DNA of 64,000 nucleotides from Lysobacter sp. KIS68-7. Lineage in GTDB: Bacteria; Pseudomonadota; Gammaproteobacteria; Xanthomonadales; Xanthomonadaceae. The DNA lies in contig NZ_CP089925.1 in NCBI RefSeq assembly GCF_021284745.1, positions 1,983,001-2,047,000 on the forward strand, given 5' to 3'. The notes under the pieces are model-generated. The model ran no database searches. It worked only from the letters and a program-made list of their open reading frames with translations, and was not told the DNA's origin. Position numbers and translations under genes: made by a program. Positions 1-64,000 of this stretch are shown here, one piece after another. Within the stretch, counting starts at the first letter, position 1; each line of letters opens with the position of its first letter.

Positions 1-284
1 CGCTCCAGGTAGTTGCCCATGAAGCCCTGCAGTGAATCCCCGTAGAAACGGATGATCTGGCTGAGCAACTGGGTGGAGAGCATCGGCTCTCCGTCCTGTT
101 CGTGCTCGGCGATGATCTGCAGCAGCACGCAGCGCGTGAGGTCTTCGCCGGACTTGGCGTCGCGGACTTCGAACTCCTCGCCATCGACGATGAGCTGGCG
201 CACGTCTTCGATGGTGATGTAGCTCGAGATGCGCGTGTCGTAGAGACGACGGTTCGGATATTTCTTGATGACGCGGAGTGGCAT
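1..284 (-). CDS. phaR: Polyhydroxyalkanoate synthesis regulator PhaR (partial)
   Basis: The reading frame starts at an ATG at 284 and runs off the left edge, so only the first 94 residues are visible. It begins MPLRVIKKYPNRRLYDT, the hallmark of the PHB/PHA accumulation regulator DNA-binding domain, followed by a conserved IEDVRQLI segment. In this family PhaR is a repressor that senses PHB granules and controls phasin and PHB synthesis genes. The acetoacetyl-CoA reductase gene phaB follows upstream on the same strand, 133 bases away, which supports the assignment. The C-terminal PHB-binding repeats and stop codon lie outside the window. Family assignment is confident from the N-terminus; the regulatory targets are inferred. 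Confidence 0.9.
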   Translation of the reverse strand, partial: MPLRVIKKYPNRRLYDTRISSYITIEDVRQLIVDGEEFEVRDAKSGEDLTRCVLLQIIAEHEQDGEPMLSTQLLSQIIRFYGDSLQGFMGNYLE

Positions 285-389
285 GTGCGGTCAACCCCCG
301 TAGAACGCGGGGTCGAGCATGGCGCACTGCAGCAGCGGAATGCAACAGGGCTGTCAAGACCCTCAGGTCATCATTGTGAACGGGTGGTT

Positions 390-410
390 GGCGGGGGTTT
401 AGCCCCCGCC
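390..410 (-). terminator. Stem-loop downstream of phaB without a clear T-run
   Basis: An 8-base-pair GC-only stem (390-397 with 403-410) with a 5-base loop lies 8 bases past the phaB stop codon. No uridine tract follows on the minus strand, so it is either a weak or Rho-assisted terminator or an mRNA 3'-end protecting hairpin between phaB and phaR. Confidence 0.35.
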
Positions 411-417
411 GGGCGCC

Positions 418-1158
418 TCACCAGCCCATGTACTGGCCACCGTTCGCGCTCAGGTTGGCGCCGGTGATCCAGCCCGCCTCGTCGGGGATGAAGAAACTGA
501 CCGCATAGGCGATCTCATCCGGCTCGCCCAGGCGGCCGGTGGGGATCTGCGCCACGATCTTGTTGCGCACTTCCTCCGGCACGGCCATCACCATGTCGGT
601 GCCGATGTAGCCGGGCGACACCGTATTCACGGTGATGCCGAACTTCGCGTTCTCCTGCGCCAGCGAGATCGTGAAGCCGTGCATGCCGGCCTTGGCCGCC
701 GCATAGTTCGCCTGGCCGTACTGGCCCTTCTGGCCGTTGATCGAACTGATCTGGATGATGCGGCCCCACTTTTGCGCGCGCATGGCTTCGATGACGGGGC
801 GGGTGACGTTGAAGCAGGAATCCAGGTTGGTGCAGATCACCTCGCGCCACTGCTGCGGCGACATCTTGTGGAAGGTGGTGTCGCGGGTGATGCCGGCGTT
901 GTTGACCAGGATCTCGACCGCACCGAGCTGGCGTTCGACCTCGCGCACCATCGCTTCGGCGTCTTCCGGCGAGGAGACGTCGCCCTTGGCCAGCGCGACC
1001 TGGATGCCTTCGGCGGCCATCTGCGCCTGCCACGCGCGCGCCTTCTCTTCGTTGCGGTAGTTGGTCGCCACGCGATGCCCCGCGCGCGCCAGGCGCTTGC
1101 AGATCGCCGTGCCGATGCCACCCGTGCCACCTGTTACCAGCGCCACTCTCGAGGTCAT
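418..1158 (-). CDS. phaB: Acetoacetyl-CoA reductase
   Basis: A short-chain dehydrogenase of 246 residues. It has the NADP-binding TGGTGGIG motif near residue 10, the NNAG motif, catalytic Ser in SSING and the YAAAK active-site Tyr/Lys, then the C-terminal GANLSANGGQYMGW ending typical of PhaB. PhaB reduces acetoacetyl-CoA to (R)-3-hydroxybutyryl-CoA for polyhydroxybutyrate. The start at 1158 is chosen because AAGGAGT lies just ahead of that ATG; an upstream in-frame extension is not supported and would overlap gluQRS. The neighbour phaR supports a PHB role. No phaC synthase is in the window; a thiolase that could supply substrate lies at 53.6-54.8 kb. Confidence 0.92.
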   Translation of the reverse strand: MTSRVALVTGGTGGIGTAICKRLARAGHRVATNYRNEEKARAWQAQMAAEGIQVALAKGDVSSPEDAEAMVREVERQLGAVEILVNNAGITRDTTFHKMSPQQWREVICTNLDSCFNVTRPVIEAMRAQKWGRIIQISSINGQKGQYGQANYAAAKAGMHGFTISLAQENAKFGITVNTVSPGYIGTDMVMAVPEEVRNKIVAQIPTGRLGEPDEIAYAVSFFIPDEAGWITGANLSANGGQYMGW

Positions 1159-1187
1159 GCCGTACTCCTTGGATGCGTCGGGCCAGT

Positions 1188-2105
1188 CTAGGTCGCGAAT
1201 GCGACACCCGTGTTGTGCAGTGCAATGGACCGTGCGGGAACCAGGCCGGGCACGAAGGCTGTGCGTGCTGCGGCGAGCGCACCGGGAACGTCGTCGACCT
1301 GGCCGAGGACGCGCGTGTCCTGTCCCAGCGCACGCCATGCGGCGCGCAGGGCAGGGAGCGGATTCGCATCGTCGACGGGCATTGCGTCAAGCGATTTCGA
1401 GAGTTTGCGCCCTTCGCCGTCGACCACGAGCGGCAAATGCGCGTACCGCGGCGTCGGCAGGCCGAGCGCGCGCTGCAGGAAGATCTGGCGTGGCGTGGAG
1501 TCCAGCAGGTCGGCGCCGCGTGCGATGTCGGTGATGCCTTGCGCGGCATCGTCGACGACGACGGCGAGCTGGTAGGCCCACAGGCCGTCGGCGCGGCGCA
1601 GGACGATGTCGCCGATTTCGGCGCCGACGTCCTGCACGATGCGGCCCTGGATGGCGTCGTCGAACGCGACGTCGCTGCCGCGCGGGATGCGCAGGCGGAT
1701 CGCCGGGACGCGGCCTCCCTGCGGGCCCGAGACGCACGCATGGTGGATGCCGCCGATGGCGGCGAGGTCCGTGCGGCTGCACCAGCATTCGAAGGCATCG
1801 CCGTTGGCGAGCAGGCGATCGAGCGCCGCCTGGTACACCGCATCGCGCGCGCTCTGCCGCAGGATCGGGCCATCGGCGTGCAGGCCGAAGGCGTCGAGCG
1901 TACGCAGCTGTCGATCGGCCGCGCCGGCCTGCTCGCGCGGCGGGTCGAGGTCCTCCACGCGCACCCACCACTCACCGCCCGCGTGCCGCGCCAAAAGCCA
2001 GCTGCCGAAGGCTGCCAGCAGCGAGCCGAAGTGCAGCGGCCCGGTCGGAGAGGGGGCGAAACGTCCGCGATAGGCGGGTGATTCTGGGAGGTTCGTCGTG
2101 GGCAT
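1188..2105 (-). CDS. gluQ: Glutamyl-Q tRNA(Asp) synthetase
   Basis: This 305-residue protein resembles the catalytic half of glutamyl-tRNA synthetase without the anticodon-binding domain. It has the class I signature RGRFAPSPTGPLHFGS near the N-terminus, the VRVEDLDPPRE segment, and KLSKS near residue 240. A zinc-binding type C-W-C segment (ECWCSRTD) is visible at about residues 105-113, with a histidine/cysteine stretch (HHACVS) following. The family glutamylates queuosine in the anticodon of tRNA-Asp. It ends 29 bases before the phaB start on the same strand, so it may be cotranscribed with phaB although the functions are unrelated. Its promoter should lie in the 77-base gap shared with divergent htpX. 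Confidence 0.92.
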   Translation of the reverse strand: MPTTNLPESPAYRGRFAPSPTGPLHFGSLLAAFGSWLLARHAGGEWWVRVEDLDPPREQAGAADRQLRTLDAFGLHADGPILRQSARDAVYQAALDRLLANGDAFECWCSRTDLAAIGGIHHACVSGPQGGRVPAIRLRIPRGSDVAFDDAIQGRIVQDVGAEIGDIVLRRADGLWAYQLAVVVDDAAQGITDIARGADLLDSTPRQIFLQRALGLPTPRYAHLPLVVDGEGRKLSKSLDAMPVDDANPLPALRAAWRALGQDTRVLGQVDDVPGALAAARTAFVPGLVPARSIALHNTGVAFAT

Positions 2106-2109
2106 CGTC

Positions 2110-2137
2110 TTGAATTTAATCGACTCGCGCCCACAAT
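2110..2137 (+). promoter_or_regulatory. Candidate sigma-70 promoter of htpX
   Basis: TTGAAT (2110-2115) and CACAAT (2132-2137) are separated by 16 bases and lie about 45 bases upstream of the htpX ATG. The -10 is weak, so this is a pattern-based guess in the htpX/gluQ divergent gap. Confidence 0.35.
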
Positions 2138-2182
2138 GCGGAGACGGAGCCGCGCTCCCCCTGCGGACAGGATGTTAGAAAC

Positions 2183-3085
2183 ATGTTCACGCGCATCGCT
2201 TTGCTCATCGCCACCAACTTCGCGGTGCTCATGCTGCTGGGCGTGGTGATGTCCGTGCTGGGCCTCAATCCGCAGTCCTTCGCCGGCCTGCTGGTGATGG
2301 CCACCATCTTCGGCTTCGGCGGCTCGATCATCTCGCTGCTGATGTCCAAGTGGATCGCCAAGCGCGCCACGGGCGCCCACGTGATCGACCAGCCGCGCAA
2401 CGAGACCGAACGCTGGCTGCTGGCCACCGTGCAGCGCCAGGCGCAGGCCGCCGGCATCGGCATGCCGGAAGTCGCCATCTACGACGCGCCGGAAATCAAC
2501 GCCTTCGCCACTGGCGCCAACCGCAACAGCGCGCTGGTCGCCGTCTCCACCGGCCTGCTGCGCGCGATGGACCGCGACGAAGCCGAAGCCGTGCTCGGCC
2601 ACGAAGTGAGCCACGTCGCCAACGGCGACATGGTGACCATGGCCCTGCTGCAGGGCGTGCTCAACACCTTCGTGATCGTGCTCGCGCGCGTGGTCGGCCG
2701 CATCATCGACGGCTACATCGGCGGCGGCCGCAACGAAGGCCCGGGCTTCGGGTACTTCATCATCGTGTTCGTGCTCCAGATGGTCTTCGGCCTGTTCGCG
2801 AGCATGATCGCGATGTGGTTCTCGCGTCACCGCGAGTTCCGCGCCGACGCCGGCGGCGCCACGCTGGCCGGCCGCGACAAGATGGTCGCCGCCCTGCAGC
2901 GCCTGTCGATGACCTACGGCGAGAACACGCTGCCCAAGCAGGTGGCCGCGTTCGGGATCAGCGGCAGCGTCGGCAGCGGGCTCAGGCGCCTGACGATGAG
3001 CCACCCGCCGCTGGAAGAACGCATCGAAGCGCTGCGCAACTGGAAGCCGGATTCGAGCTCGGTGCGACAGGGCGTGGTGACCTGA
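2183..3085 (+). CDS. htpX: Membrane zinc metalloprotease HtpX
   Basis: A 300-residue M48 family protease. Two hydrophobic segments occupy residues 4-26 and 34-55, the HEVSH zinc site is at 140-144, and two further membrane segments follow at about 155-175 and 190-212. The third zinc ligand is in the FRADAGG segment, and a conserved [10 protein letters not shown] motif lies near the C-terminus. HtpX degrades misfolded inner-membrane proteins and works alongside FtsH. Length matches the family (about 290-300). It is monocistronic: divergent from gluQ and followed at once by an intrinsic terminator. Confidence 0.95.
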
Positions 3086-3110
3086 GGGTTGCGCCAACGC
3101 AGAAACAAGA

Positions 3111-3135
3111 AGCCCGCCTTTCGGCGGGCTTTTTT
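3111..3135 (+). terminator. Intrinsic terminator of htpX
   Basis: AGCCCGCC at 3111-3118 pairs with GGCGGGCT at 3123-3130 across a TTTC loop and is followed by five more T. It lies 25 bases after the htpX stop. The convergent fimX-like gene ends at 3146, so the same hairpin may also stop minus-strand transcription, though with a poorer U-tract. Confidence 0.9.
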
Positions 3136-3145
3136 GTTGCGCGAC

Positions 3146-5224
3146 TTACTGGAAGTCGTAGTCCATTTCTGGTCCGGCAGCTGCAAGGAAGTAACCCTGC
3201 ACGAAGTCCACGCCGCTCGAGAACAGGAACGTCATGCTCCCCGCGTCCTGCACGAACTCGGCGATGGTCTTCGCCCCCTGTGCCGACGCCTTTTCGCTCA
3301 TCTCGCGGATCTTCGCCTGGTTGTCCGGGTTGGACGCGAGGTCCTGGATGAAGGCGCGGTCGATCTTCACCAGCGCCGGCTCGAAGTGCTGCATCAGCTG
3401 GAAGGAGTTGAGGCCGGTGCCGAACTGCTCCAGGCCCACGCGGCAGCCGAGGCGCTTCACCGACGCGCGGAAATCCTGCGCCGGCTTGAGGTGCGTGAAC
3501 ACCTTCGACTCCGGCAACTGCAGCACCAGGCGCTCGCCGGTGATCTTGTGGGCCGCGAGTTGCTCGGCGATGAACTTGGCCAGCGTTTCGTCCTGCAGCG
3601 AGGCCTGCGTGATCTTGACCAGCAGCGTGGTGTCGATGTTCTTGCGCGCGCGTTCGGCGATGACCGCGATCGCGCGACGCACGACCCAACGGTCGATTTC
3701 CCACAGCAGGCCGTGTTCCTCGGCGATGGGCAGGAACATCTGCGGCGGCACGAGGTCGTCCGCGGTCGCGCCGCGCAGGCGCAGCAGCGCCTCGTAGGTT
3801 TCGCCCGGCTCGCCGTTGAGGCTGATGACCGGCTGGTAGTGGAGGACGAAGCCGTCGCCATCGACCGCGGCGCGGATGCGTTCGACCCATGCGCGCACGC
3901 GTTCTTCCTCGGCGCGGTCCACGGCGCCCGGGTCGAAGATCTCCGCGCGGTTGCCGCCCACGCCCACCGACGACTGCACGCCCTGGCTCGCCTTGGCGAG
4001 CACCTGCGTGACCGAGGCGATCTTCTCGCCGATCTGCACGCCGCCGATGCTGACGGTGGCGCTCAGCGAGCGCGCACCGACCGAGAACACATGGTCGGCG
4101 AAGGCCGCGCGCAGGCGCTCGGCGAGCGCGACGGTGCCGACGTGATCGCTGTTGCGCGAGAGCACCGCGAACTGGTGTTCGCCGAAGCGCGCCGCGATGT
4201 CGTCTTCGCCCAGCGCACTGCGCAGGCGTTCGGCCAGCGCGGCGATGAGGTCGTCCGCCTGCGCCAGGCCGATCTCCTGCACCATTCGCACGAAGTGGTC
4301 CGGCTCCACGAGCAGCAGGCCGTGGCTCGCGCCGCTCTGTGCGGTGCTGGCGACCGCGCCTTCCAGGGTCTGCAGGAACGTGGCGCGGTTGAGCAGGCCG
4401 GTGACCTGGTCGCGCTGGCGCAGTTCTTCCACTTCGCGTGCGAGCGCCGGGTCCGATTCCTGGCGGCGGAACACGATCTGCACGCAGGATTCGCCGTCGT
4501 AGAAGGCGGGCGTGAATTCCATGACGGCCGGGAAGTGGTTGTTGTCCTGGTCTATGGCTTCGAGTTCGTAGCGCGGCGGCGGCGTTTCGCCCTTCGAGAG
4601 CTTCTTGAGCAGCGTCTTGAAGTCGGCGACGTGGCCGGGCGCGACGAGGTCGAGCAGCGACATGCCTTCGATGTCCTCGAAGGACCCGAAGCCGAACATT
4701 TCCAGGTAAGCCTGGTTCGCGCGGATGTGCATGCCTTCATGCACGTAGGCGATGGGTTCGCGCGAGGAATCGATGAGGGCGTCGCAACGGCGTTCGGTTT
4801 CGCGCACCTGCGCTTCGAGCAGGCGTTGGGCGCGGCGCGCTTCCAGGTCGGCCCATTCGGTGCGGACCACGCCGAGCACGTGCGGCGGGCGCCCGCGCAG
4901 CGCGATGTTGCGCACGCCGCGTTCCTGGGCGTTGAGCAGCGTGGCGTCGTCGACGGTGTCGACGACCATGACGACGGGGATGTCCTTGCCGCTGGCGTCC
5001 ACGGCCTGCATGGTCGCGGCCAGGGTGGTCTGCTTCGCGTCGCGGGCGGCGATGACCAGGTCGAGCGGTGCACCGAGCATGCCGGGCAGGTCGTTTTCCG
5101 ACTCAGGGCGCGCCACCCGCACGGCGATGCCGGCGTTGCGCAATCCGCTGACGATGGCTTCCGCCGCCTCGACGCTGTCGTCGACGATCAGCAGGCGCAG
5201 CACGCTGTCCTGTTTGAGTCGCAT
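3146..5224 (-). CDS. fimX: FimX-like c-di-GMP effector (REC-PAS-degenerate GGDEF-EAL)
   Basis: This 692-residue protein has the order and length of FimX: a receiver-like domain (about 1-125, LLIVDDS), a PAS domain (about 145-255), a GGDEF-like domain and a C-terminal EAL-like domain. The GGDEF motif is degenerate (GEHQF). The EAL domain keeps YEALLRL, but the catalytic Asn motif reads VKITQ, the DDFGTG loop reads EQFGTG, and AEGVE reads AEFVQ, so phosphodiesterase activity is unlikely. In Pseudomonas and Xanthomonas, FimX binds c-di-GMP and controls type IV pilus twitching through PilZ and PilB. No pilus genes are adjacent. The symbol is assigned by architecture and residue pattern. Confidence 0.82.
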   Translation of the reverse strand: MRLKQDSVLRLLIVDDSVEAAEAIVSGLRNAGIAVRVARPESENDLPGMLGAPLDLVIAARDAKQTTLAATMQAVDASGKDIPVVMVVDTVDDATLLNAQERGVRNIALRGRPPHVLGVVRTEWADLEARRAQRLLEAQVRETERRCDALIDSSREPIAYVHEGMHIRANQAYLEMFGFGSFEDIEGMSLLDLVAPGHVADFKTLLKKLSKGETPPPRYELEAIDQDNNHFPAVMEFTPAFYDGESCVQIVFRRQESDPALAREVEELRQRDQVTGLLNRATFLQTLEGAVASTAQSGASHGLLLVEPDHFVRMVQEIGLAQADDLIAALAERLRSALGEDDIAARFGEHQFAVLSRNSDHVGTVALAERLRAAFADHVFSVGARSLSATVSIGGVQIGEKIASVTQVLAKASQGVQSSVGVGGNRAEIFDPGAVDRAEEERVRAWVERIRAAVDGDGFVLHYQPVISLNGEPGETYEALLRLRGATADDLVPPQMFLPIAEEHGLLWEIDRWVVRRAIAVIAERARKNIDTTLLVKITQASLQDETLAKFIAEQLAAHKITGERLVLQLPESKVFTHLKPAQDFRASVKRLGCRVGLEQFGTGLNSFQLMQHFEPALVKIDRAFIQDLASNPDNQAKIREMSEKASAQGAKTIAEFVQDAGSMTFLFSSGVDFVQGYFLAAAGPEMDYDFQ

Positions 5225-5343
5225 CCGGTCTCTCTCGCTCTTGCCATTGCCCTGTTCGCCGTCTTCGGTCGGAAACCGTTTCCCCGGCGACGAACGGACA
5301 CACTTATGGCACGAATGGCGCCCTCAGGTCCATGCGGCGAGCG

Positions 5344-6378
5344 TCATGCAACGGGTCTTTTTCCGGTATCGCCGGGCAGTTCACGGACCAGGCGGGGGAC
5401 GAGGTAGCCGGACAGGCGTGCGCTTAGCGCACGATGCAGGGCGAGGGCGGTCGGATCGTCCACTTCGAAATGCGCCGCGCCCTGCACCCGGTCGAGCTGG
5501 TGCAGGTAATAAGGCAGCACACCGGCCACATGCCCGCGTTCGCTGAGCGCGGCCAGGGCGTCGACATCGTCGTTGACCCCGCGCAGCAGGACGGCCTGGT
5601 TGAGCAGCATCGCGCCGGCCCCGCGCAGGCGGGCGAGGGCGGCATCGACCTCGGTATCGAACTCCCGCGCGTGGTTGGCATGCAGCACGATCGTGACCGG
5701 CCAGGGCAGCGAGGCGCACCAGTCGACCAGCGCGTCGTCCACGCGGTCGGGCAGCACGATCGGCAGGCGCGTGTGCAGGCGCAGGCGGCGCACGTGCGGA
5801 ATCGCGGCGAGCGCGTCGGTGAGTTCGGCGAGCTTCGGCGTGGCGAGCGAGAGCGGGTCGCCGCCGGAGAGCAGCACTTCCTCGATGCTCGGGTCTTCGG
5901 CGATGCGCGCGATCGCGCCGGCCCATCCACCGGCCGCGGCGGTGTCGGCGGCGTAGTCGAAATGGCGGCGGAAACAATAGCGGCAGTGGACGGCACAGCT
6001 TCCGGTGGCCACCAGCAGGGCGCGCCCCTGGTACTTCTGCAGCACGCCGTTCGCGGTGCGGGCCGGGCCGTCGCCGACGGCGTCGAGGGAGAAGCCGGGG
6101 ACGAGGCGGTCCTCATCGTCGAGCGGCAGCACCTGGCGCAGCAGCGGGTCGTGCGGGTCGCCGGGCTGCATGCGCGCGACGAAGGCGCGCGGCACGCGCA
6201 GCGGGAACTGGGCGGCGGCCGCATCGGAGATGCGATCGCCCAGCGCGGCCAGGTCGAGCATCGCGAGCAGCTCGCGCGGATCCCGCACGGCCTCGCGCCA
6301 TTGGCGCTGCCAGCCGGCGGATGTCGGTGCCGGCTCGGTGGCCGCGGGTGGAGGGAGGGCTTGTGGGGCGGGTATCAT
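5344..6378 (-). CDS. epmB: EF-P lysine 2,3-aminomutase (radical SAM)
   Basis: A 344-residue radical SAM enzyme with the cluster motif CAVHCRYCFR at about residues 128-137, a following GGDPL segment and a LLRGVND motif near residue 270. This fits the KamA/EpmB family that converts lysine to (R)-beta-lysine, which EpmA attaches to EF-P. The gene is divergent from efp, its known partner, 129 bases away. The ATG at 6378 starts the protein with MIPAPQALPPP; a longer in-frame extension is possible but lacks support. EpmA, the ligase, is not in the window. The lower-numbered end is 119 bases from the fimX start. Confidence 0.93.
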   Translation of the reverse strand: MIPAPQALPPPAATEPAPTSAGWQRQWREAVRDPRELLAMLDLAALGDRISDAAAAQFPLRVPRAFVARMQPGDPHDPLLRQVLPLDDEDRLVPGFSLDAVGDGPARTANGVLQKYQGRALLVATGSCAVHCRYCFRRHFDYAADTAAAGGWAGAIARIAEDPSIEEVLLSGGDPLSLATPKLAELTDALAAIPHVRRLRLHTRLPIVLPDRVDDALVDWCASLPWPVTIVLHANHAREFDTEVDAALARLRGAGAMLLNQAVLLRGVNDDVDALAALSERGHVAGVLPYYLHQLDRVQGAAHFEVDDPTALALHRALSARLSGYLVPRLVRELPGDTGKRPVA

Positions 6379-6507
6379 GTGGCCGTTCGCAATTGCCTGG
6401 GCGCCCGGCGCCGCCAGGATCCCCCGAAAAGCCCGACATTCTAGCCGCCCATGCAATCCGGGCGGCCCGAAGGCTTCATCGCATCACATAAGACCAGGAG
6501 CAACACC

Positions 6508-7074
6508 GTGGCCACGCTAGGCATGAACGACGTCAAGACCGGGCAGAAGATCCTGGTCAACAACGACCCTTGCATCATCACCGACACCGAATACGTCAAG
6601 CCGGGCAAGGGCCAGGCGTTCACCCGCGTGAAGTACCGCAGCATCAAGTCCGGCCGCGTCGTCGAAATGACGATGAAGGCCACCGACAACGTGGAACAGG
6701 CCGATGTCGTCGACACCGACATGCAGTTCCTCTACGCCGACGGCGAGTACTGGCACTTCATGAATCCGGAGTCCTTCGAGCAGGTGCAGGCCGACAAGGC
6801 CGGCATGGGCGGCGCCGACAAGTGGCTGAAGGGCGAGGAAGAGTGCGTGGTCACGCTGTGGAACGGCACGCCGATCATGGTGCAGCCGCCGAACTTCGTC
6901 GAACTGAAGATCGTCGAGACCGATCCGGGCGTCCGCGGCGACACCTCGGGCGGCGGCGGCAAGCCCGCTACCCTGGAGACCGGCGCGGTCGTGCGCGTGC
7001 CGCTGTTCGTCGGCCAGGAAGAAACGATCAAGGTCGACACGCGTTCGGGCGAATACGTCAGCCGCGTGAAGTAA
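6508..7074 (+). CDS. efp: Translation elongation factor P
   Basis: From a GTG at 6508, preceded by GGAG 7 bases upstream, this encodes 188 residues, exactly the usual EF-P length. Domain I carries [10 protein letters not shown] with the modified-lysine position at Lys34, and the C-terminus ends in [11 protein letters not shown] as in most EF-Ps. EF-P relieves ribosome stalling at polyproline stretches. Lys34 plus adjacent epmB indicates the beta-lysylation pathway rather than Arg rhamnosylation. An ATG 57 bases upstream in frame exists but would add an atypical N-terminal extension. A second EF-P family gene (efpL) is at 37.9-38.5 kb. Confidence 0.96.
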
Positions 7075-7078
7075 GCCG

Positions 7079-7309
7079 ATGGACTTCGATTCCTCGGCGG
7101 TCGTGTACCTCGCGGTGTGGCTGGTCGGCGTGCTGATCGCCGCCGGCGCCGTGCTGTGGCTGTGGAATTCCACGTTGCCCCGGATCTTCCCGGGGCGCGT
7201 GCGCGGCCTGTCCTACGGTGAGTCGCTGCGCCTGATGATCCTGGCGTGGCTGTTGTTCGGCGCCGGTGCCTTCGGCCTGACCTACGCCCTCGGCGTCGGC
7301 GTCTGGTGA
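7079..7309 (+). CDS. Small two-helix membrane protein, unknown function
   Basis: A 76-residue protein, four bases after efp, with hydrophobic helices at about residues 8-28 and 50-74 separated by a basic loop. It resembles no family I can name. Its stop codon overlaps the GTG start of the following amidohydrolase (GTGA), so translation is probably coupled to that gene, and it may be cotranscribed with efp. Short gene, but the codon use and tight packing support it as real. Confidence 0.7.
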
Positions 7310-8643
7310 GCGTGCAGCCCGAAGCCTGCGACCTGTTGATCGAAGCCGGCCACGTCGTGCCGGTGGTGCCGCATGGCGTGGTGCTGGACGACCACGCCGT
7401 CGCGATTCGCGACGGTGCCATCGTCGCCGTGCTGCCCATCGCCGAAGCGCGCACGCGCTTTGCCGCGAAGGAGATCGTCTCGCGCCCGCATTCGGCGCTG
7501 ATCCCGGGCCTGGTCAATGCGCACGTGCACAACCCGATGACGCTGCTGCGCGGCGTCGCGGACGACCTGCCGCTGATGGAATGGCTGCAGGGCCACATCT
7601 GGCCGATCGAGGCCGCGGTGATCGGCCCGGAATTCGTCGCCGACGGCGTGACGCTTGCCATCGCCGAGATGCTTCGCGGCGGCACCACCTGCTGCAACGA
7701 AAACTACTTCTATCCCGACGTGCAGGCCGCCACGTATCGTCGCCATGGTTTCCGTGCGCGCGTGGGCCTGCCGATCATCGATTTCCCCACCGCGTGGGCG
7801 CGCACGCCGGACGAATACTTCGACCGCGCGGGCGAAGTGCACGACCAATGGCGCAACGATCCGCTGGTGGCCACGGCCTTCGCGCCGCATGCGCCGTACA
7901 CGGTGTCGGATGCGAATTTCGAACGCATCCGCATGCTGTCCGACCAGCTCGACGTGCCGGTGCACTGCCACGTGCACGAAACCGCGCACGAAGTGGCCGA
8001 AGCGCAGCGCACGCTGGGCCAGCGCCAGATCGCGCGCCTGGACCGCCTGGGCCTGGTCAACGACCGCCTGATCGCCGTGCACATGACGCAGCTCACCGAC
8101 GCGGAGATCGCGTTGTGCGCCGAGCGCGGCGTGAGCGTGGCGCATTGCCCCGAGTCCAACCTCAAGCTCGCCTCGGGTTTCTGCCCGGTCGCGAAGCTGT
8201 CGAAGGCGGGCGTGAACCTCGCCATCGGCACCGATGGCGCAGCGAGCAACAACGATCTCGACATGTTCGGCGAGATGCGCACCGCCGCGTTGCTCGCCAA
8301 GGGCGTGGGCGAGGATGCCGCCGCACTGGACGCCTTCGAAACCCTGCGCGCCGCGACGCTCGGAGGCGCGAAGGCGCTGGAGTTCGACGACCGCATCGGT
8401 TCGATCGAGCCGGGCAAGCAGGCCGACCTGGTGTGCGTGGACCTGGACCCGCTCGAAACGCAGCCCTTGCATCACGTCGTCTCGCAGTTGGTGTATGCCT
8501 GCGGGCGCCACCAGGTGACCGACGTGTGGATCGCCGGCCACCGCAAGCTCGACCGGCGCGTGCTGGTCGACCTGGACACCGACGCGCTCGTCGCCAACGC
8601 GCGCCAGTGGCGCGACCGCATCGCCGCGGTGCGCACCGCGTAA
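7306..8643 (+). CDS. mtaD: TRZ/ATZ-family amidohydrolase, 5-methylthioadenosine/SAH deaminase type
   Basis: A 445-residue metal-dependent amidohydrolase. It carries the NAHVH metal motif near residue 67, conserved [10 protein letters not shown] and [13 protein letters not shown] segments, and the [17 protein letters not shown] motif typical of MtaD/SsnA-like deaminases. MtaD converts methylthioadenosine or S-adenosylhomocysteine to the inosine derivative. The GTG start at 7306 overlaps the preceding stop by four bases. Methionine salvage genes mtnBDC lie elsewhere in the window, which makes a methylthioadenosine role plausible, but substrate cannot be fixed from sequence; a guanine or triazine-like substrate remains possible. 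ubiG follows 23 bases downstream. Confidence 0.8.
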
Positions 8644-8666
8644 GCCAACGACAGCGCAGGAATCGC

Positions 8667-9383
8667 ATGAACACCGAAGCGCCGACCGACAACTTCCGCC
8701 AGTCCGAGCTCGATCGCTTCAACCAGCTCGCCCATCGCTGGTGGGACCCGAACGGCCCGCAGAAGGCGCTGCATGCGCTCAATCCCGCGCGCCTGTCGTA
8801 TGTCGCCGAGCGCACGCCGCTCGCCGGCGCGCGCGTGCTCGACATCGGCTGCGGCGGCGGCTTGCTGAGCGAAGCGATGGCCGCGGCCGGCAGCGAGGTC
8901 ACCGCCATCGATCTCGCGCCGGATTTGCTGAAGATTGCGCGCCTGCACGGTTTGGAATCCGGCGTTGCGGTCGACTACCGACAGGTCGCCGCAGAGACGC
9001 TCGCCGAACAAATGCCCGCCGCTTTCGACGCGATCACCTGCATGGAAATGCTCGAGCACGTGCCCGAGCCGCCGTCGGTGCTCGCCGCCTGCGCGCGCAT
9101 GCTCAAGCCGGGCGGTCGCCTGTTCCTCTCCACGCTCAACCGCACGCCCGCCGCCTTCGCGCTGGCGATCGTGGGTGCCGAGTACATCGCGCGCATCCTG
9201 CCGAAGGGCACGCACCAGTACCGCGATTTCATCAAGCCGTCGGAACTGGCGGCGTGGCTGCGCGAAGCGGGCTTCGAACTCGAAGACGTCAGCGGCCTGC
9301 TGTACGAGCCCTGGCGCAACGCGGCGCGCGTGGACAAGCGCACCGACGTGAACTACCTCGCCTGCGCACGGAAGCCCGCATGA
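8667..9383 (+). CDS. ubiG: Ubiquinone biosynthesis O-methyltransferase UbiG
   Basis: A 238-residue SAM-dependent methyltransferase. The glycine-rich motif [15 protein letters not shown] lies near residue 58, the acidic motif (AIDLAP) follows, CMEMLEHVP is the conserved UbiG motif, and [15 protein letters not shown] is a UbiG signature. UbiG performs the two O-methylations of the ubiquinone ring. It overlaps the next phosphatase gene by four bases (ATGA), the same ubiG-phosphatase pairing seen in Pseudomonas. Confidence 0.95.
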
Positions 9384-10066
9384 CCGCAGCAAGGAAGGAG
9401 CGCGGTTTCCCGTGCGTGGTGTTGTTCGACCTCGATGGCACCTTGCTGGACAGCGCGCCGGACATGCTCGCCACCGTCGATGCGATGCGCGCCGCACGCG
9501 GCCGCGGCCCGATGGCGATGGAGACGCTGCGCCCGGTCGTCTCCAAGGGCGCGCGCGCGATGACCGCGGCGGCCTTCCCCGACATCCCGGCCGAAGAACG
9601 CAACCAGTGGATCCCCGAGTTCCTGGAGATCTACGAGCGCGAACTCGGCAAGCACGGCACGCTGTTCGACGGCATCGACGCGATGCTGCACGCGTTGGAA
9701 GCTGCCGGTAGCGCGTGGGGCATCGTCACCAACAAGCCCGAATACCTCGCGCGCCAGCTCATGCCGATGCTCGGTTGGGAAACGCGCTGCGCGATCCTGA
9801 TCGGCGGCGACACGCTGGCCGAACGCAAACCGCACCCATTGCCGCTGCTGCACGCAGCGCAGGTGCTGGGCGTGACGCCCGACGACTGCGTGTACGTCGG
9901 CGACGACGAGCGCGACATCATGGCCGCGCGTGCCGCGGAGATGCGCAGCGTCGTCGCCCTGTGGGGCTACCGCCTGCACGAGGACGATCCGATGGCCTGG
10001 CAGGGCGATGTGCTCGTCGAAACCCCGCATGCGCTGTGCGATGCGCATGCCTGGCCGGAGCGCTGA
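9380..10066 (+). CDS. mupP: HAD phosphatase, MupP/phosphoglycolate phosphatase type
   Basis: A 228-residue haloacid dehalogenase-like phosphatase. Motif I is [10 protein letters not shown] near residue 16, motif II is the GIVTNK segment, motif III is in AERKPHP and motif IV is VGDDERD. It is coupled to ubiG by an ATGA overlap. In Pseudomonas the phosphatase next to ubiG is MupP, which dephosphorylates N-acetylmuramate 6-phosphate in the peptidoglycan recycling route through AmgK and MurU. Phosphoglycolate phosphatase (Gph) is the alternative from sequence alone. Neither amgK nor murU is in the window, so the symbol rests on gene order. Confidence 0.65.
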
Positions 10067-10068
10067 AG

Positions 10069-10794
10069 ATGGTCCGCGATCCCGCCGTCGACTCCGTCAT
10101 CGAAAAGTGGCGCGCGCAGTGGCCCGAATGGCCGCTCGCCGAACCCTTCGTGCCGCCGCTGCATCGCGAACGCGCGCTTGCGTGGTTCGCGCTGCGCCAT
10201 GAATTGATGCACGCCGCGTGGAGCGGCAACGATCCGCGTCCGGGCGAAGCGAAGCTTGCCTGGTGGGGCGAAGAACTCCAAGGCTGGCGCAAGGGCGCGC
10301 ATCGCCATCCGCTCGGCAACGTGCTGCAACCGATGCCTGCGCCCTGGCAGTCGGTGTCCTTCGGCTTGCCCTCGCTGCTCGCCGCGCGCGAACGCGCCGG
10401 GACCACCGATGAAGCACTGCGCGTGATCGAACCTTTCAGCGACAGCATGGCCGCCGTGTCGGAAACGCTGTTCGGCAACGGGCGTCCGACGCCGATGCCG
10501 AACGTCGGGCTCGGCCTGCTCGCCGAACGCGCGCTCGACGGCGGGGATGTCGCCGTGCCGCTGGAATTCCTCGCGAAGATCGAGCCGCGCGATCCGCCCC
10601 TGACGGCCGCGCGCGCCTGGGCGGCCGACCTGCTCGCGCGCTGGCCCGCACCGCACGACGGCGCCGTGGCCGGTCGCCTGCATGCCGCGCTGGTCCGCGA
10701 ACGCCTGCAGCGCTTTGCCCGCGGCGGGACGCCGGAGCGCCCCTTGCCTGCGTGGCGGGCGCTGTTCACCTCCTGGCGCGCCGCGCGCCGCTGA
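10069..10794 (+). CDS. Squalene/phytoene-synthase-like protein, probably non-catalytic
   Basis: A 241-residue protein starting 2 bases after the phosphatase stop. Residues 30-70 show a short stretch of the squalene/phytoene synthase fold (FALRHELMHAAW, then DPRPGEAKLAWWGEEL), like the helix in which true synthases carry R-x-x-D-P-x-x-G-x-x-R-x-x-W-W. I do not see two Asp-rich substrate motifs (DxxxD) as in real prenyl synthases. It is therefore better viewed as a member of the wider superfamily, such as the NDUFAF6-like proteins, than as a terpene enzyme. Its place after ubiG and the phosphatase suggests one transcript. Function unknown. Confidence 0.6.
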   Translation: MVRDPAVDSVIEKWRAQWPEWPLAEPFVPPLHRERALAWFALRHELMHAAWSGNDPRPGEAKLAWWGEELQGWRKGAHRHPLGNVLQPMPAPWQSVSFGLPSLLAARERAGTTDEALRVIEPFSDSMAAVSETLFGNGRPTPMPNVGLGLLAERALDGGDVAVPLEFLAKIEPRDPPLTAARAWAADLLARWPAPHDGAVAGRLHAALVRERLQRFARGGTPERPLPAWRALFTSWRAARR

Positions 10795-10877
10795 TCGGCG
10801 CGCGCCCGCACGGGGAATCCAGCGTTGCATCGGCGTGATCACGGCCCCCCGGTCCGGGTGGCTACAATGCGCGCCTC

Positions 10878-11813
10878 ATGTCCGCCCCGATGACGCCCGC
10901 CAACGCCCCGAACGGCCTGCCCGACGTCGCGCACGAAGCCGCTGCGCTCGCGCGCCCGCTCGACTGGGTCGGCATGGACCGCATCGCGGTGCCGGTGCGC
11001 ATCCATGATGCGGACGGCACCACCGTGCAGGTCGCCGCCGAAGTGGACGTTGCGGTCGACCTGAAGGACGGCGACGCGCGCGGCATCCACATGTCGCGCC
11101 TGTACCTGCAACTGCAGCAGGCCTTCGCGAGCGAAGCGATCACGCCGCCCGGCCTGCGTCGCGTGCTGCAAGGCTTCGTGGATTCGCAGCAGGGCCTGTC
11201 GACGCGCGCGCGCCTGCACATCCGTTACGAACACCTGCTGCAGCGTCCTGCGCTCGCGAGCGGGCACCTCGGGTGGAAGCGCTACCCGGTGTCGATCGAC
11301 GCCGAACTCGCGGACGGGCATTTGCACCTGGTGCTCGGTTTCGCCGTCGAGTACTCGAGTACGTGTCCGGCTTCCGCGGCGCTCTCGCGCCAGCGCAACG
11401 CCGATCGCTTCGCCGAAGACTTCTCCGCCGCGCGCCCGATGTCCACGCAGGTCGTGCGCGAGTGGCTCGAATCCGAACGCGGCCTGGCCGCGACGCCGCA
11501 CGCGCAGCGCAGCCGCGCCGACGTGCGCGTGGCCCTGCGTCCTGCCTTCGACGAACTCCCGCTGCTCCCGCTCGTCGACGCCGTGGAAGCCGCGCTCGGC
11601 ACGCCGGTGCAGACGGCCGTGAAGCGCGAGGACGAACAGGCCTTTGCCGAACTCAACGCGGCGAACCTGATGTTCTGCGAAGACGCCGCGCGTCGCGTGG
11701 CCGCTGCGCTCGCGGGCGATGCGCGCGTGGAACGCTATGACATCGCCGTGGCGCATTTCGAAAGCCTGCACCCGCACGACGCCGTTGCGCGCGTGTCGGG
11801 CCGCAACGCCTGA
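10878..11813 (+). CDS. folE2: GTP cyclohydrolase FolE2 (GCYH-IB)
   Basis: A 311-residue protein of the FolE2 family. The RGIHMSRLYL segment near residue 70 and the EYSSTCPAS segment with the catalytic Cys are both family signatures, as is the later ANLMFCEDAARRV stretch. FolE2 makes dihydroneopterin triphosphate from GTP at the start of folate synthesis and, unlike FolE, does not depend strictly on zinc. A TACAAT hexamer lies 10 bases before the ATG as a possible -10 box with no clear -35. No zinc-responsive (Zur) palindrome was recognised. It converges on the M23 peptidase gene with three bases between stops. Confidence 0.9.
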   Translation: MSAPMTPANAPNGLPDVAHEAAALARPLDWVGMDRIAVPVRIHDADGTTVQVAAEVDVAVDLKDGDARGIHMSRLYLQLQQAFASEAITPPGLRRVLQGFVDSQQGLSTRARLHIRYEHLLQRPALASGHLGWKRYPVSIDAELADGHLHLVLGFAVEYSSTCPASAALSRQRNADRFAEDFSAARPMSTQVVREWLESERGLAATPHAQRSRADVRVALRPAFDELPLLPLVDAVEAALGTPVQTAVKREDEQAFAELNAANLMFCEDAARRVAAALAGDARVERYDIAVAHFESLHPHDAVARVSGRNA

Positions 11814-11816
11814 GTT

Positions 11817-12683
11817 TCAGCGCGTCGCTTCGGGCGGCAGCACCAGCAGCGGATCCACCCGCACGTCGAACCAGTTCATGCCCCAGTGCAGGTGTGGCCC
11901 GCTTGCGCGTCCCGTCGCGCCGACGGCACCGATCACCTGACCCTGTTCGACACGGTCGCCCACGCGCACGTCGATGCGCGAGAGGTGCAGGAAGTTCGAA
12001 CTCACGCCGTGACCGTGGTCGATCAGCAGCGTGCCGCCGGTGAGGTAAAGATCGGGTGCGGCGAAGGTGACCAGGCCGCCCGCAGGTGCGCGCACCGGCG
12101 TGCCGGCCCTGGCGGCGATGTCCATGCCCGAGTGCGGCGTCTGCGGATCTTCGGTGCCGTCGGGCAACACGTAGGTGCGTCGGTTGCCGAAGCGCCCGCT
12201 GATGCGGCCTTCGACAGGCCAGAGGAAGGCGTGCGCGAAATCGGTGCGCGCATCGTCGCGCGTGCGCGCGGCGGCGACCTGTGCTTGTTCACGTTCGATG
12301 CGTGCGGCGATCTCCGGCGGCGGGCGCACGGTTTCGGGCGGCACGCCGCTGACGCGTTCGACGGGCCAGTCGCGCGGCTGCACGAGGATGGGATGTTCGA
12401 CGCGATCCACGACCACCACGGCGGGCGAGGGGGCATCGCGTGCGATGCCGACCACGAACACGCCGTCGGGTGACACCCGGACTTGCCGGCCAGCGAACTC
12501 GACGTGCGCGCCGGGTTGGGTCGTCCCGATCACGAGCGCGCCTTGCTGGACTTCGTGCGGCAATTGCGTGCCGCGGGCAACGCTCGGCGCCGGATCGGCA
12601 GCGGCGTGCCGGATCACCGGTGTCGGGGTCGCCATGCAGCCCGACATCGCCATTGCCGCGAAGGCGGCAATGAGAAAACGCAT
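11817..12683 (-). CDS. M23 (LytM) peptidase, predicted lipoprotein
   Basis: A 288-residue protein with a lipoprotein signal (MRFLIAAFAAMAMSGC, lipobox Cys at residue 16). The C-terminal half is a LytM domain with zinc ligands in HSGMD and GPHLHWGMNW and the conserved SNFLHLS segment. All metal ligands appear present, so it should be a peptidoglycan endopeptidase in the periplasm. A strand-rich N-terminal domain (about 40-130) precedes it. The ATG overlaps the pyrC stop by one base (TGATG), indicating translational coupling to pyrC. Confidence 0.9.
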   Translation of the reverse strand: MRFLIAAFAAMAMSGCMATPTPVIRHAAADPAPSVARGTQLPHEVQQGALVIGTTQPGAHVEFAGRQVRVSPDGVFVVGIARDAPSPAVVVVDRVEHPILVQPRDWPVERVSGVPPETVRPPPEIAARIEREQAQVAAARTRDDARTDFAHAFLWPVEGRISGRFGNRRTYVLPDGTEDPQTPHSGMDIAARAGTPVRAPAGGLVTFAAPDLYLTGGTLLIDHGHGVSSNFLHLSRIDVRVGDRVEQGQVIGAVGATGRASGPHLHWGMNWFDVRVDPLLVLPPEATR

Positions 12684-14038
12684 CAGCGCGCGAACTCGAG
12701 CCGCTGTCCGTTCGGCGCGCCGACCAGGCGCGTTCCGTCGTACGCCAGCACGCCATTGACCCAGGTCGCGCCGATCTTCGAGTGGAAGCTGCGGCCTTCG
12801 AACGGCGACCAGCCGCACTTCGACAGCACGTCCTCGCGGCGCACGGTGAACGGCGTGTCGTCGATCAGCACCAGGTCGGCCATGTAGCCCTCGCGCAGGT
12901 AACCGCGCTGGGCGACGTCGAACAACTGCGCCGGCGCATGGCAGACCTTCTGCACCACCTGCGCCGTCGTCAGGCGGCCTTCGTGCACGAGTTCCAGCGC
13001 GGCGACCAGCGCGTACTGCACCAGCGGCAGGCCGCTCGGTGCGCTGGTGTAGGGGCGCGCCTTTTCTTCCAGCGTGTGCGGGGCGTGGTCGGTGGCGAGC
13101 ACGTCGATCACGTCGTCGGCGAGCGCGGCGATCAGGGCCTCGCGGTCGCTGGCTTCCTTGATCGACGGATTGCACTTGATGAGGTTGCCGAGCGTGGCGT
13201 AGTCGGCGCGGTCGAAGCGCAGGAAGTGGATGCACGTTTCGGCGGTGATGCGCTTGCGCGAACCGTCGGCGCGGACCAGCGGGCCACGTTCGAACAGCGC
13301 CAGCTCGTCGGCGGTGCTGATGTGCAGCACGTGCAGGCGGGTGTTGTTGCGGCGGGCGAGTTCCATCGCGAGCAGCGTCGACTTCTTGCACGCCTCGCGC
13401 GAACGGATGTCGGCGTGGAACTCGGCGGGGATGTCGTCGCCGTACTTCGCCTTGTACTTGGCGAGTTCGGCGTCGATCATCGGCGTGTCTTCGCAATGCG
13501 TGATGATCGGCGTTGGCGCGTCGCGGAAGATCGCGTCCAGCGTTTCCGGGTTGTCGACCAGCATGTTGCCGGTGGAGGCGCCCATGAACACCTTGATGCC
13601 CGGCGCACGCAGCGGGTCGAGCGCGCGGATGGCCTCGATGTTGTCGTTGCTCGCGCCCATGTAGAAGCCGAAGTTGGCTCTGGCGCGACCGGTGGCGCGG
13701 CGGTACTTGTCTTCCAGCGCGGCGCTGTCGAGCGTGGGCGGGTTGGTGTTCGGCATGTCCATGAAGCTGGTCAGGCCGCCGGCGACCGCCGCCGCGGATT
13801 CGGTGGCGATGTCCGCCTTGTATTCCATGCCCGGTTCGCGGAAGTGCACCTGGTCGTCGATCATGCCCGGCAGCAGGCGGCGCCCGGCGGCGTCGACGAC
13901 GTGCTCGCCCTCGCGCGCGGCCAGGCCGTTGCCGATCTGCGCGATGCGGCCGTCCTCGATGCGCAGGTCGCCTTCGAATTCGCGACCTTCGTTCACCAGG
14001 CGGGCGTTGACGATCAGCGTGGGCTTGGACGTGGGCAT
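12683..14038 (-). CDS. pyrC: Dihydroorotase, class I
   Basis: A 451-residue dihydroorotase. Recognisable elements are VNARLVNEG at the start, the metal region IDDQVHFREPG near residue 60, MPNTNPPT, a His in THCED, LHVLHISTA, and TDHAPHTLEEK late in the protein. The enzyme cyclises carbamoyl aspartate to dihydroorotate in pyrimidine synthesis. The usual HxH metal pair reads Q-V-H, so the first histidine is replaced by glutamine; I recall this variant from some class I dihydroorotases, so it is probably lineage-typical. It is followed by the coupled M23 gene, an unrelated function. Confidence 0.92.
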   Translation of the reverse strand: MPTSKPTLIVNARLVNEGREFEGDLRIEDGRIAQIGNGLAAREGEHVVDAAGRRLLPGMIDDQVHFREPGMEYKADIATESAAAVAGGLTSFMDMPNTNPPTLDSAALEDKYRRATGRARANFGFYMGASNDNIEAIRALDPLRAPGIKVFMGASTGNMLVDNPETLDAIFRDAPTPIITHCEDTPMIDAELAKYKAKYGDDIPAEFHADIRSREACKKSTLLAMELARRNNTRLHVLHISTADELALFERGPLVRADGSRKRITAETCIHFLRFDRADYATLGNLIKCNPSIKEASDREALIAALADDVIDVLATDHAPHTLEEKARPYTSAPSGLPLVQYALVAALELVHEGRLTTAQVVQKVCHAPAQLFDVAQRGYLREGYMADLVLIDDTPFTVRREDVLSKCGWSPFEGRSFHSKIGATWVNGVLAYDGTRLVGAPNGQRLEFAR

Positions 14039-14058
14039 GTCGATCCTTTCGTTCGCAT

Positions 14059-14337
14059 TCAGCGTGGCGGGGATGGTGGCACGGGATCGTGCCCGCCGGG
14101 GTGCAGGGGATGGCAACGCGCGATGCGCCTGGCCGCGAGCCAGCCGCCGCGCACGGCGCCGAAGCGCGCGATGGCTTCCATCGCGTATTCCGAACACGTG
14201 GGCACGAAACGGCACCGCGGACCGAGCAGCGGGCTGATCCAGCGCTTGTACAGGCGCAGGGAACCGATGAGGAAGCGATCGATCACCGATTGCGCAAACG
14301 TGGCCTGTCGAACGGTCTTTCGCGGGTTGCCGGCCAT
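14059..14337 (-). CDS. yidD: Membrane protein insertion efficiency factor YidD
   Basis: A 92-residue protein with the YidD core [29 protein letters not shown]. YidD is a small membrane-associated protein assisting insertion by YidC. The ATG at 14337 gives about 16 residues ahead of the usual start region; a GTG at codon 18 would give the more typical length. It lies upstream of pyrC (20 bases) on the same strand, away from the usual rnpA-yidC context. Its start overlaps the -35 region of the divergent DksA-like promoter. Confidence 0.85.
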
Positions 14338-14355
14338 GACTGGGCAGGGTATAAC
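14327..14355 (+). promoter_or_regulatory. Strong sigma-70-type promoter of the DksA-like gene
   Basis: TTGCCG (14327-14332) and TATAAC (14350-14355) are spaced by exactly 17 bases, among the best matches to the sigma-70 consensus in the window. The predicted start of transcription at about 14361 leaves a leader of about 35 bases, containing GAGGA ahead of the GTG at 14397. It overlaps the 5' end of divergent yidD. Confidence 0.65.
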
Positions 14356-14396
14356 AGCGCGCTTTCCCGCCTCAAGGGAACGAGGACGCAGCGCTC

Positions 14397-15518
14397 GTGG
14401 CAGCGAAGAAACCAGCGAAGAAGGCCGCCAAGGCCGCGAAGAAGGCCACCCCGGCGAAGAAGCCCGTTGCGAAGGCGGCGGCGAAGAAGCCGGTGGCGAA
14501 GAAAGTCGCCAAGCCTGCGGCGAAGAAGCCCGTGAGCAAGCCCGTGGCGAAGAAGGCAGTGCCGGCGAAGAAGCCTGCCGCCAAGCCCGTCGCGAAGAAG
14601 GCCGCGCCTGTCAAAAAAGCCGTGCCCGCCAAGAAGGCGGCGCCGGTGAAGAAGGCAGCGCCGGTCAAGAAAGCCGCGCCGCCGAAGGCCGTGCCCGCGA
14701 AGGCCGCGCCGAAGGCGATGCCTGCGAAGGCAGTGGCGAAGGCTCCGGTCGCGAAGGCGCCCGTTGCCAAGCCCGCGCCTGCGCCCGCGAAGCCCTCGGC
14801 CGTCAAGAAGCCTGCGGCGAAACCCGCAACGAAGAGCGCGCCGGTCGTGGCGCCGAAATCCGAATCCAAGCCCGTCCAGGCGTCCGCGCCGGCGGCGAAA
14901 CCCGCACAGATGCAGTCGAACGAAATCAAAACTACAAAACCCGCACTTGCAAGCGCACCGAAGCCCGCCTCCGCCGCGTCTGCCGCCGTCACGCCCCGCC
15001 CACGCCCGGCTGGCAAAGTGGCCGTGGCCGTGGCCGCCAAGCCGGCTGCTCCAGCACCGCGGGGCAAGGTGAAAGTCGTCGAATACAAGACGGATGAAGC
15101 GACAGGTCGTCCGGTCGTGCCGCAGGGTTACAAGCCCTCGAACGACGAGGAGTACATGAGCGCGCTGCAGGTGGAGTATTTCCGCCAGCGTTTGCTCGGT
15201 TGGCGTACGGACCTGGTCGAGGAGTCCAAGCAGACGATCGAGAATCTCAAGGACGAGGTGCGCGATGTCGGCGATGAGGCCGAGCGTGCGACGCGCGAGA
15301 CCGAGAATTCGCTGGAGCTGCGTACTCGCGATCGTTATCGCAAGTTGATCGGGAAGATCGATTCGACGCTGAAGCGCCTGGATGCCGGTGAGTATGGCTA
15401 CAGTGTGGATTCGGGCGAGGAGATCGGCCTGGAACGCCTCGAGGCGCGGTTGACGGCCGAGCGCACGATCGATGAGCAGGAGCGTTGGGAACATCTGCAG
15501 AAGCAGATGGGCGACTAA
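14397..15518 (+). CDS. DksA-like protein with long Lys/Ala/Pro-rich N-terminal tail
   Basis: From a GTG at 14397 this encodes 373 residues. Residues 1 to about 225 are low-complexity repeats of AKK, PAKKA and PVKKA type, like histone H1 or AlgP tails. The last 120 residues align with DksA: coiled-coil arms ([17 protein letters not shown]) and the terminal globular part ([14 protein letters not shown]). All four zinc-finger cysteines are replaced (Ser, Ser, Thr, Glu), and at the coiled-coil tip the Asp-x-x-Asp-x-Ala pattern reads Asp-x-x-Glu-x-Ala. DksA binds RNA polymerase's secondary channel; the tail may bind DNA or RNA. Whether it has DksA function is uncertain, so no symbol is given. A good promoter and terminator make it monocistronic. 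Confidence 0.85.
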
Positions 15519-15543
15519 CCTTCGTTGCTGATTGAATTGATGA

Positions 15544-15567
15544 AAGCCCCGCGAAAGCGGGGCTTTT
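15544..15567 (+). terminator. Intrinsic terminator of the DksA-like gene
   Basis: AAGCCCCGC pairs with GCGGGGCTT across a GAAA tetraloop and runs into further T, 25 bases after the stop codon. Confidence 0.9.
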
Positions 15568-15605
15568 GCTTTGGGCTGGTTTGCGCCACCCGAAGGGCGC
15601 GCTGA

Positions 15606-15691
15606 CCCGCCGCGGCGTTTGTTCCCTTTCTCCGCGGAGGGCACTTCGGGCCCGCCTTTATGCTCCGAAAGGGAACAAACGCCGCGGCGGG
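15606..15691. repeat. Perfect 25-bp inverted repeat with 36-base loop
   Basis: The 25 bases at 15606-15630 are the exact reverse complement of 15667-15691. Transcribed from either strand they would form a very stable stem. There is no adjacent T-run, the element sits beyond the real terminator at 15544-15567, and no coding frame is credible. It is in the 394-base convergent gap (15519-15912) between the DksA-like gene and the MFS gene. Confidence 0.85.
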
Positions 15692-15750
15692 CCATCGCGC
15701 TCGCCATGCGAGCGTCCGCGCGAAGCCCAACGCAACTTCATCCGGCCGGC

Positions 15751-15868
15751 GGTCCGCTTCCCACCAAAAGAATCCCGACCCTCACTCGGCAGACCCTCCA
15801 TGGCCACCGAGCTCGGATCGTTGCCCATCCATGGGCAACTCCCGGGATTCTTTTGGCGGGAATCGGAC
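15751..15868. repeat. Imperfect 26-bp inverted repeat with 66-base spacer
   Basis: Positions 15751-15776 match the reverse complement of 15843-15868 at 24 of 26 bases. The spacer holds smaller palindromes around CCATGG. This is the second inverted repeat in the same gap; apart from the terminator and these repeats I see nothing else in 15519-15912. It may be a remnant of a miniature transposable or REP-type element. Confidence 0.8.
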
Positions 15869-15912
15869 CTTCGCTGCGATTTGGGGAAGGCACCGCTTCG
15901 GTGGATAAGAGC

Positions 15913-17160
15913 TCAGTGCAGCTCGCGCAGGTCCAGTCGACGCAACTTTGGCGCCAGCTTCGCGGTGATGCCAACGATTGAGATCGTCATGCAGCCGCCG
16001 AAGATCACGCTGGGAACGAGGCCCAGCAACTTTGCTGCGAGGCCCGATTCGAAAGCACCGAGCTCATTCGACGAGCCGATGAAGATGCCATTGATCGCCG
16101 AGACGCGGCCGCGCATTGCATCCGGTGTCGCCAACTGCAGGATCGTGGAGCGAAGCACTACCGACACGCCATCGCACAGGCCAGAGGCGAAGAGCAGCGC
16201 CGCGGACAACCAAAGGTGGCGAGAGAGCGCGAACAGGATGATGCAGACGCCGAAACCGGCAACTGCCATCAACAGCAAGCGGCCCGCATCTTTCTCGGGC
16301 GGCTTGCGTGCAAGCCACAAGCCGACGATCACTGCGCCTGCCGCCGGTGCACCACGCAGGATGCCCAGCGCTTCGGGGCCTGCGTGCAGGATGTCCTTGA
16401 TGAAGGCGGGGAGCAGGGCCACGGCGCCGCCGAACAGCACGGCGAACATGTCCAGGGCGAGGGCGCCCAGCAGGATCTGGTGGCCGAAGACGAAGCGCAT
16501 GCCTTCGCCAATGCTCGCGAAGATGGGGGCGCGGGTGTGCGCGACGTGCGGTTCGTCGGTGCGCATCAGCAACAGCGCCAGACCGGCGGCGATGGCGAAT
16601 GCGCCGGCCACGCCATACGCGGCGCTCTTGCCGGCCCATGCCACCAGGCCACCGCCGAAGGCGGGGCCGAGGACGAGGCCGAGCTGGAAGACGACGCTGC
16701 CGAAGCCCGCGCCGCGCGCGAACTGGCGGCGCGGGAGGATGTGCGCGAACAGGGTGTTGTAGATCGGGGTGAGGAAGGAGCGCACGGAGCCGGTCAGGGC
16801 GATTGCGCCGTAGATCAGCAGCGTGCCCTTCGCCGGGAGCCAGCCTTGCGTGAAGGCTACGAGCACGAGTGCGGTGACGGCCAGGCCTGCGCAAGCGATC
16901 GCGCCGAGGCGGCGTTTGCTCAGGTGGTCCACGAGGTAGCCGGCGAAGGGAGCGACGCAGAAGTACGGAATCACTTCCGCGAGGCCCACCAGGCCCAGCG
17001 CGAGCGGGTCGCGCGTGAGTTCGTAGACGTGCCAGCCGACGGTCACCGCAACGATCTGGTAGGACAGCATCGCCAGGATGCGATAGCTGAGCAGCTCGAG
17101 GAATGCGCGATTGCGCAGCGGGGATTCGGCGGGCGCGGCGGGTTCGAGGGTTTCGGTCAC
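15913..17160 (-). CDS. MFS transporter (EntS/MFS_3-like)
   Basis: A 415-residue protein with about 12 hydrophobic segments, matching the major facilitator superfamily and most like the enterobactin exporter/MFS_3 group. It has a Gly-rich LGPAFGGGLVAW motif in the fifth segment and a short cytoplasmic loop in the middle. The GTG start at 17160 overlaps the sufE stop (GTGA). Substrate unknown; export of a small molecule is the family norm. It is the last gene of a cysS-sufE-MFS run on the minus strand. Confidence 0.85.
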   Translation of the reverse strand: MTETLEPAAPAESPLRNRAFLELLSYRILAMLSYQIVAVTVGWHVYELTRDPLALGLVGLAEVIPYFCVAPFAGYLVDHLSKRRLGAIACAGLAVTALVLVAFTQGWLPAKGTLLIYGAIALTGSVRSFLTPIYNTLFAHILPRRQFARGAGFGSVVFQLGLVLGPAFGGGLVAWAGKSAAYGVAGAFAIAAGLALLLMRTDEPHVAHTRAPIFASIGEGMRFVFGHQILLGALALDMFAVLFGGAVALLPAFIKDILHAGPEALGILRGAPAAGAVIVGLWLARKPPEKDAGRLLLMAVAGFGVCIILFALSRHLWLSAALLFASGLCDGVSVVLRSTILQLATPDAMRGRVSAINGIFIGSSNELGAFESGLAAKLLGLVPSVIFGGCMTISIVGITAKLAPKLRRLDLRELH

Positions 17161-17609
17161 AGGGCGGCCTGCGCGCGCTCGCGGATGAAGGCGAGCAGCG
17201 CGGCGTGGCCGTTGCTGCGCGTGGGGGACAGGTGCTTGGACAAGCCGATGTCGGCGACGTAGTTCGGTTCGGTCGCCAGGATTTCTTCCGCCGATCGACC
17301 CGAGTAGACGCGCAAGGCGAGAAACACCAGGCCGGAGACGATCGCCGAGTCGCTGATCGCGCGGAAATCCAGGCGCGTGCTGTCGCCTTCGCCCACGATC
17401 CACACCATCGACTGGCACCCGTGCAGACGGTGCTCCTCCTGCTTGAGCGCATCGGGGAACGCGGGCAGCTTGCGACCGAGGTCGATCAGGTACTGGTAGC
17501 GCTCGGCCCAGTCGCCGAAGAACGCGAATTCCTCGGCGATCGCCGACTGCGCTTCGACGGCGGTCGGCTCGAGCGGGAAATACGTGGCGGGGGCAAGGGT
17601 GTCGTTCAT
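17157..17609 (-). CDS. sufE: SufE-family cysteine desulfuration protein
   Basis: A 150-residue SufE protein. The catalytic cysteine is in HGCQSMVW at about residue 65, with the following FRAISDSAIVSGL and GLSKHLSPTRSNG segments. SufE accepts persulfide sulfur from SufS and passes it to the Fe-S scaffold. The ATG at 17609 is preferred over one at 17615, because GAGG is 7 bases upstream of it but only one base from the earlier ATG. It follows cysS by 9 bases and overlaps the MFS gene, so cysteine use and Fe-S supply share a transcript. Confidence 0.9.
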   Translation of the reverse strand: MNDTLAPATYFPLEPTAVEAQSAIAEEFAFFGDWAERYQYLIDLGRKLPAFPDALKQEEHRLHGCQSMVWIVGEGDSTRLDFRAISDSAIVSGLVFLALRVYSGRSAEEILATEPNYVADIGLSKHLSPTRSNGHAALLAFIRERAQAAL

Positions 17610-17618
17610 GTCCATGCC

Positions 17619-18989
17619 TCAGGCTCGCTTCCAGCGTACGCCCTGGGGCGTGTCCTCCAGGAGAATGCCTTCGTCGGCGAGCTGCTTGCGGATCGCGTCG
17701 GCGCGCGTGAAATCCTTCGCAGCCTTTGCGGCGATGCGTTCGTCGATCAGGGCCTGGATGCGTGCGTCGTCGCCTTCCACCGCGCCGCGGCCGAACCACG
17801 CGGCCGGGGCCTGTTGCAGCAAACCCAGGGCCAGGCCGGCACCCAGCAACGCGGCCTTCGCTTCGCGGCGCGCGTCGTCGCCTTCTGCCTTGCGCGCGTC
17901 GGCGGCGATGCGCGAGAGCTCGGCGAGCGCCTGCGGCGTGTTCAGGTCGTCGTCCAGCGCGTCTTCGATCGACTGCGGGATCTGCGCGGCGACATCGATC
18001 TCCGCGAGGTCGCGCAGCGTGCCGTACAGGCGATCGAGCGTGCGGATGGATTGTTCGACCAGCGCGGGCGTCCAGTCGAGCGGCTGGCGATACTGCGCGG
18101 ACAGCAGCGCGTAGCGCAGCGCTTCGGGCGGATGCGCGCGCACGAGGTCGTGCACCTTCTCGATGTTGCCGACCGACTTGGACATCTTCGCGCCGCCCAG
18201 CACCAGCATGCCGTTGTGCAGCCACCAGCGCGCGAAGCGCTTGCCGCCGTGCGCGCATTCGCTCTGCGCCACTTCGTTTTCGTGGTGCGGGAACTGCAGG
18301 TCGATGCCGCCGGCGTGGATGTCGATGGTGTCGCCGAGATGGGCTTCGGCCATCGCCGAGCATTCGATGTGCCAGCCCGGGCGGCCGCGGCCCCAGGGCG
18401 AGTCCCAGCCGGGCAGGTCGTCGGTGGAGGGCTTCCACAGCACGAAGTCGCCGGGGTTGCGCTTGTAGGGCGCCACTTCCACGCGCGCGCCGGCCAGCAT
18501 GTCTTCGGGATCGCGACCCGAGAGCTTGCCGTAGGCCGCGAAGCTGTCCACCGCGAACAGCACGTGCCCTTCGGCCGCATACGCGTGGCCGCCGGCGATC
18601 AGGCGCTCGATCATCGCGATGATCTGCGGGATGTGGGCGGTGGCGGCCGGTTCCAGGTCCGGCGGCTGCACGCCGAGGGCGGCCATGTCTTCGCGGTAGG
18701 CGGCGGCGAACCTGTCGGTGATGGTGGAGATCGGCACGCCGGCCTCGCGCGCGGCGTTGTTGATCTTGTCGTCCACGTCCGTGATGTTGCGGGCGTAGCG
18801 CAAGGCGCCGAAGCGGCGGCGGAGCAGGGCGGCCAGGACCCCGAAGGCCACTGGTCCCCGGGCATTGCCGATGTGCACGTAGTTGTAGACCGTCGGGCCG
18901 CACAGGTACATGGTCGGGCCGGCCGCCGGGTCGAGGGGCGCGAAGGCTTCGACCTGGCGCGTCAGGGTGTTGTACAGGCGCAGGCTCAT
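17619..18989 (-). CDS. cysS: Cysteinyl-tRNA synthetase
   Basis: A 456-residue class I synthetase. The [16 protein letters not shown] segment holds the HIGN motif and the first zinc Cys near residue 28. WHIECSAM and HHENEVAQ supply the remaining zinc ligands, and KMSKS lies near residue 265. The length matches the family. The start at 18989 (MSLRLYNT) is the standard CysS N-terminus. It heads the cysS-sufE-MFS run. Confidence 0.96.
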
Positions 18990-19097
18990 GCGGGCGGGGC
19001 TGCCGATCGGGGGTCGCGAGGCGCGGGCCGGCCATTCTACCGGCCATGACAGCGCCGATTCAGTCCGAGGCGGGCGTACGGCCCTTACACTGAATGC

Positions 19098-19556
19098 GTG
19101 CGCCTGATCCCTGCCCTCGTTCCGCTCCTGCTGCTGTCGGCCTTCGCCGCCGGCCCGGCCCGTGCGCAGGACACGGGCACCACCATCGTCCAGCCGGAAA
19201 ACGTGCGGATGGATTTCGCGCAGGTGATGCGCGTCCAGCCGATCTACCAGGTGCTGCGCGCCACCCGCATGGAGCCGCGCTGCCCCGACGACGCGCATGC
19301 CGCCTCGGAAGAGAAGGGCTTGGCCAAGATCGTCGGCGCCGTGAAGGGCGCGATGAGCCACAAGCCCGACCCGCCGGAAAAGAACGAGAACTGCGAGATG
19401 GTCCCGGTCGTTCGCGAATTCCGCCGGCCGATCGCCTACGACGTGGACTACGTGTACCGCGGCACCAAGTACCGCTCGCGGCTGCCCTTCGATCCGGGCA
19501 ACCGGCTGCGGGTGCGCGTGTCGGTGGTGCCCTACATCCCGCCTCGCAACCCGTGA
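19098..19556 (+). CDS. Periplasmic protein with YcfJ-like C-terminal domain
   Basis: A 152-residue protein from a GTG at 19098. It has a Sec signal peptide ([18 protein letters not shown], cleavage after ARA at about 23). The C-terminal half ([32 protein letters not shown]) resembles the end of glycine-zipper YcfJ-type envelope proteins, but a glycine zipper is not obvious. TACACT 7 bases before the GTG could be a -10 box, giving an almost leaderless message. Function unknown. Confidence 0.7.
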
Positions 19557-19609
19557 TGGCGCCCAACTGCGTTGCATCCCCGGGCGGTGAATGCGAACAT
19601 GCGCGCCCG

Positions 19610-19714
19610 ATGCAGCACCTCCGCGCCGACGCCGACATCCTCACCTCCGCCCGCATGGCGAGCGGGATGACCTCGCGCGCGCGCCGACTCCAGCCTGCCA
19701 AGCTCGCTGGGTAG
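19610..19714 (+). CDS. Putative arginine leader peptide (argL-like)
   Basis: A small frame of 34 codons from ATG at 19610 ends at TAG 19712-19714; an in-frame ATG at 19667 would give a 15-residue peptide, [15 protein letters not shown]. Three arginine codons fall within four codons at 19676-19687 (CGC GCG CGC CGA). The stop codon lies exactly at the edge of the first strand of the attenuator structure at 19706-19712, as in classical amino-acid attenuators. The ribosome binding site is weak, and Arg codons are common in this GC-rich DNA, so the call rests on geometry and on position upstream of the arginine operon. Confidence 0.45.
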
Positions 19715-19771
19715 CGGTTCGTCACGCCGCATCGGTTACACAACCAACCCAGCCCCCGCGCTGGGTTTTTT
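19706..19771 (+). promoter_or_regulatory. Candidate transcription attenuator of the arg operon
   Basis: Three complementary segments are visible: GCTGGGT (19706-19712), AACCCAGC (19746-19753) and GCTGGGTT (19760-19767), the last followed by TTTT. The second can pair with the first (antiterminator) or with the third (intrinsic terminator). The argF' ATG is 41 bases further on. A terminator placed upstream of a biosynthetic operon with a mutually exclusive alternative hairpin is the textbook attenuator layout. The simpler reading is a terminator for the gene ending at 19556. Confidence 0.6.
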
Positions 19772-19812
19772 CGTTCATGGCCCGGCGAATTCCTCTTACA
19801 CGAGAGCGCTCC

Positions 19813-20841
19813 ATGAAACAGGTTCCGCTGCAGCATTTCCTCAATACCCAGGATTGGTCGCGCGCCGAGCTCGACGCGGTGCTCGCCATGGCGGCCGAGT
19901 ACAAGCGCGATCCCTTCCTGAATCGCGCGCTCGAACGCAAGTCCATCGCGCTGGTGTTCTTCAACAGTTCGCTGCGCACGCGGACGAGCTTCGAGATCGG
20001 CGCCTTCCAGCTCGGCGGCCACGCGGTGGTGCTGCAGCCGGGCAAGGATGCATGGCCGATCGAATTCGACCTGGGCACGGTGATGGACGGCGAGACCGAG
20101 GAGCACATCGCCGAAGTGGCGCGCGTGCTCTCGCGCTACGTCGACCTCATCGGCGTGCGTGCCTTCCCGAAATTCGTCGACTGGACGACCGACCGCCAGG
20201 ACCGCGTGCTGCAGGGATTCGCGAAGTACTCGTCGGTGCCGGTGATCAACATGGAAACGATCACGCACCCGTGCCAGGAGCTCGCGCACATCCTCGCGCT
20301 GCAGGAACACTTCGGCACCACCGACCTGCGTGGCAAGAAGTATGTGCTCACCTGGACCTACCATCCCAAGCCGCTCAACACGGCCGTGGCGAACTCCGCG
20401 CTCACCATCGCCACGCGCATGGGCATGGACGTGACGCTGCTGTGCCCCACGCCCGAGTACATCCTCGACGAGCGCTACATGGGCTGGGCCGCGCAGAACG
20501 TGGCCGAAAGCGGCGGTTCGCTGCAGGTGAGCCACGACATCGAAAGCGCCTATGCGGGTGCCGACGTGGTGTATGCCAAGAGCTGGGGCGCGCTGCCGTA
20601 CTTCGGCAACTGGGCGCCCGAGAAGCCCATCCGCGATGCGTACAAGCACTTCATCGTCGACGAAGCCAAGATGGCGCTGACCAACAACGGCGTGTTCTCG
20701 CACTGCCTGCCGCTGCGCCGCAACGTGAAGGCCACCGATGCGGTGATGGATTCGCCGCAGTGCATCGCGATCGACGAAGCCGAAAACCGCCTGCACGTGC
20801 AGAAGGCCGTGATGGCCACGCTCGCCGGCCAGCGCCGCTGA
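19813..20841 (+). CDS. argF': N-acetylornithine carbamoyltransferase
   Basis: A 342-residue transcarbamylase. The carbamoyl-phosphate site reads NSSLRTRTSFE near residue 52, the substrate region contains TWTYHPKPLNTAVANS, and the C-terminal loop is HCLPLRRNVKATD. These are features of the acetylornithine-specific enzyme first described in Xanthomonas rather than of ordinary OTCase; Lys306 in the last motif probably corresponds to its carboxylated lysine. The product is N-acetylcitrulline. It is the first gene of the arg operon, and the deacetylase two genes on would use its product or a derivative. Confidence 0.92.
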   Translation: MKQVPLQHFLNTQDWSRAELDAVLAMAAEYKRDPFLNRALERKSIALVFFNSSLRTRTSFEIGAFQLGGHAVVLQPGKDAWPIEFDLGTVMDGETEEHIAEVARVLSRYVDLIGVRAFPKFVDWTTDRQDRVLQGFAKYSSVPVINMETITHPCQELAHILALQEHFGTTDLRGKKYVLTWTYHPKPLNTAVANSALTIATRMGMDVTLLCPTPEYILDERYMGWAAQNVAESGGSLQVSHDIESAYAGADVVYAKSWGALPYFGNWAPEKPIRDAYKHFIVDEAKMALTNNGVFSHCLPLRRNVKATDAVMDSPQCIAIDEAENRLHVQKAVMATLAGQRR

Positions 20842-20867
20842 TTCATTTTTCCAGGAACTGATCCCCC

Positions 20868-22073
20868 ATGGCATCGAAAGACATCGTCCTCGCCTTCTCC
20901 GGCGGCCTCGACACCTCCTTCTGCGTTCCCTACCTGCAGGAGCGCGGCTGGAACGTCCACACCGTGTTCGCCGACACCGGCGGCGTCGACGCGGAAGAAC
21001 GCGCCACCATCGAAGCGCGCGCTGCGGAACTCGGCGTGGCCTCGCACGTCACCATCGACGGTGGTCCCGCAATCTGGGACGGCTTCGTCAAACCCTTCGT
21101 CATGGCGGGCGAGGGCTACCAGGGCCAGTACCCCCTGCTGGTGTCCGATCGTTACCTGATCGTCGATGCCACGCTGGCCCGCGCGCATGCGCTCGGCACG
21201 CGCGCCATCGCGCACGGTTGCACGGGCATGGGCAACGACCAGGTGCGCTTCGACCTGGCGGTGAAGGCGAGCGGCGATTACCAGATCGTCGCGCCGATCC
21301 GCGAAATCCAGAAGGAACACACGCAGACGCGCGCCTACGAGCAGGCGTACCTCGAAGAGCGCGGCTTCGGCGTGCGTTCGAAGCAGAAGGCCTACACGAT
21401 CAACGAAAACCTGCTGGGCCTGACGCTCTCCGGCGGCGAAATCGACAAGTGGGAAGCGCCGGGCGAAGGCGCGCGCGGTTGGTGCGCGCCGCGCGAGCAG
21501 TGGCCTTCGCAGGCCTTGCGCGTGTCGCTGCGCTTCGTCGGCGGTGAAGCGGTGGCGCTCGATGGCGTGGAAATGCCGGGTGCGCAGCTGCTCGCGAAGC
21601 TCAACAAGCTGTTCGCCGCTTATGGCGTGGGCCGTGGCATGTACACCGGCGATACGACGATCGGCCTGAAGGGCCGCATCGTGTACGAAGCACCGGGCCT
21701 CACCGCGTTGCTCGCCGCACACCGCGCGCTGGAAGAAGCCGTGCTGACCAAGCAGCAGAACCGCTTCAAGCCGGAGGTCGCGCGCAAGTGGGTGGAGCTC
21801 GTGTACGAGGGCTTCTACCACGATCCGCTCAAGACCGATCTCGAAGCCTTCCTCACGTCCAGCCAGCGCATGGTCAACGGCGAAGTCGTGCTCGAAACGC
21901 GCGGCGCGCGCGTGGATGCGGTCGCCGTGCATTCGCCGCACCTGCTCAACGCGAAGGGCGCGACCTATGCGCAGTCCGCCGACTGGGGCGTGGAGGAAGC
22001 CGAGGGCTTCATCCGCCTGTTCGGCATGAGCAGCACGTTGTGGGCCCAGGTGAACGAGGACGCCAAGCCGTGA
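20868..22073 (+). CDS. argG: Argininosuccinate synthase
   Basis: A 401-residue enzyme with the ATP-pyrophosphatase P-loop AFSGGLDTS near residue 9 and the [14 protein letters not shown] segment near residue 120. It condenses citrulline and aspartate. It follows argF' by 26 bases and overlaps the next gene by four bases (GTGA). Confidence 0.95.
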
Positions 22074-23155
22074 TCGAAACGGTCCTGCGCCATCTCGAAG
22101 CGCTCGTCGCGTTCGACACGCGCAACCCGCCGCGTGCGATCGGCACGGGCGGGATCTTCGATTACCTGCGCGCGAACCTGCCGGGCTTCCGTTGCACGGT
22201 GACCGACCATGGCGAGGGCGCGGTGTCGTTGCTCGCCGTGCGCGGCAATCCGACGCGCGTGTTCAACGTGCACCTGGACACGGTGCCGTCCTCGCCTGCG
22301 TGGTCGGCCGATCCGTTCAAGCTGCGTGTCACGAAGGATCGTGCGATTGCGCTGGGCGCGTGTGACATCAAGGGTGCGGCGGCGGGGCTCGTTGCCGCAG
22401 CCAACGCCACCAAGGGCGACGCCGCGTTCCTGTTCAGCAGCGACGAGGAAGCCAACGATCCGCGCTGCATCGATGCGTTCCTGGCGAGCGGCCACGGTTT
22501 TGCCGAGGCGATCATCGCCGAGCCGACGCAGTGCGAAGCGGTGCTCGCGCATCGCGGGATCAGTTCGGTCCTGATGCGTTTCCAGGGACAGGCGGGCCAT
22601 GCCTCCGGCGCGGGCGCCTTGCAGGCGAGTGCGCTGCACCAGGCGATGCGCTGGGGCAGCCGCGCGCTGGATTACGTGGAATCGCAATCGCACCAGCGCT
22701 TCGGCGGACTCACCGGATTGCGCTTCAACATCGGTCGCGTGGAAGGCGGCATCAAGGCCAATGTGATCGCGCCGAATGCGGAAGTGCGCTTCGGGTTTCG
22801 TCCGTTGCCGTCGATGGCCTTCGAACAGCTGCATGAAATGTTCGGCGGTCTCGCGGAAACGGGTGCGCTGGAGCGTTATGAAGAAACCTTCCGCGGTCCG
22901 TCCTTGCCGTCCGGTGACATCGCGATGGCCGAAGCGCATCGCCTGGCCGCGCGCGACCTCGCGGACGAACTCCACCTGCCCATCGGCAACGCCGTCGATT
23001 TCTGGACCGAGGCTTCGCTGTTCTCGCGTGCCGGCATGACCGCGTTCGTGTACGGCCCGGGCGACATCGCCCAGGCGCACACCGCGGACGAATGGGTGTC
23101 CCTCGAACAACTCCAACGCTACGCCGATTCCATCGTGCGCATCCTTTCAGCATGA
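22070..23155 (+). CDS. argE: ArgE-type deacetylase (N-acetylcitrulline/acetylornithine)
   Basis: A 361-residue M20 family metallohydrolase from a GTG at 22070. Metal-ligand segments are VHLDTVP near residue 65, the DIKG motif near residue 100, SSDEEANDP with the catalytic Glu pair, and a late AHTADEWV. The dimerisation domain lies in between. Given argF', the likely substrate is N-acetylcitrulline, as described for Xanthomonas. It overlaps argG and the next gene by four bases each. Confidence 0.9.
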
Positions 23156-24495
23156 ATCCGCCACTCCACAATCCGGTCCACGACCCCCAGACCCGCCAGA
23201 CCATCGTGCGCCTGCTTTCGAGCATGGCCGGTGCGAAGGAGATCTCGCAGTACCTCAAGCGCTTCTCGCAACTGGACGCGGCGCGCTTCGCCGTCGTCAA
23301 GGTGGGCGGCGCGGTGCTGCGCGACGATCTCGATGCGCTGACGTCCTCGCTCGCCTTCCTGCAGGACGTGGGCCTGACGCCCATCGTGCTGCATGGTGCG
23401 GGGCCACAGCTCGACGAAGAGCTCGCAGCCGCCGGCATCGAGAAGCAGACGGTAAACGGGCTGCGCGTGACGTCGCCCGAAGCGCTCGCCATCGTGCGCC
23501 GCGTCTTCCATGCGCAGAACCTCAAGCTCGTCGAAGCGCTGCAGGCACAGGATGCGCGCGCGACGTCGATCGTGTCGGGTGTATTCGAAGCCGATTTCCT
23601 CGATCGCGAGATCTACGGCCTGGTCGGTGAAGTGAAGCGCGTCGATCTCGCGCCCATCCAGGCGAGCCTGCAGGCCGGTTCGATCCCCGTGATCGCGAGC
23701 CTGGGCGAAACCGTCGGTGGGCAGATCGTGAACATCAATGCGGACTTCGCCGCCAACGAACTCGTGCAGGTGCTGCAGCCGTACAAGATCGTGTTCCTCA
23801 CGGGCACGGGCGGGTTGCTGGACGATGCGGGCAACGTGATCGATTCGATCAACCTGTCCACGGAGTACGACCATCTGATTGCGCAACCGTGGCTGCACGG
23901 TGGCATGAAGGTGAAGATCGAACAGATCAAGGCGCTGCTCGACAAGCTGCCGTTGTCCTCGTCGGTGTCGATCACGCGGCCGGGCGAACTGGCGAAAGAG
24001 CTGTTCACGCATACCGGCTCGGGCACGCTGGTGCGTCGTGGCGAGCGCGTGTTGACGGCGTCGTCGTGGGACGAGCTCGACCTGGTGCGCCTGCGCAAGC
24101 TCATCGACTCGGCCTTCGGCCGCAAGCTGCTACCCGACTACTTCGAGCGCACCCAGCTGCATCGCGCCTACGTCAGCGAGAATTACCGCGTCGCAGTGAT
24201 CCTGACGCAGGAAGACGCGGGCGTGTACCTGGACAAGTTCGCCGTGCTCGACGAAGCACAGGGCGAGGGTCTCGGCCGCGCCGTGTGGCAGGTGATGCGC
24301 GACGAGACGCCACGCCTGTTCTGGCGTTCGCGCCGCGGCAATCCGGTGAATGCGTTCTACTTCTCCGAAAGCGAGGGTTGCCTGAAGCAGCCGCGCTGGG
24401 ACGTGTACTGGTACGGCATCGAGGACATGGACGAGATTCGCCGCTGCGTCGAACATTGCGCCGCGCGGCCCGCCACTTTGGAGGATGCAGCATGA
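23152..24495 (+). CDS. argB: Bifunctional acetylglutamate kinase / N-acetylglutamate synthase
   Basis: A 447-residue fusion. The N-terminal amino acid kinase domain (about 25-290) has [18 protein letters not shown] and [13 protein letters not shown]-terminal GNAT domain of the vertebrate-like NAGS type (about 300-440) carries [12 protein letters not shown] and [13 protein letters not shown]. Such NAGS/K proteins start and continue arginine synthesis in Xanthomonadales and are normally feedback-regulated by arginine. An ATG-TGA overlap joins it to its neighbours on both sides. Confidence 0.92.
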
Positions 24496-25085
24496 CCTTG
24501 TGGAGTGCGCCGCCGACCTTGCGGGGCCAGCACGTGACGCTGGAAGCGCTCACGCCTGCGCACGCCGATGGCCTGCGCGAGGCGGTCGAGGACGGCCGCC
24601 TGTACGAACTCTGGTACACCAGCGTGCCGGAAGCGAAGGACGTGCGGGGTTACATCGACGGCGCGTTGGCCAAGCAGGCCCGCGGCGAGCAGCTGTGCTT
24701 CGCTGTCCGTGATGCGCAGGGCAGGGTGGTCGGCACGACGCGCTACTACGAACTCGCGCCCGAGGTGCCGCGCCTGCAGATCGGCTACACCTGGTACGCC
24801 GCGAGCGTGCAGCGCACGGGGCTGAACACCGAGGCGAAGCTGTTGCTGCTCTCGCATGCCTTCGAGACCATGGGTTGTGTGTCGGTCGGCCTGCAGACCT
24901 CGTGGTTCAACCTGGCCTCGCGCGCCGCCATCGCGCGCCTCGGCGCGAAGGAAGAAGGCATCACCCGCAATCACACGCGCCATCGCGACGGCACGGTGCG
25001 CGACACGGTGAACTTCTCGATCATCGATGCGGAGTGGCCGGCGGTGAAGCAGAACCTCAAGGCACGGTTGGAGCGTCGCGCATGA
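24492..25085 (+). CDS. GNAT acetyltransferase of the RimJ/RimL type inside the arg operon
   Basis: A 197-residue GNAT protein. It has a variable N-terminal domain, a [17 protein letters not shown] segment like the RimJ/RimL acetyl-CoA region, and [19 protein letters not shown], the characteristic late helix of this group. It overlaps argB and argC by four bases each, so it is an integral operon member. The substrate is unknown; it could acetylate a protein N-terminus, an amino acid, or act as an extra acetylglutamate synthase. Confidence 0.85.
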
Positions 25086-26047
25086 AGAAGACTGTCGGCA
25101 TCGTCGGCGCGCGCGGCCACGTGGGCACCGAGCTGATCAAGCTGATCTGCGGGCATCCGCATTTCGAGCTCGCGTATGTGTCCTCGCGTGAGCGGGTGGG
25201 CAAGCGGGTGGCGGAGTTCGAGCCGGCCTATCGCGGCGAATTGCGTTACAGCGCTCCTTCGCACGAAGAGTTGCCGGCGCTGGACGCCGACGCCGTCGTG
25301 CTCGCACTGCCCAACGGCAAGGCGGCCGCGTGCGTGGCGGCCTTCGATGCGGCGGGCAAGGATCCGGTGATCGTCGATCTTTCCGCCGATTATCGTTTCG
25401 ACCCGGATTGGTATTACGGCTTGCCGGAGCTGACGCGCGAGAAGCACGACAAGCAACGTCGCATCAGCAATCCGGGTTGCTACGCCACCGCGATGCAACT
25501 GGCGATCGCGCCCATGCTCGAAGTGCTCGACGGCCCCGTGCAATGCTTCGGCGTCTCCGGGTATTCCGGCGCAGGCACCACGCCTTCGGACAAGAACGAC
25601 CCGGACAAGCTGCGCGACAACCTGATGCCCTATGCGCTCACCGGCCACGTGCACGAGCGCGAAGTGAGTGCACGGCTGCACCATCCGGTCGAGTTCATGC
25701 CGCACGTGGCGCCGCATTTCCGCGGGCTCACGATCACGGCGAACCTGCATCTGTCCACCGCGTTCAATCGCGAGGGTGTCCTCGAGCGCTATCGCGCGGC
25801 GTATGCCGGTGAGCCCCTGGTGCGCGTGCTGGACGAAGCCCCTTGGGTGAGTCGCATCGCGAGCGCGCAGCATGTCGAACTTGGTGGCTTCACCTTGTCG
25901 GAAGACGGCCACCGCCTCGTGGTCGTCGCCACCGAAGACAACCTGCTCAAGGGCGCCGCGACGCAGGCGCTGCAGAACCTCAACCTGGCGTTCGGTTTCG
26001 ACGAGTTCGCCGGCATTCCCCTCGCACCGCACGCGGAGGCCGCATGA
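25082..26047 (+). CDS. argC: N-acetyl-gamma-glutamyl-phosphate reductase
   Basis: A 321-residue dehydrogenase. The NADP motif [14 protein letters not shown] starts at residue 5, the catalytic Cys is in SNPGCYATA near residue 137, and conserved SGYSGAGT and HVHEREV follow. It reduces acetylglutamyl phosphate to the semialdehyde. It overlaps its neighbours by four bases on each side. Confidence 0.95.
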
Positions 26048-27333
26048 GCGACCTGTTGTGGCAGAAGCCCGGCGTCCGCGTGGACGCCCAGATCCAGGCC
26101 TTCCTCGCGGGCGACGACGTCGTCCTCGATCGCGAGTTCTTCCTGCATGACATCGAAGCCAGTCGCGCGCATGCGCAGGGACTGCAGCGTATCGGGATGC
26201 TGACGGCGGAAGAGCTCACCTCGCTCGAGCGCGAACTGGCGACGCTCGCCCACGACTTCGGCAGCGGTGCGTTCGTGCTCGACACGCAGTACGAAGACGG
26301 GCATTCGGCCATCGAAGCGCGTTTAACAGAGCGCCTCGGCGACGCGGGTCGCCGCATCCACGCAGGCCGCAGCCGCAACGACCAGATCCTCGTCGCCACG
26401 CGCCTGTGGCTGAAGGACAAGCTCGCGCACACCCAGGCGCTGAGCCGCGAAGTGGCCGGCATCGCGCTCGATCGCGCGCAGGCCGAGCGCGATCTGCCGA
26501 TGCCGGGGTACACGCACCTGCAGCGCGCCGTCGTGTCCTCGGCCGGCATGTGGTGGGCCGGATGGGCGGAAGCCTTCATCGACAACGCGCAGCGCGCCGC
26601 CGATACGCGCGCGTGGGTCGACGCCAATCCGCTCGGCACCGCCGCAGGCTACGGCGTGAACCTGCCGCTCGACCGCGACCATGTCACGCAGGCGCTCGGC
26701 TTCGCGCGGATGCAGGTATCGCCGCTGTATGCGCAGCTCTCGCGCGGCAAGTTCGAACTGGCTGCGCTCGAAGCCTTGAACAGCGCGATGCTCGACCTGC
26801 GCCGCCTGGCATGGGACCTCAGCCTGTTTACCACGGGCGAGTTCGGATTCGTGCGTTTGCCCGCGCAATACACGACGGGCAGCTCGATCATGCCGAACAA
26901 GCGCAATCCCGATGTCGTCGAGCTGATGCGCGGCACCTACGCGAGTGTCGCGGCGGCGCGCAGCGAGATCGAACACCTGTTGTCGTTGCCGGGTGGCTAC
27001 CACCGCGACCTGCAGATCTCCAAGGGCGCGCTCTTCCACGGCTTTGGCAAGGGGCTTGCGGCGCTGGCATTGTTGCCGGACTTGTTGCGCAACCTCGAAT
27101 GGAACGTCGAGCGCATGCAGGCGGCGCTGGAACCATCGATGTACGCGACCGACCTCGCGGTCGACCTGGCGAAGCAGGGCGTGCCGTTCCGCGAGGCCTA
27201 CAAGCAGGCGGCGGATCCGCAGCGATGGGCGGAAGGCGATGCTGCGGCGAGCCTGGCGGCGCGAACGTCTCCGGGTGCCGCAGGCGCATTGCGATTGGAT
27301 GCATTGCGTCGGCGCTTCGACGCGCTCGGCTAA
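26044..27333 (+). CDS. argH: Argininosuccinate lyase
   Basis: A 429-residue lyase of the fumarase/aspartase fold. The HAGRSRNDQ motif lies near residue 102, PGYTHLQRA near 155, and the family signature [12 protein letters not shown] near 280. It releases arginine and fumarate. It is the last arg gene; no terminator follows, and its stop overlaps the stop of a convergent small membrane gene by four bases. Confidence 0.95.
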
Positions 27334-27647
27334 CCGAACACCATCGCCAGCGACAACACACCGGCGAACAGCGCGAACGGCATCAGGGCCCAGCCCCAGG
27401 CCAATCCGTGCAGCACTTCTCGCGCGCGCCAACGGTAGCGCTGCGCGTATGCGGCGGTGGCGAAGAACAACATGGCCGGTGCGAAGTAGGCCGTCGCGAC
27501 CAGGCGGACATCCGTACCGTCGTGCGGTGCGTGGCCGAAACCCGCGGTCGCGCGTGCAGTCACCCAGTGCGTGGCCGCCATCAGGATGAAGAAGATCGCC
27601 GCGTATCCCGTCGCGGCAATGGCGTTGGTCCAGGCTTTCGTGTTCAT
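27330..27647 (-). CDS. Small membrane protein, unknown
   Basis: A 105-residue protein with three predicted membrane helices (about 8-28, 48-66 and 82-103). No family recognised. The ATG at 27647 is chosen for the typical N-terminus before the first helix; further upstream the frame is Arg-rich and unlikely. It converges on argH with overlapping stops. Confidence 0.6.
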
Positions 27648-27811
27648 TGCTGCGACTTCCCCATGGCGTGGACGCAGCCTAGGGGAACGCCGCGCTGCGG
27701 CAGAGCGAGGAAAAACCGCGTGCGACGCGAGGGCGTGCCGTGCGTGGACGGCCATGGCCCCACGCATGGCCGCGTTACGTTGGAATGGCCATCGAAGCGA
27801 AGGAGAGCGGC

Positions 27812-28183
27812 ATGGAACTCGGCGCGTTTTCGGTCAGCCTCGCCGTGAAGGACATCGAGGCCTCGCGTGCGTTCTACGAGAAGCTGGGCTTCAACCCGTT
27901 GATGGGCGACGCGGCGAAGGGATGGTTGATCCTGAAGAACGGCACGACCGTCATCGGCCTGTTCCAGGGCATGTTCGAGCGCAACACGCTCACCTTCAAT
28001 CCGGGCTGGAGCCAGGACGCGCACAAGGTCCAGGGATTCACCGACGTGCGCGACCTGCAATCCGAACTCAAGCAGCGCGGCGTCGCCTTCATGCTGGAAG
28101 CCGACGCGTCCTCGCAGGGGCCGGCGAGTTTCATGCTGATGGATCCGGATGGAAATCCCGTGCTGGTGGACCAGCACGTGTGA
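27812..28183 (+). CDS. VOC-family (glyoxalase-like) protein
   Basis: A 123-residue vicinal-oxygen-chelate protein: FSVSLAVKDIEASRAFYEKLGF at the start and FMLMDPDGNPVLVDQH at the end. Members include glyoxalase and resistance proteins. The start at 27812 has GGAG six bases ahead. There are few metal ligands: the N-terminal His/Gln is a Ser here, so enzymatic activity is uncertain. A monocistronic gene with a convergent neighbour. Confidence 0.8.
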   Translation: MELGAFSVSLAVKDIEASRAFYEKLGFNPLMGDAAKGWLILKNGTTVIGLFQGMFERNTLTFNPGWSQDAHKVQGFTDVRDLQSELKQRGVAFMLEADASSQGPASFMLMDPDGNPVLVDQHV

Positions 28184-28187
28184 TGCG

Positions 28188-28703
28188 TCACCCTGGATGC
28201 CGCACTTCGCGCGCGAGCAGCACCAGGAACACGCACAGCGCGAGCAACGCTGCGACCAACAGCAGCAACAGGCTGCCGACGTAAGCGAAGACGAGACGGG
28301 CGCCAAACGCGCTTGTCGCGGCGATGAGGTCGACGAGCGTTGCGACGGCCAGGAGGATGCACAAGGTCGCGGGCACGCCCGGCACGCGGCGGGGGAATCC
28401 GCGGCGCGTGAGGCGTCGGCCCCACGCGGTCATCACGATGGCGAACGTGCCGCTCGACAAGCCCGCAACCACGCACGCCAGGCGCCAGGCACGTGCGCCG
28501 CCCGGGTCCAGCAAGCCGAACCACAAGGGCAGCAGGGCGAGCAGCAACGCGCCGATGCTCGCGCCCAGCATCCAGGACAGCGACCAGATGTCGCGCGGAT
28601 GCCAGGTGGCGGAGGTCGTGCGCAATGCGGCGATCAAGCCGGAGAAGCCCGCCAGGGCCACGGCGATCTGCGCGATGAGGGCGAGGAGGTCGGCGGCGGG
28701 CAT
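28188..28703 (-). CDS. Four-helix integral membrane protein, unknown
   Basis: A 171-residue hydrophobic protein with four predicted transmembrane helices (about 8-26, 43-65, 73-93 plus 112-165 containing two). The ATG at 28703 is preferred; the upstream extension is unlikely. No conserved catalytic residues are recognised. It converges with the VOC gene, four bases apart. Confidence 0.65.
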   Translation of the reverse strand: MPAADLLALIAQIAVALAGFSGLIAALRTTSATWHPRDIWSLSWMLGASIGALLLALLPLWFGLLDPGGARAWRLACVVAGLSSGTFAIVMTAWGRRLTRRGFPRRVPGVPATLCILLAVATLVDLIAATSAFGARLVFAYVGSLLLLLVAALLALCVFLVLLAREVRHPG

Positions 28704-28749
28704 GCCCGGGATTACGCAGCCGGGGCCACGGAACCGGACCTGCGGGCGC

Positions 28750-28773
28750 AAAAAAACCGGCGCGGGGCCGGTT
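28750..28773 (-). terminator. Intrinsic terminator downstream of tRNA-Pro
   Basis: On the minus strand AACCGGC pairs with GCCGGTT and is followed by TTTTT. It lies 35 bases beyond the 3' end of the tRNA gene. Confidence 0.88.
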
Positions 28774-28807
28774 CCTTGCGTTCTGCCGATGTTTCGAATG
28801 ATCGAAT

Positions 28808-28884
28808 TGGTCGGGGAGACAGGATTTGAACCTGCGACTTCTACGTCCCGAACGTAGCGCTCTACCAGGCTGAGCTACACCCCG
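28808..28884 (-). tRNA. tRNA-Pro (anticodon CGG)
   Basis: The minus strand folds as a 77-nucleotide cloverleaf including an encoded CCA. The acceptor starts CGGGGTG and ends CTCCCCG-A-CCA, with one T-T mismatch. The D-arm has GCTCAGCCTGGTAGAGC. The anticodon stem CTACG/CGTAG carries loop TTCGGGA with anticodon CGG, reading proline codon CCG. The T-arm has GGTTCAAATCC. The terminator and a good promoter flank it. Confidence 0.97.
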
Positions 28885-28899
28885 ACAGCAGAGCCGCGA

Positions 28900-28929
28900 A
28901 TTCTAGCCAGCCGCGCGGGTGCGAGGCAA
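28900..28929 (-). promoter_or_regulatory. Promoter of tRNA-Pro
   Basis: Minus-strand TTGCCT (28924-28929) and TAGAAT (28900-28905) are 18 bases apart; transcription should start about 8 bases before the mature tRNA 5' end. Confidence 0.6.
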
Positions 28930-29022
28930 GCACCCCGATGCGATGATCTCGGCCGACGGTAGACTATGCGGCCTCAGGCCGGCGGAAACAGCGCCGCCAA
29001 CGACCCCCGGGAGCCCCGTCAT

Positions 29023-30414
29023 TTGAGCACGCCGATCAAGCCCCGCACGCCGTCGGGCGTCATGGAACTGCTGCCGCGCGACCAGATCGCGTTCCAGCGC
29101 ATGCTGGACACCATCCGCCACACGTTCGAACAGTTCGGCTTCCTGCCGGTGGAAACGCCCGTGATGGAGCTCTCCGAGGTCCTGCTCACCAAGTCGGGTG
29201 GCGATACGGAGCGGCAGGTGTACTTCGTGCAGTCCACGGGCGCGCTGGACAACGCGGCGGCGGGTGACGGCGGCCGCCCCGAGATGGCCCTGCGCTTCGA
29301 CCTCACGGTGCCGCTGGCCCGCTACGTGGCCGAACATGAACACGACCTCGTGTTCCCGTTCCGCCGCTACCAGATGCAGCGCGTCTACCGTGGCGAGCGC
29401 GCGCAGAGCGGCCGCTATCGCGAGTTCTACCAGTGCGACATCGACGTGATCGGCAAGGACAGCCTGTCGCCGCGCTTCGATGCGGAGATCCCGGCGGTGA
29501 TCGCGGCGGTGTTCGAGCGGCTGGCCTTCGGCGACTTCACCATCCAGTTCAACCATCGCAAGCTGCTGCGCGGCTACTTCGAGGGCCTGGGCATCGATGG
29601 CGAGCAGCAACTCGCCGTGCTGCGCGAGCTCGACAAGCTCGACAAGCGCGGCGAAGCGGCCGTGCGAGCGACGCTGGCGGGCGAGGGCTTCAGCCTCGCG
29701 GCGAATGTCGTCGATGCGCTGATGGCCTTCTCGCAGGTGCGTTCGACGGGCCACGCCGATGCGTTGGCGAAGCTCGAAGCCTTCCCGGTCGGCACGGCGC
29801 TGTTCGAAGAGGGCCGCGCCGAACTGCGCGGCGTGCTCGCGGCGCTGCAGGCGCTGGGCGTGCCCGAATCGCGCTACGCGCTGAATCTCTCCATCGCGCG
29901 TGGCCTGGATTACTACACCGGCATCGTCTACGAGACCTTCCTCGACGCGCATCCGCAGATTGGATCGATCTGCTCCGGCGGCCGCTACGACAACCTCGCG
30001 AGCCACTACACGAAGTCGAAGCTGCCGGGCGTCGGCATCTCCATCGGCCTCACGCGCCTGTTCTACCAGCTGCAGAAGGCCGGCCTGGTGTCGGGTGCCG
30101 ACAGTTCGGTCGACGTGCTCGTCGCGCTGATGGACGACGCGCAGCTGCCCGAAGCGCTCGCGCTCTCGCAGCGCCTGCGCGCCGCTGGCCTGAACGTGGA
30201 AACGCAGCTGGAACCGCGCAAGCTTGCCAAGCAGATGCAGTACGCCGATCGCGCGGGCATCCGCTTCGTCGCCATCCGCGGCGAAGACGAAGCCGCGCGC
30301 GGCGTGGTCGCGGTGAAGGACATGCGCCGCAACGAACAATTCGAATCGGCGGCAGAAACGCTGCCCGAGCGTATCCTCGAGGAACTGAAGATCACCCGGG
30401 AGTTGCAGGCATGA
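29023..30414 (+). CDS. hisS: Histidyl-tRNA synthetase
   Basis: A 463-residue class II synthetase. It begins (L/M)[19 protein letters not shown]; motif 2 is in the [17 protein letters not shown] segment, and the histidine-A motif is [15 protein letters not shown] follows. The C-terminal anticodon domain ends at 463. The start is uncertain: TTG at 29023 with GGGAG upstream is chosen, since the ATG at 28966 lies on a possible -10 box (TAGACT, 28960-28965), while ATG 29062 would truncate the conserved N-terminus. It overlaps the ammonia-lyase gene (ATGA). Confidence 0.9.
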
Positions 30415-32282
30415 GGCCCGTCCGTCTCGATGGCCGCTCGCTGACGCAGCGCACGCTGGTCGAAGTCGCGCATGGCGCACCGGTGGAACTCGACGCGGAC
30501 GCGCTCAAGGCCGTCGCGCGTGCCGCCGATTTCCTCGCCACGCAGGTCGCGCGCGAAGAACCCATCTACGGCGTGTCGACCGGCTTCGGCAGCAACGCCG
30601 ACAAGCTGCTCGGCGCGCGTCCCGCACGTGGCGGCGAAGGCTCGCTGCATCGCGAACTGCAGGACAACCTGATCGTCACGCACGCCGTGTGCGTCGGCGA
30701 GCCCTTCGCGCCCGAAGTGGTGCGCGCGATGCTGTGCATCCGCATCAACACGCTGCTGCGCGGGCATTCGGGCATCCGCGTGGAAACGCTGCAGGCGCTC
30801 ACCGCAATGCTCAACGCCGGCATCGTGCCGGTGGTGCCGCAACTCGGATCCGTCGGCGCGTCGGGCGACCTCGCGCCGCTCTCGCACCTGGCCATCGTGT
30901 TGCTGGGCGGCGGCGAAGCCTTTTACCAGGGCGAACGCATCCCGGGTGCCGAAGCGCTCGCGAATGCGGGCCTGAAGCCGGTCACGCTCTCCTACAAGGA
31001 AGGCCTCGCGCTCAACAACGGCACTGCGCAGATGCTCGCCACGGGCGTGCTCGCGGTGCAGCGCCTGGAAGAACTGCTCGAAACGGCCGACATCGCCGCG
31101 GCGATGACCATCGATGCCTTCGCCGGCCGCCTCGGTGCGTTCGCCGAAGAAGTGCACGCGCTGCGCCCGCATCCGGGCCAGGTGCACGTGGCGGAACACC
31201 TGCGCACCTTGCTCGCCGGTTCGACGCTCTCCGACATCCCGTACCACCTCGTGCCGAAATTCCGCACCTGGTCGCCGACGGCATGGGTGGGCGACGAGGA
31301 CGCGCGCTTCGACATCAGCTGGAAGTGGGTGCCGCTCACGCAGCGCCACGGCCGCGAGAAGTTCTACGCGCGCTTCCGTCCGTTCCGCGGCGGCAAGAAG
31401 CACCAGCCGCAGGACAGCTATTCGCTGCGCTGCATCCCGCAAGTGCATGGCGCCGTTCGCGATGCGCTGGAGCAGGCGCGCCGCGTGCTCGACGTCGAGC
31501 TCAATTCGGTGACCGACAACCCCTTGGTCTTCCCGGATGCAGAGGCCATGTACGTCGAAGAGCAGGTGATCTCCGCCGGCCATTTCCACGGCATGCCGCT
31601 CGCGCTGGCGATGAGTTACGTCAAGGCCGCGATTCCCGTGCTGGCCTCGATCAGCGAACGCCGCCTCAACAAGCTCGTCGATCCGGCCACCAACGACGGT
31701 CTGCCGCCGTTCCTGATCGGCAACGAAGACGGCACCGAATCGGGCCTGATGATCGTGCAGTACACCGCCGCGGCCATCGTCAACGACCTGGCGAGCCGCG
31801 CGATGCCGGCGTCGGTGTATTCGATCCCCACCAGCGCGAACGCCGAAGACCATGTGTCGATGGGCGCGAACGAAGCGCGCCACGTGCTCGCGATGGCGGA
31901 CGACCTGGGCAAGGTGATCGCGCTGGAACTGCTGACCGCAGCGCAGGCGCTCGACATGCGCCGTGACATGATCAGCGCCGGGCGCAAGCTGGCCCGCAAA
32001 GCCGATCCGGAAACCTTCGCCGCGAAGGTGCAGGGCGGTCCGCTCCTCGACGATCCCGGCCGCGCGACCTTCCTGGCGGAAGTCGAAGGACTGCGCGCGG
32101 AACTGGCCGGTGCCGAGGAATTCGGCCCGGGTCCCGCGATCACCGCCGCGCACGCCGCGATCCGCTGGCGCATCGGCTACCTCGATCGCGACCGCGCGCT
32201 CGACGGCGACGTTCGCATGGCAGTGAAGCTCGTCGAGGACAACAGCGTGCTGGATGCGGTGCGGGCCGCGTTGAGCGCATGA
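30411..32282 (+). CDS. Aromatic amino acid (probably histidine) ammonia-lyase
   Basis: A 623-residue member of the HAL/PAL/TAL family, longer than the usual 510. The MIO-forming Ala-Ser-Gly is at residues 150-152 ([11 protein letters not shown]), the active-site Tyr is at 53 and a His occupies the selectivity position at 91, as in histidine or tyrosine ammonia-lyases rather than [20 protein letters not shown]-like DNPLVF and NAEDHVSMG follow. About 60 extra residues (272-333) are inserted before QDSYSLR. No hutU, hutI or hutG is nearby. It overlaps hisS and the phosphoesterase gene, indicating one transcript. Substrate is not certain. Confidence 0.8.
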
Positions 32283-33577
32283 GGCGTGCGTGGCGGGTTG
32301 CCGCGGGCGCATTGCTCGCGGTCGCGGCCATGTCGGCGGGTGCTGCGGATGCACCGACGGACAGCATCCGCATCCTGGTCTTCGGCGACCCGCAGCCCAA
32401 TTCGCCGGCCGCGGTCGACTATTACGCGCGCGACATCGTCGCCTCCGCGATGCCGGCGGCGAAGCAAAGCGTTGTCGGCATCACGCTCGGCGACGTCGCG
32501 AACGACCAGCCGGCGCTTTATCCCGGCGTGAAGGCGGCGACCGAACGCCTCGGGATCCCCTGGTTGTACGCGCCGGGCAACCACGACATCGACCACGATG
32601 CGACCTCCGACGCCGAGTCGTTGCGCAGCTTCCATGCCGCCTTCGGCGACGATACGCGCCTGTGGAAGCACCCGCTCGCCAATGTCGTCGTGCTGGACGA
32701 TGTGGTCGCGCTGCCCGGCCAGTCGCCCGCCTACATCGGCGGCCTGCGCGAGGACCAGTTCGCGCGGCTCGAGACGTGGCTTCCGACGCTGCCGCGCGAT
32801 CGCCTGCTGGTCATTGCCGCGCACATCCCGTTCTTCGACATCTCCACCACGCCCGGCCGGGAATCGTTCCGCAGTGTCGATCGCGCGCGCCTGTTCGCGT
32901 TGCTCAAGCCCTTTCCGCACGTGTTGTTGCTGAGCGCACATACCCACAACCAGCGTCATTTCTTCCACGACGCGAAGGACGGCTGGCAGGGCGCGACGCC
33001 GTTGCACGAATACAACGTCGGCGCCGCGTGCGGTGCCTTCTGGTCGGGCGTGGCGGACGCGCAGGGGATCCCCGACGCGATGATGTCTGACGGCACGCCG
33101 AACGGCTTCGCGACGTTGCAGGTCAAGCGCGGCGGCGACTACGCGCTTGCCTGGCATCCGGCGCGCGATCCGGCCGACACGCAGATCGCCCTGCACGCCC
33201 CGAAGGTGCTGCGCCGCGGCGCGTATCCGGCGTGGGGCGTGTTCGCCAACGTCTTCATGGGGCGCGACGACACGCGCGTGGAGTTCCGCGTCGACGCAGG
33301 CGAATGGAAGCCCATGGTGCACGTCGTGCAACCCGATCCGCGCGTGGCGGAGGAAAACGCCAAGGACGACGCGGCGGACCAGCTGCGTGGCTTCGATCGC
33401 TCGCCCGAAGCCGAGCCCTCGCAGCACCTGTGGCGCGCCGCGCTGCCCGCCACGCTCGCCGCCGGCACGCACGAAGTGGAAGTCCGCGCCTTCGACGCCT
33501 GGCGAGGCGAAGTGCGCGCGAAGACGACCTATCGCCTGGACGAGGGCGACCGCGTCAGCGCAAAAGCGAGTCGGTGA
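32279..33577 (+). CDS. Exported calcineurin-like metallophosphoesterase
   Basis: A 432-residue protein with a Sec signal ([20 protein letters not shown], cleavage near residue 23). Metal-binding motifs are FGDPQ, LGDVAND, GNHD at about residue 100, AAHIP and SAHTHNQ. This is the complete set for a two-metal phosphoesterase, and the C-terminal beta-rich domain (about 300-430) resembles that of related secreted phosphatases. The ATG overlaps the ammonia-lyase stop. The 3' end overlaps convergent mtnC by 23 bases. Substrate unknown. Confidence 0.85.
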
Positions 33578-34259
33578 TGTCCGCGAACGAATCCACGCGT
33601 GCGTGCCCGTGGCGTACTTCGCCCGCGCGCGGCACCGGGTAATCCTCGCGACGATCGACGAGCACCGTGCGCATGCCGGCCTCGCGCGCCGCGTCGAGTT
33701 CCTCGACCACGTCGGAGAGGAACACGATTTCGCCCGGCGGACGCCCGAGCGTCTGCGCAATCCGGCGATAACTCTCCGCCTCGCGCTTGTGCCCGACCGA
33801 GGTGTCGAACCACCCGGTGAACAAGCGCGTCAGGTCGCCTGCGTCCGTGTGCCCGAACAGCAGCTTCTGCGCCGGCACGGACCCTGAGGAATACACCGCG
33901 AGCGGATGCCCCATGCGATACCACGCGCGCAGGCGTTCACTCGCGTCGGGGTAGAGCGGGGCGGTGAAGTCCGCGCTGCGATAGCCCGCTTCCCACACCA
34001 GGCCCTGCAGCGCCTTGAGCGCGGTGTGCTTGCGGTCTTCGTCGATCCAGCCCTGCAGCGTCTCCACGATCATGTCGTCGCTGCACACACCGCCGTTCTC
34101 GATCGCCACCTGGTCGAGCCAGGGGCGCACGTCGGGGTCGTTGCCGCGCTCGCGGACGAATTCCGGCAAGGCGCGGCGTGCATACGGGAACAGCACGTCG
34201 CGGACGAAGGAAATGCTGCTGGTGGTGCCTTCGATGTCGGTGAGGATGGTCGCCGTCAT
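33555..34259 (-). CDS. mtnC: Enolase-phosphatase E1
   Basis: A 234-residue HAD-type enzyme starting [17 protein letters not shown], the signature of MtnC. The later [13 protein letters not shown] and [16 protein letters not shown] motifs match. It converts the diketo intermediate of methionine salvage to acireductone. It overlaps mtnD by four bases (ATGA) and is the last gene of mtnB-mtnD-mtnC. Confidence 0.95.
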
Positions 34260-34819
34260 CGATCGCGCGCCTGGCCGACTTCGTACCTCGGGAATTTCTG
34301 CGCGATATCCGTGCCGGTGAAGTGGCCCACCCACCCATCCGGCTCGGTGAAGAAACGGATCGCGACGAAGCGCGGCTCCGGCCCCATGTCGAACCAGTGC
34401 GTCATGCGGTCCGGCACGGCGACGAGATCGCCGGCTTCGCACAGCAGCTCGAACACGCGGTCTTCGACGTGCAGGGTGAACAGCCCCGAGCCGTCGACGA
34501 AGAAGCGCACCTCGTCTTCCTTGTGGAAGTGTTCGTCGAGGAACTTCTTGCGCATCTCCGCGCGGTTCGGATTGTCCGGCGCGATGCTCACCACATCGAC
34601 GGTGCGGAAGCCGCGCTCCTCGACCAGCCGATCGATGTCGGCCTTGTACGCCGCCATGATCGTTTCGGGCGCATCGCCCGCCGCGATCGGCTGCGAGGCT
34701 TCCCACTGTTCGAAGGCCACGCCGATCGGCGCGAGTTCGCGCGCGATGTCCGCGTGCGTGTTCGCGACCCGCACCGGCTGGTCCGGATGTGCTTCCTCGA
34801 AAATGCGCAGGCGGCTCAT
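34256..34819 (-). CDS. mtnD: Acireductone dioxygenase
   Basis: A 187-residue cupin. The metal ligands lie in [12 protein letters not shown] near residue 97 (H-x-H-x4-E) with the last His in MTHWFD. Depending on metal it makes the methionine precursor (Fe) or an off-pathway product (Ni). It overlaps mtnC and mtnB by four bases. Confidence 0.95.
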
Positions 34820-35451
34820 CGTTGCAGTTTCCTCAATTCCAGTTCGCAGCCGAAAAGGAACTCGAACGCTTCCAGGTGGCGCCGCGCTTCGGCCATGTCG
34901 CGGCCCCAGGCGTACAGGCCGTGGCCGTCGATGAGGTAGCCCCACATCGGGCGCTCCTCGAGCAGGCAATCGACCTGCGCGGCGAGAGTGTGCATGTCCT
35001 GGGAATTCGGCAGCACGGGCACCACCATTTCGGTCTGGTGCGTGTCGTTGCCGCGGAACGCCTTGAGCAGTTCGTAGCCTTCCAGGCGCATGTAGCCGCG
35101 GCCGGCGAACAGGCGCGAGGCGATGGTCTGGTTCTGCGAGTGCGTGTGCAGGACGCAGCCGACGTCCGGGTAGCGCTTGTAGAGCTGCGTGTGCAGCAGC
35201 GTTTCCGCGGAGGGGCGATGGTCCGTGCCGACGGGCTGGCCGTCGAAGTCCACGACCATGATGTCGTCTTCGGTCAGCTTGCCTTTGTCGCGGCCGGAGA
35301 CGGTGATGGCAGCGTGCCGGTCGTCCAGGCGCTGCGAGAAGTTGCTGCTGGTCGCGGGCGTCCAGCCCGCGGCGGCGAGCTCGCGGACGTTGCTGATGAT
35401 GGAGCCCGCCGCGCGGCGAAGGGCTTCGCGGTCGTAGGGGAGGTCGCTCAT
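34816..35451 (-). CDS. mtnB: Methylthioribulose-1-phosphate dehydratase
   Basis: A 211-residue class II aldolase-type protein. The zinc ligands are in LHTHSQN (around residue 102) and in the GHGLYAWG segment, and NFSQRL near residue 38 fits. It dehydrates methylthioribulose-1-phosphate. The frame extends further upstream, but ATG 35451 begins the normal N-terminus. First gene of mtnBDC; mtnA and mtnK/mtnN are not in the window. Confidence 0.92.
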
Positions 35452-35503
35452 GGGGGAAAGTGTACCCGCCCCGTGTTCAGACTCTGCAAAAACCGGGGCC
35501 CGG

Positions 35504-35534
35504 AAAAAGAAACGGCGCGGTTGCCCGCGCCGTT
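35504..35534 (-). terminator. Intrinsic terminator of the amino acid permease gene
   Basis: On the minus strand AACGGCGCGG pairs with CCGCGCCGTT across GCAA and runs into TCTTTTT. It lies 25 bases after the permease stop and upstream of mtnB. Confidence 0.9.
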
Positions 35535-35558
35535 CCATTCAACCGTTTGTCGCTTGGC

Positions 35559-37076
35559 TTACGGGCCCGGCTCCGGACCTTCGTGCACCAGCGGGGCCGA
35601 CGGGAGCGGATCGCTGTAGCCGTGGAGCAGCTTCTCGTTGCCCGGCGCCAGGTGGCTGCGGCGGCGCGCGTACATGAAGTACACGACCAGGCCGATCGTC
35701 GCCCAGATGCAGAAGTACTTGATCGTGGGGTTCCAGCCGAGGCTGAAGAACAGCAGCACGCAGCCGGCCATGGCCAGCGGACCGACCACCCACACGAACG
35801 GGGTGCGGAACGGGCGGTTGCGGCCCGGATCGGTCTTGCGCAGCACCATCACGCCGGCGGCGACCATGAAGAACGCGAACAGCGTGCCGGAGTTGGAGAT
35901 GTCGGCCAGCATGCCCACCGGGAACATCGCCGCGAACAGCGACACCGCGATACCCGTGATCCAGGTGACCACGTGCGGCGTGTGGAAGCGCGGATGCACG
36001 CGCGAGAGCGCTTCCGGCAGCAGGCCGTCGCGGGCCATCGTGAACAGGATGCGGGTCTGGCCGAAGATCATCATCAGCACGACCGACGGCAGCGCGACGA
36101 TGGCGGCGATGGCGACGAAGTTGCCGATCTGCGGATGGCCGATCGAGCGCAGCACGAAGGCCAGCGGTTCCTTGCTCTGCGACAGCGCGCCGCCCGGCTG
36201 TGCGCCCATGGCGCCGACCGCGGCGTAGGCCACCAGCAGGTAGAACACGGTGCAGATCGCGAGCGAGCCGATCAGGCCGATCGGGATGTTGCGGTTCGGG
36301 TTCTTGGTTTCCTCGGCGGCGGTGGAGACCGCGTCGAAGCCCACGAACGCGAAGAAGATCGATGCCGCGGCGCCCAGCACGCCCACGCCCGACAGCGGCG
36401 TGCCCCAGCCGTTCGGCAGCATCGGCACGAAGTTGGCGTGGTTCACCGCCGGCAGCGCCAGCACGATGAACGCAGTGAGTGCCACGATCTTGACGATGAC
36501 GAGCACCGCGGTGAACTTCGCCGACTTCGACGTGCCCAGCACCAGCAGGCAGGTGATCAGCAGCGAGATCAGGAAGGCGATGAGGTTGAACGTGCCGTGG
36601 ACGATCGAGCCGTCCGCCAGCGTCACCGTGTCGCCGGGCCCCGCCGTCAATGCGATGGGCAATGGCATCCCGATCGCGTTGAGGAACCCGTTGGCGTATC
36701 CGGACCAGCCGACGGCCACCGCACCCGCCGCGACCGCGTATTCAAGGACCAGTGCCCAACCCACCATCCACGCGATGAGCTCGCCGAGCACGGCGTAGGA
36801 GTAGGTGTAGGCCGAACCCGAGACCGGCACCATCGCCGCGATCTCGGAGTAGATCAGCGCCGTCAGTGCGCAGACGAAGCCTGCGATGACGAACGAATAC
36901 ATCATGCCGGGGCCGGCCTTGTTGGCCGCGACGGCGGTGAGCACGAAGATGCCCGTGCCGATGACCGCGCCGATGCCGAGCATCGTCAGGTCGAATGCGC
37001 CGAGCTGGCGCGTGAGGGACCGCTTGGCGGCGGTCTCCAGGATCAGGTCCAGCGGTTTCCTGCGTTCGAACAACAT
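35559..37076 (-). CDS. APC-family amino acid permease
   Basis: A 505-residue transporter with 12-14 hydrophobic helices. The LTMLGIGAVIGTGIFVLT segment at residues 31-48 contains the first-helix motif of the amino acid-polyamine-organocation superfamily; FVGFDAVSTAAEETKNPNRNIP is the conserved mid-protein motif of the cationic amino acid transporter group. The ATG at 37076 has GGGGAG upstream. Specificity is not predictable from sequence. Monocistronic. Confidence 0.9.
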   Translation of the reverse strand: MLFERRKPLDLILETAAKRSLTRQLGAFDLTMLGIGAVIGTGIFVLTAVAANKAGPGMMYSFVIAGFVCALTALIYSEIAAMVPVSGSAYTYSYAVLGELIAWMVGWALVLEYAVAAGAVAVGWSGYANGFLNAIGMPLPIALTAGPGDTVTLADGSIVHGTFNLIAFLISLLITCLLVLGTSKSAKFTAVLVIVKIVALTAFIVLALPAVNHANFVPMLPNGWGTPLSGVGVLGAAASIFFAFVGFDAVSTAAEETKNPNRNIPIGLIGSLAICTVFYLLVAYAAVGAMGAQPGGALSQSKEPLAFVLRSIGHPQIGNFVAIAAIVALPSVVLMMIFGQTRILFTMARDGLLPEALSRVHPRFHTPHVVTWITGIAVSLFAAMFPVGMLADISNSGTLFAFFMVAAGVMVLRKTDPGRNRPFRTPFVWVVGPLAMAGCVLLFFSLGWNPTIKYFCIWATIGLVVYFMYARRRSHLAPGNEKLLHGYSDPLPSAPLVHEGPEPGP

Positions 37077-37234
37077 TTGCGAGCTCCCCAGAGCGTTAGG
37101 CGGTTCGGTGGTCCCACGGCCGGGTGGTGGGGCCACCGCGAACCGGCTGACCTTACATTGGCCTCCGTCGGGGGCACAAGTTCCTCAGGTGGGGGCAATC
37201 GGGATAATGCGGCGCCTTCTGTCAGGATTTCGGG

Positions 37235-37798
37235 ATGAATTGGCGAAACGCGCACTCCGCACAAATGACCCTGCTCGCCGACTACCGCGCGCGGTGGCCC
37301 GGGGAGGCAGCGACGGTCGACGAATTCATCGCCCTGCTGGACGACGCTGAAGACCCCTTCCTCCGCGACCGCCTCGCCGGCCACTTCACCGCGTCGGCCT
37401 GGCTGGTCGACCGAAGCGGCAACCGTGTGCTGCTCACGCACCATCGCAAGTTGGACCGCTGGTTGCAGCTGGGCGGCCATGCCGATGGCGTGCGCGACTT
37501 CGCGCGCGTGGCGCTGACCGAAGCGGAAGAGGAGTCGGGATTGCCGGGCCTGTCGGTCGACGCGGCGATCTTCGACCTCGACGCGCACGAGATCCCCGAG
37601 CACAAGGGCGTGCCGGCGCACATCCATTACGACGTGCGTTTCGTGGTGCATGCGGGGGAAGAGGAATCGTTCGTCGTCAGCGACGAATCGCACGCACTGG
37701 AATGGCGTGCGATCGCAGCGCTGGTCGATGACGAACAAGCCGATCCATCCTTGCGACGGATGGCATGGAAGTGGCTGCAATCCCGTCGGGTGTCGTAG
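37235..37798 (+). CDS. Nudix hydrolase
   Basis: A 187-residue protein with a Nudix box: LGGHADGVRDFARVALTEAEEESGL around residues 75-100, in which the REUxEE core reads TEAEEESG. It fits the subfamily with a GGH start rather than GGK. AGGATT lies upstream of the ATG at 37235; GATAAT at 37203-37208 may be the -10 box. Likely hydrolyses a nucleoside diphosphate derivative; substrate unknown. Confidence 0.85.
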   Translation: MNWRNAHSAQMTLLADYRARWPGEAATVDEFIALLDDAEDPFLRDRLAGHFTASAWLVDRSGNRVLLTHHRKLDRWLQLGGHADGVRDFARVALTEAEEESGLPGLSVDAAIFDLDAHEIPEHKGVPAHIHYDVRFVVHAGEEESFVVSDESHALEWRAIAALVDDEQADPSLRRMAWKWLQSRRVS

Positions 37799-37914
37799 CC
37801 CCTTTTAGTAAAAGGGGCGCGCGTCAGCGGGGGAAATTGGAAGCAAAGGCTGGGGCCCGAAGTTTGCGCACCAAACTTTGGGGAATAAGTATTCGCTGTT
37901 GCGAATACTTATTC
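37798..37914. repeat. Three consecutive stem-loops between Nudix and efpL
   Basis: A 9-bp stem (37798-37802/37803-37813/37814-37818, GCCCCTTTT with AAAAGGGGC) sits at the Nudix stop. A second, AAGTTTG with CAAACTT, lies at about 37860-37877, and a third perfect 14-bp stem is at 37883-37896/37901-37914. The last includes the efpL stop codon. They are A+T-rich relative to the surroundings. They probably terminate both convergent messages, but only short T-runs are present. Confidence 0.75.
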
Positions 37915-38475
37915 AGCCCGGCCGGCGAATTCGCCGGTCGTGGTGTTCACCCACACCTTCTCACCGTTGCCGATGTACTCCGGCACCATGATCTCGATGC
38001 CGGTGGACAGCTTCGCCGGCTTCGGGCGCTTGGTGGCCGTGCCGCCCTTGAGTTCCGGCGGCGTCTCGATCACTTCGATCGCGACGCTCTGCGGCAACTG
38101 GATCGCCACCGGGGCGTCTTCGATCAGCTGCACGTAGATGCCCGTGAGGTCGTCGACGATGTAGCCGGCGGCGTCGCCCACCGCGTCGGCGTCGAGCGTG
38201 TAGGGCGTGTAGTCCTCGTCGTCGAGGAACACGAAGGCCTCGCCGTCCTTGTACGAATACGTCGCCTGGCGGCGGCTCATGTCGACTTCGCGCAGGTCGT
38301 CGTCGCCGTCGAAGCTCGCGTCGAGCTTGGCCGCGCCCGGGATGCTGTACATCACGAAGCGATAGCGCACGTTGCCGCCGCGGCCCTGCGGCGAGCTGCG
38401 CTCGATGTCGCGGACCTGGTACACGCCGCCGTTGTGTTCGACGACGTTGCCTTTCTTGATGTCGTAAGCCTTCAT
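37909..38475 (-). CDS. efpL: EF-P-like protein EfpL (YeiP)
   Basis: A 188-residue EF-P paralogue. It starts [12 protein letters not shown], has SSPQGRGG around residue 32 with Arg at the tip position (Arg33 in E. coli YeiP), and contains [12 protein letters not shown] and [13 protein letters not shown] typical of YeiP. EfpL assists translation of some polyproline and other stalling motifs. The SDR stop is four bases upstream of its ATG, so it may be translated from the same message as the SDR. Confidence 0.92.
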
Positions 38476-38479
38476 GGGA

Positions 38480-39250
38480 TCACTTCGGTGCGAGGCGCGT
38501 GGCGCCGTCGAGGCGAATGGTTTCGCCGTTGAGGTAGGTGTTCTGCAGGATGTAGGCGACGAGGTCCGCGAACTCTTCCGGCTTGCCCAGGCGCGAGGGG
38601 AAGGGGATGGACGCGGCCAGCGACTGCTGCACGGCTTCGGGCATGCCATCGACCATCGGCGTCCAGAAGATGCCCGGCGCCACGGTCATCACGCGGATGC
38701 CGAAGCGCGAGAGTTCGCGCGCCATCGGCAGCGTCATCGCGACCACGCCGCCCTTCGATGCCGAGTACGCAGCCTGGCCGATCTGGCCTTCGTAGGCGGC
38801 GACCGACGCGGTGTTGACGATCACGCCGCGCTCGCCGTCCACGCCCGCTTCGTTGCCCTGCATCAGCTGCGCAGCGGCCTTGGACACGTTGAAGCTGCCG
38901 ACGAGGTTGACCATCACCGTGGTCTGGAACTGCGACAGCGGCATCGGGCCTTCCTTGCCCAGCACGCGGCCGGCGCCGAGGATGCCGGCGCAGTTGATCG
39001 CGACGTTCAGGCCACCGAGGAAGTCCTTGGCGGCGGCGACATTGGCGACCACGCCCGCTTCGTCGCTCACGTCGGTCTTGAAGTACTTCGCATTGCCGGC
39101 GCCGAGCTGCGCGACGGCGGCCGCGCCCTTCTCGTCGTTGACGTCGAACAGGGCGACCTTGGCGCCGTTGGCGACCAGGTGCTGGGCGACGGCGAAGCCG
39201 AGGCCGGAGACGCCACCGGTGACGATGGCGCGGGTGGAGGCGAGTTGCAT
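38480..39250 (-). CDS. Short-chain dehydrogenase, 3-hydroxyacyl-CoA dehydrogenase type-2-like
   Basis: A 256-residue SDR with TGGVSGLG at residue 11, NCAGI, and a YSASK catalytic motif. It is most like the HSD17B10/3-hydroxyacyl-CoA dehydrogenase type (long tail with [16 protein letters not shown] and [14 protein letters not shown]). It could oxidise 3-hydroxyacyl-CoAs including branched-chain ones. It lies upstream of efpL on the same strand. Confidence 0.85.
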
Positions 39251-39316
39251 GGGGGATCCCTGCGGGCGGAAAGCCGGGGATTTTACCGCGTTGCCCTGTG
39301 GCGGGGCGGCGGCCGG

Positions 39317-40618
39317 TCAGTTCCCGGGAGCGTTCCGGGCGATCACCCCATCCTTCATCACGAATACCGGCTTGCGCAGGGCTGCGATGTCTTCCGTCGG
39401 GTCGCCTTCGAACGCCGCCATGTCCGCGCGCAGCCCGACGGTGATGCTGCCGATGCGCGACTCCTGCCGCAGCACCTTTGCCGCTATGGTCGTGCAGGCC
39501 TGCATCGCTTCGCGCGGCGTCATGCCCAGGCGCACGAGCCATTCGGGCTCGCGATAGTTGTCGCCATGGCGGAACACGCCGACGTCGCTGCCGCAGGCGA
39601 TCGTCGTGCCGGCCTTGCGTGCGCGGGCGAAGGCGTCGGCGACGTTGCGCATTTCTTCCGTCGGCGGCGATTGGCCGGGGACGTAGTGTTCGAAGTATTC
39701 GCCATAGGCCTCGGCGGCGGTGAGCGTCGGCAACCACGCGACGTGTCGGTCGCGCATGCGGCGGAACGTGTCTTCGGAGACTTCGTAGCCGTGCTCGATG
39801 GTGTCGGCACCCGCATCGACCGCCATGCGCACGGCTTTGTCCGTCATCGCATGCACGGCGACCGGACGGCCCGACAGATGCGCGGTGTCGACCATCGCCT
39901 TCAGTTCCTCGGGCAGGAACGTGGGTTGCATGCTGCCGTCGGTGCCGATGCGGTAATCGGCGTAGAGCTTGATCCAGTCCGCGCCATGGCCCGCCTGGTC
40001 GCGCACCGCGGCGATGCCGGCATCCACGCCGCTCACTTCCTGTGCCCCGCGGGGAAGGTTGATGTCGTCGCGGAAGCCTTTCGGGCCCGGGCCGTAGCTG
40101 CCCGTCGCGACGATCGCCTTGGTCACGACGAACATGCGCGGCCCGTCGATCAAACCGTTGTCGATCGCGTGCTTGATCGCGACGTCGTCGTAGTTCGCGC
40201 CTTCGGTACCGAGGTCGCGCAGGGTGGTGAAGCCCGCCTGCAGTGTGTCGTGCGCGTGGCGTGCGGCGCGCAGGACGCGTTCGGCTTCCGGCTCCTTCAA
40301 CACCTGGTCATTCCAGAGCGTTTCGTTGTACGGGTGCAGGAAGACGTGCGAATGCAGGTCCATCAGGCCTGGGACGAGCGTGGCGTTCGGCATCGCGATG
40401 CGTTGCGCCTCGGCGGGGGCCTGCACGGTGGAAGGATCGCCGACGGCGACGATCGCGCCGTCGCGCACCAGCACCACCCAACCCGGATGCGAGGCGCCTT
40501 CGCCCGTCCACACGCGTGCGGGTTGCAGCAAGTAGGTTGGTTTGGGCGACGCCGGCGTCGCATCGGCGGCCATGGCGTTCGCAACGAACAAACACAGCAC
40601 CAACGCGATCGCGCGCAT
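39317..40618 (-). CDS. Exported amidohydrolase (imidazolonepropionase/prolidase-like)
   Basis: A 433-residue metal-dependent amidohydrolase with a signal peptide ([16 protein letters not shown]). Metal motifs include MDLHSHVF near residue 95, AVHAMTD and IEHGYEV, and CGSDVGVF with the last Asp. It is of the secreted amidohydrolase group that includes prolidase/dipeptidase-like enzymes. Two bases separate its ATG from the upstream GNAT stop. Substrate unknown. Confidence 0.82.
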
Positions 40619-40620
40619 CG

Positions 40621-41127
40621 TCAAAGCTCCATGAGGTAGAAGGTGTTGCAACCGCCGTGGCCGGTGGCGCCCATCGGTGCGTCGATGCGGCGGAAGCCGG
40701 AGCGCTCGTACAACTTCATCGCCGCGTCCATGCCGGACAGCGTTTCGAGGTAGCACTGCTTGAACCCGAACGCGCGGGCGGCGTCGAGCGAGCGGCGCAT
40801 CACTTCCGCGCCTGCACCCAGGCCCCGCAGCGAGCGCAGGAAATACATCTTGCGCAGCTCGCAGGTGTCCGCGTCGCCGCCTTCGAGCGGCGCGACGCCG
40901 CCACCGCCTTCCACCACGCCATCGCGCTCCACCACGAAATACGCACTGCGCGGCGCGGCATAGGCGCGCGTCATCCAGTCGACTTCGGGATCGTTGATGG
41001 CAAAGCCGCTGCCGCTCGCGCCGAACTCGGGCATGACGGTGCGGATGATCTCGGCGATGCGCGCGTCGTCGCGCGTTTCGATGGGGCGGACGAGGAGGGC
41101 GTTGGTCGAACGAAAGGCGTCAGGCAT
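40621..41127 (-). CDS. GNAT acetyltransferase
   Basis: A 168-residue GNAT protein. It has the acetyl-CoA binding [18 protein letters not shown] segment and a late [26 protein letters not shown] helix. It overlaps the diguanylate cyclase/phosphodiesterase gene by eight bases and precedes the exported amidohydrolase. Substrate unknown. Confidence 0.85.
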
Positions 41128-43600
41128 GGATCTTTTCTTGTGGACGGGAAATGCGCAGGGCGAATTCTTCGGGCGTGAGCCCCGGCGCGAACAGGAATCC
41201 CTGGCCGACCGGCACGCCCAGTCGGATCAGGAACTGACGTTGTGCATCGCTCTCCACCCCTTCGGCGACGAGGCCCAGGCCGAGGCTCTGCGCGATGCCG
41301 GCGACCGCCTGGCAAATCGCGACGTCCGAGGCGTTGTGCGGTACGCCCGAGGTGAATTGCTGGCTGAGCTTCAAGCCGTGGATGGGCAGGCGACGCAGAT
41401 AGTTGAGTGCGCTGTAGCCCTCGCCGAAGTCGTCGATGCTCAGCACGACGCCGAGCAGTCGTAAGGCAGCGAAGGTGGACAGCGTGTCCGGCGCGTCTTC
41501 GATCAGCACGCGCTCGGTGAATTCGAGTTCCAGTGCATCGCCGGGCAAGCCCGCGCTCGCAAGCGCTTCCGCCACGGTTTCCGCGAGGTCCTCGGCGAGG
41601 AACTGCCGATACGAGACGTTGACCGCCACGCGCACGATCGGCAGGCCTTCCTCGCGCCAGCGGCGCATCTGCTGGCAGGCCTCGCGCAGCACCCAGCGAC
41701 CGATGCGCACGATGTCGCCGGTGGTTTCCGCGTGGCCGATGAAATGATCCGGACGCATCTCGCCGAGCACATCGTTGCGCCAGCGGATCAGCGCCTCGGC
41801 ACCGACGGTGCGGCCCGTCATCAGATCGACCTGCGGCTGGTACACCAGTTTGAGTTCGCGATTGTCGACCGCGCGGCGCAAGTGGGTTTCCATCTGCAGG
41901 CGCTGCTGCTGCTGTTCGGCGAGCGCGGCGCTGAAGTCCTGCCAACCGTTGCGCGCGCGGCGCTTGCTGTCGTACATCGCCACGTCGGCGTTCTGGATCA
42001 GCGTCTGCGGTTTGTCGCCATGTTCCGGCGCGCGCGCGATGCCGATGCTCGCGGTGATCGTGAATTCCTCGCCCGCCATGCGGAACGCCTCACCGAAGGT
42101 GTCGAGGATGGCGGCGGCCAGGCGTTGCGGGCGTTCGGCGTCGTCGCCGGTGGAGCACACCACGAGGAACTCGTCGCCACCGAAGCGCGCGATCAGGCCT
42201 TCGGTCGACACCGCGCGCTGGATGCGCCGCGCTGCGTTGGCGATCACCTGGTCGCCCGCGGCATGGCCCAGCACGTCGTTGACGACCTTGAAGCGATCGA
42301 GGTCGATGTACAGCACCGCGACATCGGCCGAGGAGGGATCGTCCAGGCGTTCTTCGAGTTCTTCCAGCACCGCATCGCGATTGAGCAGCAGCGTGAGCGG
42401 ATCGGTGCGCGCCAGCACGCGCAGCGTTTCCTCCGCCTGCTTGCTCTCGGTGATGTCCTGGAAGGTGCCCGTGAGGCGCGTGCCGGTGGGATCGACGGCA
42501 TCGACTTCGCCGATGATGCGGATCCAGAGCGTGTGGCCGTCCACGCCGATGCCCTGCAGTTCGAGTTCGAAGGCGTCGCCGTGTTCCACCGCGCGCGTGA
42601 GCGCATGGTGGAAGCGCTTGCGTTCGGTGTCGCGCAGGCAGGCCTGCAGTTCGTCGAGGCTCGCAGTCGATCGGCCAAGTCCGAGCATGCGTTGCGCTTC
42701 GTTGGTCAGGTAGACGAGTTCGTTCGCCGCATCCCACTCCCAGCCGCCGATGTGCGCCAGGTCCTGCACGCGGTCGAACAGCGTGATGTCGCGCTTGAAG
42801 GCCGTGACATCGGAGAACAGCGAGAGTACCTGCTGCGGCTTGTCCTTGCCGGGGCCGAACTGCGGAACGGACGTGATCGACACCCAGCTGAGCTTGCCGG
42901 TCACGACGTTGAGGAAACCGAGCACGGTGCTGGGCGCGATCTTCCCCGTGTGCAGGGCGCGGTAGGAAGGAAGTTCTTCGTGGCGCAGCTCCGCACCGTG
43001 TTCGTCGAACACGCGCCAGCGCTCCGGTTGCAGTTCCGCATCCAGGCTCGCGCCGGGCGGGATGTCCATGATGCGGATCGCCGCGGGATTGGCGTAGGTG
43101 ACATGGCCCGTCGCGTCGCGCACGAGGATGCCCTTGTCGATCACTTCCATCAGCTCGCGGTAGCGCACTTCGGCTTCCACGCGCCCGCTGAGGTCGCGTG
43201 CGACGGCCACGATGCGGCGCTGGCCTTCGTCGGTGAAACCGGCCGAATGCACTTCCACCGGGAAGCGCGTGCCGTCGGCGCGCATGTTGGTGACTTCCAC
43301 GACGTAGGTGCCGCCGCGGTTGAGCGTTTCCCACACGGGGGCGAGGTGGTCGCGCGGGAGTTCGGGGTTCAGCGTTTCGATGCCGCGGCCGATGATGTCT
43401 TCGCGCGGGCGTTTGTACGCCGCGATGCCGGCCTTGTTGAGGTCGAGCACGGTGCCGTCCCAGTCGATGATGCTGACCGGATCGGGCACGGCATCGAACA
43501 AGGCGCGGAAGCGATCGCGTTCGGCGTCGAGCGCCGCGTTCGCGGCCTGGAGCGCAGCCTCCGCTTCGGCAAGCTTCCGGCGGAGCGCGTCGTCTTTCAC
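41120..43600 (-). CDS. PAS-GGDEF-EAL cyclic-di-GMP enzyme
   Basis: An 826-residue protein from a GTG at 43600. It has an N-terminal coiled coil, PAS domains at about 30-140, 145-275 and 280-385, a GGDEF domain with intact GGDEF at about 474-478, and an EAL domain with EAL at about 602-604. The EAL active site is mostly intact: VNVS, EFTE, DDFGEG, AEGVE and VGQGF. The lysine following the DDF loop is kept, but the usual Lys-Ile-Asp reads Lys-Leu-Ser. It may be bifunctional. The GTG overlaps the HMG-CoA lyase stop (GTGA). No transmembrane segments, so it is cytoplasmic. Confidence 0.9.
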
Positions 43601-44490
43601 GCGGCGGCGAACGCCTGGGTGACCTTGCTGCCGCTGCCGCGGCCGAGGAGGGCGGCGAGCCAGCGGCCTGTCTCGACGAGCTTGTCGAGGTCCACGCCAG
43701 TCTCCACGCCCATGCCGTGCAGCATGTACACGACGTCTTCGGAGGCGACGTTGCCGCTCGCGCCCTTCGCATACGGACAGCCGCCGGTGCCGCTCACCGA
43801 CGCATCGGCCACGCGCACGCCTTCTTCCAGGCACGCGAGCAGGTTGGGCAGCGCCTGGCCGTAGGTGTCGTGGAAATGCACGGCGAGCGCGGCCATCGGC
43901 ACCTCGGCCGCGACGGCGCGCAGCATCGCGCGCGCCTTCACCGGCGTGCCGACACCGATGGTGTCGCCGAGCGAAATCTCGTAGCAGCCCAGGTCGTGCA
44001 TGCGGCGCGCCACGCGGACCACGTCGGCGACCGGCACTTCGCCCTGGTAGGGGCAGCCGAGCACGGTGGAGACATAGCCGCGCACGCGCACGCCGTCGGC
44101 CTTCGCGCGTTCGACGACGGGGCGGAAGCGTTCGATCGATTCGTCGATCGTCGCGTTGATGTTCTTCTTGTTGAAGGCTTCCGAGGCCGCGGTGAACACC
44201 GCGACTTCCTCGGCGCCCACGGCGCGCGCACGTTCGTAGCCCTGTTCGTTGGGCACGAGCACGGGATAGCGCACGCCCGGCTTGCGATGGATGCCGGCGA
44301 ACACGTCGGCGGCATCGGCGAGCTGCGGCACCCACTTCGGGCTCACGAAGCTCGTCGCTTCGATCGTCGACAGGCCGGTGGCGGTCAGGCGGTCGATCAG
44401 CTCGATCTTCGCCGGCGTGGGCACCAGCGTCTTTTCGTTCTGCAGCCCGTCGCGCGGACCGACCTCGACGATGCGGACGAAATCGCGCAC
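43597..44490 (-). CDS. liuE: Hydroxymethylglutaryl-CoA lyase
   Basis: A 297-residue HMG-CoA lyase from a GTG at 44490. [10 protein letters not shown] at the start, [11 protein letters not shown] and [10 protein letters not shown] with metal His ligands, and the catalytic Cys in [15 protein letters not shown] are all present. It splits HMG-CoA to acetyl-CoA and acetoacetate, the last step of leucine degradation. It abuts the carboxylase alpha gene and overlaps the c-di-GMP gene downstream. MvaB is the alternative name. Confidence 0.93.
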
Positions 44491-46500
44491 TCAGGGCTCC
44501 AGGGTGACGAGTACGGCGTCGGCGTCGACGAAATCGCCGGCCACGGCGCGCACTTCGGCGATGCGGCCGTCGCGCGGGGCCTTCAGGCTCAGCTCCATCT
44601 TCATCGCTTCGATCACGAGGACCTCCTCGCCGGCGCGCACGTCGTCGCCTGCACGGGCCTTCACCACGACCACGCGACCGGGCATCGGTGCCGTCACGCG
44701 ATGGCCGCCGCCCGCGGCGGCGCCCGCATCGCGACGATACACCCCGACCGGCTCCAGTCGAAGGCGTCGGCGCCCGTCGTGGACGACCGTGCGATGCGCG
44801 TCGAGGTCGAGCGCGAAACGCCGGCCTTCGCCGTCGAAGCGCGCGCTCAGGGTGTTGTCGAGCAGGCGCGCGCCCGCGACCTCGGTGGTCGTGCCGTCGT
44901 GTTCGATGCGGTAGTCGCCGCCGCTGCCGTGCGCGGCGAGCAGGAGGCGTTCGCCGCGATGCAGGAACGCGAGGTCGCGCTTGCCGGCGTGGCCCAGGCG
45001 CCATCCGTCGGCGCTGGCCCAGGGTGAGGTCGGGTCGTCGGAGGCCGCAGCGGCGTCGCGCGCGGCCTGTTCCTGCGCGAGCAACTGCGCAGTGGCGCCG
45101 GCGATCAGCAACGCGCGGTCGACGTTCGCCTCCGGCATGAACTCGTCGAGGTGGCGGTCGAGGTAACCGGTATCGATGGTGCCGTTCACCACCGCGGGGT
45201 GGCGGACGAGGCGTTCGAGGAATTCGATGTTCGACTTCGGGCCACCGATCTCGCAGTGCGCCAGGGCGTCGCGCATGCGGGCGAGCGCCGACGGGCGGTC
45301 GGCGTCGTGCACGATGAGCTTGGCGATCATCGGGTCGTAGAAGATCGTCACGGTGTCGCCGGCGACCACGCCCGAGTCGATGCGCACGTGCGCATCCGCG
45401 GCGGGCAGGCGCAGGCGTTCGAGCTTGCCGGAGCCGGGGAGGAAGCCGGCTTCCGGATCCTCCGCATACAGGCGCACTTCGATCGCGTGGCCGTCCTGGC
45501 GCACCTGTTCCTGCGTGATCGGCAGCGCATCGCCGGCGGCGACGCGCAATTGCCATTCGACGAGGTCCAGGCCCGTGACCAGTTCGGTGACCGGGTGTTC
45601 CACCTGCAGGCGCGTGTTGATTTCCATGAAGTAGAAACCGGCGGGCTTGCCGTCGGCGTCGGACTCCACGATGAATTCCACGGTGCCGGCATTCACGTAG
45701 TCGATCGCGCGCGCGGCGGCGACCGCGGCTTCGCCCATCTGCTTGCGCAATTCAGGCGTGAGCACGGGCGAGGGGGATTCCTCGAGCACCTTCTGGTAGC
45801 GGCGCTGCGCGGAGCACTCGCGCTCGTTGAGGTGGATCGTGTTGCCGTGCGCGTCGCCGAAGACCTGGATCTCGATGTGGCGCGGATGGTGGACGTAGCG
45901 TTCGAGCAGCACGCGATCGCGACCGAAGGCGTTGCGCGCTTCGCGCTGGCAGGACTCGAGGTTGGCCATGAATTCGTCGAGCACACGCACCACGCGCATG
46001 CCCTTGCCGCCGCCGCCGTGCGCGGCCTTGATCATCAGCGGAAAGCCGATGCGCGCCGCTTCGCGCGCGAGCACGTCGGGTGCCTGGTCCACGCCGGTGT
46101 AACCGGGCACGACCGGCACGCCGGCCGCCTGCATCAATTCCTTCGCACCGGCCTTGCTGCCCATGCGACGTATCGAGGCGGCGCGCGGACCGATGAACGC
46201 CAGGCCCGCGGCTTCCACCGCGTCGGCGAAGTCGGCGTTTTCGCTGAGGAAGCCGTAACCCGGATGGATGGCCTGCGCACCCGAGCGCTTGGCCGCTTCG
46301 AGGATCGCTTCGCCGCGCAGGTAGCTTTCCTGCGGACGCGAGCCGCCGATGTGGAATGCCGCGTCGGCCAGGCGCACGTGCTGCGCGTCGGCGTCGGCGT
46401 CGGAGTACACCGCGACGGTGCGGATGCCGAGGCGGCGGCAGGTGCGGATGACGCGGCAGGCGATTTCGCCGCGGTTCGCGATGAGGACCGTATGGAACAT
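44491..46500 (-). CDS. liuD: Methylcrotonoyl-CoA carboxylase alpha subunit
   Basis: A 669-residue biotin-dependent carboxylase subunit: a biotin carboxylase domain from residue 1 to about 450 (IANRGEIACRV, GGGGKGM, MEINTRLQVEHPVTE), a BT linker domain, and a biotinyl domain ending with EAMKMEL around residue 634. The combined set of neighbours identifies 3-methylcrotonyl-CoA as substrate, since the beta subunit lies at 50.7-52.4 kb. It overlaps the hydratase stop (TGATG). Confidence 0.93.
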   Translation of the reverse strand: MFHTVLIANRGEIACRVIRTCRRLGIRTVAVYSDADADAQHVRLADAAFHIGGSRPQESYLRGEAILEAAKRSGAQAIHPGYGFLSENADFADAVEAAGLAFIGPRAASIRRMGSKAGAKELMQAAGVPVVPGYTGVDQAPDVLAREAARIGFPLMIKAAHGGGGKGMRVVRVLDEFMANLESCQREARNAFGRDRVLLERYVHHPRHIEIQVFGDAHGNTIHLNERECSAQRRYQKVLEESPSPVLTPELRKQMGEAAVAAARAIDYVNAGTVEFIVESDADGKPAGFYFMEINTRLQVEHPVTELVTGLDLVEWQLRVAAGDALPITQEQVRQDGHAIEVRLYAEDPEAGFLPGSGKLERLRLPAADAHVRIDSGVVAGDTVTIFYDPMIAKLIVHDADRPSALARMRDALAHCEIGGPKSNIEFLERLVRHPAVVNGTIDTGYLDRHLDEFMPEANVDRALLIAGATAQLLAQEQAARDAAAASDDPTSPWASADGWRLGHAGKRDLAFLHRGERLLLAAHGSGGDYRIEHDGTTTEVAGARLLDNTLSARFDGEGRRFALDLDAHRTVVHDGRRRLRLEPVGVYRRDAGAAAGGGHRVTAPMPGRVVVVKARAGDDVRAGEEVLVIEAMKMELSLKAPRDGRIAEVRAVAGDFVDADAVLVTLEP

Positions 46501-47291
46501 CAGGACTCCGTCGTCCAGGCGGGGCGGCGCTTGCCGAGGAAAGCCGCGAGGCCTTCCTGGCCTTCGGGCGAAACGCGCAATGCGGCGATGAGGGCGGCGT
46601 TGTCGGCGTCGATGGTCGCGGCATCGCCCGTGTGCGCGATGCGACGGACGAGCGCCTTCGCCGACGCGGCGGCGATGGGGCCGGCCTGCAGCAGCAACTC
46701 GGATTGCTGCATGACGGCGGCATCGAGCGCCGCTTCGTCGTCGACCAGCATGTGGACCAGGCCGATGCGCTGCGCCTCGGCGGCGTCGAAGCGCTCGGCG
46801 GTCGCGAACCAGCGCCGCGCCTGGCGCGCGCCGATCGCGGCGATCACGTACGGGGAGATCACGGCCGGCAGCAGGCCCAGGCGCGCCTCGGTGAGGCCGA
46901 AGGTCGCGTTGCGCGTGGCGATGGCGATGTCGCAGCAGGCGACCAGCCCGACGCCGCCGCCGAAGGCCGCGCCCTGGATGCGGGCGATGGTGGGCTTGGG
47001 CAGCTCGTCGAGCGTGCGCATCAGCTTGGCCAGGCGCAGGGAGTCCTCGCGGTTCTCCGCCTCGCCGGCCGCAGCCATGCCGCGCATCCAGTTCAGGTCC
47101 GCGCCGGCGGAGAAGGACGCGCCGGCCCCTTCCAGGACGACCACGCGGATCGAGGGATCGCGGCCCAGCGCTTCCAGCGCCTCGGTCAGGCCCGCGATCA
47201 GGCCCGCGTCGAAGGCGTTGTGGAGCTGCGCCCGGTCCAGGCGCAGGCGGGCGACCGGGCCCTCGCGAAGCAGCTGAAGGGAATCGCGCAT
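46500..47291 (-). CDS. liuC: Enoyl-CoA hydratase/isomerase, probable methylglutaconyl-CoA hydratase
   Basis: A 263-residue crotonase-fold protein: GAGASFSAGADLNWM with the oxyanion hole, and QGAAFGGGVGLVACCDIAIA. ATG 47291 is chosen over an upstream TTG. Lying first in an operon with the carboxylase and HMG-CoA lyase, it should be methylglutaconyl-CoA hydratase. The promoter should lie in 47292-47350, shared divergently with feoA. Confidence 0.88.
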   Translation of the reverse strand: MRDSLQLLREGPVARLRLDRAQLHNAFDAGLIAGLTEALEALGRDPSIRVVVLEGAGASFSAGADLNWMRGMAAAGEAENREDSLRLAKLMRTLDELPKPTIARIQGAAFGGGVGLVACCDIAIATRNATFGLTEARLGLLPAVISPYVIAAIGARQARRWFATAERFDAAEAQRIGLVHMLVDDEAALDAAVMQQSELLLQAGPIAAASAKALVRRIAHTGDAATIDADNAALIAALRVSPEGQEGLAAFLGKRRPAWTTES

Positions 47292-47350
47292 CAGGCCCAA
47301 CCAAAGAGGGACAAAGGAGGCGAATCATAGCCGGGCAGTCGGTGCTATTC

Positions 47351-47369
47351 TTGAGAACAATTCGCATTT
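47351..47369 (+). promoter_or_regulatory. Candidate Fur box upstream of feoAB
   Basis: The 19 bases TTGAGAACAATTCGCATTT resemble the Fur consensus in its alternating form (TTGAGAAT-C-ATTCTCATTT) with the familiar ATTCGCATTT half found in related bacteria. TATTCT (47346-47351) just ahead could be a -10, so Fur binding would block transcription. Its distance to the feoA start is under 20 bases. Confidence 0.6.
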
Positions 47370-47385
47370 GCCGGAACCCCCGCCC

Positions 47386-47637
47386 GTGAGGCTCACCGAC
47401 CTGCCGCGCCGTATCGCCGCCGCCGTCGAGCGCGTCGACGATCACATCCCCAACGACGCCATCGCGCGCCGCTTGCGGGAGCTTGGCTTCGTGGCCGGCG
47501 AACCGGTCGAAGTGCTCGCCGCCGGGCCGATCGGGGCCGAGCCGTTGCTGGTGCAGGTCGGCTTCACGCGTTTCGCGTTGCGTCGTGCGGAAGCCGATCG
47601 CGTGGTCGTGCGCCGCGCCGCGGAGGCCGCCGCATGA
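47386..47637 (+). CDS. feoA: Ferrous iron transport protein A
   Basis: An 83-residue SH3-like FeoA protein from a GTG at 47386 (VRLTDLPRR). The LRELGFVAGEPVEVLAAGPIG and FALRRAEADRVVV segments fit. A TTG at 47368 would give six more residues. FeoA stimulates FeoB. The stop overlaps the feoB ATG. Confidence 0.9.
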   Translation: MRLTDLPRRIAAAVERVDDHIPNDAIARRLRELGFVAGEPVEVLAAGPIGAEPLLVQVGFTRFALRRAEADRVVVRRAAEAAA

Positions 47638-49481
47638 GCGCTGTCGATACGCTGCGCATCGCGCTCGTCGGCAATCCCAATTGCGGAAAGACGGCGCTGT
47701 TCAACCTGCTCACGGGCAGCCGGCAGAAGGTCGCGAACTACGCGGGCGTCACCGTCGAACGCAAGGAAGGCCGCTTCCACGCACCGTCGGGCCGCACGTA
47801 TGCGCTGCTCGACCTGCCCGGCGCGTACAGCCTGCAGGCCGCGAGCCTGGACGAGGCGATCACGCGCGATCTGTGCCGCGGTTTCTATCCGGGCGAGCCC
47901 GCGCCGGATGTCATCGTGTGCGTCGTGGATGCGACGAACCTGCGCCTGCACCTGCGCTTCGCGCTCGAAGTGCGCGCGCTGGGCAAGCCGATGGTGCTCG
48001 CGGTCAACATGATGGATGCGGCCAAGCGTCGCGGCATCGAAGTGGACCTTGCAGCGCTCGAACGCGAGCTCGATGTGCCCGTCGTTCCCACCGTCGCCGT
48101 GCAGCGCCATGGCGCGCAGGCGCTGGTCGCCAGGCTCGACCAGATGGCGGGCACCGGCCACGTGCCGGCGCCGATGGAACATGTCGCGCACGATCCCGAA
48201 GCCCTGCATGCGGAAACGCGTCGCCTGCTTTCGCTCGCCGTCACGATGCCGCGCCGCACTGCCGAGATCGACGATGCGCTCGATCGCTGGCTGCTGCATC
48301 CGATCTTCGGCCTCGTCGCACTCGGCGTGGTGATGTTCCTGATCTTCCAGGCCGTGTACGCATGGGCGACACCGGTGATGGACCTCATCGACGCCAGCAC
48401 CGCGTGGCTCGCCGAATGGGCGCGCACCACGCTGCCCGCCGGACCGCTCAACAGCCTGCTCGCCGACGGCATCATCTCCGGCGTCGGCGGCGTGATCGTG
48501 TTCCTGCCGCAGATCCTGGTGCTGTTCCTCTTCATTCTCGCGCTCGAGGAATCGGGTTACCTGCCGCGCGCGGCCTTCCTGCTCGATCGCATGATGGCGT
48601 CGGCTGGTTTGTCGGGGCGCTCGTTCATTCCGCTGCTTTCGAGTTTTGCGTGCGCGATCCCCGGGATCATGGCGACGCGTTCGATCCAGGATCCGCGCGA
48701 TCGCCTGGCGACGATCATCGTCGCGCCATTGATGACCTGTTCCGCGCGCCTGCCCGTCTATGCGCTGCTGATCGGCGCCTTCATCCCGCAGCGAGCGGTG
48801 GGCTGGTTCAACCTGCAGGGGCTCGTGCTGTTCGCGCTGTACGCGGTCGGCATCCTCAGCGCGCTCGCGGTGGCCTGGGTGATGAAGAAGTGGCGGCGCG
48901 ACAAGAGCGAGCATCCGCTGATGCTCGAACTGCCGTCCTACCGCATGCCGCATCCGCGCGACCTGGCGCTCGGCCTGTGGGAGCGCACGATGATCTTCCT
49001 CAAGCGCGTGGGCGGCATCATCCTCGCGCTGACCGTGCTGCTGTGGGTGCTGCTGTATTTCCCGAACGGGGGCGGCGACGTCACGCAGAGTTTCGCGGGC
49101 CGCATCGGCGAGGGGATGACCACGCTGTTCTCGCCGATCGGCTTCAATTGGCAGATCTGCATCGCGTTGATCCCGGGCCTGGCGGCGCGCGAGGTCGCGG
49201 TGTCCTCGCTCGCGACGGTCTATGCGCTCTCCGCGGCGGACGACGCGGCGGCGGCACAGGCGCTCTCGCCGATCATCGCGCACGGGTGGACGATGGCCAC
49301 CGGGTTGTCGCTGCTGGTCTGGTACATCTACGCGCCGCAGTGCCTGTCCACGCTCGCCACGATCAAGCGCGAAACCGGTTCGTGGAAGCAAGTCGGCATC
49401 AGCGCCGGTTATCTCTTCGGGCTGGCGTATCTCGCTTCGTTGGTGACCTACCAGGTCGCCGTGGCGCTCGGAGCCGGCTGA
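47634..49481 (+). CDS. feoB: Ferrous iron transporter B
   Basis: A 615-residue FeoB. The G domain has GNPNCGKTALFN (G1) near residue 13, DLPGAYSL (G3) and NMMDAAKR (G4). The membrane part has about eight helices with the conserved ESGYLPRAAFLLDRMM and SFACAIPGIMATR segments containing the gating Cys. It is shorter than the 750-residue E. coli type but within the family range. It transports Fe(II) across the inner membrane. Preceded by feoA and followed by a coupled Cys-tailed protein. Confidence 0.95.
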   Translation: MSAVDTLRIALVGNPNCGKTALFNLLTGSRQKVANYAGVTVERKEGRFHAPSGRTYALLDLPGAYSLQAASLDEAITRDLCRGFYPGEPAPDVIVCVVDATNLRLHLRFALEVRALGKPMVLAVNMMDAAKRRGIEVDLAALERELDVPVVPTVAVQRHGAQALVARLDQMAGTGHVPAPMEHVAHDPEALHAETRRLLSLAVTMPRRTAEIDDALDRWLLHPIFGLVALGVVMFLIFQAVYAWATPVMDLIDASTAWLAEWARTTLPAGPLNSLLADGIISGVGGVIVFLPQILVLFLFILALEESGYLPRAAFLLDRMMASAGLSGRSFIPLLSSFACAIPGIMATRSIQDPRDRLATIIVAPLMTCSARLPVYALLIGAFIPQRAVGWFNLQGLVLFALYAVGILSALAVAWVMKKWRRDKSEHPLMLELPSYRMPHPRDLALGLWERTMIFLKRVGGIILALTVLLWVLLYFPNGGGDVTQSFAGRIGEGMTTLFSPIGFNWQICIALIPGLAAREVAVSSLATVYALSAADDAAAAQALSPIIAHGWTMATGLSLLVWYIYAPQCLSTLATIKRETGSWKQVGISAGYLFGLAYLASLVTYQVAVALGAG

Positions 49482-49723
49482 TGCACGCCTCGCTCACGCT
49501 GCAATACGTGGTCATCGGCATCGCCGTCCTCGCGAGCGCGGGCTACGTGCTGCAGTCGCGCTGGCCGGCGGGCGTGCGCCGCATGCGCATCGCGTGCGCG
49601 CTGCCGCTGGTGCGCGAGTCGCGACCGGGGTGGATGCGCAAAGTGGGGAAGTGGATCGCGCCGCGGGTGAAACCCGGCGGCGCGGGGTGCGACGACGGCT
49701 GCGACGGTTGCAGCTCGCACTGA
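49481..49723 (+). CDS. Small Cys-tailed membrane protein of the feo operon
   Basis: An 80-residue protein whose ATG overlaps the feoB stop (TGATG). It has one hydrophobic segment (about 8-25), a basic middle (RMRIACALPLVRESR) and a C-terminal tail with three cysteines (GCDDGCDGCSSH). It takes the position of feoC or the small Cys-tailed feoB-associated proteins. A role in Fe or Fe-S sensing is inference. Confidence 0.7.
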   Translation: MHASLTLQYVVIGIAVLASAGYVLQSRWPAGVRRMRIACALPLVRESRPGWMRKVGKWIAPRVKPGGAGCDDGCDGCSSH

Positions 49724-49739
49724 CGCGTTGACGCGGAGC

Positions 49740-50102
49740 TCAGTGGCGACGCTTGGCCTTCGCGCCCGTCGCTTCGGTCATTTCGACCTGCACGGAGAAC
49801 GTGCGCTTTTCATCGGGCTGCAAGGCGCCCACGCCGATCACCTGGCGCACGATTTCCTCGCCGCGGTCGTTGCGGATCGAGAGCACCATCGAATACTCGA
49901 AGATCGTTTCGCCGTCCGGTGGCGTGATGGTGCCTTCGATCTGCAGCGGATGGATCGCCGTCTTCGCGCGCGCGATCGCGGCGTCGTCGTAGCGCAGGTG
50001 GCCCCGGCATGCGGGGCACACGCTGGCGCTTTCCAGGATCGTCGCCTTGCAGTGGGGGCAGGTGCGCGTGGCACCTGCCGTTCCCGGGCGCGCTGCGCTC
50101 AT
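49740..50102 (-). CDS. Zinc-ribbon protein, unknown
   Basis: A 120-residue protein with two CxxC pairs (CPHC, CPAC) at about residues 15-33, a double-cysteine zinc ribbon, then a beta-rich C-terminal domain. ATG 50102 is preferred; the bactofilin stop at 50105 lies 2 bases upstream, so the two are cotranscribed. I do not recognise the C-terminal domain. Confidence 0.7.
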   Translation of the reverse strand: MSAARPGTAGATRTCPHCKATILESASVCPACRGHLRYDDAAIARAKTAIHPLQIEGTITPPDGETIFEYSMVLSIRNDRGEEIVRQVIGVGALQPDEKRTFSVQVEMTEATGAKAKRRH

Positions 50103-50104
50103 GC

Positions 50105-50611
50105 TCAGGCTTTCTTCTCTTCCCAACCGAACTCGACCTGGCCCCGCATGCGCGAGCCGGCCGCGACGGTGAACTGGGTCGCCTTGACGTCGCCGGAGAG
50201 CACGCCGGATTCGAGCAGGTCCACGCGCTGCGCCGACTCGATGTTGCCTTCGAGTTCGCCCGCGATGATGACCTTCTGCGCGCGCACGCCGCCGTTGAGC
50301 TTGGCGCCCTTTTCGATGGTCAGGTCGCCTTCGACGTTCACGTCGCCCTTGAACTGGCCGGCGATGCGCACATGGCCGGTGCCGTGGATCTTGCCTTCGA
50401 TAGTGAGGTCGGCGGCGATCAGCGATTCGCTGATCTGGCGCGCAGCGCGCGCGGGCGCCGGCGCAGCGGCAGGCTGGACGGGCGGCATCGCGGCGGCGGG
50501 CGCCGTGTTCGACGCCTGCGTTTCCGGCGCCATGCGCACGGGTTCGGCGGGCGGCGGGACCGGCGTGTTACCGGTGGTCTTGGCGGGGGCCTGGTCTTTC
50601 CAGAGAGCCAT
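50105..50611 (-). CDS. Bactofilin (polymer-forming cytoskeletal protein)
   Basis: A 168-residue bactofilin. After a Pro/Ala-rich N-terminal tail (about 10-60) comes the beta-helix core with repeats: TIEGKIHGTGHVRIAGQF, GDVNVEGDLTIEKGAKL, and EGNIESAQRVDLLESG. Bactofilins polymerise without nucleotide and act in cell shape or peptidoglycan remodelling. ATG 50611 (MALWKDQA) starts the protein. The adjoining zinc-ribbon gene shares the transcript. Confidence 0.9.
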   Translation of the reverse strand: MALWKDQAPAKTTGNTPVPPPAEPVRMAPETQASNTAPAAAMPPVQPAAAPAPARAARQISESLIAADLTIEGKIHGTGHVRIAGQFKGDVNVEGDLTIEKGAKLNGGVRAQKVIIAGELEGNIESAQRVDLLESGVLSGDVKATQFTVAAGSRMRGQVEFGWEEKKA

Positions 50612-50746
50612 GTGAAAGGTCCTGCGTACTGATGGGAACCGGGAGGCTAGCACCCGTCACGCCGCAATGACGCCGCACGAACGGCCAAGCGCTTCAGGCA
50701 GCGGACAGGAACATTTCCGCATCCGCGCATTCATCGGTGCGCGCGA

Positions 50747-52354
50747 TCACATTCGGAAGATGCCGAAGCGACCGGGCTCGATCGGTGCATTGAGCGAAGC
50801 AGCAAGGCCCAGGCCCAGCACGCGGCGCGTATCGGCCGGATCGATGATGCCGTCGTCCCACAAACGCGCGGTCGCGTAATACGGATTGCCCTGCGACTCG
50901 TACTGGTCGCGGATCGGCGCCTTGAAGGCTTCTTCCTCTTCGGGCGACCACGCCTTGCCCGCCGCTTCGATGCCGTCGCGCTTCACGGTGGAGAGCACGC
51001 TCGCGGCCTGCTCGCCGCCCATCACGCTGATGCGCGCGTTCGGCCACATCCACAGGAAGCGGCCACCGTAGGCGCGCCCGCACATCGCGTAGTTGCCGGC
51101 GCCGAAGCTGCCGCCGATGACGACGGTGAACTTCGGCACGTGCGAGCACGCCACCGCCGTCACCATCTTGGCGCCGTCCTTCGCGATGCCCGCGTTCTCG
51201 TACTTGCGGCCCACCATGAAGCCGGTGATGTTCTGCAGGAACACCAGCGGGATGTTGCGCTGGTTGCACAGCTCGATGAAGTGCGCGCCCTTGAGCGCGC
51301 TCTCGGAGAACAGGATGCCGTTGTTGGCGATGATGCCGACCGGGTAGCCGTGGATGTGCGCGAAGCCGCACACCAGCGTCTTGCCGTAACGCGCCTTGAA
51401 CTCCTGGAACTCGCTGCCGTCGACCACGCGCGCGATCACCTCGCGGATGTCGAAGGGGCGGCGCGTGTCCTTCGGCACGATGCCGTAGAGCTCCTGTGCG
51501 GCGAACAGCGGCTCGCGCACGGGATGGGTGACCACGGGCAGCGTCTTGCGACGGTTGAGGTGCGAGACGAGGCTGCGTGCGATCTCGAGCGCGTCGCGGT
51601 CGTCTTCGGCGAAATGGTCGGCCACGCCGGACACGCTGGTGTGCACGTCGGCGCCGCCGAGCGATTCCGCATCGACGACTTCGCCGGTGGCCGCCTTCAC
51701 CAGCGGCGGGCCGCCGAGGAAGATCGTGCCCTGCTCGCGCACGATGATCGATTCGTCGCACATCGCCGGCACGTAGGCACCGCCGGCGGTGCACGAGCCC
51801 ATGACGACGGCGATCTGCGGGATGTTCTCCGCGCTCAGCCGCGCCTGGTTGTAGAAGATGCGGCCGAAGTGTTCCTTGTCCGGGAACACCTCATCCTGCA
51901 GCGGCAGGAACGCGCCGCCGGAATCGACGAGGTAGACGCAGGGCAGGCGGTTCTCGCGCGCCACTTCCTGCGCGCGCAGGTGCTTCTTCACCGTCATCGG
52001 GAAGTAGGTGCCGCCCTTCACCGTGGCGTCGTTCGCCACGATCACTACTTCCTGCCCGTGCACGCGGCCGATGCCGGCGACGATGCCCGCCGCGGGTGCG
52101 GCGTCGTCGTACATGCCTTCGGCGGCGAGCGGCGCGATTTCCAGAAAGGGGGAGCCCGGGTCGAGCAGGGCGGTGATGCGATCGCGCACGAGCAGCTTGC
52201 CGCGCTCGGTGTGCTTGGCGCGCGCCTTCTGGCCGCCGCCTTCCGCTGCGCGCGCCAGGCGCGCGTCGAGCTCATCCACGAGCGCCTGGTGCCAGGCCAC
52301 GTTGTCCTGGAAGTCCTGCGAGCGGGGATCGAGTTGCGAGGTCAGCGTGGGCAT
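50747..52354 (-). CDS. liuB: Methylcrotonoyl-CoA carboxylase beta subunit
   Basis: A 535-residue carboxyltransferase subunit. Family segments include [54 protein letters not shown] and [16 protein letters not shown]. The KAATGE and FLPLQ segments place it with methylcrotonyl- rather than propionyl-CoA carboxylases. It is the partner of the alpha subunit at 44.5-46.5 kb, from which it is separated by feo and bactofilin genes. Confidence 0.94.
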
Positions 52355-52412
52355 GGTCGGTCAGGCGTGAGGCGAATGCCGGCAAGGATAGCGGGCGCAC
52401 GGGCCCATTAAG

Positions 52413-52434
52413 AAAAAAACCCGCCGGGGCGGGT
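52413..52434 (-). terminator. Second terminator after the first Ala-rich lipoprotein gene
   Basis: Minus-strand stem ACCCGC/GCGGGT with a four-base loop followed by seven T. It lies downstream of the stronger hairpin at 52445-52474. Confidence 0.7.
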
Positions 52435-52444
52435 GGGTCGATCC

Positions 52445-52474
52445 AAAAAAGAAGACCCGCCGAAGCGGGTCTTC
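52445..52474 (-). terminator. Terminator of the lipoprotein gene 52497-52838
   Basis: Minus-strand GAAGACCCGC pairs with GCGGGTCTTC across TTCG, followed by TTTTTT. It begins 22 bases after the lipoprotein stop. Confidence 0.92.
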
Positions 52475-52496
52475 AGATGCAGCTTGAAGCGAAGAA

Positions 52497-52838
52497 TTAC
52501 TTCTTGGCTTCGTCGGCCTTGGCCGGAGCAGCGGCTTCGGCAGCAGCGTCGACGGCCGGGGCAGCGGCGGCGGTGGCGGCAGCGGCGACGGTGTCGGTGG
52601 CTTCCGTCACGGCAGCGGCGGTTTCGCCGGCAGCTTCGCCGGTGGCGGCGGCAGCGGCTTCGGCGCCTTCAGCGGCGGCGGTACCGGCAGCGTCGGCAGC
52701 CTGGCCAGCCTGGTCGGCGGCGGCGGCGGTGGCGTCGGCAGCCTGGGCGGCTTCCGTCTGGGCCGTGGCGGTTTCGTTCTTGCAGGCCGCGAGAGCGAGG
52801 ACGCCGGCGGCGAGGAGGACGTAGAGCTTGGTGTTCAT
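52497..52838 (-). CDS. Ala-rich lipoprotein 1
   Basis: A 113-residue protein with lipoprotein signal MNTKLYVLLAAGVLALAAC (lipobox LAAC, Cys 19) and a mature part composed almost wholly of Ala with Glu, Thr, Asp and Lys; helical coiled-coil character is likely. It resembles Lpp-like or Ala-rich envelope proteins but no family is clear. A weakly similar gene follows upstream. It has its own terminator. Confidence 0.75.
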   Translation of the reverse strand: MNTKLYVLLAAGVLALAACKNETATAQTEAAQAADATAAAADQAGQAADAAGTAAAEGAEAAAAATGEAAGETAAAVTEATDTVAAAATAAAAPAVDAAAEAAAPAKADEAKK

Positions 52839-52980
52839 GAATCTCTCCGAGGAGTTGTCTGAAGGATGCTAGCGGGTCAGGCAACGCCAGTGCGCGCGGC
52901 AGTCCGGCTGCAGGTGCGGCCGGCTTCATTCGTTCACTGACTACTACAGCTGTTCCGGGAAACGGGTTATCCGCTTCCAA

Positions 52981-53006
52981 GAAAAAGCCGCCGGCGAACC
53001 GGCGGC
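52981..53006 (-). terminator. Terminator of the lipoprotein gene 53055-53447
   Basis: Minus-strand GCCGCCGG pairs with CCGGCGGC across TTCG and is followed by TTTTT, 49 bases after the stop codon. The remainder of 52839-53054 shows no gene. Confidence 0.92.
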
Positions 53007-53054
53007 CTGTTCATTGTAACCACAATTCAGCGCCGTGAAGGCGCCGAATCGAAA

Positions 53055-53447
53055 TTACTTCTTGCCGTCGGCCGGCTTGGCGTCCTTGGTCGCGTCGGCA
53101 GCGGAGGTCGCAGCCTGTTCGGCCGAGTCCTTCGCCTGTTCGGCGGCGTCGGCCGCATTCTCGGCGGCGTCGGCAGCATTGCCGGCAGCGGCACCGGTCG
53201 GGGCAGCAGCGGTGGCGTCAGCCGAGGTGGCAGCGGCGTCGGCAGCGGCGGCGGCCGAATCGGCAGCCTGCTGGGCGGCGTCGGCAGCCGGGGCATTGCC
53301 CGTGGCGGCGGCATTGTCGGCAGCCTGCTGCGCGTCGCCGGCAGCGGCGTTCGCGTCGGCAGCCGCGTCGGCGGCCTGCTGCTTGTTGGTGCACGCAACC
53401 AGGGCGAGACCCAGCGCCAGGGCGAGCAGAGCCTTGTTGATGGACAT
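53055..53447 (-). CDS. Ala-rich lipoprotein 2
   Basis: A 130-residue protein with the lipoprotein signal MSINKALLALALGLALVAC (Cys 19) followed by TNKQQAADAAAD and about 90 residues of Ala/Asp/Ala repeats. ATG 53447 is chosen because AGGA is 9 bases upstream; an ATG three codons earlier has its Shine-Dalgarno too close. Similar in organisation to the gene at 52497. Function unknown. Confidence 0.75.
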   Translation of the reverse strand: MSINKALLALALGLALVACTNKQQAADAAADANAAAGDAQQAADNAAATGNAPAADAAQQAADSAAAAADAAATSADATAAAPTGAAAGNAADAAENAADAAEQAKDSAEQAATSAADATKDAKPADGKK

Positions 53448-53500
53448 AGTGATCATTCCTCGTCGTTGGATTTGGCAACGCGCAGTTGCGCGCCAATACC

Positions 53501-53529
53501 AATCTCAACCGCCGGTTGTCGCGTGTCAA
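53501..53529 (-). promoter_or_regulatory. Promoter of lipoprotein 2
   Basis: Minus-strand TTGACA (53524-53529), a perfect -35, and GAGATT (53501-53506) lie 17 bases apart, about 55 bases upstream of the ATG. A hairpin GGGTGGCC/GGCCACCC at 53532-53556 sits just upstream, between this promoter and the thiolase stop. Confidence 0.55.
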
Positions 53530-53613
53530 GGGGGGTGGCCGGAATATTTGGCCACCCACGTTTACGCTTCACGCAACCTCGACAATACGCTTACGAGTTG
53601 TTGACGAAACCCG

Positions 53614-54789
53614 TCACGCGATCTCGACAGCGATGGCCGTGGCCTCGCCACCGCCGATGCACAGGGCGGCCACGCCGCGCTTGCCGCCACGTGCCTTCAG
53701 CGCATGCAACAGGGTCACGATCAGGCGCGCACCGCTGGCGCCGATCGGATGGCCGAGCGCGCACGCACCGCCGTTGACGTTGAGCTTGTCGTGCGGAATC
53801 CCGAGTTCGCGCATCGGCGCCATCGCGACGCAGGCGAAGGCTTCGTTGATTTCGAACAGGTCGACGTCCTTCGCATCCCAACCGGCCTTCTTCAGCACGT
53901 TGGCGATCGCGGTGACGGGCGCGGTGGTGAACCACTCCGGCGCCTGCGAATGCGTGGCGTGCGCGACGATCTTCGCCAGCGGCGCCAGGCCGCGCTTCTT
54001 CGCTTCGTCGGCGGACATCAGCACCGTCGCGGCCGCGCCGTCGTTGATGCTCGAGGAGGAGGCGGCGGTGATCGTGCCGTCCTTCTTGAACGCCGGCTTG
54101 AGCGTCGGGATCTTGGCGATGTCGCAGCGGCCCGGCTGTTCGTCGGTGTCGAACACCACGTCGCCCTTGCGACCGGCGACGGTCACCGGAACGATCTCCG
54201 ACTTGAACGCGCCCGACTGCAGCGCGGCCTGCGCGCGACGCACGCTTTCCGCCGCGTAGGCGTCCTGTTCTTCGCGGGTGAAGTCGTACTTGGCGACGCA
54301 CGCTTCGCCGAACACGCCCATCGCCTGCTTGTCCCAGGGGCTGGTGAGACCGTCCCACGCCATGTGGTCGAGCATCTCGACGCTGCCGTACTTGGTGCCC
54401 GTGCGCGAACCGTTGAGCAGGTGCGGCGCGTTGGTCATCGACTCCATGCCGCCGGCGACGACGACGGTGGCCGAGCCGGCCTTGATGAGGTCGTGGCCGA
54501 GCATCACGGCCTTCATGCCGGAGCCGCAGACCTTGTTGATCGTGGTGGCGCCCGCGGCGGTCGGGATCTTCGCGGCGATGGCGGCCTGGCGGGCCGGCGC
54601 CTGGCCGAGGCCGGCGGGGAGGACGCAGCCCATGATCACTTCATCGACCTGGTCGGGTGCGAGGCCTGCGTGGTCGAGGGCGCCCGCGATGGCGGTGGCG
54701 CCGAGCGTCGGGGTGGGGACGCCGGTGAACTGGCCCAGCAGGGAGCCGATGGCGGTGCGCTTGGCACCGACGATGACGATGTCGGACAT
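53614..54789 (-). CDS. Acetyl-CoA acetyltransferase (thiolase)
   Basis: A 391-residue thiolase. The nucleophile Cys is in INKVCGSGMKAVM near residue 88, the second base region is NVNGGACALGHPIGASG with His near 348, and CIGGGEATA holds the second Cys near 378. It condenses or cleaves acetoacetyl-CoA. In this position it may finish leucine degradation, with HMG-CoA lyase's acetoacetate needing activation, or feed phaB for PHB. Confidence 0.92.
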   Translation of the reverse strand: MSDIVIVGAKRTAIGSLLGQFTGVPTPTLGATAIAGALDHAGLAPDQVDEVIMGCVLPAGLGQAPARQAAIAAKIPTAAGATTINKVCGSGMKAVMLGHDLIKAGSATVVVAGGMESMTNAPHLLNGSRTGTKYGSVEMLDHMAWDGLTSPWDKQAMGVFGEACVAKYDFTREEQDAYAAESVRRAQAALQSGAFKSEIVPVTVAGRKGDVVFDTDEQPGRCDIAKIPTLKPAFKKDGTITAASSSSINDGAAATVLMSADEAKKRGLAPLAKIVAHATHSQAPEWFTTAPVTAIANVLKKAGWDAKDVDLFEINEAFACVAMAPMRELGIPHDKLNVNGGACALGHPIGASGARLIVTLLHALKARGGKRGVAALCIGGGEATAIAVEIA

Positions 54790-54894
54790 GGGGTTACGTG
54801 CCTCAAGGGGTCAGGCCGGCTAAGTGGTGCCGGGTCGATCCCGATTCTAGGGCCCGATGTTGCAGTGCCGCAAATGTGTGGCAGCCGTGCCACA

Positions 54895-54945
54895 AGACGG
54901 GCGTTCCGCCGCGAGCCTCCACCAGACGGGCGTTCCGCCGCGAGC
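54895..54945. repeat. 22-base direct repeat, two copies
   Basis: AGACGGGCGTTCCGCCGCGAGC occurs at 54895-54916 and again at 54924-54945, a period of 29 bases. It flanks the left side of the long palindrome and lies in the 694-base gene-free stretch 54790-55483. Confidence 0.85.
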
Positions 54946-54946
54946 T

Positions 54947-55458
54947 GCCGTGTGCTCCTCGCCGCTCACATACAGCAAGCTCCCGTCGAGGAGCACACGG
55001 CATCTCACGTCGGCCCGCTCGCTATTTGATCGTTGCGCGGAGCGTCTGGGAGCCGCGTGCCACCGCGATGCGAACGCGTGCGCCAACTTCCGGCTGCGGA
55101 GGGTCGGCACTTTGCCCCCTCGCTCGCTGCATCGGCATGTGCGTCCCGCTTCGGAGGGCAAGGTGCCTAGATATCAATTCAGGGGAACGCCCCTTCGGTC
55201 CGAAGGGGCGCGTGCCCACAAATGTCGCTAGGCACGTTGCCTGCCGAAGGTGACGCACGCGACGGCGCAGCGCCGAGGTGGGCAGCGGGCCGTCCATCAG
55301 AATTTACGGTGTAGGCGCGCAAGCGATGGCTTGCGACGCGCCCACAACCCCAGACGCTCCGCGAGGCCATCAAATCGCGAGCGGAGCGACGTGAGGTGTC
55401 GTGTGTGTCTTGGCCGCGACTTGTCGTATGGAGTGGACAAGACACACACGACACCTCA
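54947..55458. repeat. Long nested palindrome (about 0.5 kb) with terminal hairpins
   Basis: A near-symmetrical element centred at 55199. A perfect core palindrome lies at 55189-55209; an inner pair is 55157-55170 with 55228-55241 (13 of 14); outer arms at about 55001-55050 and 55349-55398 match well; each end has its own hairpin (54947-54961/54987-55001 and 55392-55412/55438-55458). Frames crossing it are not convincing genes. It occupies most of the non-coding gap 54790-55483 between the thiolase and isovaleryl-CoA dehydrogenase genes. It could be two inverted copies of a repeat family, a miniature element, or a structured RNA. Confidence 0.8.
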
Positions 55459-55483
55459 TGGCGATCCGCCGATCTCGTGGAGC

Positions 55484-56641
55484 TCAGCTCCGCCCGTCGT
55501 ACAACTCCCGCCCGATCAGCATGCGGCGAATCTCGTTGGTGCCGGCGCCAATCGCGTAAAGCTTCGCGTCGCGCAGGATCCGCCCCGTCGGATACTCGTT
55601 GATGTACCCGTTGCCGCCGAGCGCCTGGATCGCCTCCAGCGCGACTTGCACCGCAGCTTCGGAAGCGTGGAGCAAACACGACGCCGCATCGATGCGCGAC
55701 TTGTGCCCCGCATCGAAATCCCGCGCCACCTGGTAGGCGAACGCACGCGACGACTGCAACGCCGTGTACATGTCGGCCACCTTCGCCTGCATGATCCCGA
55801 ACGTCCCGATCGGCTGGTCGAACTGCTTGCGATCGCGCACGTAGGGCAGCGCGATGTCCATCGCCGCCTGCATCAGCCCGACCGGACCACCGGTGAGCAC
55901 CAGGCGCTCCGTGTTCAGGCCCGACATCAGCACCTTGACGCCCTTGTTCACCTCGCCAAGCACGTTCTCCTGCGGGATCTCGCAGTTCTCGAACACCAGC
56001 TCGCAGGTGTTGGAGCCGCGCATGCCGAACTTGTCGAGCTTCTGCGCAGTGCTGAACCCCTTCATGCCCTTTTCGACGAGGAAGGCCGTCATGCACGCGC
56101 TGCCGGCGTCCTTGCCCGCGGTGCGCATGTAGACGATCAGCACGTCGGCCTCGGGGCCGTTGGTGATCCACATCTTGTTGCCGTTCGCGACCCACTTGTC
56201 GCCGCGCAGTTCCGCCTTGCAGCTCATCGAGCCGACCACGTCGGAGCCCGCGCCGGGTTCGCTCATCGCGAGCGCGCCCTTCCATTCGCCCGAGCAGAGC
56301 TTCGGGAGGTACTTGTTGCGCTGCGCTTCGTTGCCGTTGGCGTAGAGGTTGCTCACGCACAGGTTGGAATGCGCGCCATAGGACAGGCCGACCGAACCGG
56401 AGGCGCGCGAGATCTCTTCCATCGCCACGAGGTGCGCGAGGTAGCCCATGTCGCTGCCGCCGTATTCGCCGGGCACCGTCATGCCGAGCAGGCCGAGCTC
56501 GCCGAGCTTGGGCCACAGGTCTTGCGGGAAGACGTTGTCTTCGTCGATCTTCGCCGCGCGCGGCGCGATTTCCGCGTCTGCGAAACGGCGGACCGCCTCG
56601 CGCAGTGCATCGATGTCTTCACCCAGCGGAAAAGCGCGCAT
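55484..56641 (-). CDS. liuA: Isovaleryl-CoA dehydrogenase
   Basis: A 385-residue acyl-CoA dehydrogenase: [35 protein letters not shown], and the catalytic Glu region in [13 protein letters not shown]-type [16 protein letters not shown], with [14 protein letters not shown] and [16 protein letters not shown] at the C-terminus. The pattern and leucine-cluster setting indicate isovaleryl-CoA dehydrogenase. ATG 56641 has GGAG five bases upstream; a GTG one codon earlier is too close. Confidence 0.92.
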
Positions 56642-56713
56642 CACGACTCCAATTCATTTCAAAGGTTGCAGATAGCAGGACGGGGCCGAAGCCCCGTCCA
56701 TTTTCGCCCAGTT

Positions 56714-57814
56714 TCAGTGACCGCGGATGCGGCCCTGGAAGCGCGGCTGCGCGCGACCCAGCGGCAGCTTGAGCTTGCCGATCGCGGTGATGCGCTCTTC
56801 GGCGAGGCGGTCGGCCGCGCGGTAGGTCGGGATCGCGTCGCGCTCGCTGATTTCATAGATGCGCGCGAGGTTGTGGTAGATCGTGCGCATCATGCGCATC
56901 GCGCGTTCGCGGTTGTAGCCGTCGATTTCGAGCGAGACGTTCATGACGCCGCCGGCGTTCACGGCGTAGTCCGGCGCGTACAGGATGCCGCGCTTTTCCA
57001 CTTCGTCGCCGATCTGCGTGGTGGCGAGCTGGTTGTTCGCCGCACCGCAGATGACCTTGGCCTTCAGGCGGGGCAGGGTCTGCTCGTTGACCGTGGCGCC
57101 CAGGGCGCACGGCGAGTAGACGTCGACCGGCACGTCGTAGATCTCGTCCAGGCCGACGGCTTCGGCGCCGTATTCGGTCACGGCCTTGTCGACCAGCGCC
57201 TTGTTGATGTCGGTGACGAAGATCTTGGCGCCGCGCTCGCGCAGCAGCTTCACGAACTCCATGCCCACGTGGCCCAGGCCCTGGACGGCGTAGGAGTACT
57301 TGCCGACTTCTTCGTCGCCGTACTTCTTGTTGAGCGTGGCCATCAGGCCCTGCAGCGTGCCGTAGGCGGTGAACGGCGAGGGGTCGCCCGAGCCGCCATG
57401 CACCTGGTGCACGCCGGTCACGTACTCGGTCTCGCGGTACACGTATTCCATGTCGTTGACGTCGATGCCGACGTCTTCGGCGGTGATGTAGCGGCCGCCG
57501 AGCGATTCCACGAACTGGCCGAAGGCGCGGAACAGCGCTTCGGACTTGTCCTTCGCCGGGTCGCCGATGATCACGGCCTTGCCGCCGCCGATGTTCAGGC
57601 CCGCGACCGCGTTCTTGTAGGTCATGCCGCGCGACAGGCGCAGCACGTCGTTGAGCGCGTCGGCCTCGGTCTTGTACGGCCACATGCGCGTGCCGCCCAG
57701 CGCGGGGCCGAGCACGGTGTTGTGGATGGCGATGATGGCCTTCAGGCCCGCATCCTTGTTGTGGCAGAACACGACCTGCTCGTGGCCGTAGGTATCGAGG
57801 GTTTCGAAAATCAT
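56714..57814 (-). CDS. ldh: Leucine dehydrogenase
   Basis: A 366-residue Glu/Leu/Phe/Val dehydrogenase: GPALGGTRMWPY, GLNIGGGKAVIIGDP with the catalytic Lys at about residue 77, ITAEDVGI, and QGLGHVG of the NAD-binding fold. It deaminates leucine (and valine or isoleucine) to the keto acids. Together with the downstream dehydrogenase it starts leucine breakdown. Seventy-two bases separate it from the dehydrogenase. Confidence 0.93.
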   Translation of the reverse strand: MIFETLDTYGHEQVVFCHNKDAGLKAIIAIHNTVLGPALGGTRMWPYKTEADALNDVLRLSRGMTYKNAVAGLNIGGGKAVIIGDPAKDKSEALFRAFGQFVESLGGRYITAEDVGIDVNDMEYVYRETEYVTGVHQVHGGSGDPSPFTAYGTLQGLMATLNKKYGDEEVGKYSYAVQGLGHVGMEFVKLLRERGAKIFVTDINKALVDKAVTEYGAEAVGLDEIYDVPVDVYSPCALGATVNEQTLPRLKAKVICGAANNQLATTQIGDEVEKRGILYAPDYAVNAGGVMNVSLEIDGYNRERAMRMMRTIYHNLARIYEISERDAIPTYRAADRLAEERITAIGKLKLPLGRAQPRFQGRIRGH

Positions 57815-58056
57815 CGGGGGCTCCGGTCGGCGGCCGGTTGCGCATGGCTGCGCATGGCAAGCGGGGCCAACAAATCGAGGTAAGTCGTTGAGTATCCTGG
57901 GGACTGCGGGCGTGTGACGAGACGTTCAGGCCAACGCAGGCGGCGCAGTCTACTCCGATCCCCGGAAAGAGTCGTGTGTACGCGGGCGTAGGGCGGGGCC
58001 GTGCCGCGCGCGCCTACAATCGACGCCCTCGATCGCCCCCACGACCTGTCCGACCG

Positions 58057-59589
58057 ATGCCGACCCCTTCGCTGGAAACCTGGCAGTCCGCCGAGCGCCA
58101 CCTCGGCGAAGGCCGCCGGGACGACGCCCGCACCGCCTACCTCACGCTCGCCGATGAACCGGCCTTCGCCGCCCTCGCGCAGTTGCGCCTGTCCCTGATC
58201 GCCTCGCACGAAGGGCGCGGCCGCGATGCGGTGGCGCATGCCCTCGCCGCATCCAAGGCGCATATCGAAGACCCGGACATCACCGAGATGGTCTGCAAGC
58301 GGCTGCTGACGCTGGGCGAAGCCCAAGCGGCCGTGCAGCTGACGCGCTCGCCGGCGGTGATGCTGAGCAAGCGCCCGGGCCCGCTCGCGCAGCTCGGCCG
58401 CACGCTGATCGATTACACGCAGCCCGAGGCCGCGCTGCGCGTGCTGCGCACCGCGCGCTCGAAGGGCTGGGATTCGGCGCGCATCCGTTGCTTCACCGGT
58501 ATCGCCGAGATGCAACTGGGCAACGACGACGCGGCCGAAGGCGAGCTGGAAGGCGCGCTCGAAGGCGGCTCGGATTTCCCCCGCGCCGCGCGCGCGCTGT
58601 CGACGCTGCGCAAGCAGACGCCCGAGCGCAACCACGTCGACGCCCTGCGCGCCTCGCTCGCGCGCCTGGGCGATACGCATGCCGACGCACCGCAGCTCTA
58701 CTACGCGCTGTTCAAGGAACTCGACGACCTCGACGACATCGACGGCGCCTGGCAGGCGCTGGACACCGGGATGCAACTGCGTCGCGCGCAGGTGCCGTAC
58801 GACGGCGCGGCGGAGCAGGCCTTGTTCGACCACCTGCAACGCTTGAAGGTGGCGCCGGGTACGCACACCGAATCCGAAGGTCCCATGCCGGTCTTCATCG
58901 TTGGCCTGCCGCGCTCGGGCACGGCGCTGCTGCAGCGATTCCTCGCGCGCCACGACCAGATCGCCGATGCCGGCGAGCTGCGCGACTTCACCTACCAGCT
59001 GCGCTGGATGTGCGACGCACCCGGTGGCCCGAACCTCGACCTTGCGCTGGCGCAACGCGCCGATGGCATCACCGACTGGGCGCAGCTCGGCGAGCGTTAT
59101 CTCGACCACACCCGCTGGCGTGCCGCGCGCCTCGACGCCCCGGCGCCCGCCGTCTACCTCGACACCTGGTCGCCCAACTTCCTCGAGCTCGGCCACATCG
59201 TGCGCGCGCTGCCCAACGCGCGCATCGTGCACATGATCCGCGACCCGATGGAAACGTGTTTCGCGAACCTCAAGGAACTGTTCGCTTCCGCCTCACCGCA
59301 TACGTACGACCAGGCGGACATGGCCGACCACTACAAGCGCTATCGCCAGCTGATGGCGCACTGGACCGCGATGTTCCCCGGCCGCATCCACCAGGTGCGC
59401 CACGCCGACCTGGTCAACGAACCGGAAGGCACGACGCGCGAGATGCTCGAACACCTCGGCCTGCCGTGGCAGCCGGGCATCGTCGACGCCACCATCGTGC
59501 GCACGCAGGGTCGTTGGCGGCGCTACGAGGAACACCTCGCACCGCTGCGCCAGCGCCTGGGCTCTTACGCGTACTCGGCGCGCAGTTGA
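58057..59589 (+). CDS. TPR-sulfotransferase-like protein 1
   Basis: A 510-residue protein. Residues 1-260 are TPR-like helical repeats and 280-510 a sulfotransferase domain with FIVGLPRSGTALLQRF (PSB loop) at about 280. The segment that carries the conserved Asp-Lys-x-Pro in the paralogue (TDKTPHNF) reads LDTWSPNF, so catalysis is doubtful. RDPMETCFANLKELF (3'-phosphate region) is kept. The stop overlaps the next gene's ATG. TACAAT at 58015-58020 may be its -10. Confidence 0.8.
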   Translation: MPTPSLETWQSAERHLGEGRRDDARTAYLTLADEPAFAALAQLRLSLIASHEGRGRDAVAHALAASKAHIEDPDITEMVCKRLLTLGEAQAAVQLTRSPAVMLSKRPGPLAQLGRTLIDYTQPEAALRVLRTARSKGWDSARIRCFTGIAEMQLGNDDAAEGELEGALEGGSDFPRAARALSTLRKQTPERNHVDALRASLARLGDTHADAPQLYYALFKELDDLDDIDGAWQALDTGMQLRRAQVPYDGAAEQALFDHLQRLKVAPGTHTESEGPMPVFIVGLPRSGTALLQRFLARHDQIADAGELRDFTYQLRWMCDAPGGPNLDLALAQRADGITDWAQLGERYLDHTRWRAARLDAPAPAVYLDTWSPNFLELGHIVRALPNARIVHMIRDPMETCFANLKELFASASPHTYDQADMADHYKRYRQLMAHWTAMFPGRIHQVRHADLVNEPEGTTREMLEHLGLPWQPGIVDATIVRTQGRWRRYEEHLAPLRQRLGSYAYSARS

Positions 59590-61148
59590 TGCAACCCCAG
59601 TCGCTGGCGGCCTGGCAGACCGCGGAACGATTGCTGCAGGCCGGACGCGTGGAGGAAGCACGCGGCGGCTACGAGCGCCTGACGAACGATCCGATGTTCG
59701 CGCCCATGGCGCACCTGCGCCTGTCGCTGATCGAGACCAAGGCGCGTCGCCACCAGTCGGCGACGGCGCATGCGATGGCCGCGTTCGCCGCGCGGCAACC
59801 GGATCCGGACCTGCTGGAGATGATCGCCAAGCGCCTGGACGTGCTGGGCGAAACGCAGGCGATGCGCGCGTGTGCGCTGGATCCGGTGGTGCTGGCGGAA
59901 GGGCGGCCTGAAGTTGTCGCCGAATTCGGCCGCCTGTTGAGCAACGCGACGCTGCACCAAGACGCGCTGCGCCTGCTGGAGCACGCGAAGGCGCGCGGCT
60001 TCGCCGACCCTTTCCTCGACTATCTGATCGGCCTGTGTCGCTTGTATGGCGCCGATGTCGCGGGTGCGGAAGCGGCGTTCGAGGCGTGCCTGGCGAAGAT
60101 GCCGAACCATGCGGCTGCGTTGCGCGGACTCACGCGGCTGCGGCGCCGCCCGCAGGCGGGCGATGGCCGGGTGGAACGTCTGCGGGATGCGTTGACGCAC
60201 GCGCGCGACGAAAGCGACGCCGCACAACTGCAATTCGCGCTGTTTTCCGAACTCGACCAGCGCGATGCCGTCGACGACGCCTGGCAGGCGCTCGACACCG
60301 GCATGCGCACGCGGCGCAAACAACTCGCGTTCGATCCGGCGGACGATGCCACGCTGTTCGATGCGCTGCGCACGCTCGATGTGGCGCCCGCTCCACACGA
60401 CGACCCGGACGCCCCGCGCCCGATCTTCATCGTCGGCCTCCCGCGCACCGGCACCACGCTGCTCGAACGGATTCTCGGCAACCACCCCGACGTGGCCGAT
60501 GCCGGTGAACTTGAAGACGTCGTGCGCCAGTTGCGCTGGAGCTGCGAACTGCCGGGCCCCGCGGTGCTCGACCTGCCGCTGGCCCGCGCGCTGCGCAACG
60601 CCGACCTCTCACGGTTCGGCCGCCGCTACCTCGAGCACACTGCGTGGCGTGCGCAAGGCAAGCGCGCTTACACCGACAAGACCCCGCACAACTTCCTTGC
60701 GCTCGACCTGATCGCGCGCGCATTGCCGCAGGCGCGTTTCCTGCACATGGTGCGCGGCCCGATGGACACCTGCTTCTCGAACCTCAAGGAATGGTTCGCC
60801 GGCAGCTATCCGCACAGCTACGACCAGGCGGAGATGGCGGACCACTACAAGCGCTACGTCGATTTGATGGCGTTGTGGCGCACGCGCTGGCCGGATCGCA
60901 TCCTCGACGTGCATTACAGCGCGCTGGTCACGGAGCCAGAACGCGTCGCAGCCGAAGTGCTGGCGTTCTGCGGATTGCCGGACGTGGCGAACATCACCGA
61001 CACCGGCGCACGCACGGGCACGGTGTCGACGGCCAGCGCGATGCAGGTGCGCGAACCGATCCACCAGCGCTTCCTCGAACAGTGGAAGCGCTACGAATCG
61101 CACCTCGCCCCGCTGCGCGAACGTCTGGGCGACTACACCGGCACCTGA
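59589..61148 (+). CDS. TPR-sulfotransferase-like protein 2
   Basis: A 519-residue paralogue of the preceding gene. The TPR part is at 1-270; the sulfotransferase part has GLPRTGTTLLERILGNHPDV, TDKTPHNFLALDLIARALP and RGPMDTCFSNLKEWF, all expected motifs. The acceptor is unknown: a glycolipid, peptide or protein tyrosine are possible. Its ATG is coupled to the previous stop, so the pair is one transcript. It overlaps convergent MocR by 16 bases. Confidence 0.88.
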   Translation: MQPQSLAAWQTAERLLQAGRVEEARGGYERLTNDPMFAPMAHLRLSLIETKARRHQSATAHAMAAFAARQPDPDLLEMIAKRLDVLGETQAMRACALDPVVLAEGRPEVVAEFGRLLSNATLHQDALRLLEHAKARGFADPFLDYLIGLCRLYGADVAGAEAAFEACLAKMPNHAAALRGLTRLRRRPQAGDGRVERLRDALTHARDESDAAQLQFALFSELDQRDAVDDAWQALDTGMRTRRKQLAFDPADDATLFDALRTLDVAPAPHDDPDAPRPIFIVGLPRTGTTLLERILGNHPDVADAGELEDVVRQLRWSCELPGPAVLDLPLARALRNADLSRFGRRYLEHTAWRAQGKRAYTDKTPHNFLALDLIARALPQARFLHMVRGPMDTCFSNLKEWFAGSYPHSYDQAEMADHYKRYVDLMALWRTRWPDRILDVHYSALVTEPERVAAEVLAFCGLPDVANITDTGARTGTVSTASAMQVREPIHQRFLEQWKRYESHLAPLRERLGDYTGT

Positions 61149-62578
61149 CGCGCGAGCGCCGCCCGCAGCGCGGCCATGCGCGCGCGGATTTCCTCCACGT
61201 CGATCACGCTGTAACCGAACGCGATGACCGGTTCGCGCAACGGCCCCATCGCATACTCGGCCGCCGATTGCGCGCCAGGGGTGTGCTCGCGCACCAGGGC
61301 GAGGATGCGCGGCATCTGTTCGGGATCGCGGATGCGCACGGCGGTGTGCAGGCCCGCTTCGGAGGGAATCGGCGTCATCCAGGCGTCCATCGCCGCGAGC
61401 CCCTCGAGCAGCGCGATACGCCGCTCGGCATAGATCGAGCGCATCTTCCGCACGTGCCGCGCCAGGTGGCCGTCGCGGATGAACGCGGCGAGCACCGCCT
61501 GCGTCACCGCATCGGCGTAGGGATCGGCGCCGTACTTGATCGCCGCCAAGGGCGCGCGCGCCCACGCAGGCGCGACGACGAAGCCCTTGCGCAGGGCAGG
61601 GAACAGGCTTTTGGTGAACGTGCCGACGTAACAGACCAAGCCATCGCGATCGAGCGTCTGCAGCGCGTCCAGCGGGCGGCCGCCGAAGCGGAACTCGCCG
61701 TCGTAGTCGTCTTCGATCACCACCGCGTTGCGCGCACGTGCGTAATCGAGCAAGGCCATGCGACGACGCAAGGACAGCGCCGCACCCGTGGGCGACTGAT
61801 GCGACGGCGTCACGCTGATGACGCGCACGTCGTCGGGCATGCATTCGACGCACAGGCCTTCGTCGTCGACGGGCGTCGGCACCAGCACGGCGCCCGCCGC
61901 GGCGAACGCAGCGCGCACGGGCGGATACCCGGGTTCCTCGACGGCCACGCGCGTTTCGCCCGGCGTGACCAGCAAGCGCGCGAGCAGATCGAAGGCCTGC
62001 TGCGCACCGGAAGTCACGACGACATCCTCGCCCGTGCAGGCCACCGCGCGCGCAAACGCCACGTGCTGCGCGATCGCCGAGCGCAATTCGGGCAAGCCTT
62101 GTGACGGCGGATACGTGAACGGACGTTTCGAAAACGCCTGCAGCGCCTGCGCCGTCAACTTGCGCCACAACGCATGCGGGAAGTGGCGATGGTCCGGCAC
62201 GCCCAATCGAAAGCTGCGCTCGGGCAAGGCGCGCGGTGCGGGCGGCAACCAGGGCGTGCGCCAGAACGGCGCGAGGCGCGGATCTTCCATCGTCGGCGGC
62301 GCGGCCGCGACGCGCTGTCGCGTGTGCAAGTCGGCGACCACCGGCTTCGCACCCTGGCGCGGCACCACGTAGCCCTCGGCGACCAGCAGGTCGTAGGCCC
62401 CGGTCACCGTGTTGCGCGCAATGCCCAGCTCGGCGGCCAGCTTGCGCGACGCGGGCAACGTGGCGCCCGCAGCCAGTCGCCCGTCCAGGATCGCGGCCCG
62501 CAACTGCTGGTGCAGCGTGCCCATCAGATGGCCCGCGGCCCCGCTCAGGTCGGGCGCGAAGGGCAGGACTGGCTCCAT
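61133..62578 (-). CDS. MocR/PdxR-type GntR regulator with aminotransferase domain
   Basis: A 481-residue fusion: an N-terminal GntR winged helix (about 15-80; LPASRKLAAELGIARNTVTGAYDLL) and a class I aminotransferase-like domain (about 110-475) with the PLP lysine in GTFTKSLFPALRKGF. SHQSPTG and EDDYDGEFR are typical. MocR proteins respond to PLP or amino acid ligands. ATG 62578 has GGAG five bases upstream. It is divergent from the GST gene, 79 bases apart, which it may regulate. Confidence 0.9.
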   Translation of the reverse strand: MEPVLPFAPDLSGAAGHLMGTLHQQLRAAILDGRLAAGATLPASRKLAAELGIARNTVTGAYDLLVAEGYVVPRQGAKPVVADLHTRQRVAAAPPTMEDPRLAPFWRTPWLPPAPRALPERSFRLGVPDHRHFPHALWRKLTAQALQAFSKRPFTYPPSQGLPELRSAIAQHVAFARAVACTGEDVVVTSGAQQAFDLLARLLVTPGETRVAVEEPGYPPVRAAFAAAGAVLVPTPVDDEGLCVECMPDDVRVISVTPSHQSPTGAALSLRRRMALLDYARARNAVVIEDDYDGEFRFGGRPLDALQTLDRDGLVCYVGTFTKSLFPALRKGFVVAPAWARAPLAAIKYGADPYADAVTQAVLAAFIRDGHLARHVRKMRSIYAERRIALLEGLAAMDAWMTPIPSEAGLHTAVRIRDPEQMPRILALVREHTPGAQSAAEYAMGPLREPVIAFGYSVIDVEEIRARMAALRAALARQVPV

Positions 62579-62657
62579 GGAATCTCCGCGAACTGGTCCA
62601 AACACGGGGCCAGATTACGCCGACCATGGCCTCGTGCCCACCACAGGAAGGACCCCC

Positions 62658-63344
62658 ATGCTGGACATCTATTACGCGGCATCGCCCAACGGCATGAAGC
62701 TGCCGCTGTTCCTGGAGGAAGTCGCGGAACAGGGCGCGCCGCTGGCGCATCGCCTGATCCCGGTGAAGCTCTCGGCCGGCGAACAGTTCCGCCCCGAGTT
62801 CCTCGCCATCTCGCCGAACAACAAGATCCCCGCGATCGTCGACCACGCGCCCGTCGATGGCGGCGCGCCCCTGTCGATCTTCGAATCGGCCGCGATCCTG
62901 CAATACCTCGCGGAGAAGAGCGGCAAGTTGTTGGCGCCCGATCCGCGCACGCGCATCGAAACCCTGCAGTGGCTGACCTGGCAAGTCGCTGGCCTGGGCC
63001 CGATGGCCGGGCAATCGGGCTGGTTCCGCGTGCATTCGCAACAACGCGACGACTACGCCATCGACCGCTATGTGCGCGAAACGCATCGCCTCTACGGCGT
63101 GCTGGATCGCCACCTCGCGGGTCGCGAATTCATCGCCGGCGACGCGTATTCGATCGCCGACATCGCCTGCTGGCCGTGGATCTACTCACACGCGGGCCAT
63201 GGCCAGTCGCTCGAGGACTTCCCGGACATCGCGCGCTGGTTCGAGGCCATTCGCCAACGCCCTGCGACGCAACGCGCCTTCGCACATTACGTCGACCCTT
63301 ACGCCCGCGTGCGCCACCCGGCGATCGAGGAGCAAGTCGCATGA
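62658..63344 (+). CDS. Glutathione S-transferase family protein
   Basis: A 228-residue protein. The N-terminal thioredoxin-like half has the cis-Pro in NKIPAIVDH and ESAAILQYLAEKSGKL; the C-terminal helical half has the FIAGDAYSIADIACWPW N-cap motif. It resembles YfcG-type disulfide-bond oxidoreductases, with Ser/Asn at the usual Cys position. Divergent MocR suggests control by that regulator. Its stop overlaps the next gene (ATGA). Confidence 0.9.
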   Translation: MLDIYYAASPNGMKLPLFLEEVAEQGAPLAHRLIPVKLSAGEQFRPEFLAISPNNKIPAIVDHAPVDGGAPLSIFESAAILQYLAEKSGKLLAPDPRTRIETLQWLTWQVAGLGPMAGQSGWFRVHSQQRDDYAIDRYVRETHRLYGVLDRHLAGREFIAGDAYSIADIACWPWIYSHAGHGQSLEDFPDIARWFEAIRQRPATQRAFAHYVDPYARVRHPAIEEQVA

Positions 63345-64000
63345 CCCCGTACATCTGCCCGACCTGCGCAACGCAATACGCCGCGAGCGAACACCCGCCC
63401 GAACACTGCCCGGTGTGCGAAGACGACCGCCAGTACGTCGCGTGGGAAGGCCAGCAATGGACCACGCATGAAGCACTTCAACAGCGCTACAAACTGCGCA
63501 TCGACCAGGACGCCGACTTGCTCGCCATCGCCGTCGATCCCATGTTCGCCATCCCGCAACGCGTGCTGCACCTGCGCACCGACGCCGGCAACCTGCTGTG
63601 GGAAAGCCTGGGCTTCGTGAACGACGACGCCGTGCGTGCTTTGCGCGACGCAGGCGGTGTCGACCGCATCATCGTCTCGCACCCGCATTTCTATTCTTCG
63701 ATGGTCGAGTGGAGCGAAGCGCTCGGCGGCGTGGAAATCCTCCTGCACGAAGCCGACCGCGAATGGGTTCGCCGCCCGAGCGACAACATCCGCTTCTGGC
63801 GCGGCGACACACTCCAACTTTCCGATGAGATCACCCTGATCAACGTCGCCGGCCACTTCCCCGGCAGCACCGCGTTGCACTGGAAAACGGGCCCGCACGG
63901 CAAGGGCGCGCTGTTCCCGGGCGACGCACCGCACGTCGGACAGGACCGCAAGCAAGTCACCTTCATGCACAGCGTCCCGAACTTCATGCCGATGAAGCCC
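63341..64000 (+). CDS. Metallo-beta-lactamase-fold hydrolase with N-terminal zinc ribbon (partial)
   Basis: The frame from ATG 63341 runs off the right edge; 220 residues are visible. Two CxxC pairs at residues 6-9 and 23-26 (CPTC, CPVC) form a rubredoxin-like ribbon. Then a metallo-beta-lactamase fold appears with SHPHFYSSM and the late AGHFPGSTALHW. In the HxHxDH motif the aspartate is lost (HPHFYSS), so metal binding may be altered. It is coupled to the GST gene. C-terminus missing. Confidence 0.85.
   Translation, partial: MTPYICPTCATQYAASEHPPEHCPVCEDDRQYVAWEGQQWTTHEALQQRYKLRIDQDADLLAIAVDPMFAIPQRVLHLRTDAGNLLWESLGFVNDDAVRALRDAGGVDRIIVSHPHFYSSMVEWSEALGGVEILLHEADREWVRRPSDNIRFWRGDTLQLSDEITLINVAGHFPGSTALHWKTGPHGKGALFPGDAPHVGQDRKQVTFMHSVPNFMPMKP

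What the first reader, a model, noticed from the sequence alone, without database searches (positions are those of the whole stretch)
14397..15518. Cysteine-less DksA with a histone-H1-like tail
About 225 residues of Lys/Ala/Pro repeats precede a DksA-like domain that lacks all four zinc cysteines and has Glu in place of the second tip Asp. The protein could target an RNA-polymerase regulator to DNA, or be a chromatin-like protein that reuses a DksA fold. Standard annotation would simply name it DksA.
Basis: partly seen in the sequence, partly recalled or inferred. Interest (0 to 1): 0.55.

Follow-up and report, generated by a model that had tools for sequence, protein, structure and literature searches.

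The report
Zinc-free DksA with histone-like tail
This is the bacterium's only copy of DksA, a protein that tunes RNA polymerase during starvation; here it has lost its zinc-binding cysteines and carries a long positively charged tail like that of histone H1, which may hold it near DNA, an idea that remains to be tested.

Summary
ORF 14397-15518 encodes 373 aa: a disordered Lys/Ala/Pro tail (about 200 aa), a linker of about 45 aa, and a DksA domain with none of the four zinc cysteines and a DxxExA tip. The implied setting, an odd paralogue beside a canonical DksA, is wrong: it is the only gene over the DksA cut-off in the complete genome. Its features belong to the lineage and look stepwise. 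In the sampled sequences cysteines fall from 4 (best-scoring DksAs elsewhere in the class) to 2 or 1 (order), 1 (much of the family, Xanthomonas included) and 0 (this genus, many Luteimonas). The tip Glu is in 143 of 144 sampled order rows. The tail is present or absent family by family, and similar tails occur on some 4-Cys DksAs. In Xanthomonas euvesicatoria, published peptides and mutagenesis indicate translation from an upstream GTG, so such a tail is made. An X. citri dksA deletion shares virulence defects with loss of (p)ppGpp; that this gene is the tailed orthologue is inferred. Best reading: the housekeeping DksA, zinc-independent, with an AlgP/PhaF-like polycation that probably tethers it to DNA; the tether is inferred. 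New variant of a known kind.

The parts
14382..14386 (+). Shine-Dalgarno-like GAGGA, 10 nt before the GTG start
   Evidence: Sequence; 76 of 80 named orthologues have an AAGG/AGGA/GAGG/GGAG 4-mer within 18 nt of the predicted start.
14397..15518 (+). dksA orthologue, 373 aa, GTG start
   Evidence: TIGR02420 over cut-off; only such gene in the genome.
14397..14996 (+). Histone-H1-like Lys/Ala/Pro tail, residues 1-200, predicted disordered
   Evidence: Composition; AlphaFold2 block pLDDT 40-47 over residues 1-220 and no secondary structure there; tail in 88 of 88 same-family rows.
14997..15131 (+). Linker, residues 201-245, conserved among close relatives
   Evidence: Column conservation over 81 sequences; pLDDT 87 and 92 for residues 225-234 and 235-244 in model A1.
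15012..15032 (+). GKVAVAV motif, residues 206-212
   Evidence: Columns 85-100% conserved over 81 sequences; 74 of 81 have exact GKVAV; synonymous codons vary, which points to a constraint on protein.
15168..15380 (+). DksA_N coiled-coil domain, residues 258-328
   Evidence: PF21157 E 4.2e-27.
15273..15290 (+). Coiled-coil tip DEAERA (DxxExA), residues 293-298
   Evidence: Glu in 143 of 144 rows without the full zinc site, Asp in 31 of 31 4-Cys rows.
15402..15476 (+). Former zinc site, residues 336-360 (S, S, T, E in place of C, C, C, C)
   Evidence: Ser at 114 and Glu at 138 (E. coli numbering) occur only together.
15429..15512 (+). C-terminal helix, about residues 345-372
   Evidence: AlphaFold2 models; pLDDT of this part is 60-85, so modest.
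15542..15567 (+). Terminator-like hairpin after the gene; its 3' arm ends in a T run
   Evidence: -21.3 kcal/mol, z -4.36; the simple scanner listed no + strand terminator.
14059..14337 (-). yidD, divergent neighbour (context only)
   Evidence: PF01809 E 1.2e-30; a YidD motif lies divergently within 700 nt upstream in 70 of 80 named loci.

Best explanation
This is the housekeeping DksA of the lineage, in remodelled form. Shown here by sequence: it is the only DksA over cut-off in the genome; it has no zinc ligands; its tip is DxxExA; its tail is a basic, predicted-disordered stretch found throughout the sampled family. Inferred: the coiled coil enters the RNA polymerase secondary channel and acts with (p)ppGpp at promoters, as E. 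coli DksA does. The globular part no longer needs zinc; a Ser-Glu pair probably fills the old metal site, so function should not depend on zinc or on cysteine oxidation. The tail binds polyanions, most likely DNA, as KPAA tails of AlgP and PhaF are reported or thought to do, and raises the local concentration of DksA on the nucleoid and near transcribing polymerase. Tail sequence would matter little, charge and length more. The GKVAVAV and KVVxYKTDxATGRP linker may dock the tail base onto the globular domain or onto polymerase.
For: Only TIGR02420 hit over cut-off in the 99.97% complete genome; the other PF01258 hit is a short YbiI-like C4 protein. 194 of 198 family genomes have a match, nearly all of them one. 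R91, L95, K98 and R129 of E. coli are kept in 172-175 of 175 rows. Two RelA/SpoT hits in the genome. Foldseek's top hits are DksA 1tjl (E 2.1e-5) and, fourth, zinc-free DksA2 4ijj (8.4e-4). X. citri dksA deletion and the spoT relA double mutant both fail to cause the hypersensitive response and are impaired in virulence, restored in complemented strains (PMC6804348, passages). X. [quoted passage not shown] 4 of 4 Xanthomonas-like loci examined have an in-frame GTG exactly 147 aa from the end and a K-rich GTG start further up. A lysine-repeat pattern occurs elsewhere in the genome in TopA, UvrA and three small lysine-repeat proteins. AlgP tail fragments and KPAA peptides bind DNA according to PMC9239181 (passages).
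Against: I found no experiment on this protein or on the function of such a tail. K139 of E. coli DksA (a ppGpp contact, recalled) is Gln in 144 of 144 rows without the full zinc site, and the tip Asp is Glu in 143 of 144, so the ppGpp response may differ. A processed shorter form was seen in X. euvesicatoria, so part of the pool may lack the tail. Several order families have a related DksA with no tail (f4, f6-f10: 0 of 34 rows). The X. citri mutants are not alike in all respects: growth in XVM2 medium and flagellar and pilus genes differ between dksA and spoT relA (PMC6804348). The models are modest: pTM 0.73 for the domain, 0.28 full length with the hairpin drawn as one straight helix; Foldseek rmsd to solved DksA is about 10 angstrom and VIA-align ranks unrelated helical bundles (Z up to 9.8) above DksA chains (Z 6.8-7.8). 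That the X. citri gene is the tailed orthologue is inferred: its authors report 46.88% identity to E. coli DksA; I get 45.3% (58 of 128) for three Xanthomonas-like loci cut to 147 aa.
Confidence: 0.6

Rival explanations
1. The tail binds other polyanions, such as polyphosphate granules or RNA, rather than DNA. It would link DksA to polyphosphate or ribosomal RNA in starvation, as the H1-like AlgP associates with polyphosphate granules in Pseudomonas.
For: AlgP, with a similar repeat composition, associates with polyphosphate granules (PMC9239181, passages); lysine-rich sequences bind polyphosphate (PMC12077175, abstract start and passages). K+R of 38-80 and D+E of 0-8 per tail.
Against: The two identified enzymes of this genome with the repeat pattern, TopA and UvrA, act on DNA. 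The polyphosphate targets of PMC12077175 have three or more consecutive lysines; this tail has none (sequence). No test of polyphosphate here.
Confidence: 0.2
2. The tail is a weakly constrained low-complexity expansion, or is removed by processing, and adds little; the protein is simply a zinc-free DksA.
For: Tail pN/pS 0.28-0.55 and many length differences; processed variant of X. euvesicatoria DksA (PMC5559785); tailless relatives exist in the order.
Against: Tail in 88 of 88 rows of the family and in 13 of 13, 3 of 3, 5 of 5 and 1 of 1 rows of families f11, f2, f3 and f5; strongly basic with D+E of 0-8 in all 81 sequences compared; similar tails on some 4-Cys DksAs.
Confidence: 0.15
3. A chromatin protein that reuses a DksA fold and no longer acts on RNA polymerase.
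For: Loss of all four cysteines, altered tip residue and an H1-like tail.
Against: It is the only DksA; residues shared with E. coli DksA are kept; the domain is under strong constraint, pN/pS 0.05-0.11; DksA homologues without the zinc finger function like DksA elsewhere (PMC9239242, passages).
Confidence: 0.05

Closest known systems
E. coli DksA (1TJL)
   Same: Same core; 46% identity over 121 residues; TIGR02420 family.
   Different: Four zinc cysteines, DxxDxA tip, K139, no basic tail.
Pseudomonas aeruginosa DksA2 (4IJJ)
   Same: Zinc-free globular domain; can replace DksA1 (PMC9213440, passages).
   Different: Two cysteines left, expressed only in zinc starvation as an extra paralogue, tip DxxDxA in the alignment.
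Rhodobacter sphaeroides RSP2654 and Sinorhizobium SMc00469
   Same: DksA homologues without the C4 zinc finger that function like DksA (PMC9239242, passages).
   Different: Not compared by sequence here.
Xanthomonas DksA (XAC2358; XCV dksA)
   Same: Probable orthologue: Xanthomonas-like loci have one cysteine, DxxExA and the tail.
   Different: Keeps one cysteine; described in print as having a zinc finger (PMC6804348).
AlgP and PhaF of Pseudomonas
   Same: K/P/A-repeat disordered domain of similar make-up; AlgP repeats bind DNA, PhaF is thought to (PMC9239181, passages).
   Different: Repeat domain is C-terminal and sits on other domains.

Membership tests
DksA family (TIGR02420) | Score over the curated cut-off of 115.5 bits | tested here: met
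   129.7 bits, 132.7 in the genome search.
DksA family (TIGR02420) | N-terminal coiled-coil domain PF21157 | tested here: met
   94.6 bits against a cut-off of 27, residues 258-328, full profile.
DksA family (TIGR02420) | Binds RNA polymerase and acts with ppGpp | not testable with these tools
   Only residue conservation and a relative's mutant (PMC6804348).
E. coli-type C4 DksA (not filed here) | Four zinc-binding cysteines (PF01258) | tested here: not met
   0 of 4 cysteines; 16.5 bits against a cut-off of 24.9.
E. coli-type C4 DksA (not filed here) | DxxDxA tip motif | tested here: not met
   DxxExA.
DksA2-type zinc-independent DksA | DksA fold without zinc | tested here: inconclusive
   Ligands absent and Foldseek hit to 4ijj E 8.4e-4, but the model is modest and zinc content is unmeasured.
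Histone H1-like protein families (PF07382 HC2) | Match to the family profile | tested here: not met
   No PF07382 match listed at E up to 1; the resemblance is in composition only.

The most novel reading that the evidence does not exclude
In Xanthomonadaceae and sister families DksA is no longer a freely diffusing secondary-channel factor but one anchored to the nucleoid by its own H1-like tail, so that its access to RNA polymerase is set by chromosome compaction; the same solution evolved separately on 4-Cys DksAs of other families in the class.
Probability: 0.3. Interest if true: 0.7.

Novelty: new variant of a known kind. Interest (0 to 1): 0.45.

Why it matters
Textbook DksA is small, zinc-bound and diffusible, and its cysteines are reported as a thiol switch in Salmonella (cited title; rest recalled). 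In a lineage that includes plant pathogens and biocontrol bacteria it is zinc-free or cysteine-poor and carries an H1-like polycation. That limits transfer of E. coli and Salmonella models, questions the published zinc-finger description for Xanthomonas, and makes testable whether DNA tethering changes how a secondary-channel factor works.

Tried and rejected
Rejected: (a) A second canonical DksA in the genome: searches with PF01258, TIGR02420 and PF21157 found no other gene over the last two cut-offs; the only other PF01258 gene is a short YbiI-like C4 protein. (b) An internal ribosome start at the GKVAVAV island: codon choice there roughly follows background usage, so the constraint looks like one on protein. 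(c) A frame artefact: pN/pS below 1 in 8 of 8 pairs. The absence of stops alone says little: in the first 600 nt frame 2 has none either, frame 1 has two. (d) Promoter by sigma-70 consensus: none found. (e) Fold search as proof of fold: DksA chains reach only Z 6.8-7.8 in VIA-align, under unrelated helical bundles at up to 9.8, so the fold claim rests on sequence. (f) Literature: searches (listings seen; one search returned none) showed no paper whose title or shown abstract start treats an H1-like tail on DksA. The library is open-access only, so this is weak.

Dropped rows: L032 (duplicate of the window) and L179 (second, distant match in G210) were left out of the counts; L001 and L033 (YbiI-like) did not enter the alignment. 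L077 counts as tailed by my rule (12 K and 12 A in 60 aa) although its 491-residue frame looks non-genuine. Thirteen named loci were put into the table but not into its tree.

Full report
What is there. The frame 14397-15518 starts with GTG after GAGGA and encodes 373 residues. Residues 1-214 contain 72 Ala, 52 Lys, 38 Pro, 24 Val, 2 Glu and no Asp. AlphaFold2 gives block pLDDT 40-47 and no secondary structure over residues 1-220. The DksA part matches TIGR02420 at 129.7 bits (cut-off 115.5) and PF21157 at E 4.2e-27, but the zinc-finger model PF01258 scores only 16.5 against 24.9. All four cysteines are replaced (S, S, T, E) and the tip reads DxxExA. A strong hairpin follows the gene at 15542-15567, and yidD lies divergently upstream, as in 70 of 80 named loci by motif. 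The closest named relatives of the domain are Lysobacter lactosilyticus (98%), L. dokdonensis (97%) and L. gilvus (96%) among the 80 loci returned by a capped scan.

It is the only DksA. The genome (one contig, 99.97% complete) holds one gene over the TIGR02420 cut-off, this one, and one over the PF21157 cut-off, again this one. The other PF01258 hit is a short C4 protein resembling E. coli YbiI (the name is recalled), with 12.1 bits to TIGR02420. A search of 198 family genomes found a match in 194, and in 178 of 179 of good quality; the listing shows one match per genome except G023 with three. With the TIGR02420 profile two family genomes, G051 and G179, show two matches, which I did not examine. 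The four misses are G080, G142, G150 and G186; three are 71-86% complete, G150 is rated 99%.

The features are lineage-wide in the sample and look stepwise. I aligned 175 sequences: the 30 best scorers each chosen to spread over genera and families, 24 of the 25 loci, and E. coli. This is not a random sample; above all the rows from outside the order were the best scorers of the DksA profile, so they say nothing on how common zinc-free forms are there. States at the four cysteine sites are CCCC 31, CTCA 37, CTSA 23, CTTA 56, CSTA 3, SSTE 25. All CCCC rows lie outside the order, and they are one side of a branch with support 99 in a FastTree tree. Among 80 named loci CTTA is 41, SSTE 37, CSTA 2. 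Ser at 114 and Glu at 138 occur together in 62 rows, and neither occurs in the other 193 rows of the two sets. The sets overlap and the rows are related, so this is not a test; but the two sites share one metal in E. coli DksA (recalled), so a Ser-Glu contact in the empty site is likely. Glu at tip position 74 is in 143 of 144 rows without the full zinc site; Asp in 31 of 31 with it. K139 is Gln in 144 of 144 of the former and Lys in 30 of 31 of the latter (one gap). R91 is kept in 175 of 175, R129 in 174, L95 in 174 and K98 in 172. The roles of these residues are recalled.

The tail goes by family. By a rule of 12 Lys and 12 Ala in some 60-residue stretch, it is present in 88 of 88 rows of the window's family, 13 of 13 of f11, 5 of 5 of f3, 3 of 3 of f2 and 1 of 1 of f5, and absent in 18 of 18 of f7, 8 of 8 of f9, 3 of 3 of f8, 2 of 2 of f4, 2 of 2 of f10 and 1 of 1 of f6. 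Fourteen of 31 four-Cys rows also pass the rule, in nine families, one of them doubtful (L077); those rows were best scorers, so the share is not an estimate. Such tails may well have arisen more than once; the tree needs 9 changes of tail state, though many of its forks are unresolved. In 81 close sequences tails are 161-240 residues (without the last 27 of the linker), with 38-80 K+R and 0-8 D+E. Predicted starts are GTG in 75 and TTG in 5 of 80 named loci.

Constraint. Over 8 pairs the tail has pN/pS of 0.28-0.55, the linker 0.07-0.28 and the domain 0.05-0.11; synonymous differences are high, so these are rough. The motif GKVAVAV at 206-212 has columns 85-100% conserved over 81 close sequences; 74 of 81 have exact GKVAV and the other seven are close variants. 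Codons there vary about as elsewhere in the genes, so it looks like a protein constraint. It is not a trait of the whole family: several deeper family rows lack it, and outside the family only L037 shows it among the rows printed. Its role is unknown.

Evidence from relatives. For X. euvesicatoria, DksA annotated at 147 aa was detected over 256 aa; start-codon mutagenesis indicated the first GTG as the most likely start, and a processed variant was seen (PMC5559785; passages and one section read). Four of four Xanthomonas-like loci of genus g7 that I examined have an in-frame GTG 147 codons from the end and a K-rich GTG start at 367-379 codons. X. citri dksA (XAC2358) is required for virulence and the hypersensitive response; the spoT relA double mutant also fails to cause that response and is reduced in virulence, and complemented strains recover (PMC6804348; passages read). 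The two mutants differ in growth in XVM2 medium and in flagellar and pilus gene expression. The authors describe a C-terminal zinc finger, which the Xanthomonas-like sequences (one cysteine of four) do not support. The identity they report, 46.88%, is near but not equal to the 45.3% that I get.

Structure. The domain model (159 residues, 52 close sequences) has pLDDT 81 and pTM 0.73, with a two-helix hairpin and a C-terminal helix. Foldseek puts E. coli DksA chains first (E 2.1e-5) and zinc-free DksA2 fourth, but with rmsd near 10 angstrom, so the relative placing of parts is not reliable. VIA-align gives DksA chains Z 6.8-7.8, below unrelated helical bundles. The full-length model is poor (pTM 0.28) and draws the hairpin as one helix.

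What the tail may do. The pattern KK(A/P)(A/V)KK occurs 16 times in the genome, in six genes: this one, topoisomerase I, UvrA and three small lysine-repeat proteins; the reversed control pattern occurs once. The small proteins are H1-like by composition: one matches HC2 and a Burkholderia H1-like model below their cut-offs, two match no profile. Where the carrier is identified (two genes) it acts on DNA. AlgP tail fragments and KPAA peptides are reported to bind DNA, PhaF is thought to, and AlgP associates with polyphosphate granules (PMC9239181, passages). I therefore favour DNA tethering, with polyphosphate or RNA as the main rival.

Verdict. A real, conserved, remodelled DksA: zinc-free, DxxExA, with an H1-like tail whose counterpart is made in at least one relative. 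It belongs to the DksA family by profile; the zinc-finger label does not fit. The core finding is a lineage trait of a known protein, so the interest is moderate; the tail's function is the open and testable part.

Noticed in passing
window 15597-15700: Inverted repeat with 34-nt arms (94% complementary, 36 nt apart) just after the gene; the same 17-mer pair occurs once more, about 17 kb away at G000:C1:1981340-1981409.
   Followed up: partly
window 15751-15869: Second inverted repeat, 27-nt arms, 93% complementary, 65 nt apart.
   Followed up: no
L262, L267, L273, L268, L272 (own genome at about 196, 694, 2880, 817 and 2084 kb): Three small lysine-repeat proteins that are H1-like by composition, and lysine-repeat C-terminal tails on topoisomerase I and, shorter, on UvrA.
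   Followed up: partly
L073, L075, L076, L083, L084, L087, L089, L090, L091, L092: Four-cysteine DksAs of other families in the class also carry K/A-rich N-terminal tails before a normal DksA domain.
   Followed up: partly
L145, L147, L148, L150, L152, L153, L174: Order family f11: an internal Met (mostly SSM) sits between the basic tail and the domain in these rows and could be a second start giving a short DksA.
   Followed up: no
window 15012-15032: The GKVAVAV motif between tail and domain is highly conserved among close relatives but of unknown role.
   Followed up: partly
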